This document shows positions 1 to 37,430 of a stretch of DNA of 37,430 nucleotides, one piece after another (position 1 is the stretch's first letter; every line of letters starts with the position of its first letter). The stretch covers positions 1 through 37,430 of the IMG/VR virus record IMGVR_UViG_3300038701_000808; one strand, 5' to 3'. Both the position numbers and the translations under genes were made by a program. Source of the DNA: a virus. The notes under the pieces were generated by a model. That model was given only the letters and a program-made list of their open reading frames with translations. It made no database searches and was not told the DNA's origin.

Positions 1-45
1 CGTGACTTGGGAAAGATAGATAATTTTGAGTCCCCCTGGACTTAG
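1..45 (+). CDS. terL: Large terminase subunit, C-terminal tail (repeat copy of terL end)
   Basis: The first 45 bases read in frame as the last 14 residues of the large terminase plus a TAG stop, identical to 37302-37346. The fragment is not a separate gene; it shows that terL lies directly upstream of the portal gene on the circular map. A strong AGGAGG ribosome site for the portal gene follows the stop. Confidence 0.9.
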   Translation, partial: RDLGKIDNFESPWT

Positions 46-126
46 GAGGTAGCATGGCAAAAGAGATTTATCAGGAGCTTGGGGCGACCGGGCTAGAACA
101 CTGGGGCGGGTATGTACAAGAGGCCT
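1..126. repeat. Terminal direct repeat, left copy
   Basis: These 126 bases are repeated exactly at 37302-37427. The repeat covers the last 14 codons and stop of the large terminase gene and the first two dozen codons of the portal gene. Because genes run continuously through it, it most likely reflects circular assembly of a circularly permuted or concatemeric phage genome. A biological short terminal repeat cannot be excluded. The last three bases of the contig (ccc) break the match and look like an assembly end error. Confidence 0.95.
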
Positions 127-1430
127 ATAATGCTAAACTGTATTGGCCGTCTGTACAACCTTTGTATAGCCGTCTACGCAGGTCTGATCCAGAAGTTGTT
201 ATGGCCCGCAACATCTTCCAGGCACTGGCCTCAGAGGTTGAGCTAAAATGGGATTTGCAAACGGACGAACCAACCAGCGATGACCTCAAGGCTCAAGAAT
301 TTGGTACACAAGTTCTGGAAGAATTAGACGGCGGTGTAGAAGGTTTTATATCTGACCTTATTAATAACGTCCCGTTTTATGGCTGGGGTTGGTGGGAGAT
401 TCTTTGGGGCGTACGGAATCCAAAATGGAAAGCCCCTGACACAGACGATGATTGGCGGTCATCCTACGATGACGGGCTAATCGTTCCCCGGCGTTTGGCG
501 TTCCGAGACAGCTCCTCATTTATGCGGTGGGATATGAACGACGCCGGTAAGGTTCTGGGGATGGTACAGCAAACCGACCTCGGAAAACAGATTACACTTC
601 CCGTTGATAAGTCCCTACACATCACCTACGGCGACTCTAATAACCCGGAAGGGCTGTCTCCACTTGAGGCTGTTTGGCGGTTGGAACGGCTGATGTACGG
701 GCTTGAGGTGGTTCAGGGGATTGGCTTTGAACATGCGGCCGGTCATTTGATGGTCAAGGTTGATGGGGAATTGACAGACAAGGACAAGGCGGCGGTACGG
801 AACTTAGCGCGGGCCTTGATGTCAGCACAAGAAGGAAACTATGCCGTGTTACCCCAGAAGGTCACAGAAGCTGAAATAAAAGATGTTACATTCCAGGCGG
901 CCGGTTCGATCCTTGAGGCTATCAAATATTATGGTATTCGCAAGCTGACCGTGTTTGCGATGCAGTGGGCGGCTCTATCGTCCATGACGGATTCCGGCTC
1001 ATATGCCGCGATGCAGGATAGCTCTACCATGTTTATGATGACTTACAATAACATGATTAAGGGATTTGTCAGGCAGTTAGATGACCAGTTGGGTCGGCGG
1101 CTGTTTGATATAAACGCAGGGGCATTCCCGAATATGACGAAGCGGCCCCGGCTGGTTGCCACTGAGGTAGAAAAGATTGTCAACCTCGACACGCTGGCCA
1201 CCTTTGCGGACGCTATGAGCATCCTGTACCAATTGAACGATGCAGACCAGAACGCATTCCGGCGCAAGTCGGGCTTCCTTCCTGACGAATACCAGCAAGA
1301 TGAAGAGGGCGAGGCCCCAGAACCTGCCCCAGTTGAGGATCGGGAGGTTGATGAGGCGGTAGAACAGTTTAGCTTGTTTGCGAAGGATAACTACCCAGAG
1401 TTGTATAAGAGGCTTCAGGAGGATTTATGA
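54..1430 (+). CDS. Portal protein, DUF935 / Mu gp29-like
   Basis: This 458-residue protein matches the size and character of DUF935 portal proteins (Mu gp29 family), which form the dodecameric ring at the capsid vertex through which DNA is packaged and ejected. It has an N-terminal alpha/beta part, a tryptophan-rich segment near residues 110-120 (GWGWWEILWG), a long helical middle and an acidic C-terminal tail. It starts at ATG 54 after TTAGGAGGT and immediately follows terL, the usual packaging order. The last four bases overlap the next gene (ATGA). Family assignment is from recognition of the sequence and from the Mu-like neighbours; no search was run. Confidence 0.88.
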   Translation: MAKEIYQELGATGLEHWGGYVQEAYNAKLYWPSVQPLYSRLRRSDPEVVMARNIFQALASEVELKWDLQTDEPTSDDLKAQEFGTQVLEELDGGVEGFISDLINNVPFYGWGWWEILWGVRNPKWKAPDTDDDWRSSYDDGLIVPRRLAFRDSSSFMRWDMNDAGKVLGMVQQTDLGKQITLPVDKSLHITYGDSNNPEGLSPLEAVWRLERLMYGLEVVQGIGFEHAAGHLMVKVDGELTDKDKAAVRNLARALMSAQEGNYAVLPQKVTEAEIKDVTFQAAGSILEAIKYYGIRKLTVFAMQWAALSSMTDSGSYAAMQDSSTMFMMTYNNMIKGFVRQLDDQLGRRLFDINAGAFPNMTKRPRLVATEVEKIVNLDTLATFADAMSILYQLNDADQNAFRRKSGFLPDEYQQDEEGEAPEPAPVEDREVDEAVEQFSLFAKDNYPELYKRLQEDL

Positions 1431-2239
1431 ACCTGAAAGATGCGCTAAAACAGCACGTCAAACAACTTGCATCCCCCTATCAGGCACTATCACTTGACGA
1501 ATACGCGGGCGTTAGAATGGAGTATGAGCTTGCCATTCAAGCGGCTATGTATGAATACATCTTGGATGTTGGCGGTAGGTCAACGCAGTATAAAAACGCG
1601 TTCAAGCGGGCTATCACCGAGTACTTTTATCTTGCTTTTCAGATTGGGTATCAGGACGGCTCTGGTCTTATCTTCCCGCAGGACGCTAGCGATTCAGACC
1701 TTGCTTGGTTGGGTGCGAAGCAAACCGGAGAGTTTGGGTACGTTGACGCTCTGTTCCTAAAGCTAAAGGACTTGAAAGACGAATCTCAGGATGTTTGGGC
1801 CTCAGAAATATCCCGTAGAACTGAGGGCTATGTCAGAACACTTGACGGCGTTTATAACGAGGGAAAGATGCGAGGCCAACTGGATAAGGCCCTGACGTTC
1901 ACCGGTTCCGATGGGATGGAATCTTGCCGAACCTGCATGAAATGGAAGGGCAAACGGCACCGCGCTAGTTTTTGGGTCAAGCGGTCACTTATTCCGGGCC
2001 AGCCAGGGAACGATGCTTTTGAGTGCCACGGGTATAACTGCCAGCATGTTTTGATTGACGACAATGGGAACCTTTTCATGCTCTCGCAGGATATGAGTAA
2101 CAAAATGCCTCACTGGCATTCGGCCCCCTACCACCTGTCAATGCAGGCGTGGGCTGACGAGAACCTTGCGAAGTTTGACCTGAAGTATGACCGCCGCGTT
2201 GGTATTTTAGCCGTGAGGTATAATGACCGCAGTAAATGA
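1427..2239 (+). CDS. MuF-like head morphogenesis protein (Mu gp30/F-like)
   Basis: This 270-residue protein sits between portal and scaffold as in Mu-like heads. The C-terminal half carries a CRTCMKWKG segment and a later CHGYNCQH segment, cysteine/histidine motifs seen in MuF-type minor head proteins that sit inside the capsid near the portal. The N-terminal half is helical. ATG 1427 is preceded by AGGAGGATTT and overlaps the portal stop, so the two are likely translationally coupled. The function is minor head assembly or ejection; the exact role is inferred from family and position. Confidence 0.75.
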   Translation: MNLKDALKQHVKQLASPYQALSLDEYAGVRMEYELAIQAAMYEYILDVGGRSTQYKNAFKRAITEYFYLAFQIGYQDGSGLIFPQDASDSDLAWLGAKQTGEFGYVDALFLKLKDLKDESQDVWASEISRRTEGYVRTLDGVYNEGKMRGQLDKALTFTGSDGMESCRTCMKWKGKRHRASFWVKRSLIPGQPGNDAFECHGYNCQHVLIDDNGNLFMLSQDMSNKMPHWHSAPYHLSMQAWADENLAKFDLKYDRRVGILAVRYNDRSK

Positions 2240-2411
2240 CATCTCCCCGGAGATGGTGAGCATATCACGCATGATTGACCGGCTTCCGCCTGGTCTTTAT
2301 GTGATAGAATTAGATAAGCCCCTGCACAAGCGGGGAGATTGGAGCTATTCTATCGAGAGGAAAGAACGGGTACGCGAAGGAAGGCTGGAACGAAACAAGA
2401 ATGGAGAATGA
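2223..2411 (+). CDS. Small hypothetical protein
   Basis: A 62-residue protein that overlaps the end of the MuF gene by 17 bases. It begins at ATG 2223 about five bases after GTGAGG. The sequence is soluble-looking, with a PPGLYVIEL segment and a very basic C-terminus (RKERVREGRLERNK). I do not recognise a family. Its place inside the head operon suggests a small accessory gene rather than a structural protein. Confidence 0.55.
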   Translation: MTAVNDISPEMVSISRMIDRLPPGLYVIELDKPLHKRGDWSYSIERKERVREGRLERNKNGE

Positions 2412-2412
2412 A

Positions 2413-2463
2413 ATGTTAAATAGGATACAGCAAGTGAAATCGTTCGATGATCTAAGGGAATAG
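2413..2463 (+). pseudogene. Short ORF of 16 codons ending in TAG, in frame with next gene
   Basis: ATG 2413 follows a good ribosome site (GGAG, six bases upstream) and reads 16 codons ending FDDLRE before a TAG at 2461-2463. The frame continues open after the TAG through GTG 2464 to the stop at 2691. It is therefore either the N-terminal piece of a gene split by an amber codon, or a leader peptide coupled to the next gene. The same TAG-GTG arrangement occurs in the methyltransferase gene near 28008. Confidence 0.45.
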
Positions 2464-2490
2464 GTGTCCTACGCACTAGAAAGGATTGAG

Positions 2491-2691
2491 ATGAGATTTA
2501 AATTCGGTCATATTGCGGACTATAAAAAAATACCAAAAATAATAGAAATTGAAACGATTGAAGACTTGCTTGCCCTCGAAAAGAAATGTCGTGAAGAATA
2601 TGAGACACGTTGCAAAAATAAAATCTGCGGTCCCTACAGAGGATTGATGATTTGCGGGAATGAAATAATTGTATACGATGATTGGCAGTGA
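2491..2691 (+). CDS. Small hypothetical protein, possibly downstream part of a split gene
   Basis: A 66-residue protein with a charged helix (ETIEDLLALEKKC) and a C-terminal GLMICGNEIIVYDDW strand-like segment. I chose ATG 2491 because AAAGGATTGAG lies just upstream; GTG 2464 is an in-frame alternative without a ribosome site. The frame is shared with the 16-codon ORF at 2413, separated only by TAG 2461. No family recognised. Base composition is more AT-rich than the flanking head genes, which suggests later insertion. Confidence 0.5.
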   Translation: MRFKFGHIADYKKIPKIIEIETIEDLLALEKKCREEYETRCKNKICGPYRGLMICGNEIIVYDDWQ

Positions 2692-2708
2692 GTTGAATGG
2701 AGATTCTA

Positions 2709-2834
2709 ATGTCTGAATTTGTATTAGGTTTTTTGGTTGGGGCGCTGCTTGTTGGCATAGCTGGTGCGTTTATGCTTTGCGGCATTTATGCTGTAGCGCT
2801 ATTCTGGATATTTGTTGAAGGCGTACTGGGATGA
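2709..2834 (+). CDS. Small membrane protein, 41 residues
   Basis: ATG 2709 follows GGAG and encodes 41 residues. The sequence is almost wholly hydrophobic (VLGFLVGALLVGIAGAFML and AVALFWIFV), enough for one long or two short membrane segments, with only one acidic residue at each end. It lies in an AT-rich insert of small genes between the MuF and scaffold genes. The role is unknown; a small inner-membrane or superinfection-exclusion type protein would fit but this is inference. Confidence 0.55.
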   Translation: MSEFVLGFLVGALLVGIAGAFMLCGIYAVALFWIFVEGVLG

Positions 2835-2862
2835 AACGAGAATGGAGATTAGCTAAAAACAT

Positions 2863-2891
2863 TTGACAAACTATATACAATGTGATACAAT
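2863..2891 (+). promoter_or_regulatory. Sigma70-type late promoter upstream of scaffold/capsid genes
   Basis: TTGACA at 2863-2868, a 17-base spacer and TACAAT at 2886-2891 with an extended -10 (TGA before it). Predicted start near 2898. The GTGATACAAT end of this promoter is shared with the promoter at 32268-32296 before the holin, so the two are likely co-regulated. It would make the capsid genes partly independent of transcription arriving from terL-portal. Confidence 0.8.
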
Positions 2892-2897
2892 TTTATA

Positions 2898-2998
2898 GTA
2901 GCCTGGTGCATAAGCGCCTTGAAATAACAGAATAGTACAGAACGTCCTTGCATAGGCTGGCCGTTGATAGCTCGAAAGAGAATGTCAACGGCCTTTTT
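2898..2998 (+). ncRNA. Candidate ~100-nt structured RNA or attenuated leader
   Basis: From the predicted start near 2898 the transcript would fold as a hairpin pairing 2900-2910 (AGCCTGGTGCA) with 2949-2958 (TGCATAGGCT), directly abutting a second, terminator-like hairpin at 2959-2993 followed by five T residues. Promoter, two stacked hairpins and terminator within about 135 bases form a self-contained unit. It could be a small RNA gene or an attenuator that limits expression of the scaffold and capsid genes. No coding sequence is apparent in it. Confidence 0.5.
2959..2998 (+). terminator. Intrinsic terminator
   Basis: GGCCGTTGA at 2959-2967 pairs with TCAACGGCC at 2985-2993, with an inner CTC-GAAA-GAG mini-stem in the loop, followed by TTTTT at 2994-2998. 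This is a standard rho-independent terminator placed 18 bases upstream of the scaffold/protease start codon. It would stop both upstream transcripts and the 2863 promoter unless read through. Confidence 0.8.
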
Positions 2999-3015
2999 GT
3001 TACTTAGGAGGTTTT

Positions 3016-4110
3016 ATGGATAAAGAAATGTATATGCTCACAAAGCTACAAATGGATGGCTTTGAAGAAGAAGGGTCTTGGATAGACGGTATGGCAGCCG
3101 GGGCATTCACGACCATGTGGGGTAACGAAATCGAAATCAAGCCAGAAGACCTATCGTCTTATGTTGTCAACACTCAAGCGAACTTACAGGCTACCGAAGA
3201 CAAGGACGGTAATCTCGTTGGGCTTCCGATTGACGATTGGGGCCACAGCATGGGATTGGCGGCCGGGTGGATCACAGACGTGCGCCTTGCTACAGACGGC
3301 CGTAATGTTATTGAGTTCAAGGTACGCTGGAACGACACTGGAAAGGAGCTGATCTCATCTGACCAGATGCGTTACTTCTCACCGACATTCAACATGAAAG
3401 CAAAGGCAATTATCGGCGGAAGTTTGACAAACTGGCCCGCTACACGGACTGAGAATGAAAAGATACTGCTTAAGCCGGTGGCACTATCGCAGGATATGTA
3501 CCGCTTTGAGGAAAGCCAGACATTTGGCGGACTTATCAAGGCGGGATTTGAAGATTTGAAAGACGCGCTCGGAATTTCTAAGCGCGATAATGAAAATCCG
3601 GACACTACGGAAAGGAAAAGTATGGACGAAATTCTGGAAACCCCAGAAGCGCAAGCTGAGATTGAACGGCTTGCGGATGCTCGCGCTGAAGAAAAGGCTA
3701 AAATCTTAGCCGACAAGCGCGTTGCTGAGGCGTTGGCGTTACAGAAACGCCAGGCGCATGTTGCTGAAGTTGTGGCTCGTGTGATCGGTGGAACTGACGA
3801 GAGACCCGTTGGCCTTGCTGTCAATAAGGAGAATCTCGAAAAGTTTATGCTGTCCCTGCCAGAAGATGGTCAGGAACAGTTTGAGGAAATGCTTTCGGAA
3901 ATCGCCGACGCTAAAATCGTGAGCTTTGAAGAAGAGGGCCACGGTAACCAGCTTAACGGCAAGGTGCCATTGCCCGACAACATGGCGCAGCAATTGTCAA
4001 AGTGGGTTGAGGCTAAGTCTGGCACTGTTGGCGAGTGGTTCGCCTTGAATGCCGATATGCTTGGCGAAATGGAAAGCTATGACCTCAGCAAGTATAAGGA
4101 GGATAAATAA
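3016..4110 (+). CDS. Prohead protease/scaffold, Mu gpI-like
   Basis: A 364-residue protein. The N-terminal half resembles Mu gpI proteases: GLPIDDWGHS near residue 75, AAGWI, a VRWNDTG segment, RYFSPTF and a SLTNWPATR motif near 138. The middle is a long charged helix rich in Glu, Ala and Arg (about residues 200-250), typical of an internal scaffold that is cleaved during maturation. The start follows TTAGGAGGTTTT. It overlaps the next gene by one base. The context (portal, MuF, then decoration and major capsid protein) is the Mu-head order. The histidine of DWGH and a downstream serine are plausible catalytic residues, but this is family knowledge and not tested. Confidence 0.82.
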   Translation: MDKEMYMLTKLQMDGFEEEGSWIDGMAAGAFTTMWGNEIEIKPEDLSSYVVNTQANLQATEDKDGNLVGLPIDDWGHSMGLAAGWITDVRLATDGRNVIEFKVRWNDTGKELISSDQMRYFSPTFNMKAKAIIGGSLTNWPATRTENEKILLKPVALSQDMYRFEESQTFGGLIKAGFEDLKDALGISKRDNENPDTTERKSMDEILETPEAQAEIERLADARAEEKAKILADKRVAEALALQKRQAHVAEVVARVIGGTDERPVGLAVNKENLEKFMLSLPEDGQEQFEEMLSEIADAKIVSFEEEGHGNQLNGKVPLPDNMAQQLSKWVEAKSGTVGEWFALNADMLGEMESYDLSKYKEDK

Positions 4111-4562
4111 TGACTGACCTTTCAGCAAACGCCTCTCTCCGGTTCATTGGAGAAATCTATACCGAGAAATTCATTCTTGATTCTTCGGCAGCGCAGCATC
4201 CTTATCGTGGTGGCCCCATGATTATCGACCAGTCAGAAGATACGCTCTATCCACGGGCGTTTCTTGATGCAACAACCGTTGCCGCAACTGACGTTTTTGT
4301 TGGGATTGCCCTGGAAGAAAAAAGTATCGCCGCTGGCGATACTGAGAACGTAAAGATTGAAGTTGCTGTTGGCCCGACCATCGTTGGTTTCGTTTCCAGC
4401 GTGTTCGATGAAGCCGACCTCGGTAAAACTGTATACATGAGTGACTCTGCTGTTCTCTCAGAGACGGCAGGGGATAATCCTCAAATTGGCAAGCTTGTTC
4501 GTGTGAAAGACGGCTATGCCTTTGTTGAACTCTCAGCGCCTCAGATTTGCACCGGTGCATAA
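4110..4562 (+). CDS. Head decoration or stabilisation protein (putative)
   Basis: A 150-residue, mostly beta protein with few charged runs, encoded between scaffold and major capsid gene, the usual position of capsid decoration proteins (lambda gpD-like or DUF2190-like). It shows alternating hydrophobic strands (VFVGIALEEKSIAAG, IVGFVSSVFD, GKLVRVKDGYAFVEL). The start codon overlaps the previous stop (TAATGA) with AAGGAGGATAA upstream. The function is inferred from position and fold character. Confidence 0.6.
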   Translation: MTDLSANASLRFIGEIYTEKFILDSSAAQHPYRGGPMIIDQSEDTLYPRAFLDATTVAATDVFVGIALEEKSIAAGDTENVKIEVAVGPTIVGFVSSVFDEADLGKTVYMSDSAVLSETAGDNPQIGKLVRVKDGYAFVELSAPQICTGA

Positions 4563-4574
4563 AGGAGAATAATA

Positions 4575-5480
4575 ATGACTATTTCTATTGATGCCCCTAA
4601 GCATCTAGTTACTGGCGCTCGGACTGGGTTCTTGCAATCCTACCGCGAACGCGGAGAAAATGCAGCTTATTTGGCTTTCACTCAGACTTTGAACATGGGC
4701 CAAAAAACCGTGGATATGGTTGACCTCGGTGCCGCCCCGATGCCTGTTGAACAAACCGGTAAGGGCGTTTCTAGTTCCTGGGTTGAAAAATGGCTGCAAG
4801 TTACGCCTAAAGATTGGGAAGTGAAAATCCCGATTGAACAAAACCTGATTGACGATGACGTGACTGGAACAATTGAAGCTCGTTTCCGCTCTGCCGGTGC
4901 CGCCTTTGCGAAACATCTTAATAAGCTGGCATTCCAGGCATTGAATGGTGGCGATGGCACGACTTACGGGTTATGCTATGACGGCCAGGAGTTCTTTGAC
5001 TCTGACCACGCCGATGACGGCGCAGACTATCAGACCGACCAGGATAACGAATATGATCTGGCCTTGACGCTGGATAACTTCGAGACCGTTTTGGTCGCAG
5101 CTGAAGACTTTTTAGATGACCGCGGTAACCCTATTGACTATAACTTTGATACCATCATTACTTCTAACCATCTCCGCCGGAAAGCCTATAACATCTGTGG
5201 TAACCCACAGTCCTATGATACTGCTGACCGTGAGCTGAACCCCTACGCCAGTGCATTCAAGGACCCGATTATCTCGACCTATATGGACGACACGGCCTGG
5301 GTTTTGGCCGCAACATCAGAAGAGGTCAAGCCTCTGATCCTCGGTATGCGTAAGCAGCCCGAACTGTCAGTCTGGAAAGACTACGATGCAGCCGGTGGCG
5401 GAGTTTGGTACTTCAAGTGGCACGCTCGCTATAACATCTTCTACGGTGACTGGCGTCTTGCCATCATGGGCGACTCCTAA
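4575..5480 (+). CDS. Major capsid protein, Mu gpT-like
   Basis: At 301 residues it has the length of Mu-like major head subunits. Family-like features are the N-terminal GARTGFLQSYRE, the KDWEVKIPIEQNLIDDD segment, a FFDSDHADDG loop near residue 140 and a C-terminal KWHARYNIFYGDWR segment. It would form the HK97-fold shell. It follows the decoration gene by 12 bases with an AAAGGAGAATAATA ribosome site. No frameshift or fusion is seen. Confidence 0.85.
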   Translation: MTISIDAPKHLVTGARTGFLQSYRERGENAAYLAFTQTLNMGQKTVDMVDLGAAPMPVEQTGKGVSSSWVEKWLQVTPKDWEVKIPIEQNLIDDDVTGTIEARFRSAGAAFAKHLNKLAFQALNGGDGTTYGLCYDGQEFFDSDHADDGADYQTDQDNEYDLALTLDNFETVLVAAEDFLDDRGNPIDYNFDTIITSNHLRRKAYNICGNPQSYDTADRELNPYASAFKDPIISTYMDDTAWVLAATSEEVKPLILGMRKQPELSVWKDYDAAGGGVWYFKWHARYNIFYGDWRLAIMGDS

Positions 5481-5492
5481 AGGAGGAACCAA

Positions 5493-5882
5493 ATGGGAGA
5501 TACTAATTTTTCAGGTCAAGTTGTTTCTGCTGGTGGTTTTGCAGGCGATGTGACCGGCAACCTAACAGGGCTTTTCTATGGCGGCACGCCGGAAGAAATA
5601 AACTCTGATGGCTCGCTGTCTGTTGCTACGCTTTTGAGCATTGTTGGCCCCGATGGGTCTGACGGTTCGGCGGCAACGGCCTTTAGTTTGCCTGACGGCA
5701 CGGCCGGTCAAATGAAGCTGCTGAAATATAATGACGGAACCACGACCGTAGACGCAGTTGTAACCCCAGCTCATTTAGAGGGTTATTCTACGTTGACATT
5801 TAATGCTAAAGCAGAGTACGCCGTTTTGGTGTTCGATGGCAGTTCCTGGATTCCGATAGTTTCAACCGCTACGCTCGGATAG
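5493..5882 (+). CDS. Putative head fibre or capsid surface protein
   Basis: A 129-residue Gly/Ser/Thr-rich beta protein. Its start contains AGGFAGDVTGNLTG, resembling the FTGDVTGN-type collar/fibre repeats found in phage surface proteins. The C-terminal half resembles a small beta-sandwich (YAVLVFDGSSWIPIV). It lies directly after the major capsid gene with a GGAGG site. Surface decoration is inferred from position and composition. Confidence 0.5.
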   Translation: MGDTNFSGQVVSAGGFAGDVTGNLTGLFYGGTPEEINSDGSLSVATLLSIVGPDGSDGSAATAFSLPDGTAGQMKLLKYNDGTTTVDAVVTPAHLEGYSTLTFNAKAEYAVLVFDGSSWIPIVSTATLG

Positions 5883-5890
5883 GTTGATTC

Positions 5891-6565
5891 GTGAGAAATA
5901 AACTTGCAATAGTGGGGGCAGAAGCCCAAACAAGGGAAAACGCCCCCTACAATAATCTGGAATATGACATTTGGTCATTTTCGGATTGGCTTACGGCTGA
6001 TTGGTTGAAGCGGTGCGATGCTATCATCGAAGTTCATGCACCGGCGGTTTACCGCAATCATCCAAGAACGCCGGGCTATTGGCAAGCATTACAGCAAACG
6101 GAAACAACCGTTTACATGGCCCCCATTGCTGATATGAGGGTCCCGGCGGCTGTTGAATATCCGCTAGACTATGTTTTGGCTATGTTGGGCGATTCAACTA
6201 ATGCAGGCAAGCCACTCAAGCCGTTTAACTGCACGTTGGCCTTTGCTTTAGCCCTGGGAATTTATCAGGGGTATAAGGTCATTGACGTTTATGGCGTAGA
6301 GTTGGCAAATGGCGGAGCCTACAGTAAACAATCAAGCGATTTCGCTTTTTGGGTGGGCTTTGCTGCTGGTCGTGGAGTCACTATCAATATTAACTGCTCA
6401 GAAGGGATGTTCTCTCACCCGCTTTATGGGGTAGAGGACACAACGCCAACGGCAAAACTACAAAAGTTATTGCAGGAAACCATTACACAACGGGAGGACG
6501 CTCAACGCACAGTTAACGCCGCGAATGGCGCCCTTCAAATATTGCAACTCTTATTAAAAGACTAG
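5891..6565 (+). CDS. Rossmann-like protein of unknown role in head module
   Basis: A 224-residue protein starting at GTG 5891. The first strand (KLAIVGAEAQ), the DAIIEVHAP strand near residue 50 and a GYKVIDVYGVEL strand near 135 suggest an alpha/beta nucleotide-binding fold, reminiscent of DUF115/MptE- or sialyltransferase-like proteins. The C-terminal about 40 residues are a coiled helix (KLQKLLQETITQRE). It lies between capsid and neck genes but does not look structural. An enzymatic role modifying a sugar or nucleotide is possible but is only inference. Confidence 0.5.
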   Translation: MRNKLAIVGAEAQTRENAPYNNLEYDIWSFSDWLTADWLKRCDAIIEVHAPAVYRNHPRTPGYWQALQQTETTVYMAPIADMRVPAAVEYPLDYVLAMLGDSTNAGKPLKPFNCTLAFALALGIYQGYKVIDVYGVELANGGAYSKQSSDFAFWVGFAAGRGVTININCSEGMFSHPLYGVEDTTPTAKLQKLLQETITQREDAQRTVNAANGALQILQLLLKD

Positions 6566-6572
6566 TTGGTTA

Positions 6573-6609
6573 CAGGGGGTGTTGGGTTCTCCATTCCCCT
6601 CACCCCCTG
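6573..6609 (+). other. GC-rich hairpin in head operon
   Basis: CAGGGGGTG at 6573-6581 pairs perfectly with CACCCCCTG at 6601-6609 around a 19-base loop, with further weak pairing outside (GGTT/AACC). No T-run follows, so it is not a typical terminator. It lies between the stop at 6565 and the ribosome site of the next gene and may affect mRNA processing or stability. Confidence 0.6.
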
Positions 6610-6645
6610 ACAACCTATCGAATGGAGATAAAAAATGGAGGTGCT

Positions 6646-7041
6646 ATGTACGCGAAAGTAAAAGAGTCAAATCGCTGGCCGTCCGTAAAATCGTGCGGTG
6701 GCGTTGTGTTTAATAAAAAGACATTTGTCAAGGTTCCGCCTGGGCGAGAGCAGGAAGCGTTACAAAACAGCCAGCTTGAAACATCCGAAGATCAACCGGC
6801 GTTGATTGTAGAAAAGCCGGAAGAGGCCGTCAAGCCAGAAATCAAAGAGCAATTAGTGGCGTTACCCGAAGACGAAAGTCTATCGAAGCGCACTTGGACT
6901 ACACTCAAACAAAACGGACTTCCTGATCTGGAAAGTGTAAAGGCGTTCATCGAAGCGAAGGGCGAAGATGCACTCTCAGACATTGACGGGATCGGTAAAA
7001 AGGCCCTGGGCGAAATCCTGGGAGCAGTTAAGGAGGATTGA
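6646..7041 (+). CDS. Neck/hypothetical protein with C-terminal helix-hairpin-helix
   Basis: A 131-residue protein starting at ATG 6646 after GGAGGTGCT; an upstream in-frame ATG at 6622 lacks a ribosome site. The N-terminus is a small beta unit (CGGVVFNKKTFVKVPPGRE). The middle is acidic and linker-like. The C-terminus has a helix-hairpin-helix signature (ALSDIDGIGKKALGEILG), common in DNA-binding or Rho-N-like tails of phage neck proteins. It overlaps the next gene (TGATG). Confidence 0.55.
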   Translation: MYAKVKESNRWPSVKSCGGVVFNKKTFVKVPPGREQEALQNSQLETSEDQPALIVEKPEEAVKPEIKEQLVALPEDESLSKRTWTTLKQNGLPDLESVKAFIEAKGEDALSDIDGIGKKALGEILGAVKED

Positions 7042-7430
7042 TGGGACTGAGAATTTCTGGCCCTTATAACTCAGGTGCGGCAGCCGGCGGCGATGGTGTC
7101 GCAACTAATAATGCAACCTCAGCAATTAAGCTGACCGGCCTGGTCTATGGCTTTTATATTGAATACAACGGTTCCCCGCCTGCTGGTACAACCGATGTTG
7201 TCATTACGACAAGCGGGAATCAAAACCCTGCCGATGCCGTGACATTGCTATCTGTTGAAAACGCCGCCACAGATGGGTGGTTCCTGGTACGTCAGGCCAC
7301 TGTTTCGGCCGCCAATGCTGCCAACACTGCTGACTATGAACCGATTCCGCTTGACGATAACATTAACGTTAAGATTGACGGCGCAAATGCCGCAGACAAC
7401 GTTGATGTTTGGCTCGCGCTGATTGAATAG
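7041..7430 (+). CDS. Hypothetical structural protein
   Basis: A 129-residue, Ala/Asp/Asn-rich beta-type protein starting at ATG 7041 after AAGGAGGATTG. It has low charge and repeated short strands (GLVYGFYIEYNGSPPAGTTDVVIT, too long to be a single strand; residues about 35-60). It lies between two head/neck genes. Composition and place suggest a minor capsid or neck surface protein. No family recognised. Confidence 0.5.
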   Translation: MGLRISGPYNSGAAAGGDGVATNNATSAIKLTGLVYGFYIEYNGSPPAGTTDVVITTSGNQNPADAVTLLSVENAATDGWFLVRQATVSAANAANTADYEPIPLDDNINVKIDGANAADNVDVWLALIE

Positions 7431-7438
7431 GATGGCAC

Positions 7439-7939
7439 ATGGCGATTGATGCTAACTCATACGGAACGGTAGAACAAGTTGCGGCACTAGTGCCGATGTA
7501 CTCGATTAGCGGCGATTTTACAGTAGCAACGAATCCCACAGAGGCCCAAGTAGAAGCGTGGATTGACCAAATTTCGGACGTGATGAATACTTATTTGTCT
7601 GAGGCTGGCTTTACAATCCCCCTGACCGTTGCGACCAACACGGCCGTCTTATTTGTTACAGGCGCGGCCGCTGACATGTGTCATTACGTCAATAATGCTG
7701 GAAGATTCTATACAGAGCGTGCGCTTGAGATTGGCTTCAACCCGATTCAGGTTATCAGCAAAGAGATTGCCCGCTGGGTAGAACAACACGCCGAAGGCCT
7801 TGAGAATCGAGGAGAAGCCCGTACAAAAGGCGGTCTATCAGATATCGGCTATCGTGGCACGGATGAGGCCGGTAATGAAATAAACCCGATTTTTCAGCGT
7901 AAGGGGTTCGGAAACAGGTTTGACAACTTCGATGACTAA
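7439..7939 (+). CDS. Head-tail adaptor (DUF1320/gp6-like)
   Basis: A 166-residue, mainly helical protein. The pattern GTVEQVAALVP, then TEAQVEAWIDQISDVMNTYL, then a hydrophobic helix (AAADMCHYV) is typical of connector adaptor proteins that dock under the portal. The C-terminus is a flexible charged tail. It follows the previous gene by eight bases. Assignment is by fold pattern and operon position. Confidence 0.6.
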   Translation: MAIDANSYGTVEQVAALVPMYSISGDFTVATNPTEAQVEAWIDQISDVMNTYLSEAGFTIPLTVATNTAVLFVTGAAADMCHYVNNAGRFYTERALEIGFNPIQVISKEIARWVEQHAEGLENRGEARTKGGLSDIGYRGTDEAGNEINPIFQRKGFGNRFDNFDD

Positions 7940-8360
7940 TGTATTTGTAACTCGCGTTGTTGGGGCTGATGATACTGCCGCCGCGCTATTGAGGACGGCT
8001 GATGAAGTCCCCGTTACTACGGGCCATGAAATCCGCAAGGTCATGGAGAAGTCGAAGCGGGTATTGGTACAGCAGCCACCGCAGAGACCAGGCCAAACCT
8101 ACGTTAGAACACAAACGCTGGTGTCCGGCTGGAAAGTAACGAACGTTCAATCTCCCTATGTTGGTCATGGCTTGCAGAATTACACACCCTATACTCAATG
8201 GGTGACAGGTAACGAGTTCGGACAAATGCAGGCCTGGATGCATGTTAACAGGTGGCCCGTGTTCCGTGAGGTCGTTGAGGAATTTGTAGAAGAAGTACCT
8301 GACAACATCAAAAAGCAGATTATGGTTGTGGCTGGCGCGGCAGGATTGAGGACTGGATAA
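7932..8360 (+). CDS. Neck protein (HK97 gp10-like, putative)
   Basis: A 142-residue protein. I chose ATG 7932, which overlaps the previous stop; TTG 7920 is an alternative. It has a basic N-terminal region (RKVMEKSKRVLVQQPP) and a central strand region (TYVRTQTLVSGWKV, GHGLQNYTPYTQWVTG) as in gp10-like head-tail joining or tail-completion proteins. Its C-terminal helix (FVEEVPDNIKKQI) resembles that family. The next gene overlaps by one base (TAATGA). Confidence 0.55.
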   Translation: MTNVFVTRVVGADDTAAALLRTADEVPVTTGHEIRKVMEKSKRVLVQQPPQRPGQTYVRTQTLVSGWKVTNVQSPYVGHGLQNYTPYTQWVTGNEFGQMQAWMHVNRWPVFREVVEEFVEEVPDNIKKQIMVVAGAAGLRTG

Positions 8361-8860
8361 TGAGCGGTTACGACAACATTGAGGCCTCGTTGCAAGATAT
8401 ATTTCAGGGTATGGATCGTTTCTCGGATGCACAGGTTACACGTGGCAATGACAAAATCATTGATACCATGCTCTCAAATCAGGCCGCAGGCGATAACGCT
8501 AATGCGAACTGTATTGTTTTATACCCCGGCCCGTTTAGCCTGCTTGCGGAATCACAAAACCGCAGGACATGGCAATGGGTGACGTATGCTGAAATCTTTT
8601 ACCGCTACCAACTAAACACGGGCGATTCTGAGCAATCCTGGACTGAGTTTCGGGACATGCGAGAGGATATTATCGACACGCTGATGACAAATCCGCAACT
8701 CGGACAAACAACCACTGAGATAGTAAGCGTGTTTATCCGTGCAGATCAATCACCGGAAGAAATCTATCGCAAGCCTATCTCGGCCAGCTCAAAACCGGCA
8801 TTCATCAATCAGCGGCTGATTATAGCGGTCACTGAAATTGAAGATGTAACCTACGCATAG
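8360..8860 (+). CDS. Tail terminator (putative)
   Basis: A 166-residue alpha/beta protein between the gp10-like protein and tail tube genes, where the tail terminator usually lies. N-terminal helix IEASLQDIF, central WQWVTYAEIFYRYQLN strands and a long helix FRDMREDIIDTLM are consistent with the lambda gpU/HK97 gp10 neighbour class. The protein would cap the tail tube and join it to the head. Inference from position and secondary-structure pattern. Confidence 0.5.
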   Translation: MSGYDNIEASLQDIFQGMDRFSDAQVTRGNDKIIDTMLSNQAAGDNANANCIVLYPGPFSLLAESQNRRTWQWVTYAEIFYRYQLNTGDSEQSWTEFRDMREDIIDTLMTNPQLGQTTTEIVSVFIRADQSPEEIYRKPISASSKPAFINQRLIIAVTEIEDVTYA

Positions 8861-8868
8861 GAGAACCT

Positions 8869-9651
8869 ATGGCTACTGGAAGAACAAATTTTAACTTATG
8901 GAGCCGTTTTTATGCAGACGGCTATGACCTTTCGGGCTATACGCGCGAATTTGGTGAGCTTCAATGGGAATACGACGAACACGAAGACCGCAATTTGACC
9001 GCTGCCATCAAGGGATATTTGCCCGGTATGGCCCGCACATCTCCCGGAACGGTGAACGGCATTTTTGATAACACCGCGACCAGCGGCTTGCATGTTGTCG
9101 CTTCAGGGGCAGGTGTACAAAGAACGGTTATGATTCCAATCGGAATCCGTGGCGTTCCCGCCGTTGGCGACCCAACTTATATGGGTGTGTTTGAGCAATT
9201 GTCCTATAAGGGCGAACCGGGCGGTGAAAGTCAAGTATCTGCTGCTATGATTGACTTTGGAGCGCAACACCAACCAACCGGCCTAAACTATGATATCCCG
9301 TGGGGCGTTCTGCTTCATGCGAATGAGGCCGAAACGGACGCAAACGCTGAAACCGGCGCAGGTGTAGACAATGGTGAAGCTACAGAAAGTGGCGGGTATC
9401 TGGTTTATCAAATTTTCTCAGTTACCGGAACCGGAACTGTTACTATAAGCATAGATGATTCCGCCGACGATTCGACTTATGACGCGTTATCAGGTGCAAC
9501 AACCGGCGCAATCGCGCACACGGCGGTTCCTGCCGCCGGTGTTATTCAACTTGCGACAAATGCCACTGTAAAGCAGTATCTTCGTTGGCAAATGGCGCTT
9601 GACACAATCACAGCCTGCACGTTTGCTCTAGCATTCGTGCGTGGTCGCTAA
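8869..9651 (+). CDS. Tail protein, tube-like
   Basis: A 260-residue protein with a start (NFNLWSRFYADGYDLSGYTR) typical of a group of phage tail proteins and a C-terminal beta-sandwich (GTVTISIDDSADDSTYDALSG) of the kind found as an Ig-like decoration. It is followed by a smaller tube-like gene, so this may be the major tail protein with an added domain. AGGAGAACCT precedes the ATG. Confidence 0.55.
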   Translation: MATGRTNFNLWSRFYADGYDLSGYTREFGELQWEYDEHEDRNLTAAIKGYLPGMARTSPGTVNGIFDNTATSGLHVVASGAGVQRTVMIPIGIRGVPAVGDPTYMGVFEQLSYKGEPGGESQVSAAMIDFGAQHQPTGLNYDIPWGVLLHANEAETDANAETGAGVDNGEATESGGYLVYQIFSVTGTGTVTISIDDSADDSTYDALSGATTGAIAHTAVPAAGVIQLATNATVKQYLRWQMALDTITACTFALAFVRGR

Positions 9652-9670
9652 AACGATTTAGGAGGCTTTT

Positions 9671-10162
9671 ATGGCTGCACAAACTGGACGTACCGTCCAA
9701 AAATATACCGACTTTATTATCGAGGATAGCGGCGGAACATTGCGTTCCATTCCTGTTGATTCTATCAACGGGGTCGGCCTCGATTATGAAGAAGTAGACT
9801 TGACCGCCTTTCAGGATGCTATTCGTGGTGTACTGACAGGTCATCCTGATATGACCATTGACATCACCGGGCCATTTGACACCTCTGCGGCCGTGGCCGC
9901 CGGAACGCTCTCTGGCTCGCATACCATCCTGTCGGCAATCGCTGGCGGAAGCACCCCCCTTGCTATGGATATTCAAATCGGTATCCGACAAGCCTGGGAA
10001 GCTGGAGAGCCGCAATTTGGCATTAGCAGTGATGCAACAAATGGAGTGATCTGTACGATGTATAACGTCGATCCCGCAACTGGTAAATATTCCGCACGGT
10101 TCCGCCCGATTGCTGGTTCCGCTGCTCCAGCCTGGGGTACTGCCGCTGAATCTGTCGGATAA
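9671..10162 (+). CDS. Second tail tube-like protein
   Basis: A 163-residue beta protein after AGGAGGCTTTT. Strand-rich segments (DFIIEDSGGTLRSIPVDSI, then LTGHPDMTIDITGPFDTS) fit a simple tail-tube fold. It stands just before the tail chaperone pair and tape measure, which is where the major tail protein is usually encoded. Either this or the preceding gene is the main tube subunit. Confidence 0.55.
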   Translation: MAAQTGRTVQKYTDFIIEDSGGTLRSIPVDSINGVGLDYEEVDLTAFQDAIRGVLTGHPDMTIDITGPFDTSAAVAAGTLSGSHTILSAIAGGSTPLAMDIQIGIRQAWEAGEPQFGISSDATNGVICTMYNVDPATGKYSARFRPIAGSAAPAWGTAAESVG

Positions 10163-10187
10163 TCAATCACAATGAATGGAGATTAAC

Positions 10188-10607
10188 ATGAGTAAGATCG
10201 TAAAATGTGACATCAAAGGATTTGAGGGTCAGATCACGATTCCTGACGTTCTGACCCTCCCTGTTTTCCTAAAGTTTCGGGACGGCGTTTTTGCTGGGGC
10301 GGATGCTAACAAAGAGGGCAAGGACATCTTCGACCAGATGCTCTTATCCCTACCCGGCATGATTCAGGTTGTTGAAAAATGGGAACTTGCTAATATCCCT
10401 CAGAATCCAACCGTTGAAACGTGGCCCGTAACCCCTCTCGAGGCCAGTAAAGAGCTTCACGCCTGGTTGATGAACACACTTAATCAGAACTACTTGCGCA
10501 CCGAAACCAGTACACCAGATAACATTAAGAAAAAGGTTGAAAAGCGGAACGCGAAGGCGGTTGAGGCAGGCAATAAAGAAGAAGTGGCTGGCGACCCGGA
10601 ATCATAG
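10188..10607 (+). CDS. Tail assembly chaperone (G-like)
   Basis: A 139-residue protein preceding the tape measure gene. I chose ATG 10188 after GGAGATTAAC. The C-terminus is a charged helix (KKKVEKRNAKAVEAGNKEE). It is the expected first product of a G/GT chaperone pair: the following ORF lies in the -1 frame and its frame is open from 10577, inside this gene. The chaperones coat the tape measure during tail assembly. Confidence 0.65.
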   Translation: MSKIVKCDIKGFEGQITIPDVLTLPVFLKFRDGVFAGADANKEGKDIFDQMLLSLPGMIQVVEKWELANIPQNPTVETWPVTPLEASKELHAWLMNTLNQNYLRTETSTPDNIKKKVEKRNAKAVEAGNKEEVAGDPES

Positions 10608-10897
10608 CGGCCCGCGTCTATAACTGGTGTGAAGATGCCGGGCCGATGCCAGAAGAAGTTGAGGTATTTGACGCCTGTCAGCTTTTAGGCGTTGACGCTG
10701 TTTTTGGCAGGCCGCTAAACTGGCTCGAGGTCAGGGTTTTTACCGCTATCCACAAGGTCAGAACGTTCTATGTTTCAAGAAAATATCATCGCGATAAAGA
10801 CGGGAACATAAACTGGCCCGAGTGGGAAACAAACAATCCTGGTCGTGCAAAGTATCTGAATGAAATCTTGAAACTCGCTATTGACATAAGGGATTGA
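10577..10897 (+). CDS. Tail assembly chaperone C-terminal part (GT-like, probable -1 frameshift product)
   Basis: The frame is open from 10577 to the stop at 10897. The first ATG is 10646, but no ribosome site precedes it, and the reading before it (ARVYNWCEDAG) looks like continuous protein. A -1 shift between 10577 and 10604 would fuse it to the upstream chaperone, as in lambda G/GT. I see no classical XXXYYYZ slip site; AAAGAAGAAG at 10575-10584 is the only obvious repetitive stretch. If not frameshifted, the gene would start at 10646 (83 residues). Confidence 0.6.
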   Translation, partial: RRSGWRPGIIAARVYNWCEDAGPMPEEVEVFDACQLLGVDAVFGRPLNWLEVRVFTAIHKVRTFYVSRKYHRDKDGNINWPEWETNNPGRAKYLNEILKLAIDIRD

Positions 10898-10898
10898 C

Positions 10899-12878
10899 GT
10901 GACCGATATTCGAATCGATGTAATCGCCGCAACTGAAGACGCCGTTCGTCAAATCAAGAACGTCAGCGTCTCTATAAACGACCTTGACAAAAAGTCTGGC
11001 AAAGCCGGTTCTGGCATCAAGGACGTCGGCGATGGTATAGACGAAACCGGTAAGAAATCAAAAAGCGCAACCGATATACTGGGCGGCATGGCTCTAACAT
11101 TCGGCGCCATAGGCATAGCCGCTATTGGTGTACAAAAGGTTATGCAGGGGGTCAAGAAGGCCTTTGAATTCACCCGTGAGGGTGCTGAAATACGCCAGAC
11201 GGCGGACGCCTTCGATTCCGTCACTGACTCGGCTGGCGGCCTATATTCCGTACTCCCCAAACTAAGAGAAGCCTCAAATGGCACCATCTCCGACATGGAG
11301 CTGATGTCAAGCACAATGACGCTGTTGCAAGGAACAAGCGGCGATTTGAACGCGTCCCTGCTCGATTCTGCGGATGACATTCTGAGAATTGCAAAAGCGG
11401 CCAGTGAGCTAAACCCAGCGATGGGTGATACAAACTTCCAGTATCAATCTCTGATGACCGCCGCAAAACGCGGGTCAAAGTTGCTGGCCGATAATGCCGG
11501 GATTCTGGTCGGGGTTGGTACGGCGAATAAAAAATACGCCGAAAGCATCGGTAAGACGGTCGATCAACTGACCGAAGAAGAAAAGCAGATAGCCTTTGTC
11601 AATGAAATGCTATTCCAGGGACAAAAGCTGGTCAACCAGGCCGAAAAAGCCAATGCCAACTATACCGACACCTGGGACAAGCTGACCACGGCAATAAAAA
11701 ACAACACCGACCGTATCAAGAAAAATGTTTCTGAAAATAAAACGCTAATTAAGGTCATGGATGACACGGCCGACGCGATGAACAACTCGAGAAGCTGGCG
11801 CGAAAAGCTAGACCAGGCTGTTGAAGCCGGAATTATGACCGAAGACGAATATTATCAGATGATATTGAAAGTCAACTCTGGAGAAATGGAGTTGTCTGAC
11901 TCAATTGTCTATCTGACAGATTTGATTGAAGAATATAACGATAACATTACTCGTTCGGCCGACCTCACTGACGAGTGGGCTAATAATAACTACGACTTTG
12001 AGCCTAGCCTCGAAGAAGTTGCGGAAGCCATTGAAGAAGCCACTAAAGCCAATAACGAGTACATTGATAGCGTTCTAAAAGCGGACGAAATAAACTCGGA
12101 CTACAAGGAAGAACTGGGCGAGCTTGAAGAAGAAATGGGCGATGTGTCAGGCCGCTTGCAGGAATTGGCCGATAAGCCCTGGTTGACCAAGGACGAACAG
12201 GAAGAAGTGAAGGACTTACGCGGCGAGTACTTTGACCTTCAGGGTCAGATAACCGACCTAGAGGCGGAACATGACCGCGCGGTCAAAGAGATGATTGCGG
12301 ACTTGCTGCTAATGAAATTGACGCTAGACGGCGATCTAACGGCTTCAGAAACCGCTTTTTATCTGCAATTTAGAAAAAGCCTTGGGCTTTTAGGTGATGA
12401 TGCCGAAACGTTTGCGCTAACCATGATTGGCGCAGCAGACGACATTTATGCTGAATATGAAGAAACAGGCGGCGAAATGCAGGCCGTTTTTGACTTTCTG
12501 AGCCGGATGGATGGCAAGGTAGTTAATACAACCGTCATCACTACTTATCTTGAAGTTTATAAGCGTACTACTGGCAGTGGGTATGGGGGCGGTATAACAG
12601 GCGGCGGTGCAACACCTCAAACTCAAGCTTTGGGCGGCCTTTACCAGACCGCGACGCCAACGCTCTTTGAAATGTCGGAAATGAACCAAATAGAAACGAC
12701 CCTGGTTGTTCCGCAAGGCAAAACGCTCTATGATGTTGCGCCCGCCTCAAAAGTGAACGACCTGTTAGGTCAGCAAGGACAGCCGGTCGCACAAGGCGGC
12801 GGCAACACTTATAACTTCAACGTTGCAGCGGTAGAAGAAGCAATCAGGACTTATGATCAACTAAAGGTACTGACATGA
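10899..12878 (+). CDS. Tail tape measure protein
   Basis: This 659-residue protein sets tail length. It starts at GTG 10899 after AAGGGATTGAC. The N-terminus has alternating helices (AATEDAVRQIKNVSVSINDLDKK is within this region), a Gly-rich hydrophobic patch near residues 60-80 (GGMALTFGAIGIAAIGVQ) and long helices. A very charged coiled segment (about 360-470, ELGELEEEMGDV) follows. The Gly-rich repeat GSGYGGGITGGG lies near 565. At 659 residues it is short, implying a modest tail length by the usual proportionality. Confidence 0.85.
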   Translation: MTDIRIDVIAATEDAVRQIKNVSVSINDLDKKSGKAGSGIKDVGDGIDETGKKSKSATDILGGMALTFGAIGIAAIGVQKVMQGVKKAFEFTREGAEIRQTADAFDSVTDSAGGLYSVLPKLREASNGTISDMELMSSTMTLLQGTSGDLNASLLDSADDILRIAKAASELNPAMGDTNFQYQSLMTAAKRGSKLLADNAGILVGVGTANKKYAESIGKTVDQLTEEEKQIAFVNEMLFQGQKLVNQAEKANANYTDTWDKLTTAIKNNTDRIKKNVSENKTLIKVMDDTADAMNNSRSWREKLDQAVEAGIMTEDEYYQMILKVNSGEMELSDSIVYLTDLIEEYNDNITRSADLTDEWANNNYDFEPSLEEVAEAIEEATKANNEYIDSVLKADEINSDYKEELGELEEEMGDVSGRLQELADKPWLTKDEQEEVKDLRGEYFDLQGQITDLEAEHDRAVKEMIADLLLMKLTLDGDLTASETAFYLQFRKSLGLLGDDAETFALTMIGAADDIYAEYEETGGEMQAVFDFLSRMDGKVVNTTVITTYLEVYKRTTGSGYGGGITGGGATPQTQALGGLYQTATPTLFEMSEMNQIETTLVVPQGKTLYDVAPASKVNDLLGQQGQPVAQGGGNTYNFNVAAVEEAIRTYDQLKVLT

Positions 12879-15355
12879 CAGAGAACCTCGAAAAAATAAA
12901 ATTCTGGGTCATCAAGCCTAAAGCTATGACCAACATGATCACAAACCCGTCAATCGAAACAAACGACACGGGGTATACTGTTGTTGGGGCAGGGGTTACG
13001 AAAGCGCGAGTGGCTACCTATCAGCGTAGGGGCGCGTGGTCGCTGGAAATTACACCTGTTGATAGCGTTGAGTCCGGTGCCTACTTCGGGGATGTGACCG
13101 TTGTTAATGGAACGGTCTACACTGTGTCCGTTGATGTACACGCCCCGGATGGTGTTAACTTTTATCTGAAGGTACTTAATACTTCAGCGACTAGCCGCGG
13201 GTCGACAACTTTTTCTGGAAACGATAACTGGACACGTGAAACGCTGACCTTCACCGCCGCGGCCGATGAGGATGTTCGGATTTATGTTACCCGTTTCGAT
13301 AGCGAAACAGGTGTTCTACCATTTTACATTGACGGGTTGCAGATGGAGGCTAACTCAGAAGCAACAACCTACTTTGACGGCGATATGGTCGGTTTTGTTC
13401 CAACTCGCAATGACTTCGGTTGGAACGGCACGCGGCACGGATCGACATCTTATCGCACCGCAAAGACACGGGCTGGCGGCGAGCTGGTCTATCTTGGCGT
13501 TCAGGGTTCTGATGATTATAGAGTAATGCAGACATCCGGCCTAGGCATGGGTTCGTTCGTGCAAACCTATACCAACATCATTACGGGCGGGATGCTGTAT
13601 GAAAAACATAGCCGCACACCCAGAACATTCAGCCTGAAATTGGACTTCGGGCATAATGACAACATCGGCGAAATAATGGCGAAACGTGCCGAAATTATTG
13701 ACGCTATCCGACCGGACTTGACCGACGACCAGCCCATGCTTGTCAGGATGCAGGGATGGAACGAAAGCATGCTTAGCCCTGCTGGTGAGCCCGTTGATGT
13801 CCCCTGCGTCCCCCTGACGCCGCTAGACAATATCCCAGACAACCCTTACCTACATCAAGCCGTTTTGTCTTTCCTTGCCACCGACGCCGTTCTCCCCGGC
13901 GCGTTCCATGAGGGCGCGCAACTTGACTTTGCGGATAGCTTGACGAATGCGAATTATATTTTATATAGAGATTCCGATGGTCAATGGCAGGAAATGGGGA
14001 CGGGACTAAATGGCATCGTCTTTGTAATAAAGAAGGGGCCAGACGGAAAAATTTATGCTGGTGGGGCGTTTACAAACGCCGGGGGAGATGCGGACGCTGA
14101 TCATATCGCGTATTGGGATGGGATAAGCTGGAATCCTCTGGGAACAGGCGTAAATAATACTGTTAGTGATATTGCCTTTGATAATGATGGAAACTTATAT
14201 GCTACAGGCTCATTCACACTGGCTGGAGGCGTTGCAAACACGGTCAAAATAGCAAAATGGGATGGGTCGTCTTGGTCTCCGCTTGGAACAGGCCTTAGCG
14301 GTGGAACTGGTGGAGGAATTTGTTTGGAGTTCGACGGTCTTGGAAATCTTTATTGTGGAGGGTATTTTACTACTGCCGGAGGAACAACAGTAAATTATAT
14401 CGGAAAATGGGATGGTTCTTCATGGTCAGCACTTGATTCCGGCGTTGGTGGATCATCTCCAAGCGTAGCCGATATTGTCTTTGCCAGTAATGGCGATATG
14501 TATATAGGCGGACAATTTACTACGGTCGGGGCCGGGGCTTTATCTGTAGAGCATTTGGCAAAGTGGGACGGATCAGCTTGGTCTGATGTGGGCGGCGGAG
14601 TTGGACCTGGAGGAAATGTAAGTGTTTTGAAGTTTTCTCAAAACGGAGATTTATACATCGGAGGATCATTTTCTATATCTGGAGGAGGCCCTGCGGATGA
14701 TCTAGCTATTTGGAATGGCGTATCCATTTCACCACTCCCCGCTGGTTCTCCAAACAATTCAGTTTTAGCAATAGATATAGATAAAAACGGAAATGTTTAC
14801 TTTGGTGGCGTTTTTACTATTGTAGGAAGTTTGAGCTTGGTTGATAAAATAGCGCTTCTACGCTCAGGTGCGTGGCAGGGCATTAATATTGATCTGCCTG
14901 GGTCTGCGAATGTTTATTCAATATCAATTATGGATGACAATAGTTTGTATATTGGTTTTAGTGGTTCTGGAACGGCTACCGCCCCAGGAAGAACATCAGT
15001 TGTAAATAATTCTGGAGCAAACGCCTATCCAATTATTAGTATTACTGGGCCTTGCGCTCTTTATCAAACAGAAGACTTCACATCAGAAGCACAAATAACT
15101 TTTAACTCACTCACTTTATTAACTGGAGAAATTCTTACTATGAATTTCGATCCAAATAACATTACTATAGAATCTTCATTTCGAGGCAACTGCCTCAATT
15201 ACATCGCACCCGGCTCTGACCTTGCCAACTTCTACCTTCAACCTGGAGCGAATAGTATCTCACTGCTTATGACCGGAACGGACGGCGACACGGACGCGGT
15301 CATATACTGGAAGCCATCATACTGGTCGCTAGACCAGACAAAGTATGGAGTATAG
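12875..15355 (+). CDS. Distal tail (Dit-like) protein with inserted beta-propeller
   Basis: An 826-residue protein. The first about 175 residues look like a carbohydrate-binding sandwich (TNMITNPSIETNDTGY then FYIDGLQMEANSEATTYFDG). Residues about 205-360 and 700-826 look like two halves of a distal tail protein. Between them, about 362-690, lie repeated blades with LYIGGxFT, KWDGSSWS and LGTG motifs, a beta-propeller. DNA encoding the propeller is clearly more AT-rich than its flanks. The start overlaps the tape measure stop. The propeller and sandwich are plausible receptor-binding parts; this is inference. Confidence 0.75.
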   Translation: MTENLEKIKFWVIKPKAMTNMITNPSIETNDTGYTVVGAGVTKARVATYQRRGAWSLEITPVDSVESGAYFGDVTVVNGTVYTVSVDVHAPDGVNFYLKVLNTSATSRGSTTFSGNDNWTRETLTFTAAADEDVRIYVTRFDSETGVLPFYIDGLQMEANSEATTYFDGDMVGFVPTRNDFGWNGTRHGSTSYRTAKTRAGGELVYLGVQGSDDYRVMQTSGLGMGSFVQTYTNIITGGMLYEKHSRTPRTFSLKLDFGHNDNIGEIMAKRAEIIDAIRPDLTDDQPMLVRMQGWNESMLSPAGEPVDVPCVPLTPLDNIPDNPYLHQAVLSFLATDAVLPGAFHEGAQLDFADSLTNANYILYRDSDGQWQEMGTGLNGIVFVIKKGPDGKIYAGGAFTNAGGDADADHIAYWDGISWNPLGTGVNNTVSDIAFDNDGNLYATGSFTLAGGVANTVKIAKWDGSSWSPLGTGLSGGTGGGICLEFDGLGNLYCGGYFTTAGGTTVNYIGKWDGSSWSALDSGVGGSSPSVADIVFASNGDMYIGGQFTTVGAGALSVEHLAKWDGSAWSDVGGGVGPGGNVSVLKFSQNGDLYIGGSFSISGGGPADDLAIWNGVSISPLPAGSPNNSVLAIDIDKNGNVYFGGVFTIVGSLSLVDKIALLRSGAWQGINIDLPGSANVYSISIMDDNSLYIGFSGSGTATAPGRTSVVNNSGANAYPIISITGPCALYQTEDFTSEAQITFNSLTLLTGEILTMNFDPNNITIESSFRGNCLNYIAPGSDLANFYLQPGANSISLLMTGTDGDTDAVIYWKPSYWSLDQTKYGV

Positions 15356-15357
15356 GC

Positions 15358-16473
15358 GTGGCACGCTATCAAATTAACTTACTCTCACCATCCGGCACGT
15401 ATATCAAAGACCTTAGCGCATTCAATATGCTGCAATGGTCACGCGCTGAGAACAAAGTCGGGGTGGCTGAACTATGGCTACCGGCGAAAATGGTATCACC
15501 CTCATTCCTGCAAGTCGATCAGATCATCGAGATTGAGCGTAACGGCGGCATACTAAATGAGACCTCTTATTTCCTGCGCTTTGCGGAGTATTATGAGCAG
15601 GCTGACGGCACGGAGTTGATTCACCTGTTGGGCTATGACCTAAACTATCTGCTAGACGGGCGAATCGTTGCTTACGCTTCCGGTTCGTCTGAAGGTGATA
15701 AAACAGACTATGCCGATGATATGATGAAAGAGTATGTTGACGAAAATCTGGTTAATCCCACAGATAGCGACCGAGACGTGCCAAACATCACCGTGGCAAG
15801 CGACTTGAGCCTTGGTCCAGAGATTGACATGGCAATGGCACGGGACAATGTGTTTGACGCTCTAACTGACATCGTAGAGCTATCTAATAACCAGGGAACC
15901 TATCTCGCCTTCGATGTTGTCCGGGCGGCAAGAAATAGCTGGCAATTCCGCACCTACACCGGCCAGCGTGGTCAGGATCACAGTCAGGGCGGCTCGGCAG
16001 GCTTGCGGCTTGTCGGCCCCCAGTACGGCAATCTCAAGAACGCAAAGATTATTTTGTTTGACCGGCGCGAAGAGCGCAATGTCGCTTACGCTGGTGGACA
16101 GGGTGAAGGAACGGCCAGAGAAGTTGAAGAAGTTGAAGACACTACTCGGTCATCCGCTTCACAGTATAACCGCCGTGAGGTCTGGGTAGACGCCCGCAAC
16201 GTTGACTTGGGAGATACGGCGGCTTTGCAGGACAGGGGCAATTTGGCACTTGAAAAATACCGGCCGGTTCAGACGCTGACCGGGGACATCGTTGACACAA
16301 AGGGGTTTCGTTTTGGCATTCACTACGGCTTTGGCGACCTTGTAACAGCAACGGCCTTTGGTTATACGGTGGACTGTCACATCGATAAAATCAGTGCGGT
16401 TGTCAAGCCCGCGGCGGCTTCTGGAGCCAGTCAGGTTGAAACAATCACAACGAGTCTGAGAGGTGAGCTATAA
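15358..16473 (+). CDS. Tail protein, ReqiPepy6 gp37-like (tail-hub/endopeptidase-like)
   Basis: A 371-residue protein starting at GTG 15358. The sequence (INLLSPSGTYIKDLSAF at the start, then LIHLLGYDLNYLLDGR near 85-100) is characteristic of the gp37-like siphovirus family that follows Dit. An acidic low-complexity run (REVEEVEDTTRSS) near 250 and a C-terminal KISAVVKPAA segment are also present. It likely forms the baseplate hub under Dit. It overlaps the next gene by one base. Confidence 0.7.
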   Translation: MARYQINLLSPSGTYIKDLSAFNMLQWSRAENKVGVAELWLPAKMVSPSFLQVDQIIEIERNGGILNETSYFLRFAEYYEQADGTELIHLLGYDLNYLLDGRIVAYASGSSEGDKTDYADDMMKEYVDENLVNPTDSDRDVPNITVASDLSLGPEIDMAMARDNVFDALTDIVELSNNQGTYLAFDVVRAARNSWQFRTYTGQRGQDHSQGGSAGLRLVGPQYGNLKNAKIILFDRREERNVAYAGGQGEGTAREVEEVEDTTRSSASQYNRREVWVDARNVDLGDTAALQDRGNLALEKYRPVQTLTGDIVDTKGFRFGIHYGFGDLVTATAFGYTVDCHIDKISAVVKPAAASGASQVETITTSLRGEL

Positions 16474-17045
16474 TGGCACGCGAAACCGATCTGATGAACT
16501 TGATGAATAGGATTGAGTCGCTGGAAAGCCGGGTTAGGTTTTTGAGCAAGCTGGAAGGTGGGGGAAGCGGTATCGTTGCAACCGCGAGTGACACTAAGAC
16601 TGATACACAATCATCCTCTGTTTCGGCGGGCGACAGTGTTGCATTAACGGGACTATCAATTTCTCACGCGCTATCAAGCTCCTCTAACAAGATTCTGTTG
16701 ATGGGGCAAGTTGGTGCCGTTGCATCTTCACAAAACTACGCTAACGTCGGCGTGGCTTTTGCTGTTGACGGAACCCTAATCGGAATAGGAACATCAGTTA
16801 GTAATCGCACGGCGGTTGGCGCGTATGGCGTAGCCGCAGCCTCATTTAATTACACCGTGCAATCGAGACATATTAACTGGGTTTACGAGCCAGGCGACAC
16901 ATCTTCACACACTTATACAATTCATGCCATTAATATCACATCAGCGACAAAAACAATTTATATTAATCGATCGGAGGTTGAGTCTGACTCAGCGGACTAC
17001 GGCAGAGCAGCAAGCTCTCTTGTTTTACTAGAGATGTCCTTGTAA
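16473..17045 (+). CDS. Small tail-tip/fibre protein
   Basis: A 190-residue protein with an N-terminal trimerising coiled coil (MNLMNRIESLESRVRFLSKL) followed by a Ser/Gly-rich beta domain ending with SSLVLLEMSL. This arrangement is common in short tail fibres whose C-terminal domain binds the host surface. It lies last in the tail cluster. Receptor binding is inferred. Confidence 0.6.
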   Translation: MARETDLMNLMNRIESLESRVRFLSKLEGGGSGIVATASDTKTDTQSSSVSAGDSVALTGLSISHALSSSSNKILLMGQVGAVASSQNYANVGVAFAVDGTLIGIGTSVSNRTAVGAYGVAAASFNYTVQSRHINWVYEPGDTSSHTYTIHAINITSATKTIYINRSEVESDSADYGRAASSLVLLEMSL

Positions 17046-17067
17046 TTCCTATCAAATTTGTTATAAT
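17040..17067 (+). promoter_or_regulatory. Candidate promoter upstream of metallophosphoesterase gene
   Basis: TTGTAA at 17040-17045, a 16-base spacer and a perfect TATAAT at 17062-17067, about 45 bases upstream of the start at 17112. It overlaps the stop of the tail-tip gene. It could give separate expression of the phosphoesterase. Confidence 0.5.
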
Positions 17068-17111
17068 ATAGTAAGGGTGGACTGTTTCTATTCGCTAGTG
17101 ATCGGGGTATA

Positions 17112-17975
17112 ATGCGCGCTGAGATAAACAAGGTTAACGATGTCGTGACCGATTTGGTATTCGGCTGCGAGGCTACAAACAAACTCTCCATGTTCCATAT
17201 GTCAGACATTCACTTTGATAGTCCATTTTGTGACTTCAAATTGTTAGAAAAGAACCTCAGACAAGCTGAGGAAGAACAGGCCCCAGTATTGATTGCGGGG
17301 GACGTGTTTGATTCGATGCAAACCCACGATGACCCGCGGCGCAGGCCAGAGGAGTTGACGGCCAAATACCACGTCTCCCACTATCTCGATGCGATTGTTA
17401 TGGACGCCGTTCAGTTTTTCAAGCGGTTTAAGCTACAATACATCATCGGCATGGGGAACCATGAGAGTGTTATTCTGCGGAAGCTGAATACTGGCCTTGT
17501 TGACCGCCTGGTATATGGCCTAAACGTGGAGGGCGGGGACGCCGTTGGTATGGGGTATGGCGGCTATTTGAGACTTAGTTTTAAGTATAAAAGGGGCAAG
17601 GCGTCTTACCGCAAAATTGTCTACTTCCATCACGGCACGTCCAGCAGCGCAGTTGTTACCAAAGGCGTGATCCAGACCAATCGGCAGGCCGTATACATGC
17701 ACGAGGCTGACCTTATCCATAACGGTCACCTTCACGAAGGCTGGGTCGTTCCCATTTCCAGGGCTAGACTAGCCGACAACGGCGAGCCTTATAATGACAT
17801 CCAGTGGCACATGATGACGCCGGGGTATAAGGGTTCTGGCATTGCGACAAAGGAAACGTTTGGCTACGCAGCAGAGCGGCATCCGGCCCCGAAGCCTAAA
17901 GGGTGCGCCAAGGTGGAGTATACATTTGATAAGAACGCTGGGGTAGATATTCAGCCCGTTCCGATGTTTGTGTAA
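17112..17975 (+). CDS. Calcineurin-like metallophosphoesterase
   Basis: A 287-residue protein with the full set of dimetal phosphoesterase motifs: DIH (residues 32-34), GDVFD (63-67), GNHE (115-118), HH (173-174) and GHLH (205-208). Such enzymes cleave phosphomono- or diesters. Substrate is unknown; in phages, members act in DNA processing or removal of host nucleotides. The active-site set appears intact. It has its own predicted promoter and a weak ribosome site, and is the last rightward gene before the convergence zone. Confidence 0.85.
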   Translation: MRAEINKVNDVVTDLVFGCEATNKLSMFHMSDIHFDSPFCDFKLLEKNLRQAEEEQAPVLIAGDVFDSMQTHDDPRRRPEELTAKYHVSHYLDAIVMDAVQFFKRFKLQYIIGMGNHESVILRKLNTGLVDRLVYGLNVEGGDAVGMGYGGYLRLSFKYKRGKASYRKIVYFHHGTSSSAVVTKGVIQTNRQAVYMHEADLIHNGHLHEGWVVPISRARLADNGEPYNDIQWHMMTPGYKGSGIATKETFGYAAERHPAPKPKGCAKVEYTFDKNAGVDIQPVPMFV

Positions 17976-18038
17976 ATAAGGGACTGTGTTATTTATGGTT
18001 CTGGCGCAAACGGAATTATAGGGCGTGGTAGGTATTCG

Positions 18039-18092
18039 CAACTTGTAAGTAATGCTTACAAGTTGGACGCGGGTTCGACTCCCGCGTCCACA
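18039..18092 (+). other. tRNA/tmRNA T-arm-like double hairpin
   Basis: CAACTTGTAAG at 18039-18049 pairs with CTTACAAGTTG at 18055-18065, and immediately after it TGGACGCGGG (18064-18073) pairs with CCCGCGTCCA (18081-18090) around the loop TTCGACT. The second hairpin has the T-stem and T-loop of a tRNA and resembles the 3' end of tmRNA. No matching 5' acceptor strand is found upstream, so it is not a complete tRNA. It may be a decayed tRNA, an attachment-site relic, or a structural element in the convergence zone. Confidence 0.55.
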
Positions 18093-18159
18093 TTAATAAT
18101 CACTATCAATATCTATCGTATTTATAATGATTACAAACACACCCGTGATGGGAGTGTGG

Positions 18160-18165
18160 TATAAT
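18160..18165 (+). promoter_or_regulatory. Possible extended -10 promoter
   Basis: TGGTATAAT places an extended -10 (TGn before TATAAT) at 18160-18165. No convincing -35 is present at the usual distance. If used, it would transcribe the structured segment 18172-18400. Confidence 0.35.
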
Positions 18166-18171
18166 ATAAAT

Positions 18172-18390
18172 AACATATCCGCCAAGCCTCTGATCCAAGC
18201 TGACATGGGGCGGATCTTAGGCCCCCAGCAATGGGGGCATCTTGTTATCCTATACGGTTTTGTCTATGATACCAATAGTGATACTATTTCCAAAAGTTAT
18301 CATTTATATAACTAATCTAATTCTTTAGGGTGATACTAGTATCACCTAACGGAAATAGAATTGGTGATATGACCAATTTTATTGGTTAAG
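18172..18390 (+). other. Hairpin-rich non-coding segment, candidate structured RNA
   Basis: This stretch has no convincing gene. It holds several inverted repeats: ATCCGCC/GGCGGAT (18177-18183/18209-18215); GCCCCC/GGGGGC (18221-18226/18233-18238); a junction formed by CTATTTCC/GGAAATAG (18284-18291/18351-18358) enclosing AGTTAT/ATAACT and an 18-bp perfect palindrome at 18329-18346; and ACCAAT/ATTGGT (18372-18377/18381-18386). Such density suggests a folded RNA or bidirectional terminator zone. A 62-codon ORF at 18127-18315 lacks a ribosome site and I do not call it. Confidence 0.45.
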
Positions 18391-18393
18391 ATA

Positions 18394-18416
18394 ATTATCG
18401 TTATCGAAACCGTAGG
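18394..18416. repeat. 23-bp direct repeat, copy 1
   Basis: The segment starting ATTATCGTTATCG and ending CGTAGG recurs at 18905-18927 with two mismatches. On the minus strand each copy lies immediately after a stop codon (18417 and 18928). The two copies flank the two zinc-ribbon genes, suggesting a cassette boundary. Confidence 0.8.
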
Positions 18417-18707
18417 CTACTGTTCATATAAATCATCCCATGCTGAATAGTGCAATCTTTTTCCGCAATAAGGACATTCTCTAATCTCAAATAAAATTCT
18501 CTGTCTTGTCCAGGGCTTTACAATGAAGTCTATTTTACAGAGGGCGTTCCAGAGAAAATCGCCCATCCTTTTGGATAGCTTAATTTTTCCAAACAGCATC
18601 ATATAATAAATAAGTTGACTCCCTGGCACTTGACCTTTATGACAGACGCAATCTGGATTTGAGCATCCAGCGTCAACGGGGTTATTGCATTGCGGGCATC
18701 TAATCAT
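18417..18707 (-). CDS. Zinc-ribbon protein, hypothetical
   Basis: A 96-residue protein with an N-terminal CPQC...CSNPDCVCH cluster and a C-terminal CPYCGKR, i.e. enough cysteines for one or two zinc ribbons. The middle is basic and helical (KLSKRMGDFLWNAL). It is the last gene of the leftward block. The ribosome site is GGTGAGG. It overlaps the upstream gene by four bases. Probably a DNA- or protein-binding accessory factor; no family recognised. Confidence 0.6.
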   Translation of the reverse strand: MIRCPQCNNPVDAGCSNPDCVCHKGQVPGSQLIYYMMLFGKIKLSKRMGDFLWNALCKIDFIVKPWTRQRILFEIRECPYCGKRLHYSAWDDLYEQ

Positions 18708-18886
18708 TCCTCACCACCTTTTTGCTTATGTTTATCGCTTTCAATTGCTTTGCGAATTTTATAGCCCAAATCGTTCCAGTGAACATCACCATGACATTTG
18801 GGGCATTCCTGATCGATTGACATTAGCTGCATACCGCAAATCGTACACCAAACAACATTCTGAGAATTGTGCAATCCCCAATTCAT
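18704..18886 (-). CDS. Small zinc-ribbon protein, hypothetical
   Basis: A 60-residue protein with CTICGMQ and CPKCHGD pairs forming one zinc ribbon, followed by a basic C-terminus (ESDKHKQKGGEE). It starts at 18886 after AAGGTGAGGA, the same ribosome-site sequence used at 19158 and nearly that at 18707. It lies between the two 23-bp repeats together with the neighbouring zinc-ribbon gene. Confidence 0.55.
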   Translation of the reverse strand: MNWGLHNSQNVVWCTICGMQLMSIDQECPKCHGDVHWNDLGYKIRKAIESDKHKQKGGEE

Positions 18887-18904
18887 TCCTCACCTTCCCT
18901 TTCT

Positions 18905-18927
18905 ATTATCGTTATCGTAAGCGTAGG
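18905..18927. repeat. 23-bp direct repeat, copy 2
   Basis: Second copy of the repeat at 18394-18416, with two substitutions. It begins right after the stop codon of the gene at 18928-19158 on the minus strand and ends just before the ribosome site of the 60-residue zinc-ribbon gene. Confidence 0.8.
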
Positions 18928-19158
18928 TTAATTATCGTCTACAAAACTATCGGCAATTTCATTGAGGGCATCAATTACGTTTGGCGGGGGTTGGCCCGTT
19001 GCCATTCTAACAATTTCTACATATTCCTCTGGATCAATTGTAAATTGAATCTTATTGTCGGGCGTCAGCTTCAAATTGTTCATTTCTTCTAAAATTGCTT
19101 TAGATGTACTAACAATCGCTTCTTTTCCAATGGTAAAAAATGTATCTGATTTGCTCAT
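18928..19158 (-). CDS. Hypothetical protein
   Basis: A 76-residue acidic protein, with a helical N-terminus (GKEAIVSTSKAILEEMNNLKL) and a C-terminal helix (NVIDALNEIADSFVDD). No cysteines and no known motif. Starts at 19158 after GAAGGTGAGGA. Part of the leftward operon of small genes. Confidence 0.55.
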   Translation of the reverse strand: MSKSDTFFTIGKEAIVSTSKAILEEMNNLKLTPDNKIQFTIDPEEYVEIVRMATGQPPPNVIDALNEIADSFVDDN

Positions 19159-19171
19159 TCCTCACCTTCTT

Positions 19172-19438
19172 TCATGTTATTTCCCATTCTCGATTATCAA
19201 CTTCTGCAATCAGCTCACGGGCCTCATCATGCCTGTTCTTGTCCAGCACCCCAACCCACGGCCTTTGTCTGTTATGCCCGCAGCAACAGCCGCCGGTATA
19301 GATCCCGTGCGCCCAAAGATAGGGGATGACGTGAGCAATGCAGGGGTCGATCGAAACTTGCGCTCCCGTTGGTGGATGCGTCATCACCATCGAGGGTCGA
19401 GAGCCAACATTCCATGAGACGGAGTAGCAATCACACAT
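19172..19438 (-). CDS. Cys-rich hypothetical protein
   Basis: An 88-residue protein. I chose ATG 19438 (MCDCYSVSW), which overlaps the upstream stop (ATGTGTGA); the longer frame to 19495 lies inside that gene. Cysteines at CDC, CIAH and GGCCCGHNR suggest metal binding. The C-terminal DEARELIAEVDNREW looks like a helix. Similar small proteins with a GGCCCGH motif occur in phages, but I cannot name a family. Confidence 0.5.
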   Translation of the reverse strand: MCDCYSVSWNVGSRPSMVMTHPPTGAQVSIDPCIAHVIPYLWAHGIYTGGCCCGHNRQRPWVGVLDKNRHDEARELIAEVDNREWEIT

Positions 19439-19661
19439 CTTCGTCTTCCTTTTCCGGCTCAAGTTCGAGGGGGCACCAGGAGGGGCGGGATTCAATAATA
19501 TCGTTCGTTAATGTTTCTTTACCCAACACGCCAACTTTCCCCGCGGTACAGAGCCAATAGGATCCGGCTAGAATATCTAATCTGGTTCCAGCAATACAAA
19601 AGTCGCAAAATAAACAGCTGGGCGGAACCCAATCCACAACAATATGTTTTTTAATTTTCAT
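19431..19661 (-). CDS. Cys-rich hypothetical protein (RPSWCPL type)
   Basis: A 76-residue protein with a CLFCDFC motif, a central CTAGK and a C-terminal SRPSWCPL segment. The combination of a Cys-pair and a terminal WCPL is common to a group of small phage proteins of unknown function. It starts at 19661 and overlaps the following gene by eight bases. Confidence 0.55.
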   Translation of the reverse strand: MKIKKHIVVDWVPPSCLFCDFCIAGTRLDILAGSYWLCTAGKVGVLGKETLTNDIIESRPSWCPLELEPEKEDEDV

Positions 19662-19689
19662 TTTTTATCCTTCACGATCCGCATGTTAG

Positions 19690-19709
19690 TCATTTGTCCT
19701 CGCTTTCTA
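19690..19709. repeat. 20-bp gene-end direct repeat, copy 1
   Basis: Identical to 19926-19945. On the minus strand each copy encodes the final ESEDK residues and TGA, and includes a GAGG ribosome site and an ATG overlapping the stop. The repeats bound the gene at 19690-19929 exactly. Confidence 0.85.
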
Positions 19710-19929
19710 TTTTTTCTTCAAATACGTCTTTGTGTGTTTTACCACAAACAGCGCATTCAACAAACTGCCCCTCGATAAACCACGCTTCTTCACCACAGAA
19801 CGGGCAGTCGGCGCCGTAGTACTCAGGCTCAGGCTCTGGAATATCACTCCACGAGCCAACGCCGTACGCTGCCTCAAGTGGCTCACCATTTTCAAGATGG
19901 CCGCGCATCATGTCTTCGTTGAATGTCAT
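19690..19929 (-). CDS. Zinc-ribbon protein within a repeat-bounded cassette
   Basis: A 79-residue acidic protein with a CPFCGEE...CAVCGK zinc ribbon in its C-terminal half. Its start overlaps the upstream stop (ATGA). Its last codons and stop are encoded by a 20-bp sequence identical to the end of the upstream gene, so both proteins end ESEDK. This suggests insertion or duplication of this gene between the repeats. Function unknown. Confidence 0.6.
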   Translation of the reverse strand: MTFNEDMMRGHLENGEPLEAAYGVGSWSDIPEPEPEYYGADCPFCGEEAWFIEGQFVECAVCGKTHKDVFEEKIESEDK

Positions 19930-19945
19930 TTGTCCTCGCTTTCTA
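19926..19945. repeat. 20-bp gene-end direct repeat, copy 2
   Basis: Perfect copy of 19690-19709, at the end of the coiled-coil gene. The downstream zinc-ribbon gene starts inside it (ATGA). Confidence 0.85.
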
Positions 19946-20276
19946 GGGCGGCGTCAACCATAGCTTCAAGGCACTCAAGCTTAAGTAGGGCAGCATCTAT
20001 ATCGTCTTTTGGTGCCGATTTGTGCTCAACCAAGTATAAATTTCTGCTTGTATTTATATATGCCTTTAGTCCAAACAACGCCTCCCGCATCCTATCCCGT
20101 TCCGCTGTAACGGCGGCGAGTTGGGCTTTCAAAAGCGGATATTCTTTTATCCTCTTTTCTTCGATCTCTGCTGCCTTGCAATCAGGACATAGGGTTTTAG
20201 TTCCATCCTCACTTAACTTCGGCTCAAGCGTTCTCCCGTAACAATGCTGACAAACTGCAAATTCGACATCCATCAC
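19926..20276 (-). CDS. Zinc-finger plus coiled-coil hypothetical protein
   Basis: A 116-residue protein with an N-terminal four-cysteine site (CQHCYG then CPDCK) followed by a long charged helix (about residues 38-65, LLKAQLAAVTAERDRMREAL) that likely forms a coiled coil. The protein ends ESEDK, shared with the downstream gene through a 20-bp repeat. Resembles small phage DksA-like or Ead-type proteins only in general plan. Confidence 0.55.
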   Translation of the reverse strand: MMDVEFAVCQHCYGRTLEPKLSEDGTKTLCPDCKAAEIEEKRIKEYPLLKAQLAAVTAERDRMREALFGLKAYINTSRNLYLVEHKSAPKDDIDAALLKLECLEAMVDAALESEDK

Positions 20277-20289
20277 ATCGTCCTTTCAA

Positions 20290-20589
20290 TTATTCGTCTT
20301 GGTCAACTTCGCTTTCGACTGGGGGCATTACTTCCATAGATTCAATTTCACAATCTACAATGGGTTCAATTTTCACCATATCATCTGATAAGTTGGCCCA
20401 ACCATCCAAGTCCGTTAATCCTTTCCAGCCCTTGAAAGCTATGCAGCCAATGACCATTTGCAAAATTTGTTTTGGCCCCCGCAAGTTATAAAACATGGAG
20501 CGCCAATCATCTGTGACCTGCTCAATAACACCGTCTTCAACTTCGGCGTTAACAGTCACATTGAATTCGATTTTATATTTTCTTTTCAT
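20290..20589 (-). CDS. Hypothetical protein
   Basis: A 99-residue protein with a beta start (MKRKYKIEFNVTVNAEVEDG), a Trp-rich middle and an acidic C-terminus (ESEVDQDE). The N-terminal strand pattern is seen in many small phage proteins of unknown role. It lies in the early leftward operon with a 68-base gap upstream. Confidence 0.5.
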   Translation of the reverse strand: MKRKYKIEFNVTVNAEVEDGVIEQVTDDWRSMFYNLRGPKQILQMVIGCIAFKGWKGLTDLDGWANLSDDMVKIEPIVDCEIESMEVMPPVESEVDQDE

Positions 20590-20657
20590 TTCATTATCCT
20601 TTTATTGTTTATTAGAAATCCCTATTTACATATCTATCGTGAGTTGATTCATGCCAT

Positions 20658-20885
20658 TTAAAACAGCGTGTCCTGCTGTTGTTCAACGTCCTCAATTGAC
20701 CTAATAAGGCCTAGCGCTTGATCTCGGCTCAGTGCAATTAGTCTGGCGTCCGTATCATCATTTATAACCAATAAATAACCGCCACTCTTTTGGGCCATTA
20801 GTAGCGCCTCATTTTCTGAATCGTCCTGCGCCGCTTCCCAAATTGTCCTACTTTGTTCAAATCCGCCAAACTCAATCGGTGTCAT
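20658..20885 (-). CDS. Hypothetical protein
   Basis: A 75-residue protein. I start it at 20885 because GGAGGCA lies just upstream and the ATG overlaps the previous stop (TAATG). It has a central hydrophobic strand (GGYLLVINDD) and a C-terminal helix (LGLIRSIEDVEQQQD) ending TLF. No motif recognised. Confidence 0.5.
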   Translation of the reverse strand: MTPIEFGGFEQSRTIWEAAQDDSENEALLMAQKSGGYLLVINDDTDARLIALSRDQALGLIRSIEDVEQQQDTLF

Positions 20886-21232
20886 TATGCCTCCACCACC
20901 AGAAAATCCCACTCATTCTCTGGATGCTGCCTAATCCACAATTTCAAGCGCAGTGTGAACGCCGTTGTTCTGGTTGGGCCACCCTTCACATCCTCGACCA
21001 CGGTTTTACCGCCCTTGCTGTACTGAAAGTCCGGGGTGAAGTTCACGGGGCGGTAGTGCTTTCCGTTCCAGGTGGCGGCCGGCAGCAGGTTGAATCGGGG
21101 GTGGACCACAAGGTCAGTAATGACGCCAGCACGCACCAGAAGGCGCAGCTCACAGTAGCGGCGATATTCGGCCTTGCTGTCAAAGGTGTGGCCGTCGCGC
21201 TTGACCTTGACGGCGTGGTATTTGTTAGACAT
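20885..21232 (-). CDS. DUF1064 family nuclease-like protein
   Basis: A 115-residue protein matching the DUF1064 pattern: YHAVKVKRDGHTFDSKAEYRR at the start (E and R of SKAEYRRY) then FTPDF and VVEDVKG in the middle. These provide the D...(D/E)xK residues of a restriction-endonuclease-like fold; the family is thought to resolve or trim DNA in phage recombination. It follows the gene at 21225 with an eight-base overlap. Confidence 0.75.
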   Translation of the reverse strand: MSNKYHAVKVKRDGHTFDSKAEYRRYCELRLLVRAGVITDLVVHPRFNLLPAATWNGKHYRPVNFTPDFQYSKGGKTVVEDVKGGPTRTTAFTLRLKLWIRQHPENEWDFLVVEA

Positions 21233-21833
21233 GGGCCGGCTCCAATACTTTGAACTCGATCACCCAAACCCAGGGGTTGCTTGACCAGGGGTAGCCGCGC
21301 TTTTGGTTGATGGAATTCCACAAGTCCTCAAAAACCTCAATCGTGTCGCATCCCCAATAGCCAACTCCCTCGGCTTGCGCATCATCCTCGCTTATCTCCT
21401 GCAACCGCTCCACGCGAACATCCGTAATATCAAGCATGATGCGGGATGCCCAGCGGGGCATGAAGATTGAAGGGCGCCATTTTTCGACACAATATGCGCC
21501 GGAGCCATCCGCTTTGTAACCAATGTGATAGCCCTCATATTCTATTTGTCCAGGCGTAAGACCATCATCCTTCAGTTGCTCATCCATGTCTGGCTCAAGC
21601 CCCCACGTCTCGCGCACCCAAAGGCGATCACCAATCACACCATAGGGACAGGTATGGTTTGGATCGCCATTAAACCAAGGCGCTTTTCCGGTGATTTGAA
21701 GAATATTCATAGAACCATCATGCGTGCTAATGATCTTCGGTTGGGGCTTTATCACCCGCCTGGTCTGCGTCTTTCGTCCGTCCAGAATTGCCCGGACCAT
21801 ATCGCCGTTGAATAAAATCGGTCGTTCTTTCAT
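21225..21833 (-). CDS. Phage protein with ILDGRKTQTRRVIKPQP start (ASCH-like)
   Basis: A 202-residue protein. The opening (RPILFNGDMVRAILDG then KTQTRRVIKPQP) is typical of a widespread phage/prophage family whose fold resembles ASCH/PUA-type RNA-binding domains. A conserved-looking WVRETWG segment lies near residue 75 and a LDITDVRVERLQEISEDDA stretch near 140. It starts at 21833 after GAGGAATGAC. The molecular role is unknown; nucleic-acid binding is inferred from the family. Confidence 0.65.
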   Translation of the reverse strand: MKERPILFNGDMVRAILDGRKTQTRRVIKPQPKIISTHDGSMNILQITGKAPWFNGDPNHTCPYGVIGDRLWVRETWGLEPDMDEQLKDDGLTPGQIEYEGYHIGYKADGSGAYCVEKWRPSIFMPRWASRIMLDITDVRVERLQEISEDDAQAEGVGYWGCDTIEVFEDLWNSINQKRGYPWSSNPWVWVIEFKVLEPAHV

Positions 21834-21834
21834 G

Positions 21835-22158
21835 TCATTCCTCCAATGGAAAACGGTCTTTTATCTCGCCTACAACCTCGTTCACCAGCATCGCCTCAAG
21901 GTGGCCCAGTGAGTCGTATTTGTGATGTCGGCCACCGTCCTCAAGATCAAAGACGTAGGAGTGCGCCTCGCCGTCCCAAAATGAGAGAGGGTCGTAGACT
22001 TTTCTGCTGCTATCTATTTCAAGAGCGGCCAGCTCTATTTCGTACAGCTTTTCAGCGAACCAGGCAAGAACCATCATCTTTTGTTCTGGTGTAATTGGAA
22101 TGTCGTCAATGGTTTGGTATTTGTTTCTTATTTCAATATCTTTTAATTGGTCGCTCAT
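21835..22158 (-). CDS. Hypothetical protein
   Basis: A 107-residue acidic, helical protein. I start it at ATG 22158 after TGGAGAAATGAC. It has a mid-region helix (MMVLAWFAEKLYEIELAAL) and ends DRFPLEE. No family recognised. It lies two bases upstream of the ASCH-like gene. Confidence 0.5.
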   Translation of the reverse strand: MSDQLKDIEIRNKYQTIDDIPITPEQKMMVLAWFAEKLYEIELAALEIDSSRKVYDPLSFWDGEAHSYVFDLEDGGRHHKYDSLGHLEAMLVNEVVGEIKDRFPLEE

Positions 22159-22203
22159 GTCATTTCTCCACTTCCACAAATGAGACTTCGGTGATGTCGC
22201 CAG

Positions 22204-22596
22204 TTAGAGTAAGATTTCCCAAACAGCCCTTGACAAAAGGTCATATTCTGTGATCGTTACACTTCCAAAATTTAGGTGATTATCGCTATCAAGATAGAAC
22301 GAATAAACAATCCGTTTTCCCGGCTTTGAAATTGTTATCTCCATGACCCGATCAGCTTTTTTACTCATAGCCTCGACACCATCAAAATAAAGATGGTTTG
22401 GGGCATAAACAAAAGAATCGCCCAAACCCTCGTCTTCGGTTTGCTCACGAACATCAATGAAAAAAGAATCCTCGCCTTTTTCACCGACGGAGATAACCAT
22501 CGTCAGTTCTGGATGGGTTGGCAGGCCGATCAGTTGAATTTCGTCATCTGTATAGCGAAGGGTCATTTTCTTTTCTTGCTTTGCTTTTGCTGTCAT
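22204..22596 (-). CDS. Hypothetical protein
   Basis: A 130-residue protein, largely predicted beta, with pairs of short strands (MVISVGEKGEDSFFIDV, MEITISKPGKRIVYSF). Two lysine-rich residues blocks lie at the start; ATG at M11 is an alternative start. No recognised motif. Neighbours SSB and replication genes, so a DNA-metabolism role is possible but unsupported. Confidence 0.5.
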   Translation of the reverse strand: MTAKAKQEKKMTLRYTDDEIQLIGLPTHPELTMVISVGEKGEDSFFIDVREQTEDEGLGDSFVYAPNHLYFDGVEAMSKKADRVMEITISKPGKRIVYSFYLDSDNHLNFGSVTITEYDLLSRAVWEILL

Positions 22597-22637
22597 TTCT
22601 ATATCCTATCTTTTCTAAATCAAATGGGGTGACACGC

Positions 22638-23027
22638 CTAGAACGGAATCCCGTCATTCGCGGCACTTTCGGTTGTGCCATTTGGCTGTTCGTTTCCGCC
22701 GCCTGGCAGGAAGCGCACGTTAATTGCGTTCACCTCGTAGCTGGCGCCGCTCGTGCCGTCTCTGCGCTCAAACACTTTCGGGCTGCCGGTTTCCTTGTCT
22801 GGATTGAGCCTTCCGATCACCAGCACGGGGCGACCCTTGCTCAGGTATTGATTGCACGCCTCAGCTTGACCACCAAACACAGACACTCGGAACCAGGTTG
22901 TAGTTTCGTTGTCCTTGTACTTCTCTGACGTTGCCAGAGAGAAGGTGGTAACTGGGTTTCCGTTTGACAGAAACCTAAGCACGGGATCTGCGCCAAGCCT
23001 ACCTACCAAAGTTAATTGAGCAAACAT
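22638..23027 (-). CDS. ssb: Single-stranded DNA-binding protein
   Basis: A 129-residue OB-fold SSB. I start it at ATG 23027 (MFAQLTLVGRLGADP) after AAAGGAGATTGT. Family features: VGRLGADP, FSLATSEKYKDNETTTWFRV, a GRLNPDKETG loop, and the acidic tip DGIPF that recruits partner proteins. It protects single-stranded DNA in replication and recombination and may load partners of the DnaB helicase or ERF protein. Confidence 0.9.
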   Translation of the reverse strand: MFAQLTLVGRLGADPVLRFLSNGNPVTTFSLATSEKYKDNETTTWFRVSVFGGQAEACNQYLSKGRPVLVIGRLNPDKETGSPKVFERRDGTSGASYEVNAINVRFLPGGGNEQPNGTTESAANDGIPF

Positions 23028-23037
23028 ACAATCTCCT

Positions 23038-23535
23038 TTATATAACATGTTTCCAAATTTTTTTATTTACAATGAGGCCGATAAGTGTTTTATCAACATC
23101 CAAATCTAGCTTATCAATTATTTCTTGATATGTATAAATACCACATTTGTGAATCTTTCTAATTTCTCTAACCTGATTTGGTGTCAGCTTTGCTCTTATG
23201 TTTTTCACGCCAACTGGGGGATTGTCGTTAAATCCGCCGCGCGCCCTTCCCTTTTCAACCATATCTCTTGTATTGTCTGCCGGAGTCCCCAAAAACAGAT
23301 GGGACGGATTTACACACGATCTGTTGTCGCAACGATGGCACACAAACATTCCGCTTGGTATTTCTCCAACAAACAGTCTAAAAGATGCGCGGTGAGCAGT
23401 TGTCCACTTGCCGTTTAGATAAAACATTCCATACCCATTGCTGTTTTTTCCGGCAGCCCAGCTCCAACAGTCTGATTTTGATTCCTTTCTAACCTTATTA
23501 AAAAACCTTTTGATGTTTTGGCTTTTTGTTTTCAT
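23038..23535 (-). CDS. HNH homing endonuclease with C-terminal DNA-binding region
   Basis: A 165-residue free-standing HNH enzyme. The core shows [14 protein letters not shown], then [23 protein letters not shown] (the H-N-H/Cys zinc part) and a GRARGGFN loop, followed by a [18 protein letters not shown]-like helix. Homing endonucleases nick at intron-less or intron-bearing sites. This gene lies between a structured leader and ssb, and its 5' end is directly downstream of the leader's stem. It may have brought the leader with it. Confidence 0.85.
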
Positions 23536-23547
23536 AATGTTTCCTAA

Positions 23548-23634
23548 TACTAAGTCCCGCCATCCAGATTAGCGACTTGCTTAGAGTAGCTTTGGATAGC
23601 GGGACTTAGTAGATAATCATTTACTACTCTAAGC
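23548..23634 (-). ncRNA. Structured leader element 1 (hairpin with pseudoknot-like loop pairing)
   Basis: A 13-bp perfect stem (23548-23560 with 23599-23611), a 1x1 mismatch and five more pairs (23562-23566 with 23593-23597). Inside its loop, 23579-23589 (GCTTAGAGTAG) is the exact complement of 23624-23634 (CTACTCTAAGC), which lies outside the stem on the other side. This is the base-pairing plan of an H-type pseudoknot or alternative fold. On the minus strand the predicted start site coincides with the beginning of the outer segment, and the HNH gene starts 13 bases beyond the stem. One pair is G-U in the plus RNA and A-C in the minus RNA, so strand is not certain. Confidence 0.6.
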
Positions 23635-23640
23635 ATAATA

Positions 23641-23669
23641 AGTATAACATAAATTGAGACAAATTTCAA
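23641..23669 (-). promoter_or_regulatory. Sigma70-type promoter for leader element 1, HNH and ssb
   Basis: On the minus strand TTGAAA (23664-23669), a 17-base spacer and TATACT (23641-23646). Predicted start is near 23634, the first base of the loop-complementary segment of element 1. The transcript would continue into the HNH and ssb genes. Confidence 0.7.
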
Positions 23670-23722
23670 GCATCACATCTCCTGATTAATGCGAAGGTCA
23701 AGGTATTGGGTCATGACTGGCA

Positions 23723-24439
23723 TTATTTACTCCAGTTCGCTATGGCGTTATGCAGGCGGATGGCCTCATGTTCGCTGCTTGCAACTGGAGAGTAATAACC
23801 ACAATGACCACAAGTAACGGTATACTCCACACCTCTGCCAAGAACACCTCCGCCAAGATCGGTTTTTTCGCAATGACACGGCTTATCACACTCAGGATTA
23901 GGACACGGCGCAATCTCTGGCTGACGCTTGACGATGTCGTAACCCTGTTCGTCAAGATATTTCTTTACAACAACCATTACCAGCCCATTACAATTTTTTA
24001 TCGCGCGCTCTATTTCTGTTATGGCGGTATCTACGTCGTTTTTATAAGGTTCCTCATCCAATTCATCAAGACAAATTGGGATGAAGTAGTCAATGTTATA
24101 GCCAGCACCCCACCAATAATCAAACCACTCCAACGCCCGCCATTCATCAGCGATAGAGCGTCTACCTGTTAGATGTACGACATACACACCGCCCTTATCA
24201 GGCTTATGCTTTGGATATTCCAGGGGCATTACTTCATCCGGCGGATTAGGGATGTCGATGATCCAGTCTACAGCAGGGATTATATAAAATCTGTTTTCGC
24301 TCCACGAACTTGAGCAACGGAACGCTTGCCAATAGTTTTCGTCTTTAGGTTCAACTGCGACAAAATACATTTTTCCGTCGATCAAATTTTCTTTTACCTC
24401 TTCCAATCGTTTTGGCATTAGCTGTCTTTTTGTGTACAT
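23723..24439 (-). CDS. Hypothetical protein with C-terminal Lar/zinc-ribbon-like domain
   Basis: A 238-residue protein. Residues about 1-150 are rich in Trp/Tyr and acidic segments (PDEVMPLEYPKH, EWRALEWFDYWWGAGY). The C-terminal region has CPNPECDKPCHCEK and CGHCGYYSP with a final AIRLHNAIANWSK, the layout of Lar/restriction-alleviation-like zinc ribbons. It follows an HNH gene at three bases' distance. Function unknown; modulation of host nucleases is a family-based guess. Confidence 0.6.
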   Translation of the reverse strand: MYTKRQLMPKRLEEVKENLIDGKMYFVAVEPKDENYWQAFRCSSSWSENRFYIIPAVDWIIDIPNPPDEVMPLEYPKHKPDKGGVYVVHLTGRRSIADEWRALEWFDYWWGAGYNIDYFIPICLDELDEEPYKNDVDTAITEIERAIKNCNGLVMVVVKKYLDEQGYDIVKRQPEIAPCPNPECDKPCHCEKTDLGGGVLGRGVEYTVTCGHCGYYSPVASSEHEAIRLHNAIANWSK

Positions 24440-24442
24440 TTC

Positions 24443-24835
24443 TCACTCCTTTGCCATTGCTGGCGATAATCCGTGTTCATTTTTGTGGCACTTTTTACAC
24501 AGTACAATCAAATCCTCTGGCAGTTCCTCACCCCTACGCTCATAGGTAATGTGATGCACCTGCAACTTTTCGCCAGATCCGCACTTTTCGCAAGCTCCGC
24601 GCGCTCGTTCAATCGCATCTAATCGAGTCCGCTGCCACTCCTCAGTTTTTAGATACAGCTCATAGTCCATATTCTTCAATTCTACCAAACGGGCATGGTC
24701 ATAAATAGCCTTTGCCCTCTGATAAAACGGTTCAATTGTTTTGATTTTTGCGTGCAGTGTAGCCATCGTGTTTTTGGCCTCAATATACGCCTCGTGCAAT
24801 CGTTTTGTTTTATTGCTCATTCCGATTTTTGCCAT
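24443..24835 (-). CDS. HNH nuclease
   Basis: A 130-residue protein with a basic helical N-terminus and an HNH core: ACEKCGSGEKLQVHHITYER near residues 80-100 followed by LIVLCKKCHKNEHG. Small HNH proteins in phages act in packaging, homing or recombination. It lies between the DnaB helicase and the Lar-like gene. Start at 24835 after AAGAGGTGAACA. Confidence 0.8.
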   Translation of the reverse strand: MAKIGMSNKTKRLHEAYIEAKNTMATLHAKIKTIEPFYQRAKAIYDHARLVELKNMDYELYLKTEEWQRTRLDAIERARGACEKCGSGEKLQVHHITYERRGEELPEDLIVLCKKCHKNEHGLSPAMAKE

Positions 24836-24846
24836 TGTTCACCTCT

Positions 24847-26133
24847 TTAATATCTTGGGGCGTTACTGGTATATTCACCAAACGCCGGAAAGCCAGCAAT
24901 CTTGACAAGCTTCAAAGCTCTCGCCCCGTCTGATTCGCGCATCTTATCCCAGATAAGGTTCACGACATTATCTTCTTTTTCGTCTTGAGATAAAATTGCA
25001 ATCGAATCGGCGTCGTAAGATACCTTATGACTACCCGACAAATGCGACATTGTTGGGCTTGATCCGTACCCCTGCTTATTTAGCGACTGTATGACAATTC
25101 CGGCAAGGTCAAGGTCTTTACAAATCCCATGAATTTGGCGGGATAGGTACTCGCTTTTTTCGTTGCGGTCCTTGCCATAACTATCAGCTAGCAGGTCAAG
25201 ATAGTCCAGAATAAACCATTCTACGCCCTGTTGTTGTTTAAGCCTTGACAAATCGGCCCGCAACTGTAAAGTAGTCCAATCCGTAGCGTCTGAGATATAG
25301 ATTGGAAGCGGGTCAAGTTCTTCAACGCCCTTATTCAGCTTCTCCCACTTCTCATTCATGTCAACGCCGGATAGCATGTTGTAAGTCGGTATTTTCGTAA
25401 TTGCCGATAACCGCCGCCTAACCATCGCCTTGCCGGACATTTCAAGGGCATAGACCGCTCCGGCATGCCCATTAGCGGCCACCCCACAACCCAGCTGAAA
25501 GGCCAGCAAGCTCTTACCGGTTCCTGGCTGGCCTGCGATAATAAATTCCTCTCCGGTTTGCAAGCCATAGGTGATTTTATCAAATCCTTTCATGCCGGTT
25601 TCGAGGCCGTGAATTAGCTTTGGGTTTTCGGCTCGCTCAGATATTTCAGAGTATAAATCGGTTAAATATTCTTTCATAGCAACCGCGCCGCCTTTTGGCT
25701 TTGCGGATTGCACCAGGTCGGATACGGCTTTGCTTATAGCGTCACCAATGTTAGCTTGTTCGTTGTACGCCTCTTTAGCCAAGTGTCCAGCGGCCCCAAT
25801 AACGAATCGCCTGACGGCTGTATCTCTGATAATCCGCTCGTAGGTCTCGAAGTTATATGTTTGCGGACATTGGTTCGGCAATCCCATAAGATACGCTGGC
25901 CCACCGACATCGTCGATTTTCCCCTTGCGCTCCATGACCTCTGTGAGTGATACCAAGTCAAGGTCTCGGCTTCCAATGGCTCGCATGGCTCTATAAATTT
26001 CCTGATGTCCAATGTCATAAAACGCTTCTGGCTCAATCGAAACACGATTGATAATTGATGGGTCTATCAGAATTGCGCCAAGTAGAGCGGCCTCCGACTC
26101 CCTCGATTCTGGCATTCGCAAAGGGTCTGTCAT
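24847..26133 (-). CDS. dnaB: DnaB-like replicative helicase
   Basis: A 428-residue replicative helicase. The N-terminal domain (PESRESEAALLGAILIDP) binds primase; the RecA-like motor has Walker A AGQPGTGKS at about residues 200-208 and Walker B WFILDYLDL near 306-314. A LEMSGKAMVRRRLSA segment lies near 230-245. It starts four bases into the end of the replication initiator (ATGA), so the two are coupled. The length is near the usual 440-470. It unwinds DNA at the fork after loading by the initiator. Confidence 0.9.
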   Translation of the reverse strand: MTDPLRMPESRESEAALLGAILIDPSIINRVSIEPEAFYDIGHQEIYRAMRAIGSRDLDLVSLTEVMERKGKIDDVGGPAYLMGLPNQCPQTYNFETYERIIRDTAVRRFVIGAAGHLAKEAYNEQANIGDAISKAVSDLVQSAKPKGGAVAMKEYLTDLYSEISERAENPKLIHGLETGMKGFDKITYGLQTGEEFIIAGQPGTGKSLLAFQLGCGVAANGHAGAVYALEMSGKAMVRRRLSAITKIPTYNMLSGVDMNEKWEKLNKGVEELDPLPIYISDATDWTTLQLRADLSRLKQQQGVEWFILDYLDLLADSYGKDRNEKSEYLSRQIHGICKDLDLAGIVIQSLNKQGYGSSPTMSHLSGSHKVSYDADSIAILSQDEKEDNVVNLIWDKMRESDGARALKLVKIAGFPAFGEYTSNAPRY

Positions 26134-26870
26134 ATCACGATCTCCTCTCCGTCAGGGCCAAGATAAGTCTTTTTAGCGGATTGTTTCGCTTCATTCTCTG
26201 CAATGTTTCCGCGCAGGAAGCTTGTAATGCTCGCTGGCCTGGCAACTGTATATTTTTTCGTTAGTGCCGCTTCTACCGCCTCTTTTATATCGGCTCTCGT
26301 TACCCCAAGATTAATCCACTCTCCAACCTCCTGAATCCATCTCGAATAGTGGGTCAGGCTGTTTGGGATAGGAATTTTCGTAATTTCACAAAAGGAGGCG
26401 ATGTACTCTTGTTCTGTATCTGATTCTGTTCTGTTCTGTTCTGTATCTATTCTCTTCTCTTCTGATTGACTATGCGTAACCGGTTCTGTTACTACATCGT
26501 TACCATTAGTAACGCCTTGCGCCTCATCGTAATATTTATCTTTTATTTCTTGTTCTCTGAGCCTTCTCATGTACTCGGCTTTTTCCATTGGTGCTTGTCG
26601 TTCCTCAAAGTGCGTTACCTTCCAGTTACCATTTTGTTGGCAGACAATACCTTTTTGCTCCAGAGATTCGAGGTCATTGGTAAGGTCAGCGTCTGACACC
26701 CTCAATCTCCAGGCCATATCAACAACTTTTGGCAATGAGCCGTCCTCATTGTTTTCGCCAGCAAGTAAAAACAATTCGATAACGCGGCGATAAAGATGGT
26801 CTGATAGCGTCCCCATTTTGGGATCGTCTAGTATTTCGTGATAAAGTTTTACCCAGTATTTTGATGCCAT
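26130..26870 (-). CDS. Phage replication initiator (DnaD/replisome-organiser type)
   Basis: A 246-residue protein. I start it at ATG 26870 (MASKYWVKLYHEILDDPK) after AAGGAG. The N-terminal domain is the winged-helix of phage replisome organisers (YRRVIELFLLAGENNEDGSLPKV is within it). The middle (about residues 120-155) is a low-complexity Glu/Gln/Thr linker encoded by tandem CAGAA repeats, and the C-terminal domain (THYSRWIQEVGEWINLGV) is the helicase-interaction part. It sits upstream of DnaB with a four-base overlap. It likely opens the origin and loads the helicase. Confidence 0.75.
   Translation of the reverse strand: MASKYWVKLYHEILDDPKMGTLSDHLYRRVIELFLLAGENNEDGSLPKVVDMAWRLRVSDADLTNDLESLEQKGIVCQQNGNWKVTHFEERQAPMEKAEYMRRLREQEIKDKYYDEAQGVTNGNDVVTEPVTHSQSEEKRIDTEQNRTESDTEQEYIASFCEITKIPIPNSLTHYSRWIQEVGEWINLGVTRADIKEAVEAALTKKYTVARPASITSFLRGNIAENEAKQSAKKTYLGPDGEEIVI
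26411..26463 (-). repeat. Candidate replication origin repeats inside initiator gene
   Basis: On the minus strand CAGAA occurs five times, as GATACAGAACAGAACAGAAC followed by AGAATCAGATACAGAAC, plus an adjacent GAAGAGAAGAGAA run. The repeats encode the linker between the two initiator domains, the same place as the lambda O iterons. Origin identity is inference. Confidence 0.45.
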
Positions 26871-26891
26871 ATTGCTCCTTATTAAATAAAG

Positions 26892-26969
26892 CTCCGCTGC
26901 CAAGGCTGGACATTCGGCTAAGAATGACCTTGAACAGCGGAGTTTTATTGTCCAGTTACATTCTTAGCC
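26892..26969 (-). ncRNA. Structured leader element 2 (hairpin with pseudoknot-like loop pairing)
   Basis: An 8-bp stem (26892-26899 with 26935-26942) continues as CAAGG/CCTTG (26901-26905 with 26928-26932). The loop carries CTGGACA and GGCTAAGAATG (26906-26912 and 26916-26926), each exactly complementary to an outside word (TGTCCAG 26949-26955 and CATTCTTAGCC 26959-26969). The plan equals element 1, with an 11-bp loop-tail pairing, but the sequence differs. On the minus strand it begins at the predicted start site and is followed by CTTTATTT, so the stem could also act as a terminator. It precedes the initiator gene. Confidence 0.6.
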
Positions 26970-26975
26970 TCTATT

Positions 26976-27004
26976 ATTTTACTCGCGTTTGCCCTGCGTG
27001 TCAA
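26976..27004 (-). promoter_or_regulatory. Sigma70-type promoter for leader element 2 and replication genes
   Basis: On the minus strand TTGACA (26999-27004), a 17-base spacer and TAAAAT (26976-26981), inside the 3' end of the methyltransferase gene. Predicted start 26969, the first base of element 2. It would drive the initiator and DnaB genes separately from the upstream operon. Confidence 0.75.
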
Positions 27005-28088
27005 GGGATTCTGCATCCATAATGCAGCGTCCGACATACTCCGCAACCTGCGGTACTACGGCGTTTCCGAGGCACTTAAGTCTGTCCACCCGGTTGGGAA
27101 CCCCATTAGCCACTCGACCCACGTCGGGTTCAACTGACCACCAGTCACATCCAAGCTGTTGCATAAGCCGTCTCCCGGTGCGTGCTGTCCCCTTTGCGTC
27201 TGACCTTTCCAGTCGCGCGACCGGGGTGTTGGGTACATTTTTCTCTTTTCTTCCTTCCAAACCTGATCGTTGAGTTGATAGTACGGTGTTGAGCTGTTCA
27301 CCCGTTTTGGGCTGCGATAATCCCTGGCCTGTGGTGTCGGCCACATTTTCACTGCCATTGCAAGAGGCGGAGTTGATACCTTCCCGTCTTTCTTTCGCTT
27401 TATCCATGTATCTGGATTTTCGCTTGTGGTTTTGCCAGCTCTCGGCGTCGGCCAAAATTCCTTGTTCTTCGGCTGAACCTGATCTCTCAGTTTGTAATGC
27501 CCGGATTTGTCCTTGTGCATTTTCATAACGCCCCCCTCCCCGTCTGAGGCTGATGGCGTGCGCCACAACGAAGATTCGATATCTTCTGTGGTTGGCTCCG
27601 AAAGCCGCAGCTGGAATATTGAACGTCCCAACGGTGTAGCCCGCCCATTCCAAGTCAGCAAGAACATCGTCGAGCATGGTAGTAATGATTCCAGGAACGT
27701 TCTCACCCACCACCCATCGGGGTTTGAGTTCTTGTATAATTCGTAGATATTCAGGCCAGAGGTTGCGGTCATCATCCTTGCCTCGTCGCTTCCCGGCGAC
27801 ACTGTGAGGTTGGCAAGGGAATCCTCCGGCAATAAGGTCAACTGGTGCGAGTTCATGTTTTCTCCTTTGTGGTGGCTGGTGGTACTCACCCCATTTAACA
27901 CCTTCCGTTGTGACTGGTGCACCACCACAATCTTTTATATCTCGATATTTTGGAACGCCGGGCCAGTGTTTCTCAAGGACCCGAGTGCAGTAATCATCAA
28001 TCTCCACCTACCAGGCGCATTTCATCCCGGCACGCTCAAAACCGAGATCAATACCACCTATACCCGTAAATAGTGATCCAAATTTCAT
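26979..28088 (-). pseudogene. Cytosine-C5 DNA methyltransferase interrupted by amber codon
   Basis: The full frame of 369 codons starts at ATG 28088 (KFGSLFTGIGGIDLGFE, the SAM-binding motif I) and overlaps the upstream stop (ATGA). Codon 27 (28008-28010) is TAG where most relatives have a glutamine-like residue (CAW*VEID). After it the frame is open to 26979 and holds PCQ (about residue 91-93), ENVPG (129-133), RRYRIF (168) and GNAVVP near 341. A product starting at GTG 28007 would lack motif I and be inactive. It also contains the unrelated gene 27056-27856 in another frame. Confidence 0.8.
27056..27856 (-). CDS. Overlapping gene nested within methyltransferase (PTPxARD-type protein)
   Basis: A 266-codon frame, +1 relative to the methyltransferase, wholly inside it. 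Start ATG 27856 has an excellent AAAGGAG ribosome site six bases upstream. The product shows four [WY]xTPxxxD-like motifs (WRTPSASDG, WPTPRAG, WPTPQARDY, YPTPRSRDW) and a C-terminal GGQLNPTWVEWLMGFP segment. I recall proteins with these motifs in other phages, often unnamed or labelled as methyltransferase. It has no stop codons despite lying in the target-recognition region, which argues that it is a real second product. Function unknown. Confidence 0.75.
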   Translation of the reverse strand: MNSHQLTLLPEDSLANLTVSPGSDEARMMTATSGLNIYELYKNSNPDGWWVRTFLESLLPCSTMFLLTWNGRATPLGRSIFQLRLSEPTTEDIESSLWRTPSASDGEGGVMKMHKDKSGHYKLRDQVQPKNKEFWPTPRAGKTTSENPDTWIKRKKDGKVSTPPLAMAVKMWPTPQARDYRSPKRVNSSTPYYQLNDQVWKEEKRKMYPTPRSRDWKGQTQRGQHAPGDGLCNSLDVTGGQLNPTWVEWLMGFPTGWTDLSASETP

Positions 28089-28261
28089 TTTATTTCCCTT
28101 ATATCAATACTTCCCACTATCGTATCTCTCAGATACTTCTTCCAGTCTTTCAGCACGGCGGTATCACTCACTCGCTTGCTGCTGACGGGTTTCCCGTTGA
28201 CATACTCGACCAGGTGGCGTTCTACGCCGTTGGCGGTTCGGACTAGGCGGTATACTTCCAT
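28085..28261 (-). CDS. Small hypothetical protein, 58 residues
   Basis: ATG 28261 to TGA at 28085. The sequence is basic (VYRLVRTANGVERHLVEYV and KRVSDTAVLKDWKKYL). Its stop overlaps the methyltransferase start (ATGA), which fixes that start codon as genuine. The upstream gene ends two bases before it. No family recognised, but its N-terminal strand pattern is like small phage DNA-binding or structural-support proteins. Confidence 0.6.
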   Translation of the reverse strand: MEVYRLVRTANGVERHLVEYVNGKPVSSKRVSDTAVLKDWKKYLRDTIVGSIDIREIK

Positions 28262-28262
28262 C

Positions 28263-28643
28263 TCATACCTCCAGCTTCATTTGCTCGGCATACTCGCCTA
28301 AGTTGCGGATGTAGTCGTCAATAATAGCCAGCTTCTGGTTGATGGCCTTGACTCTTGACCGCATCGAGGCGGTGTATTGCAGGGCTTCATCCCTGCAAGT
28401 TGGCAGGAAATAGCCCTTGCCAGTATTGACGGCGGCGGTTTCACTCAAGGCGTCCCTAATCCGGCGGTCATAGCTTTCAATGACGTATTCGCTTCCTTTG
28501 GCGTCATAACCCAGGCACTCGCCGCGAAAGACTGCGTATGTCAGGTGGTTGCGCTTGATAGCGTTGTCCTTGCCCTTGTGTTCTTCGAGGATAGCCTTGA
28601 CCGCCTCAGTAATATCAGGTGTCGCTTGTGGGTAATCGTTCAT
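28263..28643 (-). CDS. Hypothetical protein
   Basis: A 126-residue protein, mainly helical, with an N-terminal MNDYPQATPDITEAVKAIL and a C-terminal coiled stretch (SRVKAINQKLAIIDDYIRNL). The middle (YVIESYDRRIRDALSETAAV) resembles a wHTH-like or recombination accessory region, though I do not recognise a family. Its start lies in a tandem 15-bp repeat that supplies GAGG. Confidence 0.5.
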   Translation of the reverse strand: MNDYPQATPDITEAVKAILEEHKGKDNAIKRNHLTYAVFRGECLGYDAKGSEYVIESYDRRIRDALSETAAVNTGKGYFLPTCRDEALQYTASMRSRVKAINQKLAIIDDYIRNLGEYAEQMKLEV

Positions 28644-28873
28644 TTGTCAACCTCACAATTGTCAACCTCACAAAACCCCTGCTGGATAAGGCGCTTGGAC
28701 GCCGAGTGATAATCTTTGACGGCCTCTCGATAATTTCCGCCTTGTGAATACAGAACAGAATCAACATGAACCTCATAGATTCTTGATTCTGATTCTGTCA
28801 AACAAACAAGGGCCGACATTGGCAATCCGCCACTCCTCGTGAATAATCTTTTTCTTAGTAATATTTTGTTCAT
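28640..28873 (-). CDS. Hypothetical protein with repeated C-terminus
   Basis: A 77-residue protein, basic N-terminus (KILLRKRLFTRSGG) and soluble body. The C-terminus reads CEVDNCEVDK because of a 15-bp tandem duplication. The start at 28873 overlaps the upstream gene by four bases. The N-terminal M may be internal (M19 after GGLP). No family recognised. Confidence 0.5.
   Translation of the reverse strand: MNKILLRKRLFTRSGGLPMSALVCLTESESRIYEVHVDSVLYSQGGNYREAVKDYHSASKRLIQQGFCEVDNCEVDK
28644..28673. repeat. Tandem 15-bp duplication (two copies)
   Basis: TTGTCAACCTCACAA occurs twice in tandem. On the minus strand it encodes CEVDN/CEVDK and holds the GAGG ribosome site of the next gene, so the event duplicated a ribosome site. 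Confidence 0.85.
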
Positions 28874-29181
28874 CGAAATATCCTTTCCTTGACCTTTAGT
28901 CTCAGGTTATCGTGCCACTCGATCATGTGATCCGCTCCGTATCTCTCGCATTGCACGCCCCAGAAGTAAACCCTGTTCTCGAAGCTGTCGGCCTTTCCCG
29001 TTACAAAGTGGCAGGTATAGCATACAAGCTGAAAATTCTCATCCGTGTTTAGTTCGGGATAGCGTTTATCGCGCCTATATAATACATGATGGGCTTGCTC
29101 CGCCGGATTGTTGCACCCCTCACACTCGCAAGTGGTAATCTGGCGGTCGGCCATTAGTCGCAGGGCGGTTGAGGTTGGCAT
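28870..29181 (-). CDS. HNH-type nuclease-like protein
   Basis: A 103-residue protein with CECEGCNNPAEQAHHVLYRR and a later CYTCHF, forming a zinc-bound HNH-like fold (HH then N in TDENFQ). The C-terminal RLKVKERIF is basic. It begins at 29181 and overlaps the upstream stop (TAATG). Third HNH-type gene in this operon. Confidence 0.7.
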   Translation of the reverse strand: MPTSTALRLMADRQITTCECEGCNNPAEQAHHVLYRRDKRYPELNTDENFQLVCYTCHFVTGKADSFENRVYFWGVQCERYGADHMIEWHDNLRLKVKERIFR

Positions 29182-29555
29182 TAGTCGGGAATTTTACGGA
29201 ATTTCAGAACTCTTAAGTGGGGCAATGGAAAATAAACTCCGTCTGGGGAAACCCACTTCATCCGCTCATCATCAAACCATAGAACTCCCTCAAACTCAAA
29301 AACTTCACCAGGGTCGTCAAAGTTTTGAATAGCACACAGATAGTATCCATCTTTATCCCAATAGTAGTCGTCATCTGTTTCCGGCCTATTCTCAGGATAA
29401 GGCAGCCATCCTAGCCCCAGTTCCTTGTAGATGGCATCGGCGATTTCTTTTGCTTCCTTACTGCCAAACATTCCCTCCCCAGTAACCCACCAATCGTCAT
29501 TGTCGTTCTTGATTATTCTCAATATTCTGTCAATAAACACAACGCTCTTTTCCAT
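29181..29555 (-). CDS. Hypothetical protein
   Basis: A 124-residue acidic protein, starting at ATG 29555 after GAGGAGG. It has a YPENRPETDDDYYWDKDG run and several Trp/Phe pairs (FEGVLWFDDERMKWVSPDG). No known motif. It directly follows the XRE regulator in the early leftward transcript. Confidence 0.5.
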   Translation of the reverse strand: MEKSVVFIDRILRIIKNDNDDWWVTGEGMFGSKEAKEIADAIYKELGLGWLPYPENRPETDDDYYWDKDGYYLCAIQNFDDPGEVFEFEGVLWFDDERMKWVSPDGVYFPLPHLRVLKFRKIPD

Positions 29556-29556
29556 T

Positions 29557-29754
29557 TCACTCCTCCTCAAACAAATCAATTAGCCTGACACCAAGTGCGG
29601 CGGCCAGTTTATCGGCGGTTTTGGTATTAATGTTATGCCGCCCATTTTCAAGTCTGCTGATGTGTTCCTGGGATACGCCTGACAGGCTCGATAATTCGAC
29701 CTGAGTCATCCCAAGCCCTTCTCTCAGTTCCTTTATTCGTTTGCCGTAATCCAT
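29557..29754 (-). CDS. XRE-family transcriptional regulator
   Basis: A 65-residue single-domain helix-turn-helix repressor (KRIKELREGLGMTQVELSSL then SGVSQEHISRLENG). It starts at 29754 after AGGAGG. It is the first gene of the leftward operon and lies next to two overlapping promoters and candidate dyad operators, so it probably controls the switch and its own transcription. It lacks a C-terminal peptidase or dimerisation domain, so it is not a LexA/cI-type self-cleaving repressor. Confidence 0.85.
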   Translation of the reverse strand: MDYGKRIKELREGLGMTQVELSSLSGVSQEHISRLENGRHNINTKTADKLAAALGVRLIDLFEEE

Positions 29755-29773
29755 AAGACCTCCTAAGTTTTGT

Positions 29774-29802
29774 TTGACACTCTTATCATAGCATGATATA
29801 AT
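29774..29802 (+). promoter_or_regulatory. Rightward promoter P1
   Basis: TTGACA (29774-29779), 17-base spacer, TATAAT (29797-29802) with extended TGA before it. It overlaps the leftward promoter at 29785-29813 almost wholly. A 14-base dyad-like TGACA-N4-TATCA (29775-29788) covers its -35. Confidence 0.8.
29785..29797. promoter_or_regulatory. Dyad ATCAT-AGC-ATGAT, candidate operator
   Basis: Perfect 5-base arms around a 3-base centre in the shared part of P1 and the leftward promoter. A plausible XRE binding site; inference from position. Confidence 0.5.
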
Positions 29803-29813
29803 GAGGATGTCAA
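29785..29813 (-). promoter_or_regulatory. Leftward promoter for XRE/early operon
   Basis: On the minus strand TTGACA (29808-29813), 17-base spacer, TATGAT (29785-29790). Predicted start near 29778, 24 bases before the regulator's ATG. It shares DNA with P1, so polymerase can occupy only one. Confidence 0.7.
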
Positions 29814-29846
29814 CTAGCTGGGTAAAATTCGCAATTTATTAACCTG

Positions 29847-29856
29847 TTGTTAACAA
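29847..29856. promoter_or_regulatory. Palindrome TTGTTAACAA, candidate operator
   Basis: A perfect 10-bp palindrome between P1 and P2. Possible regulator site; no experimental support. Confidence 0.4.
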
Positions 29857-29863
29857 TAGATGG

Positions 29864-29892
29864 TTGACAAGGATGTCATAAAGTTGTATAAT
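29864..29892 (+). promoter_or_regulatory. Rightward promoter P2 with dyad
   Basis: TTGACA (29864-29869), 17-base spacer, TATAAT (29887-29892), start near 29899, before the gene at 29931. TGACAAGGATGTCA (29865-29878) is a 14-bp perfect dyad covering the -35 and matches the P1 pattern TGACA-N4-TRTCA, so both rightward promoters may share one operator type. Confidence 0.75.
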
Positions 29893-29930
29893 ATAGATAC
29901 AGTAAAACACAGACAAACAGGAGACGAGAA

Positions 29931-30116
29931 ATGACAGAGAAATTAGAAATTGGTCAGGAAATCGAAATCAGAAATAATACCTATATCATCCAAACCATAA
30001 TCGAGAAACCACTTAGCGGAATTCTGGTAGGACTTCGCAAACCCAAAGGAAAAGCATATTACGCAGTACGAACAGACGGTCAGGGAAGATTTACTTCACC
30101 TACTAAAATTGGATAA
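29931..30116 (+). CDS. First rightward gene, hypothetical (61 residues)
   Basis: A 61-residue basic, beta-type protein (LEIGQEIEIRNNTYIIQTI then GLRKPKGKAYYAV). AGGAGACGAGAA precedes the ATG. As the first gene from P1/P2 it may act in early control or host takeover, but no family is recognised. Confidence 0.6.
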   Translation: MTEKLEIGQEIEIRNNTYIIQTIIEKPLSGILVGLRKPKGKAYYAVRTDGQGRFTSPTKIG

Positions 30117-30160
30117 GAAAACAACAGCCCCGCCGGTGGCTAATAACCGGCAAGGAGAAA

Positions 30161-30421
30161 ATGATGGAAACGAGGCAGGAAATAGCAGAAGGAAATCGAT
30201 TATCAAAAGAGTATCACGATAGAGTAAACGCTGAGGCATACAATCGCAAGCGGGACATGGCAACGAAGTACAGCGATGATGAAATTCGAGAATTAATCAA
30301 AGTTTCATGGGCTGCCATTAGGGACGAATGGGACGAAAATGGGGAATCTGCTAATGCTTGCGCTAATATTGCTCAAGCTATGATTGCCTACAATAACATG
30401 ATTAGCGAGAGGTGGAACTAA
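30161..30421 (+). CDS. Hypothetical protein
   Basis: An 86-residue protein with a helical, charged N-terminus and a helix-rich C-terminus (SANACANIAQAMIAYNNM). ATG 30161 follows CAAGGAGAAA; ATG 30164 is an alternative. A perfect 6-bp hairpin (GCCGGT/ACCGGC, 30132-30151) ends just before the ribosome site and might influence expression. Confidence 0.55.
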   Translation: MMETRQEIAEGNRLSKEYHDRVNAEAYNRKRDMATKYSDDEIRELIKVSWAAIRDEWDENGESANACANIAQAMIAYNNMISERWN

Positions 30422-30678
30422 TGCCTAGCACAAACACTCTTATCGAAGACCACCGCCGTATCCTGATGATTAGCGTCAACGGCAAGGTTAAGGTCAATCC
30501 AAAATTATGTAAGCACGAGAATGTGGTCAACATCCACGAAGGACACGAGTACACCATTCTTGGAGAGCGCGACGACAACATGGCAAGCTACGCCCAATGC
30601 CTTGACTGCGGCGCAGTTAAGCGCGATGATGGGACTTGGGGACCTAACCTCAATACCGAAAAAGAGCCAGAGTTTTAG
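30421..30678 (+). CDS. Hypothetical protein with Cys pair
   Basis: An 85-residue protein. I start it at 30421 after GAGAGGTGG. It holds VNPKLCKHENVVNIHEGHEY and CLDCGAVKRDDGTW, which suggest a small zinc site. It overlaps the previous stop by one base. No family recognised. Confidence 0.5.
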   Translation: MPSTNTLIEDHRRILMISVNGKVKVNPKLCKHENVVNIHEGHEYTILGERDDNMASYAQCLDCGAVKRDDGTWGPNLNTEKEPEF

Positions 30679-30688
30679 AAAAGGAGAA

Positions 30689-31540
30689 ATGATGAACAGG
30701 TCAGAAAATTTAGGGGCATTATCAAAAGCGTTGGCGGAGGCTCAGGCGGAAATGGGGCCAGTGGGGTTTGATGCAACTAATCCATTTTATAAAAGTAGGT
30801 ATGCCACGCTTGGCGCGTTGATTGCGGCGGCAAAAGTGGTGATGCCAAAGCATGGATTGTCTTACACCCAACTGCCAATTTCGGACGGCGAGCGCGTGGG
30901 AATTACAAACATGCTTTTGCATGAAAGCGGTGAGTGGATCAGCCAAGATTTTTACTTGCCCTTAGCGATGGGTTCAAAGAACCTTATTCAAGAGGCAGGT
31001 AAGGCCATTACTTACGCAAGGCGGTACGGATTGGCGGCAATGTTTGGGATGTATTCGGATGAAGACACGGATGGCGAGGGTGAGCCCACTAAGTCTAAGT
31101 CTGTTTCTAAACCGGCCGCTAAGTCATCCGCCGCCGCCAAGAACACCGGTCCTATTATCAAAGCGGTGTCGCAAGATAAGGAATACGATTTCAAATCCAG
31201 ACCCTATGATCCAGATACGCTTAGAGCGGCACTGGCAAAGAAGGCCGATACAATCGGCGAGTATAATGCCAGCGACAAACAGCGCAATCTTTTGGGTGCA
31301 TTATTGAGTGAGTATTTTCAGGATGACCAGAAGCGGCACATCGTTCAGCTGTGGCTGACGGGTTCGTCAAGCACGAAAGACATGAACGGCGCAATCGTCA
31401 AGGCGATGTTGGATTGGCTATCCCCAGAAAAGGCATCTGACGGATCGGGAGCATACTATATTAGTGAGACATCAGAAAGAGAACTCTCCCACGTTTTGAC
31501 GTCTGCTTTGATTGACGAAGGACAAGAACAATTACTTTAG
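30689..31540 (+). CDS. erf: ERF-family single-strand annealing protein
   Basis: A 283-residue recombinase of the ERF superfamily. The N-terminal domain has the typical FDATNPFYKSRYATLGALIA, LSYTQLPI, LHESGEWIS and AITYARRYGLAAMFGM motifs. The middle is a Lys/Ser/Ala-rich linker (about residues 140-165), and the C-terminal part is helical. It anneals complementary strands during recombination. AAGGAGAAATG precedes; ATG 30692 is an alternative. It stands alone without an obvious partner exonuclease; the DUF1064 gene lies elsewhere. Confidence 0.85.
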   Translation: MMNRSENLGALSKALAEAQAEMGPVGFDATNPFYKSRYATLGALIAAAKVVMPKHGLSYTQLPISDGERVGITNMLLHESGEWISQDFYLPLAMGSKNLIQEAGKAITYARRYGLAAMFGMYSDEDTDGEGEPTKSKSVSKPAAKSSAAAKNTGPIIKAVSQDKEYDFKSRPYDPDTLRAALAKKADTIGEYNASDKQRNLLGALLSEYFQDDQKRHIVQLWLTGSSSTKDMNGAIVKAMLDWLSPEKASDGSGAYYISETSERELSHVLTSALIDEGQEQLL

Positions 31541-31776
31541 GCCTCATAGAGGCACATTGATTTTCTCCTTGAAAAGGGCTTGTCGGTGTGTGCTGGCAAG
31601 CCCAAAGGGAGAAGGAAAAGAGGAATAGCCAACCAGGGCCAACCAACAAACTTTAGTTACAGAAAGGAATCTGCTCCTAAAATCTGGATAAAAGGCTTAT
31701 TAATCACCTGGTCGTATTCAATGGGGCGGTGGACGCTGACTACAGAAGCCGCCCCAAAAATGAAAGGGAAATTGAA
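31541..31776 (+). other. Intergenic region with hairpins between ERF and secreted-protein genes
   Basis: I see no convincing gene. It contains GCCTC/GAGGC (31541-31553) right after the ERF stop, a larger two-part stem around GGGCTTG/CAAGCCC (about 31576-31604), and GGGGCGG/CCGCCCC (31723-31729/31749-31755) just before the next start. The last could fold over the ribosome-site region and modulate translation. A 66-codon ORF at 31580 is not supported. Confidence 0.55.
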
Positions 31777-32262
31777 ATGAAAAAGCTATTAGCCATTGTG
31801 TTATGCACCATTATTCTAGCCATTGCGTCACCGGTTTACGCCCAAGGAGATACGGGCTATCCGGTGGATGATTTGTCCCTTGCGCCCTGCTCCGCATCTT
31901 ACGGCATGGGGCCAATTACACCAGCCGCTTGCGTGGCTTACTATGAAGTCGAATACCCTGACATCGCCACGGGGTGCGGAGAGTATGAGCCTGTTGAGTG
32001 CGTGGCATATTATGAGAGCCTGCTAATTCCGGATGTTGTGGAACAGGTGATCTATGACGACGTGGTTGAGACAGCGTATGTCAATCTTGCTGAGAGTGCG
32101 GATAGCACGCCGGACGTTGCCGCTGGGGGCGAGGGGCCGATAATTGTTTGGAGCATGACAGATATTATCGGGATTGCGTTTGGCGGACTACTTCTGACGG
32201 TTGCGCTTATATTTATTGTTGGCAATGCAATTTCTGAGTGGGCCAAGAATAAGCGGAAATAG
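31777..32262 (+). CDS. Secreted/membrane protein with duplicated CVAYYE motif, lysis neighbour
   Basis: A 161-residue protein starting at ATG 31777. It has an N-terminal signal peptide (KKLLAIVLCTIILAIASP then AQ) and a C-terminal membrane segment (FGGLLLTVALIFIVGNA), so its body faces outside the membrane. The body contains CVAYYE twice (about residues 49 and 72) with Cys and Pro spacing suggesting two small repeats. It lies directly upstream of the lysis promoter. Role unknown; it could be an envelope-associated lysis or exclusion protein. Confidence 0.6.
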   Translation: MKKLLAIVLCTIILAIASPVYAQGDTGYPVDDLSLAPCSASYGMGPITPAACVAYYEVEYPDIATGCGEYEPVECVAYYESLLIPDVVEQVIYDDVVETAYVNLAESADSTPDVAAGGEGPIIVWSMTDIIGIAFGGLLLTVALIFIVGNAISEWAKNKRK

Positions 32263-32267
32263 ACCAG

Positions 32268-32296
32268 TTGACAACCCAGTACAAACGTGATACAAT
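32268..32296 (+). promoter_or_regulatory. Late promoter for lysis cassette
   Basis: TTGACA (32268-32273), 17-base spacer and TACAAT (32291-32296) preceded by GTGA. It has the same -35, spacing and GTGATACAAT end as the promoter at 2863-2891. Start near 32303, 30 bases before the holin ATG. Confidence 0.8.
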
Positions 32297-32334
32297 CTAA
32301 GAGTAGTATTCTATTAATTATTTGGAGGGTATGA

Positions 32335-32520
32335 ATGGCACTTCTGCTCAAATCTCGTAAATTTTGGTTAGCCGTTTTCGGCGTTGTACAGGCAATCGTT
32401 TTGCACTATCTGCAAATTCCTGATGAAATTTGGCAAACCATCGCCGCCCTGGTGAGTGTTGTTATCGCCGGTATTGCGATTGAGGATGCTGGCCGTAATA
32501 TTAGCGGCACTTCGATCTAA
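32335..32520 (+). CDS. Putative holin
   Basis: A 61-residue protein starting at 32335 after GGAGGGTATGA. It has two hydrophobic helices (FWLAVFGVVQAIVLHYLQI and TIAALVSVVIAGIAI) joined by a short polar loop, and a soluble C-terminus. Size, topology and position between a late promoter and the endolysin fit a small phage holin that makes the pores through which the endolysin leaves. Family not identified. Confidence 0.7.
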   Translation: MALLLKSRKFWLAVFGVVQAIVLHYLQIPDEIWQTIAALVSVVIAGIAIEDAGRNISGTSI

Positions 32521-32525
32521 CAATT

Positions 32526-32546
32526 AGCCCGTCTTTATGGCGGGCT
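32526..32546 (+). other. GC hairpin after holin stop
   Basis: AGCCCG (32526-32531) pairs with CGGGCT (32541-32546) around a nine-base loop. The following bases are TCACATT, not a T-run, so it is a weak terminator-like stem. It may reduce expression of the following genes and hide their poor ribosome site. Confidence 0.5.
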
Positions 32547-32553
32547 TCACATT

Positions 32554-33042
32554 ATGGACTGGACTACAGTTATCGTTGCGGCAATCACCGGCCTGTTTAC
32601 AGGCGGTCTTGGCGTTGCTGTTATTAATGGGTTGTTTGGGCGAAAGAAAGAATTAGCCGAATCTCAAAGGCTTCTTGCCGAAACACAGAGGCTATTGGCT
32701 GAGGCTAAACAAGCCCAAAGCGTTGCTGACCAAAATGCCGTAGCCGCCGCCGCCAAAATGCTTGAGAGTATGCAGCGGCGGGTTGATACTGTCAATGCTA
32801 GACTTGACAAAATTGAAAAAGATCGTCAGGAAGAGCGCGAGCGGTACGAAGAAATTATTGCTAAACTCGAAGCTGAAAACGAATTGCTTAGAGATGAAAA
32901 CAAATTATATAAAACCAAGATTGAGGAAATGGACATCGAGCGCAAGCAGCAAATAGAAACCAACCGCCGCCAGGGTAAGCGAATATCTGAACTGTTGAAG
33001 CGGATTGGTGAGTTAGAAAATAAAAATGGATGCGCCAAATAA
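32554..33042 (+). CDS. Membrane-anchored coiled-coil protein of lysis cassette
   Basis: A 162-residue protein. Residues 5-28 (VIVAAITGLFTGGLGVAVING) form one membrane helix; the rest is a long heptad-rich coiled coil (RLLAETQRLLAEAKQ then KIEKDRQEERERYEEI, ELLRDENKLYKTKIEEM). This layout is like an i-spanin or a coiled-coil holin partner. It lies between holin and endolysin. The ATG lacks a strong ribosome site. Confidence 0.6.
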   Translation: MDWTTVIVAAITGLFTGGLGVAVINGLFGRKKELAESQRLLAETQRLLAEAKQAQSVADQNAVAAAAKMLESMQRRVDTVNARLDKIEKDRQEERERYEEIIAKLEAENELLRDENKLYKTKIEEMDIERKQQIETNRRQGKRISELLKRIGELENKNGCAK

Positions 33043-33244
33043 TATGACAGACCTTATAGCGAAAATGCACGATTTTGAGGCGCGGCTAATTGACGTAGAA
33101 AATCGGCTCACGGCAGACGAACAAAGTATAAAAGAGAATCGAAAGTGGATTCGCGCGAATAAAGAAAAGGGATGGTTCGCTTACGACAAGACAATTGAGC
33201 TTGATTTGAGAATGTGCGATTTGGAAGAAGCGAAAGATGAGTGA
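33026..33244 (+). CDS. Small coiled-coil protein
   Basis: A 72-residue, strongly charged helical protein (MHDFEARLIDVENRLTADEQ then ELDLRMCDLEEA). It overlaps the membrane coiled-coil gene by 17 bases and the endolysin start by eight, so it belongs to the lysis unit. It could assemble with the coiled-coil tails of its neighbours; this is inference. M7 is an alternative start. Confidence 0.5.
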   Translation: MDAPNNMTDLIAKMHDFEARLIDVENRLTADEQSIKENRKWIRANKEKGWFAYDKTIELDLRMCDLEEAKDE

Positions 33245-34268
33245 TGGCGTGCTTGGTACGGACGGTAGCCATTGGAGCTGGTCGATTGATTTCCAGAAAA
33301 TGTACGATGCCGATGCCCGTTTTTGGTTTACAAAAGCAACTGACAGCGCAAGGGGAACGGGGCGTCTGTTTGAGGATTCTAAGTTCAACGCATTCTGTAA
33401 TCAGGCGTTTGCGTTTGGTAAACTGTTGAGTGGGTGCTTCCACTGGTTGCAGCCCGATACAGACCCTAAGAACGCGGCGCGGTTTTATCTTGAGAGATAT
33501 TATAGATTTAAGTTTCAATTGCCCCCTATTCTTGACTTTGAAGAAGTTTATGCTTATTTGGATAGGTCAACGGGAAACGCCACGCACTTAGAATCTCATT
33601 ACGCCTGGTGCGCTCAAGAGTGGCTTGACGAAATTCAGCGTAACGTGGAAAAGAAGCCGTTTGTTTATTCTGCTAAATGGTTTACTGACCACTTTGAAAA
33701 ACGATTGTTATCTTGGTTGAATGAATACCCCCTTATTGTTGCTCAATACCCTGGTATTCAAAAGCCGACCGAGAGCGACCAGCCGCTTATGCCCTACCCC
33801 TGGACTGAGTGGGTAATTTGGCAATATAGCGCCGATGGGAATAATAGGGGATATGAATTTGGGTACGCGTCTGAGGATGTTGATATTGATTACTATCCTA
33901 ATTCTTATGAGGATTTATTAAATTATGTAAATGCAGAGGAGCCAGAAATGCCAGACATGCAACCAACCGGAAATTATAAGATTGTATTGACTGGAAATTT
34001 ATCGGTGCGCAATAAGCCGACTACCGTTGGTTCGATTGTGTTGGGCTATGGGTTGGCGGGTGATGTGTTTATTGCAACCGAAAAGACGGCGGACAACTGG
34101 TATAAAATTGTTTTGTCCGGTGTTGATGGTTGGATTAGCGGTCGCACTCAATACACGGTCATTACTGAGATTCTTGCGCCTGTTGAACCAGAGCCTGAGC
34201 CTGAGCCAGATCCAGAATTGACCGTAGAAGAGCGGCTTGATAGACTTGAGGCCGCCGTTTTTGGATAA
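33237..34268 (+). CDS. Endolysin: GH25 muramidase with SH3-like domain
   Basis: A 343-residue endolysin. The GH25 barrel starts GVLGTDGSHW (Asp9) and has LDFEE (Asp100, Glu102) as active-site acids, with WQYS near 200. It hydrolyses the N-acetylmuramic acid linkage of peptidoglycan. A C-terminal SH3-like domain (TGNLSVRNKPTTVG, residues about 245-305) binds wall material, followed by a PEPEPEPDPE linker and a short helix (RLDRLEAAVF). Starts at 33237 and follows the coiled-coil genes. No signal peptide is present, so it needs the holin. Confidence 0.88.
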   Translation: MSDGVLGTDGSHWSWSIDFQKMYDADARFWFTKATDSARGTGRLFEDSKFNAFCNQAFAFGKLLSGCFHWLQPDTDPKNAARFYLERYYRFKFQLPPILDFEEVYAYLDRSTGNATHLESHYAWCAQEWLDEIQRNVEKKPFVYSAKWFTDHFEKRLLSWLNEYPLIVAQYPGIQKPTESDQPLMPYPWTEWVIWQYSADGNNRGYEFGYASEDVDIDYYPNSYEDLLNYVNAEEPEMPDMQPTGNYKIVLTGNLSVRNKPTTVGSIVLGYGLAGDVFIATEKTADNWYKIVLSGVDGWISGRTQYTVITEILAPVEPEPEPEPDPELTVEERLDRLEAAVFG

Positions 34269-34298
34269 AGATATTTTCTTCATCTCTCTCCTTTCAAG

Positions 34299-34359
34299 GT
34301 GGGGCGGCGCAGTCTTATATAAGACTCATTCTGCTGACACCAAATGGTGAACGCCCCAC
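34299..34359 (+). other. Multi-branched structured RNA candidate
   Basis: GTGGGGCG (34299-34306) pairs with CGCCCCAC (34352-34359), enclosing a 16-bp perfect palindrome (34311-34326) and CACCAAATGGTG (34338-34349). This gives a closing stem with two internal hairpins, in the non-coding gap between the endolysin and the next small gene. A structured RNA, processing site or attenuator would fit. Confidence 0.55.
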
Positions 34360-34379
34360 TAAGGGAATTATAAGAAATT

Positions 34380-34472
34380 ATGGCTATTTATAGCGAGCCA
34401 AGAACAGACGCACCGGTATTGTGGACATGGCGCAGAATGATGGAAATGACAGTGGAGATTTGGTATAGATGA
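34380..34472 (+). CDS. Very small ORF, 30 residues
   Basis: ATG 34380 to TGA overlaps the next start (ATGA). Thirty residues, Arg/Met-rich (WRRMMEMTVEIWYR). No upstream ribosome site of note. It may be a leader peptide coupled to the next gene. Weak support. Confidence 0.35.
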   Translation: MAIYSEPRTDAPVLWTWRRMMEMTVEIWYR

Positions 34473-34615
34473 GCATATTCGCATGGATTGTTATTGTTGC
34501 TGTTTCGATATTCGCTGTATTTCTGGTGATTGGACTGCTCTGCATTGCCGCTGACGAGGGCGATGTCTACGATGAGCGGGATTGTAGGGATTATCTGAAA
34601 GAGAGGGAAGAGTGA
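34469..34615 (+). CDS. Small single-pass membrane protein
   Basis: A 48-residue protein with an N-terminal hydrophobic helix (IFAWIVIVAVSIFAVFLVIG) and an acidic C-terminus. It is preceded by GTGGAGATTTGGTAT and ends in a junction repeat shared with two downstream genes. Possible small membrane accessory protein; function unknown. Confidence 0.55.
   Translation: MSIFAWIVIVAVSIFAVFLVIGLLCIAADEGDVYDERDCRDYLKEREE
34596..34615. repeat. Junction repeat copy A
   Basis: Twenty bases (TGAA.GAGAGGGAAGA.TGA) that recur at 34764-34783 and 34969-34988 with one to three substitutions. Each copy contains a ribosome site and a start codon. Confidence 0.7.
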
Positions 34616-34683
34616 CGACAAGTGAAGAATTTGCAAAAGCATATGGTGACGGTGCGGCTGTGGTGAAAAAAGGCGGCTATTAG
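34612..34683 (+). CDS. Very small ORF, 23 residues
   Basis: GTG 34612 overlaps the previous stop (GTGA) with AGAGGGAA just upstream. Codes TTSEEFAKAYGDGAAVVKKGGY. It is supported by the ribosome site only. A leader or true micro-protein cannot be decided. Confidence 0.4.
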   Translation: MTTSEEFAKAYGDGAAVVKKGGY

Positions 34684-34684
34684 C

Positions 34685-34783
34685 GTGAAGGAAATGGCCG
34701 ACGCTTTGCGGAATATAATTAATAGCACAATAGAAATTAAGAAGGAATTGGGCGAGGGCCCTCTGAATGAGAGGAAAGAATGA
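34685..34783 (+). CDS. Very small ORF, 32 residues
   Basis: GTG 34685 to TGA 34783; a helical, charged sequence (MADALRNIINSTIEIKKELG). ATG 34694 is an alternative start. It ends in a junction repeat. Confidence 0.4.
   Translation: MKEMADALRNIINSTIEIKKELGEGPLNERKE
34764..34783. repeat. Junction repeat copy B
   Basis: TGAATGAGAGGAAAGAATGA, with one difference from copy C. It includes the ribosome site and start codon of the gene at 34780. Confidence 0.75.
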
Positions 34784-34953
34784 ATGCGATTGAAATTGAC
34801 GACATGGAAGTATGGAAATCCACCAAGTTGACAGTTATTGTAAATTATAGAGAATCTGGAATGCGGAAGTTGTTGAAAGGTCTTGGGTTATGGATTGCCA
34901 GAATTGGGTTTATTATTGCAGGTGTTGGGAAGGTTGAAATTAAGGATGCCTGA
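34780..34953 (+). CDS. Small hypothetical protein, 57 residues
   Basis: ATG 34780 after GAGAGGAAAGA, overlapping the previous stop. The C-terminal half is hydrophobic (LGLWIARIGFIIAGVGKVEI), so it may be membrane-associated. It lies between junction repeats B and C. No family recognised. Confidence 0.5.
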   Translation: MNAIEIDDMEVWKSTKLTVIVNYRESGMRKLLKGLGLWIARIGFIIAGVGKVEIKDA

Positions 34954-34968
34954 CCCCCTGTCTATATT

Positions 34969-34988
34969 TGAATGAGAGGGAAGAATGA
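34969..34988. repeat. Junction repeat copy C
   Basis: TGAATGAGAGGGAAGAATGA, holding the ribosome site and start of the DUF551-like gene at 34985. Confidence 0.75.
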
Positions 34989-35206
34989 GCGAATGGATAA
35001 GAGCGGAGGATGCGCTACCAGAAATTATAGAGAGAGAAGACGGCTCAGTAAATGTTGTTTTGGCTTATTATGACATTAATAAGGTTGAAATGGTTAGCGG
35101 CTCTCAATTTCAGGTAAGCAATACGGTTTATTTAAATCGACATCCAGAAAAGTTTACACATTGGATGTATATACCGGAAATATCGGAGATAAATGCTAAT
35201 GCCTGA
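34985..35206 (+). CDS. DUF551-like protein
   Basis: A 73-residue protein with the DUF551 pattern: SEWIRAEDALPE at the N-terminus and HWMYIPEI at the C-terminus. Such proteins are frequent small phage proteins of unknown function. Starts after GAGAGGGAAGA. Confidence 0.65.
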   Translation: MSEWIRAEDALPEIIEREDGSVNVVLAYYDINKVEMVSGSQFQVSNTVYLNRHPEKFTHWMYIPEISEINANA

Positions 35207-35402
35207 CCCAATAGCGATATTTGAGGCAGGGGTGACGCGAGTAAAGACGATGGCTGACGGTTCACCTCGTTTTGAATTTGAGTCCGGCGAAGCGGCTATT
35301 GCAGTTATGCAAGCGTTGGCAGAGGCTCAGGCGAATAACAGGTTGTGTATGGTTATTGTGTATGATTATGATGATTGGAAGCGAATGGAGGCGGAGGGGT
35401 GA
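35193..35402 (+). CDS. Small hypothetical protein
   Basis: A 69-residue protein with a helical middle (AAIAVMQALAEAQANNRL). ATG 35193 follows GGAGATAA and overlaps the previous gene; ATG 35199 is possible. No family recognised. Confidence 0.5.
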   Translation: MLMPDPIAIFEAGVTRVKTMADGSPRFEFESGEAAIAVMQALAEAQANNRLCMVIVYDYDDWKRMEAEG

Positions 35403-35404
35403 TA

Positions 35405-35452
35405 ATGGATAAAAGCAGAGAAATTATAGAAATTTACACAAAACTACAGTAA
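35405..35452 (+). CDS. 15-residue leader ORF upstream of terS
   Basis: ATG 35405 has a strong GGAGGGGTGATA site and encodes DKSREIIEIYTKLQ before TAA at 35450. It is in the same frame as terS, which starts 12 bases later without a ribosome site. This looks like a translational-coupling leader, or an N-terminus cut by a nonsense codon. Confidence 0.5.
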   Translation: MDKSREIIEIYTKLQ

Positions 35453-35464
35453 AAATACATAAAT

Positions 35465-35905
35465 ATGGATGATTTGTTAGCAAAATTACAGGAACTGAAA
35501 CCAGAAGAGCTTGACTACGTTATGGCGCGGTCAAGTTCTAATACCATTGGTAAGGCCTGTGAGGAAGCCGGAATTTCAGAGTCAACCATTTATAAATGGA
35601 AAAATAGAAAAGAGCTTGACGATCTTGCTCTAGCCCTTCGCCTAGACCGTCATATCGAGGTCGAGTTGAAACTTCGTGAAGCCTTACCTGATGCGGTACA
35701 GGTTATTATTGACGGCATTAAAGAGCGCAGATACACAGACAAGTTCAAGGCTGCCGTCGAGGTGCTGGATCGTACGCTTGGCAAGCCAACCCAGAAGATT
35801 GACGCAAAGACGGAGCATAGCGGATCGGTTACGTTAGAGGGTGCCGTTGATGCCCTCAAACAGGCCGACCAGAAGCTAAATGATGACAAACGATCAGACG
35901 TTTGA
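35465..35905 (+). CDS. terS: Terminase small subunit
   Basis: A 146-residue protein. An N-terminal helix-turn-helix (GKACEEAGISESTIYKW) recognises the packaging site. The middle is helical (REALPDAVQVIIDGIKERRYTDK) and the C-terminus is acidic/polar for terL contact. The start lacks a ribosome site and may depend on the leader ORF. The gene overlaps terL by 26 bases. Confidence 0.8.
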   Translation: MDDLLAKLQELKPEELDYVMARSSSNTIGKACEEAGISESTIYKWKNRKELDDLALALRLDRHIEVELKLREALPDAVQVIIDGIKERRYTDKFKAAVEVLDRTLGKPTQKIDAKTEHSGSVTLEGAVDALKQADQKLNDDKRSDV

Positions 35906-37346
35906 GGAGATCGCTAAGTGCTACCGGTCTGCTCATTACTTTATAAATACGTACTGCAAGATTCAAGACCGGAGAGCTGACGACATCATGGGAGGGCGGT
36001 GGATACCGTTCACCCTATGGCCTGCTCAGGCAGCCGCGCTTGTTACGATCCTTAACAACCCATTGATTGTTATTCTCAAGGCCCGGCAGTTGGGCTTCAC
36101 GTGGCTGGTGCTATGTTATGAGTTATGGCTTATGCTATTTAGGAACGCCGCAGAGTGCCTGATCTTTTCACGGCGTGAAACTGAGGCAAGGTACTTGCTA
36201 GATGAACGGATGAAGGGTGTTTATGAGCATCTTCCTGAGTGGCTTAGAAACGGGCTTGCAACGGACAAGGACAGCGCGAGTATCTTCTCCCTGTCTAACG
36301 GCTCCATAGCGCGGGCGTTCCCGACCAGTGCGGGTGATTCCTATAATGCCACGGTTGCACTTGCGGACGAGTTTGACCTTGTTGAAAATCAGGAATCGTT
36401 AATGACCGCGGTAAAGCCCACCATTGACAACGGTGGACAGATGATCTTACTCTCACGGTCAAACAAGAAGCGACCGGAAAGTTTGTTTAAGCGAATCTAC
36501 AGGCAGGCCAAGAATGGAGAGAACGCCTGGGTGCCGATTTTTGTACCGTGGTTCGCGCATCCAGAACGAGACCTGAAATGGTATCGCGATATTCGGTCTG
36601 ACACGTTGGCGAATACGGGCTACCTAGATGACCTGCATGAGCAGTACCCGGCGACAGACGTTGAGGCGTTAGACACAAAGACGGCCGATAAGCGGATTCC
36701 TTCTGAGTGGCTAAAGCGATGCTATGTTGAATCGAAACCGGTTGACGACTTCACGGCCCCAACGTTACCTGGGCTGACAGTTTACCAGACGCCAATACCG
36801 GACCGTAAGTACATTGTTGGCGTTGATACGGCCGAGGGAAACCCGACCAGCGACGATTCCAGTATCGAGATTCGCGACCTTGAGACAGGGCACGAGGCAG
36901 CTTGTTTGGCTGGTAAAATAGAGCCATCAACCACGGGCTATTATGCCTCAGAGATAGCGAAGTATTACTATGGCGCACCGATTATCGTAGAGCGCAACAA
37001 CCACGGACACGCTGTTCTTTTGTGGTTACAGGATAACAGCAACGCGCGACTTATTAAGGGTTCGGATGGGAAACTTGGCTGGCAAACGAACACGGTCAGC
37101 AAGGCGATGATGTGGAGCAAGACGGCGGAGGCGGCACGGGATCACGGCTTCACGCTTCATAGCTTCTCGACCTATACGCAGTTGTCAAGCATTGATGGGT
37201 CAACGTTGTCCGCACCCGAAGGAATGCACGATGATCGGGCGGTAGCCTTTGCGCTAACGGTTGTTGGTGAGGAATTATTGCCGTCCGGGTGGGAAGCCAC
37301 TCGTGACTTGGGAAAGATAGATAATTTTGAGTCCCCCTGGACTTAG
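35880..37346 (+). CDS. terL: Terminase large subunit
   Basis: A 488-residue motor and nuclease. The ATPase has a KARQLGFT Walker A-like motif (about residues 67-74), a LADEFD Walker B (161-166) and LSRSNKKRP coupling segment. The nuclease has Asp316 (VGVDTAEG), Glu371 (IVERNNHG) and HDDRAVA (450-456). It packages concatemeric DNA. It ends at 37346 and is followed at once by the portal gene at the contig join, where its last 14 codons are repeated. Confidence 0.9.
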   Translation: MMTNDQTFEEIAKCYRSAHYFINTYCKIQDRRADDIMGGRWIPFTLWPAQAAALVTILNNPLIVILKARQLGFTWLVLCYELWLMLFRNAAECLIFSRRETEARYLLDERMKGVYEHLPEWLRNGLATDKDSASIFSLSNGSIARAFPTSAGDSYNATVALADEFDLVENQESLMTAVKPTIDNGGQMILLSRSNKKRPESLFKRIYRQAKNGENAWVPIFVPWFAHPERDLKWYRDIRSDTLANTGYLDDLHEQYPATDVEALDTKTADKRIPSEWLKRCYVESKPVDDFTAPTLPGLTVYQTPIPDRKYIVGVDTAEGNPTSDDSSIEIRDLETGHEAACLAGKIEPSTTGYYASEIAKYYYGAPIIVERNNHGHAVLLWLQDNSNARLIKGSDGKLGWQTNTVSKAMMWSKTAEAARDHGFTLHSFSTYTQLSSIDGSTLSAPEGMHDDRAVAFALTVVGEELLPSGWEATRDLGKIDNFESPWT

Positions 37347-37427
37347 GAGGTAGCATGGCAAAAGAGATTTATCAGGAGCTTGGGGCGACCGGGCTAGAAC
37401 ACTGGGGCGGGTATGTACAAGAGGCCT
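37302..37427. repeat. Terminal direct repeat, right copy
   Basis: Matches bases 1-126 exactly; 37428-37430 (ccc) do not. See left copy. The circular unit is 37301 bases. Confidence 0.95.
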
Positions 37428-37430
37428 CCC
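37355..37430 (+). CDS. Portal protein 5' end (repeat copy)
   Basis: The first 24 codons of the portal gene repeated at the contig end after the same AGGAGGTAGC ribosome site. Truncated by the contig end; the final three bases differ. Confidence 0.85.
   Translation, partial: MAKEIYQELGATGLEHWGGYVQEAS

Follow-up and report, generated by a model that had tools for sequence, protein, structure and literature searches.

In the window (the whole 37,430-nt stretch of viral DNA analysed here), the operon encoding a replication initiator and a DnaB-like helicase is headed by a leader whose transcript is predicted to pass between two competing folds, and because relatives keep this design though its letters have changed, the leader is probably an RNA switch that sets the amount of replication protein. 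The mechanism we favour, with a probability of roughly 45%, is a co-transcriptional two-state switch of the attenuator kind with predicted termination, for which we infer the transcription start, termination and any regulating factor.

Layout of the leader and its relatives

The element, designated E1, lies on the minus strand at window positions 26969-26885 and consists of three words, a, b and c, whose complements a', b' and c' come after them in unchanged order (Table 1), with 11 pairs in a:a', 7 in b:b' and 8 in c:c'. Stem c is extendable by inner pairs (c2:c2') and by an outer A/U extension (ATAAA at 26948-26944 with TTTAT at 26890-26886), and because of these added pairs E1 is taken to extend to about 26885, spanning the entire leader from the predicted 5' end of the transcript to the Shine-Dalgarno site of the initiator. 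The order read along the strand (promoter, element, Shine-Dalgarno, ATG) makes E1 a leader between the promoter and the first gene of the predicted transcript, and the product of that gene has matches to families of phage replication initiation and of DnaD-like loaders. Within the -10 box of the E1 promoter sits TAA, the stop codon of the methyltransferase open reading frame that lies upstream. Two long minus-strand open reading frames, 26979-28007 and 27056-27928, overlap in different frames; each has matches among DNA methyltransferase families (PF00145/phrog_363 and phrog_1008), which points to possible dual-frame coding. On the opposite strand, stem c also resembles a terminator (window 26885-26948) by virtue of its A-rich 5' flank, GGAGTTTTATT; no converging gene was seen.

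Table 1. Features of the initiator leader, its operon and the second copy of the element in the window
Feature	Position	Strand	Sequence or match	Remark
Sigma-70-type promoter	26976..27004	-	TTGACA-N17-TAAAAT	TTGACA 27004-26999, 17 nt, TAAAAT 26981-26976
Word a	26959..26969	-	GGCTAAGAATG	5' end of predicted transcript; 6-nt gap from -10 box
Word b	26949..26955	-	CTGGACA	Partner b' (pseudoknot); in state I UGGACA pairs with b2
Word c	26935..26942	-	CTCCGCTG	5' arm of terminator-like stem; A-rich outer extension 26944-26948
b2	26931..26936	-	TGTTCA	State I partner of b; overlaps c2 arm CAAGG 26932-26928
Word a'	26916..26926	-	CATTCTTAGCC	11 bp with a; 5' half is d, CATTC, which can pair with d'
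d'	26911..26915	-	GAATG	Rivals 3' half of a for a'
Word b'	26906..26912	-	TGTCCAG	7 bp with b
c2'	26901..26905	-	CCTTG	Inner extension of stem c; pairs with CAAGG 26932-26928
Word c' and tract	26884..26899	-	CAGCGGAG 26899-26892, then CTTTATTT 26891-26884	8 bp with c
Shine-Dalgarno	26875..26880	-	AAGGAG	Read directly from sequence
Replication initiator / DnaD-like helicase loader	26130..26870	-	phrog_3926, phrog_186	246 aa; start ATG 26870
DnaB-like helicase	24847..26133	-		Next operon gene, downstream of initiator
E2 promoter	23669-23641	-	TTGAAA-N17-TATACT	Directly upstream of E2
E2	23548..23635	-		Same design as E1; precedes HNH gene (23038-23535) and SSB (22638-23048)

An earlier note, made from the letters of this DNA, had described paired words of 11 and 7 bases with a stem, the tract CTTTATTT behind that stem on the minus strand, and a promoter that sets the start at the element's first base. 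All of these are present, the predicted start being the seventh base after the -10 box. The likeness that it drew to 23548-23634 also holds, and this second copy is designated E2 (window 23635-23548). The promoters of E1 and E2 are the top two minus-strand promoter-like sites in 23400-27200 (11/12 and 10/12 matches). The promoter-E2-HNH unit (window 23038-23669, minus strand), together with a 238-aa gene at 23723-24439, splits a small HNH gene from the SSB gene; the small HNH gene and SSB are nearly adjacent in the related locus L002, and the unit in the window looks like an inserted cassette with its own leader copy.

DnaB protein scans yielded three near relatives, L002, L003 and L007, with DnaB 78-84% identical. 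In L002 and L007 the element occurs at the same initiator site, with a similar promoter upstream and a Shine-Dalgarno directly downstream (E3, L002 4163-4256; E4, L007 6862-6945), and in all four copies word a begins 5-7 nt past the -10 box, at the predicted 5' end. The element thus heads the initiator in three of the four members of this group (window, L002 and L007); L003 has no such leader upstream of its initiator. By eye, the L003 interval 2820-2940, where the leader is missing, holds the end of an HNH-like gene (NELNNLQILCRKCNRKKGAN). The element was also found in none of 19 distant initiator relatives (L089-L107), and since it is absent from these and from L003, the leader is not essential.

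Scans upstream of HNH relatives of the E2 gene found the element in 0 of 45, and a covariance model of the stem region, run over 22 records, had hits in 3, all of them to the four known copies or to their antisense images. A 16-mer seed, CGCTGTTCAAGGTCAT, returned 73 stretches, among which only the L007 record (L051) holds the element; the other 72 were taken as chance 16-mers and set aside. Annotated phages include no close relatives by DNA, and their protein hits were not used for comparison (DnaB and HNH below 60% identity; two short hits for the initiator). The sole cellular initiator relative from a genome scan came from a Pelolinea MAG (34% identity; locus L153), at which no element was found; Pelolinea, which we take to belong to the Chloroflexota, is a weak hint at the host group. 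Among 396 genomes of the class of Pelolinea, the RNA model gave 2 matches of 33-37 nt without the inner loop, taken as chance hairpins; 31 of the 396 have a DnaB match at E <= 1e-60, and a scan of 20 of those DnaB loci, plus L165 and L166, gave just two GC-rich chance hits.

How far the arrangement exceeds chance depends on how it is defined. A loose search for two crossing words found 41 crossing helix pairs in the window on both strands, compared with 11-34 (mean 22.6) in 40 shuffles; such crossings are common in shuffled sequence and not very special. A compact three-word search, with thresholds set after E1 and E2 were known (a at least 9, b at least 5 and c at least 8 bp, plus compactness), passed both elements and had 0 hits in 400 Markov shuffles of the window. 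Applied to 1,321,987 bases, in which several loci duplicate one record, the compact scan gave 66 hits versus 35 in one shuffle, mostly GC-rich noise, so it is informative only at tighter thresholds chosen post hoc. The nested minimum-energy fold of the E1 leader, at -31.3 kcal/mol, has a z of -3.49. Another compact crossing set (a 9, b 5 and c 9 bp) stands on the plus strand at window 6573-6628, before a Shine-Dalgarno and an ATG near 6643; about one such arrangement per 38 kb is expected by chance, its first hairpin simply persists on folding, and the near relatives have no match to the proteins on either side.

Competing folds and covariation

Prefix folding, in which nested equilibrium folds of growing transcripts are computed, excluding pseudoknot energies and kinetics, gave the same succession in all four elements. 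The probability of a:a' is 0.96-1.0 once a' is out and 0.98-1.0 at the end of b', and at full length c:c' replaces a:a' with a probability of 0.96-1.0, so that the early and late hairpins are mutually exclusive (4/4). In E3, a:a' outlasts completion of the GC part of c' (0.95 at that point) and gives way only after the U-tract is added. Forced energies for the early (I) and late (II) states were -27.8 and -35.0 kcal/mol in E1, -25.1 and -38.2 in E2, -34.4 and -36.8 in E3, and -31.9 and -36.2 in E4. Some arms are used in both states: in state I the 5' half of a' is bound to a, and in state II to d'; in E1 and E4, b2, the partner of b in state I, overlaps the c2 arm of state II. A switch signature, a strong early hairpin fully replaced later at a fixed 62% cut, is shown by E1 and E4 and not by E2 and E3; it occurs in 20 of 3734 90-mers, a background that includes the elements' own region, and in 8 of 1200 shuffles.

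The late hairpin also has a bearing on the 5' end. In E1 the apical loop of state II consists of the 3' half of a', TTAGCC, which complements GGCTAA, the first 6 nt of the RNA, and the corresponding loops of E2, E3 and E4 are complementary to the first 7, 8 and 6 nt (loop bases matching the 5' end: 6/6, 7/7, 8/9 and 6/6 in E1 to E4). The 5' end can therefore be paired in both states. Behind c', a U-rich run with 6-7 T in 8 follows in E1, E3 and E4 (CUUUAUUU, UUUUUAUU and UUUUGUUA), and E2 has no U-tract after its stem. A terminator scan of the window region, restricted to loops of 3-8, flagged neither E1 nor E2.

These results refine the earlier note's description of a pseudoknot-like leader whose tail-loop pairing might control a terminator. 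Pairing of the 5' tail with the loop of the stem is supported, as is a start at the predicted +1, but prefix folding points to two competing states rather than one static knot; control of a terminator is plausible, with a U-tract behind the stem in the three initiator leaders and none in E2.

Comparison with related phages, which the same note had proposed as a check, indicates that the crossing-word leader is kept by compensatory change in L002 and L007. E1 and E4 align closely; E2 and E3, whose letters are mostly different, retain the word order together with a 5'-terminal GCUNAG and a CCCG/CGGG stem. Across E1-E4, a sample of only four sequences of which two are closely alike, double changes occur at 6 of 11 aligned pairs in a, 6 of 6 in b and 8 of 10 in c, and non-pairing cells number 1/44, 2/24 and 1/40. 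The arms were hand-picked for their pairing, which biases the percentage paired; that choice alone does not account for the number of double changes. For the nested state II, counted by program on an alignment, 10 of 24 pairs show a double change and 87.4% of 95 cells are paired, with a covariation score of 0.472, compared to 0.076-0.138 for slid partners and reached in 0 of 500 shuffles.

Two details bear on the individual helices. The b:b' helix is 7 bp in E1 and E3 (shuffle p 0.0025 and 0.0067) and 5 bp in E2 and E4, where it is weak and suggestive (p 0.05 and 0.10), and because b:b' cannot nest with either hairpin, this helix argues best for a true pseudoknot. E1 and E4 differ jointly at two positions in a, a' and d', with CATTC/GAATG becoming CATCT/AGATG in L007; a and d' both follow the changes in a', which is what pairing of a' with each of them would predict. 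The pairs of a that never vary (2, 3, 4 and 6) fall in the 5' part that is complementary to the state II loop.

Proposed mechanism and rival explanations

In the mechanism that we favour, a' would pair with the 5'-terminal word a as it emerges behind the polymerase, forming hairpin I with b pairing inside. Hairpin I would hold the stem arm c in its loop, and b' could lock this state by pairing with b; state I, being made first, would keep the polymerase going. Once c' emerges, it could invade the exposed c and give hairpin II (c:c' + c2 + d:d'), which in the initiator leaders would present a terminator-like stem and U-tract just before the Shine-Dalgarno site, and in which the 5' end may stay paired through the complementary apical loop. 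The balance between the states, or the time that the polymerase allows for conversion, would then set read-through into the initiator genes. The main weakness of this attenuator reading is E2: without a U-tract there, termination cannot be the effect in all four, and the E2 leader must do something else or be decayed.

The lack of a U-tract in E2 is also what makes protection of the 5' end the leading rival. Here, first nucleotides that are paired in both states would hinder 5'-end-dependent decay and keep early mRNAs alive, and the competing states would be incidental. Such a shield accounts for E2, and it fits both the position of word a behind the -10 box and the complementarity of the first 6-8 nt to the state II loop, each of which is seen in 4/4 elements. 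Precedent exists in E. coli, where 5'-terminal stems stabilise mRNA (Emory 1992 and Bouvet 1992, by their titles in the reference list of PMC3997798). However, a plain 5' hairpin would suffice for this, and c:c', the U-tracts and the conserved b:b' would be left unexplained; we consider the shield unlikely.

Translational autoregulation, by which the initiator, or the phage SSB in the case of E2, would bind the pseudoknot and block the nearby Shine-Dalgarno in the manner of gp32, is distinctly unlikely in our estimation. A pseudoknot-capable RNA does lie immediately 5' of the Shine-Dalgarno before replication genes, E2 heads a unit containing SSB, and the T4 gene 32 leader offers a precedent (PMC535899, in its available part), but the first protein encoded downstream is not the same for E1 and E2, no shared single-stranded motif was seen, and the Shine-Dalgarno is in no conserved pair.

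A more ambitious reading is a new phage leader RNA family in which a, b and c fold simultaneously into a compact three-helix ABCABC structure that captures the 5' terminus in a closed loop, slipknot- or trefoil-like, shielding the 5' end and timing the terminator. By rigid placement of ideal helices, which ignores linker sterics, threading and topology, all four elements accommodate a+b as well as a+c, and E1 and E4 also accommodate a+b+c. When b is placed together with full-length c in E2 and E3, the helices miss at both joints by about 10.6 and 16.6 Å, and a+b+c is admitted there after opening about 4 bp of c. The test is permissive, as two supposedly hard controls produced little or no violation, and it expresses a necessary condition only. 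For two of the four elements, one static knot holding every pair at full length would be sterically doubtful, and because the folds compete in prefix folding and E2 and E3 misfit at full length, the simultaneous ABCABC arrangement was set aside as the main reading. We hold such a family to be improbable; knots in RNA are described as exceptional in PMC11218946.

We regard as a long shot the possibility that the nascent leader binds RNA polymerase and promotes read-through of later terminators in the early operon, like a put RNA. Two similar elements of ~80-90 nt right after replication-region promoters do recall HK022 putL (PMC9378689, as far as its excerpt goes). The putRNA described there is made of two tandem stem-loops, though, and here the pairs cross; in HK022 24000-40751, the best match of the RNA model reached 13.9 bits (E 0.049, shortened matches), and a scan for crossing pairs of the leader kind found 0. 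It is highly improbable that the stem is a plain terminator of the upstream unit that overlaps the next promoter's transcript by accident: the upstream stop codon within the -10 box and the U-tract would suit this, but a:a', b:b' and their double changes would go unexplained, and L002 and L007 have other genes directly upstream. A structure at the DNA level, for example an origin of replication or an array of protein-binding sites folded on single-stranded DNA, is hardly probable at all, since the site does precede the initiator gene but all four copies stand exactly between promoter and Shine-Dalgarno in the sense direction, another gene 3.3 kb away is preceded by a second copy, the GC skew does not switch at E1, and the RNA model scores 83.8 bits in sense versus 36.3 in antisense, though it was built on the sense strand.

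If the two-state switch is correct, this phage group would regulate its replication initiator by a leader RNA that exploits polymerase speed and the first letters of the transcript, with no obvious protein or metabolite involved. It would be a compact and easily tested RNA switch that keeps its 5' end paired whichever state it is in, and a natural system in which to test the extent to which mutually crossing helices can form in one RNA.

Comparison with known systems

Searching Rfam 15 gave no match in the window at the gathering threshold; in the element region the best was Alpha_RBS, at 11.3 bits versus 38 needed (E 1.4). L009 had no Rfam match either, but it is downstream of E3, not E3 itself. 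No description of this leader was found in the open-access literature searched.

The leader resembles transcription attenuators in general in being promoter-proximal, in standing at the start of an operon, and in setting an early hairpin against a later GC-rich stem with a U-tract. It differs in that its early helix encloses the terminator arm, which that of attenuators merely overlaps, in that the loop of its final state complements the 5' end of the RNA, in showing no apparent ligand pocket or leader peptide, and in that one of its four copies has no U-tract.

According to the available part of PMC535899, the T4/RB69 gene 32 leader likewise has a pseudoknot ahead of a phage replication gene, on the 5' side of its Shine-Dalgarno, and its sequence diverges between relatives. 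That knot is of ~28 nt with an unstructured UUAAA tract and is bound by SSB; the pairing plan here differs, and no run of UUAAA/UAAA repeats was seen by eye after c' in E1. In word order, the leader matches the ABCABC 'pseudotrefoil' (genus 1, subclass 1C), which the excerpt of PMC3390330 lists for 51 RNAs of RNA STRAND: a, b and c cross in this order, with the words present in 4/4. In the leader, however, it is whole helices of 5-19 bp that cross, and these are probably not all formed at once at full length.

HK022 putRNA resembles the leader in that early phage promoters are followed by two related cis-acting RNA elements, putL being ~70 nt and just downstream of PL (PMC9378689, available portion). 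In that portion putRNA is given as two tandem stem-loops with a triplex, in contrast with the competing hairpins and crossing partners predicted here. A put RNA is also recognised by the zinc-binding domain of the RNA polymerase beta' subunit. By position and copy number, it is the nearest phage precedent.

Follow-up and report, generated by a model that had tools for sequence, protein, structure and literature searches.

A pair of overlapping genes in a viral genome probably codes for a C5-cytosine DNA methyltransferase made of two subunits, in which one reading frame (frame A) would specify the catalytic chain, alpha, and a gene nested in the +1 frame (frame B) would specify a second chain, beta, carrying target recognition and motif IX. 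Both frames are coding, and the variable region of the methyltransferase gene is under selection in frame B in relatives of this virus. The window, that is, the whole stretch of DNA analyzed, comprises the 37,430 bases of a virus record, and its genes include those for a portal protein, a DnaB-like helicase, a DnaD-like loader, and an Erf-like protein.

The nested gene and its host gene

The alpha gene, which codes for the large domain of a C5-cytosine methyltransferase, occupies positions 26979-28088 of the minus strand (ATG at 28088, stop codon at 26979-26981) and spans one in-frame TAG. When this TAG is read as glutamine, the product matches PF00145 (2.3e-44) and phrog_363 (1.7e-76). The PF00145 motifs are then present in order: I (LFTGIGG, 28053-28073), the catalytic motif IV with its PCQ (GGFPCQ, 27810-27827), VI (GENV, 27696-27707), VIII (HRRYRIFVV, 27564-27590), and X (LGNAVVP, 27051-27071). 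Between motifs VIII and X lies what we call the variable region when it is read in frame A (27141-27563).

The amber codon is codon 27 of alpha (28008-28010), between motif I and the rest of the protein, at a position where CAG (Q) is expected ("...CAW*VEIDDYC"), and it therefore severs motif I from the remainder. The alpha reading frame is thus not intact in this virus, while the part past the TAG is. Recoding of TAG in this virus is unlikely, since TAG is the ordinary stop codon of 11 of the 41 window ORFs checked. No near-identical contig in which to check the codon was found with the search pattern used. Barring an assembly error or readthrough, the amber codon probably leaves the enzyme inactive here. 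Two members of the family, namely the window and contig L006 (near position 2771, codon ~34), have a single early stop in alpha, with the downstream part intact and beta open. The sequence-only reading had proposed two protein-like frames over the region from PCQ to GNAVVP. Both frames are indeed coding there, but the methyltransferase ORF is interrupted at codon 27.

The beta ORF (27056-27856, minus strand) is supported by ORF calling, homologues, synonymous shuffles, and selection in relatives. It runs from ATG to TAG over 266 codons wholly inside the methyltransferase ORF, in the +1 frame, such that frame B positions 1/2/3 are frame A positions 2/3/1. A Shine-Dalgarno-like AAAGGAG (27862-27868) is located 5 nt ahead of the ATG; upstream of this ATG, frame B stays open to a GTG, which would give a protein of 290 aa. 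Beta contains four [WY]xTPxxxx motifs at residues 98, 135, 172, and 208 (spacing 37/37/36): WRTPSASD (27542-27565), WPTPRAGK (27431-27454), WPTPQARD (27320-27343), and YPTPRSRD (27212-27235). These are followed by a candidate motif IX, LNPTWVEWLMGFPTGW (residues 242-257; 27086-27133), which was assigned by position and pattern. The nested frame, its ribosome-binding site at normal spacing, and the repeated motifs followed by a tail had all been recognized from the letters alone, and they stand as described.

Across the family, a start codon with a Shine-Dalgarno signal is found at the head of beta in 0.55 of the loci, compared to 0.22 in synonymous shuffles. Another such site ~20 codons further on comes close to this score (0.44), which makes the exact start of beta uncertain. 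A conserved methionine preceded by a Shine-Dalgarno-like sequence was also observed ~25 codons inside beta (ARKMT, residues ~24-30 in the family) and could be an alternative start.

Searches with the nested product returned phrog_1008 (6.8e-36), a family labeled "DNA methyltransferase". No Pfam or NCBIfam model, whether for an HNH or for any other known domain, matched it. Homologues of beta were detected by tblastn in 86 phage records, and three scans of IMG/VR found at least 598, at least 336, and at least 593 relatives encoding it; a search of genome contigs added one relative. The same +1 arrangement was present in 213/213 parsable loci of a set found through frame B, and the same A/B pair occurs in phages as distant as mycobacteriophage Bubbles123, Porphyromonas phage 020a, and E. 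coli phage ST20, where frame B is the annotated gene. Sets found through frame B favor an open frame B, and this bias is removed in a sample of loci picked by methyltransferase motifs I-VIII alone. In the 75 loci of this sample with a parsable motif IV, frame B was open past motif VIII in every case (75/75). The mapping of homologues onto methyltransferase genes, which had been suggested as a check of the nested frame, showed that they are abundant and always lie on such genes.

It should be noted that the overlap itself is already annotated. Paenibacillus larvae phages list it as two methyltransferases or as a "g55 internal gene", the latter being the annotation of Shelly gp56. The sequence-only reading pointed to similar PTPxARD proteins in phages, but to no described overlap or function. 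The arrangement is annotated in Shelly and in many P. larvae phages, and no function or mechanism for it was found. In the open-access literature, nothing on a nested C5-methyltransferase subunit was found beyond the mention of split enzymes. Nested beta chains may already have been described elsewhere, for instance in subscription papers.

Coding constraint in both frames

When synonymous codons of frame A were shuffled, a procedure that preserves the A protein and its codon use, 7.1 stops were expected in frame B of the window and none was seen; an open B frame of such length arose in 0/500 shuffles. Over 92 loci, the same procedure gave 5.2 expected B stops versus 0.07 seen. The reverse shuffle, of frame B, led to an expectation of 8.6 stops in frame A of the window (0 seen) and of 6.6 over all loci (0.21 seen). 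The third frame behaves as chance would have it, with 13.8 stops seen versus 13.5 expected.

Selection was estimated from 28 independent close pairs (84-99.3% identity), in which substitutions were classed by their effect in both frames, with bootstrapping over pairs. The values, given as omega, a dN/dS-like ratio, come from relatives and not from the window itself. Outside the overlap, omega_A was 0.12 both upstream and downstream. In the overlap from motif IV to motif VIII, both frames were under constraint, with an omega_A of 0.21 (0.13-0.30) and an omega_B of 0.58 (0.37-0.84), and omega_B fell to 0.20 (0.14-0.34) for changes silent in the other frame. In the variable region, omega_B was 0.17 (0.13-0.22) and omega_A 1.17 (0.84-1.62), with stops in frame A still rare. 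The substitutions in this region were distributed over A codon positions 1/2/3 as 419/94/85; the 419 changes at A position 1 fall on the wobble position of frame B. In the 28 pairs, the fast-evolving codon position flips within ~15 codons past motif VIII and reverts at the stop codon of frame B. With changes silent in both frames as the reference, frame A of the variable region retains some constraint (0.44), so that "free" here means nearly free. The comparison of synonymous variation that had been proposed for this locus thus gave, in the relatives, a reduction within the overlap, and neither this check nor the mapping of homologues refuted the nested gene. Some changes in the close pairs appeared to create B stops; these were multi-base changes or misaligned codons, and the B ORF of the second sequence was still open and of comparable length.

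Distribution of methyltransferase motifs over the two frames

In enzymes of the M.HhaI type, the large domain holds motifs I-VIII and X, and the small domain holds the target-recognition domain (TRD) and motif IX (PMC3404938). Solved C5-methyltransferases in the PDB align by sequence to alpha only up to residue 176-177, at the end of motif VIII. In an AlphaFold model of alpha, most of the motif I-VIII region scored ~90 or more, residues 204-306 scored below 50, and the helix of motif X scored ~96; most of the variable region has a pLDDT below 50. This model superimposes on M.HhaI with a Z score of 20.6 over 217 aligned residues. Alpha alone therefore models as the M.HhaI large domain (motifs I-VIII and X) plus a disordered linker. 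We infer that the alpha variable region is a linker to motif X that is kept stop-free without amino-acid selection in the relatives. Beta modeled poorly on its own (pLDDT 60, pTM 0.29), and a fold search with this low-confidence model gave no credible match, with one weak hit at Z 2.1.

The motif IX pattern LNPxWVEWLMGFP was found in frame B and never in frame A. In the motif I-VIII sample (n=75), it was found in B at 58 loci and in A at 0, and in the set chosen through B it was found in A in 0/213 loci. By this pattern, alpha of the relatives is without a motif IX. The assignment of motif IX to beta is by pattern and position, as profile matches were not significant; neither a beta profile nor one of the IX-X region retrieved a solved methyltransferase from the PDB. 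In two loci (L270 and L086), a second motif IX-like segment was observed in beta (TNPELLEWLMGYQKAFT and TNPEFLEWLMGYQKAFT, respectively), followed by another TP module.

Several relatives distribute these elements differently. In mycobacteriophage Shaka, gp77 ends after motif VIII, and gp76, read in frame B, is composed of TP modules, a motif IX-like segment, and motif X. The end of gp76 shares 38% identity (E 8e-21) with the end of the methyltransferase of Gordonia phage Baddon, a one-chain enzyme with IX and X in frame, where the counterpart of the motif IX candidate is located between motifs VIII and X. Two further loci (L013 and L038) are split like Shaka, with motif X on the small chain in all three. 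Taken together, the Shaka, L013, L038, and Baddon variants indicate that motifs IX and X can occupy either frame. The TP repeats were in the +1 frame in all loci translated and inspected.

The number of modules also varies. Among 147 distinct B proteins, most have 2-4 TP motifs, which lie a median of 34 residues apart. The related loci L103 and L109 differ by the loss of one whole [WP]TP module, bounded by a repeated LWPTP, with both frames kept. In loci L133-L136, which are ~78% identical to L103, beta has 158 residues versus 243, and both frames are open.

Two further features of frame A were observed. In four distinct contigs, the catalytic motif is interrupted by 6 inserted nt that include an in-frame TGA (GGFP-TGA-xCQP), at positions 2973-2995 of L083, 769-791 of L074, 1030-1052 of L086, and 11761-11783 of L088; around it, frame A continues over much of its length, and frame B is open. 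Just before motif IV, an HNH-nuclease-like sequence, CxxC...HHxDYNxPLxVxWxCxxCHxxWH, is present in frame A of L074 (~1-770) and of L086 (upstream of 1030), both of which also carry the TGA insertion.

A probable nested target-recognition subunit and its alternatives

In the arrangement that we favor, frame A would be translated into alpha, comprising the large catalytic domain (motifs I-VIII), a stretch that needs only to stay open, and then motif X. Beta would have a separate ATG, located in the region of motif IV, and would consist of a short N-terminal part, the tandem [WY]xTP modules of ~37 residues as the target-recognition domain, and motif IX, thus forming the small domain. It would then join alpha in trans, giving an enzyme with an M.HhaI-like layout. 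That frame B is constrained ahead of motif VIII, and that its start sites have a Shine-Dalgarno-like sequence, supports the view that beta is made as a separate chain, which would bind alpha and read the target sequence. On balance, we also lean towards a broader proposal, namely that viral C5-methyltransferases of a large clade carry their specificity domain wholly in the second frame as exchangeable [WY]xTP modules, with the catalytic frame acting there as a stop-free linker whose sequence has no meaning. Modules of this kind could be lost or exchanged by recombination, which would change the methylated sequence.

Beta might instead be a real nested protein with another job, such as an inhibitor, a nuclease, an anti-restriction protein, or a toxin. 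No family or fold match names a function for it, and M.BatI, a C5-methyltransferase of a Bacillus prophage with a short TRD, was toxic in E. coli even in a catalytically dead form (PMC8936443). The TRD of M.BatI was described as unusually short, and the gene was cloned from native DNA (PMC8936443). We nevertheless consider a separate job unlikely, given that the modules sit at the exact place of the TRD, where amino-acid selection on frame A is lost, that motif IX is in B and absent from A, and that frame B of the split members continues into motif X. A further alternative is programmed frameshifting, by which one chain would take motifs I-VIII from frame A, the TRD and motif IX from frame B, and motif X again from frame A.

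A double shift would fit the abrupt change of the selected frame at motif VIII and its return near motif X. Such a chain would need two shifts, however, and constraint on frame B begins before motif VIII (omega_B 0.58, with an interval below 1); in the window, moreover, frame B is headed by an ATG with AAAGGAG, all of which makes frameshifting quite improbable. It is scarcely credible that frame B is non-coding and a mere shadow of the conserved methyltransferase frame. Some B motifs, such as GVPNRVDRL and GFPTGWTDL, do result from reading conserved A motifs in the +1 frame, but B is open far beyond chance given the A protein, and the variable-region substitutions favor its wobble position (419 vs 94 and 85). 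For the family, a shadow ORF is refuted by the synonymous shuffles, the selection in the 28 pairs, and the frame switch at motif VIII.

The two-subunit reading has precedents among known enzymes. M.EcoHK31I, which recognizes YGGCCR, is a two-polypeptide C5-methyltransferase whose large chain has motifs I-VIII and X and whose small chain has motif IX; its predicted TRD was assigned to the large chain, the small chain being given motif IX alone (PMC3404938). The alpha chain of the window likewise bears motifs I-VIII and X, and its candidate motif IX is on the small chain by pattern and position, with profiles that match no solved methyltransferase. The location of the TRD differs, as the predicted TRD of M.EcoHK31I is on the large chain, whereas here the nested frame would hold it (omega_A 1.17 and omega_B 0.17 in relatives). 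The beta ORF of M.EcoHK31I is also said to lie inside its alpha gene in a different frame, as Lee, Kam and Shaw reportedly described in 1995. M.AquI, in turn, is split after motif VIII into alpha and beta, and its small chain carries motifs IX-X together with the distal part of the variable region (PMC3404938). Shaka gp77/gp76, L013, and L038, the split members, resemble it, but alpha of the window has motif X, in frame A, and beta lies entirely within the alpha gene.

Among phages, Shelly gp55/gp56 and its P. larvae relatives have the same nested arrangement, with an annotation that, as found, gives no function or mechanism. In the parts of it that were available, a comparison of 48 P. larvae phages only lists both methyltransferases (PMC6070908). 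The ShiLan domain is an HNH concealed in a phage methylase gene, in a different frame (PMC11855218). It is similar in being a second protein in the other frame of such a gene and differs in being a sporadic homing insertion; frame B, by contrast, is constantly present in its gene and does not match an HNH. The multispecific C5-methyltransferases of Bacillus phages have their TRDs in the methyltransferase frame, whereas the repeated modules of the window sit in the nested frame. The likeness to these enzymes is in the tandem target-recognition units, as they carry tandem TRDs (PMC8936443).

The annotation of the overlap and the existence of a two-polypeptide C5-methyltransferase with motif IX on its small chain are thus already known; selection and architecture together now suggest a target-recognition subunit as the function of the nested product. 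If true, this would be a rare case in which both halves of one enzyme come from one DNA stretch, with function mapped frame by frame. It would explain why alpha has no recognizable TRD and why beta homologues are labeled "DNA methyltransferase" or "hypothetical protein", and it would show where the target specificity of these viral enzymes should be sought.
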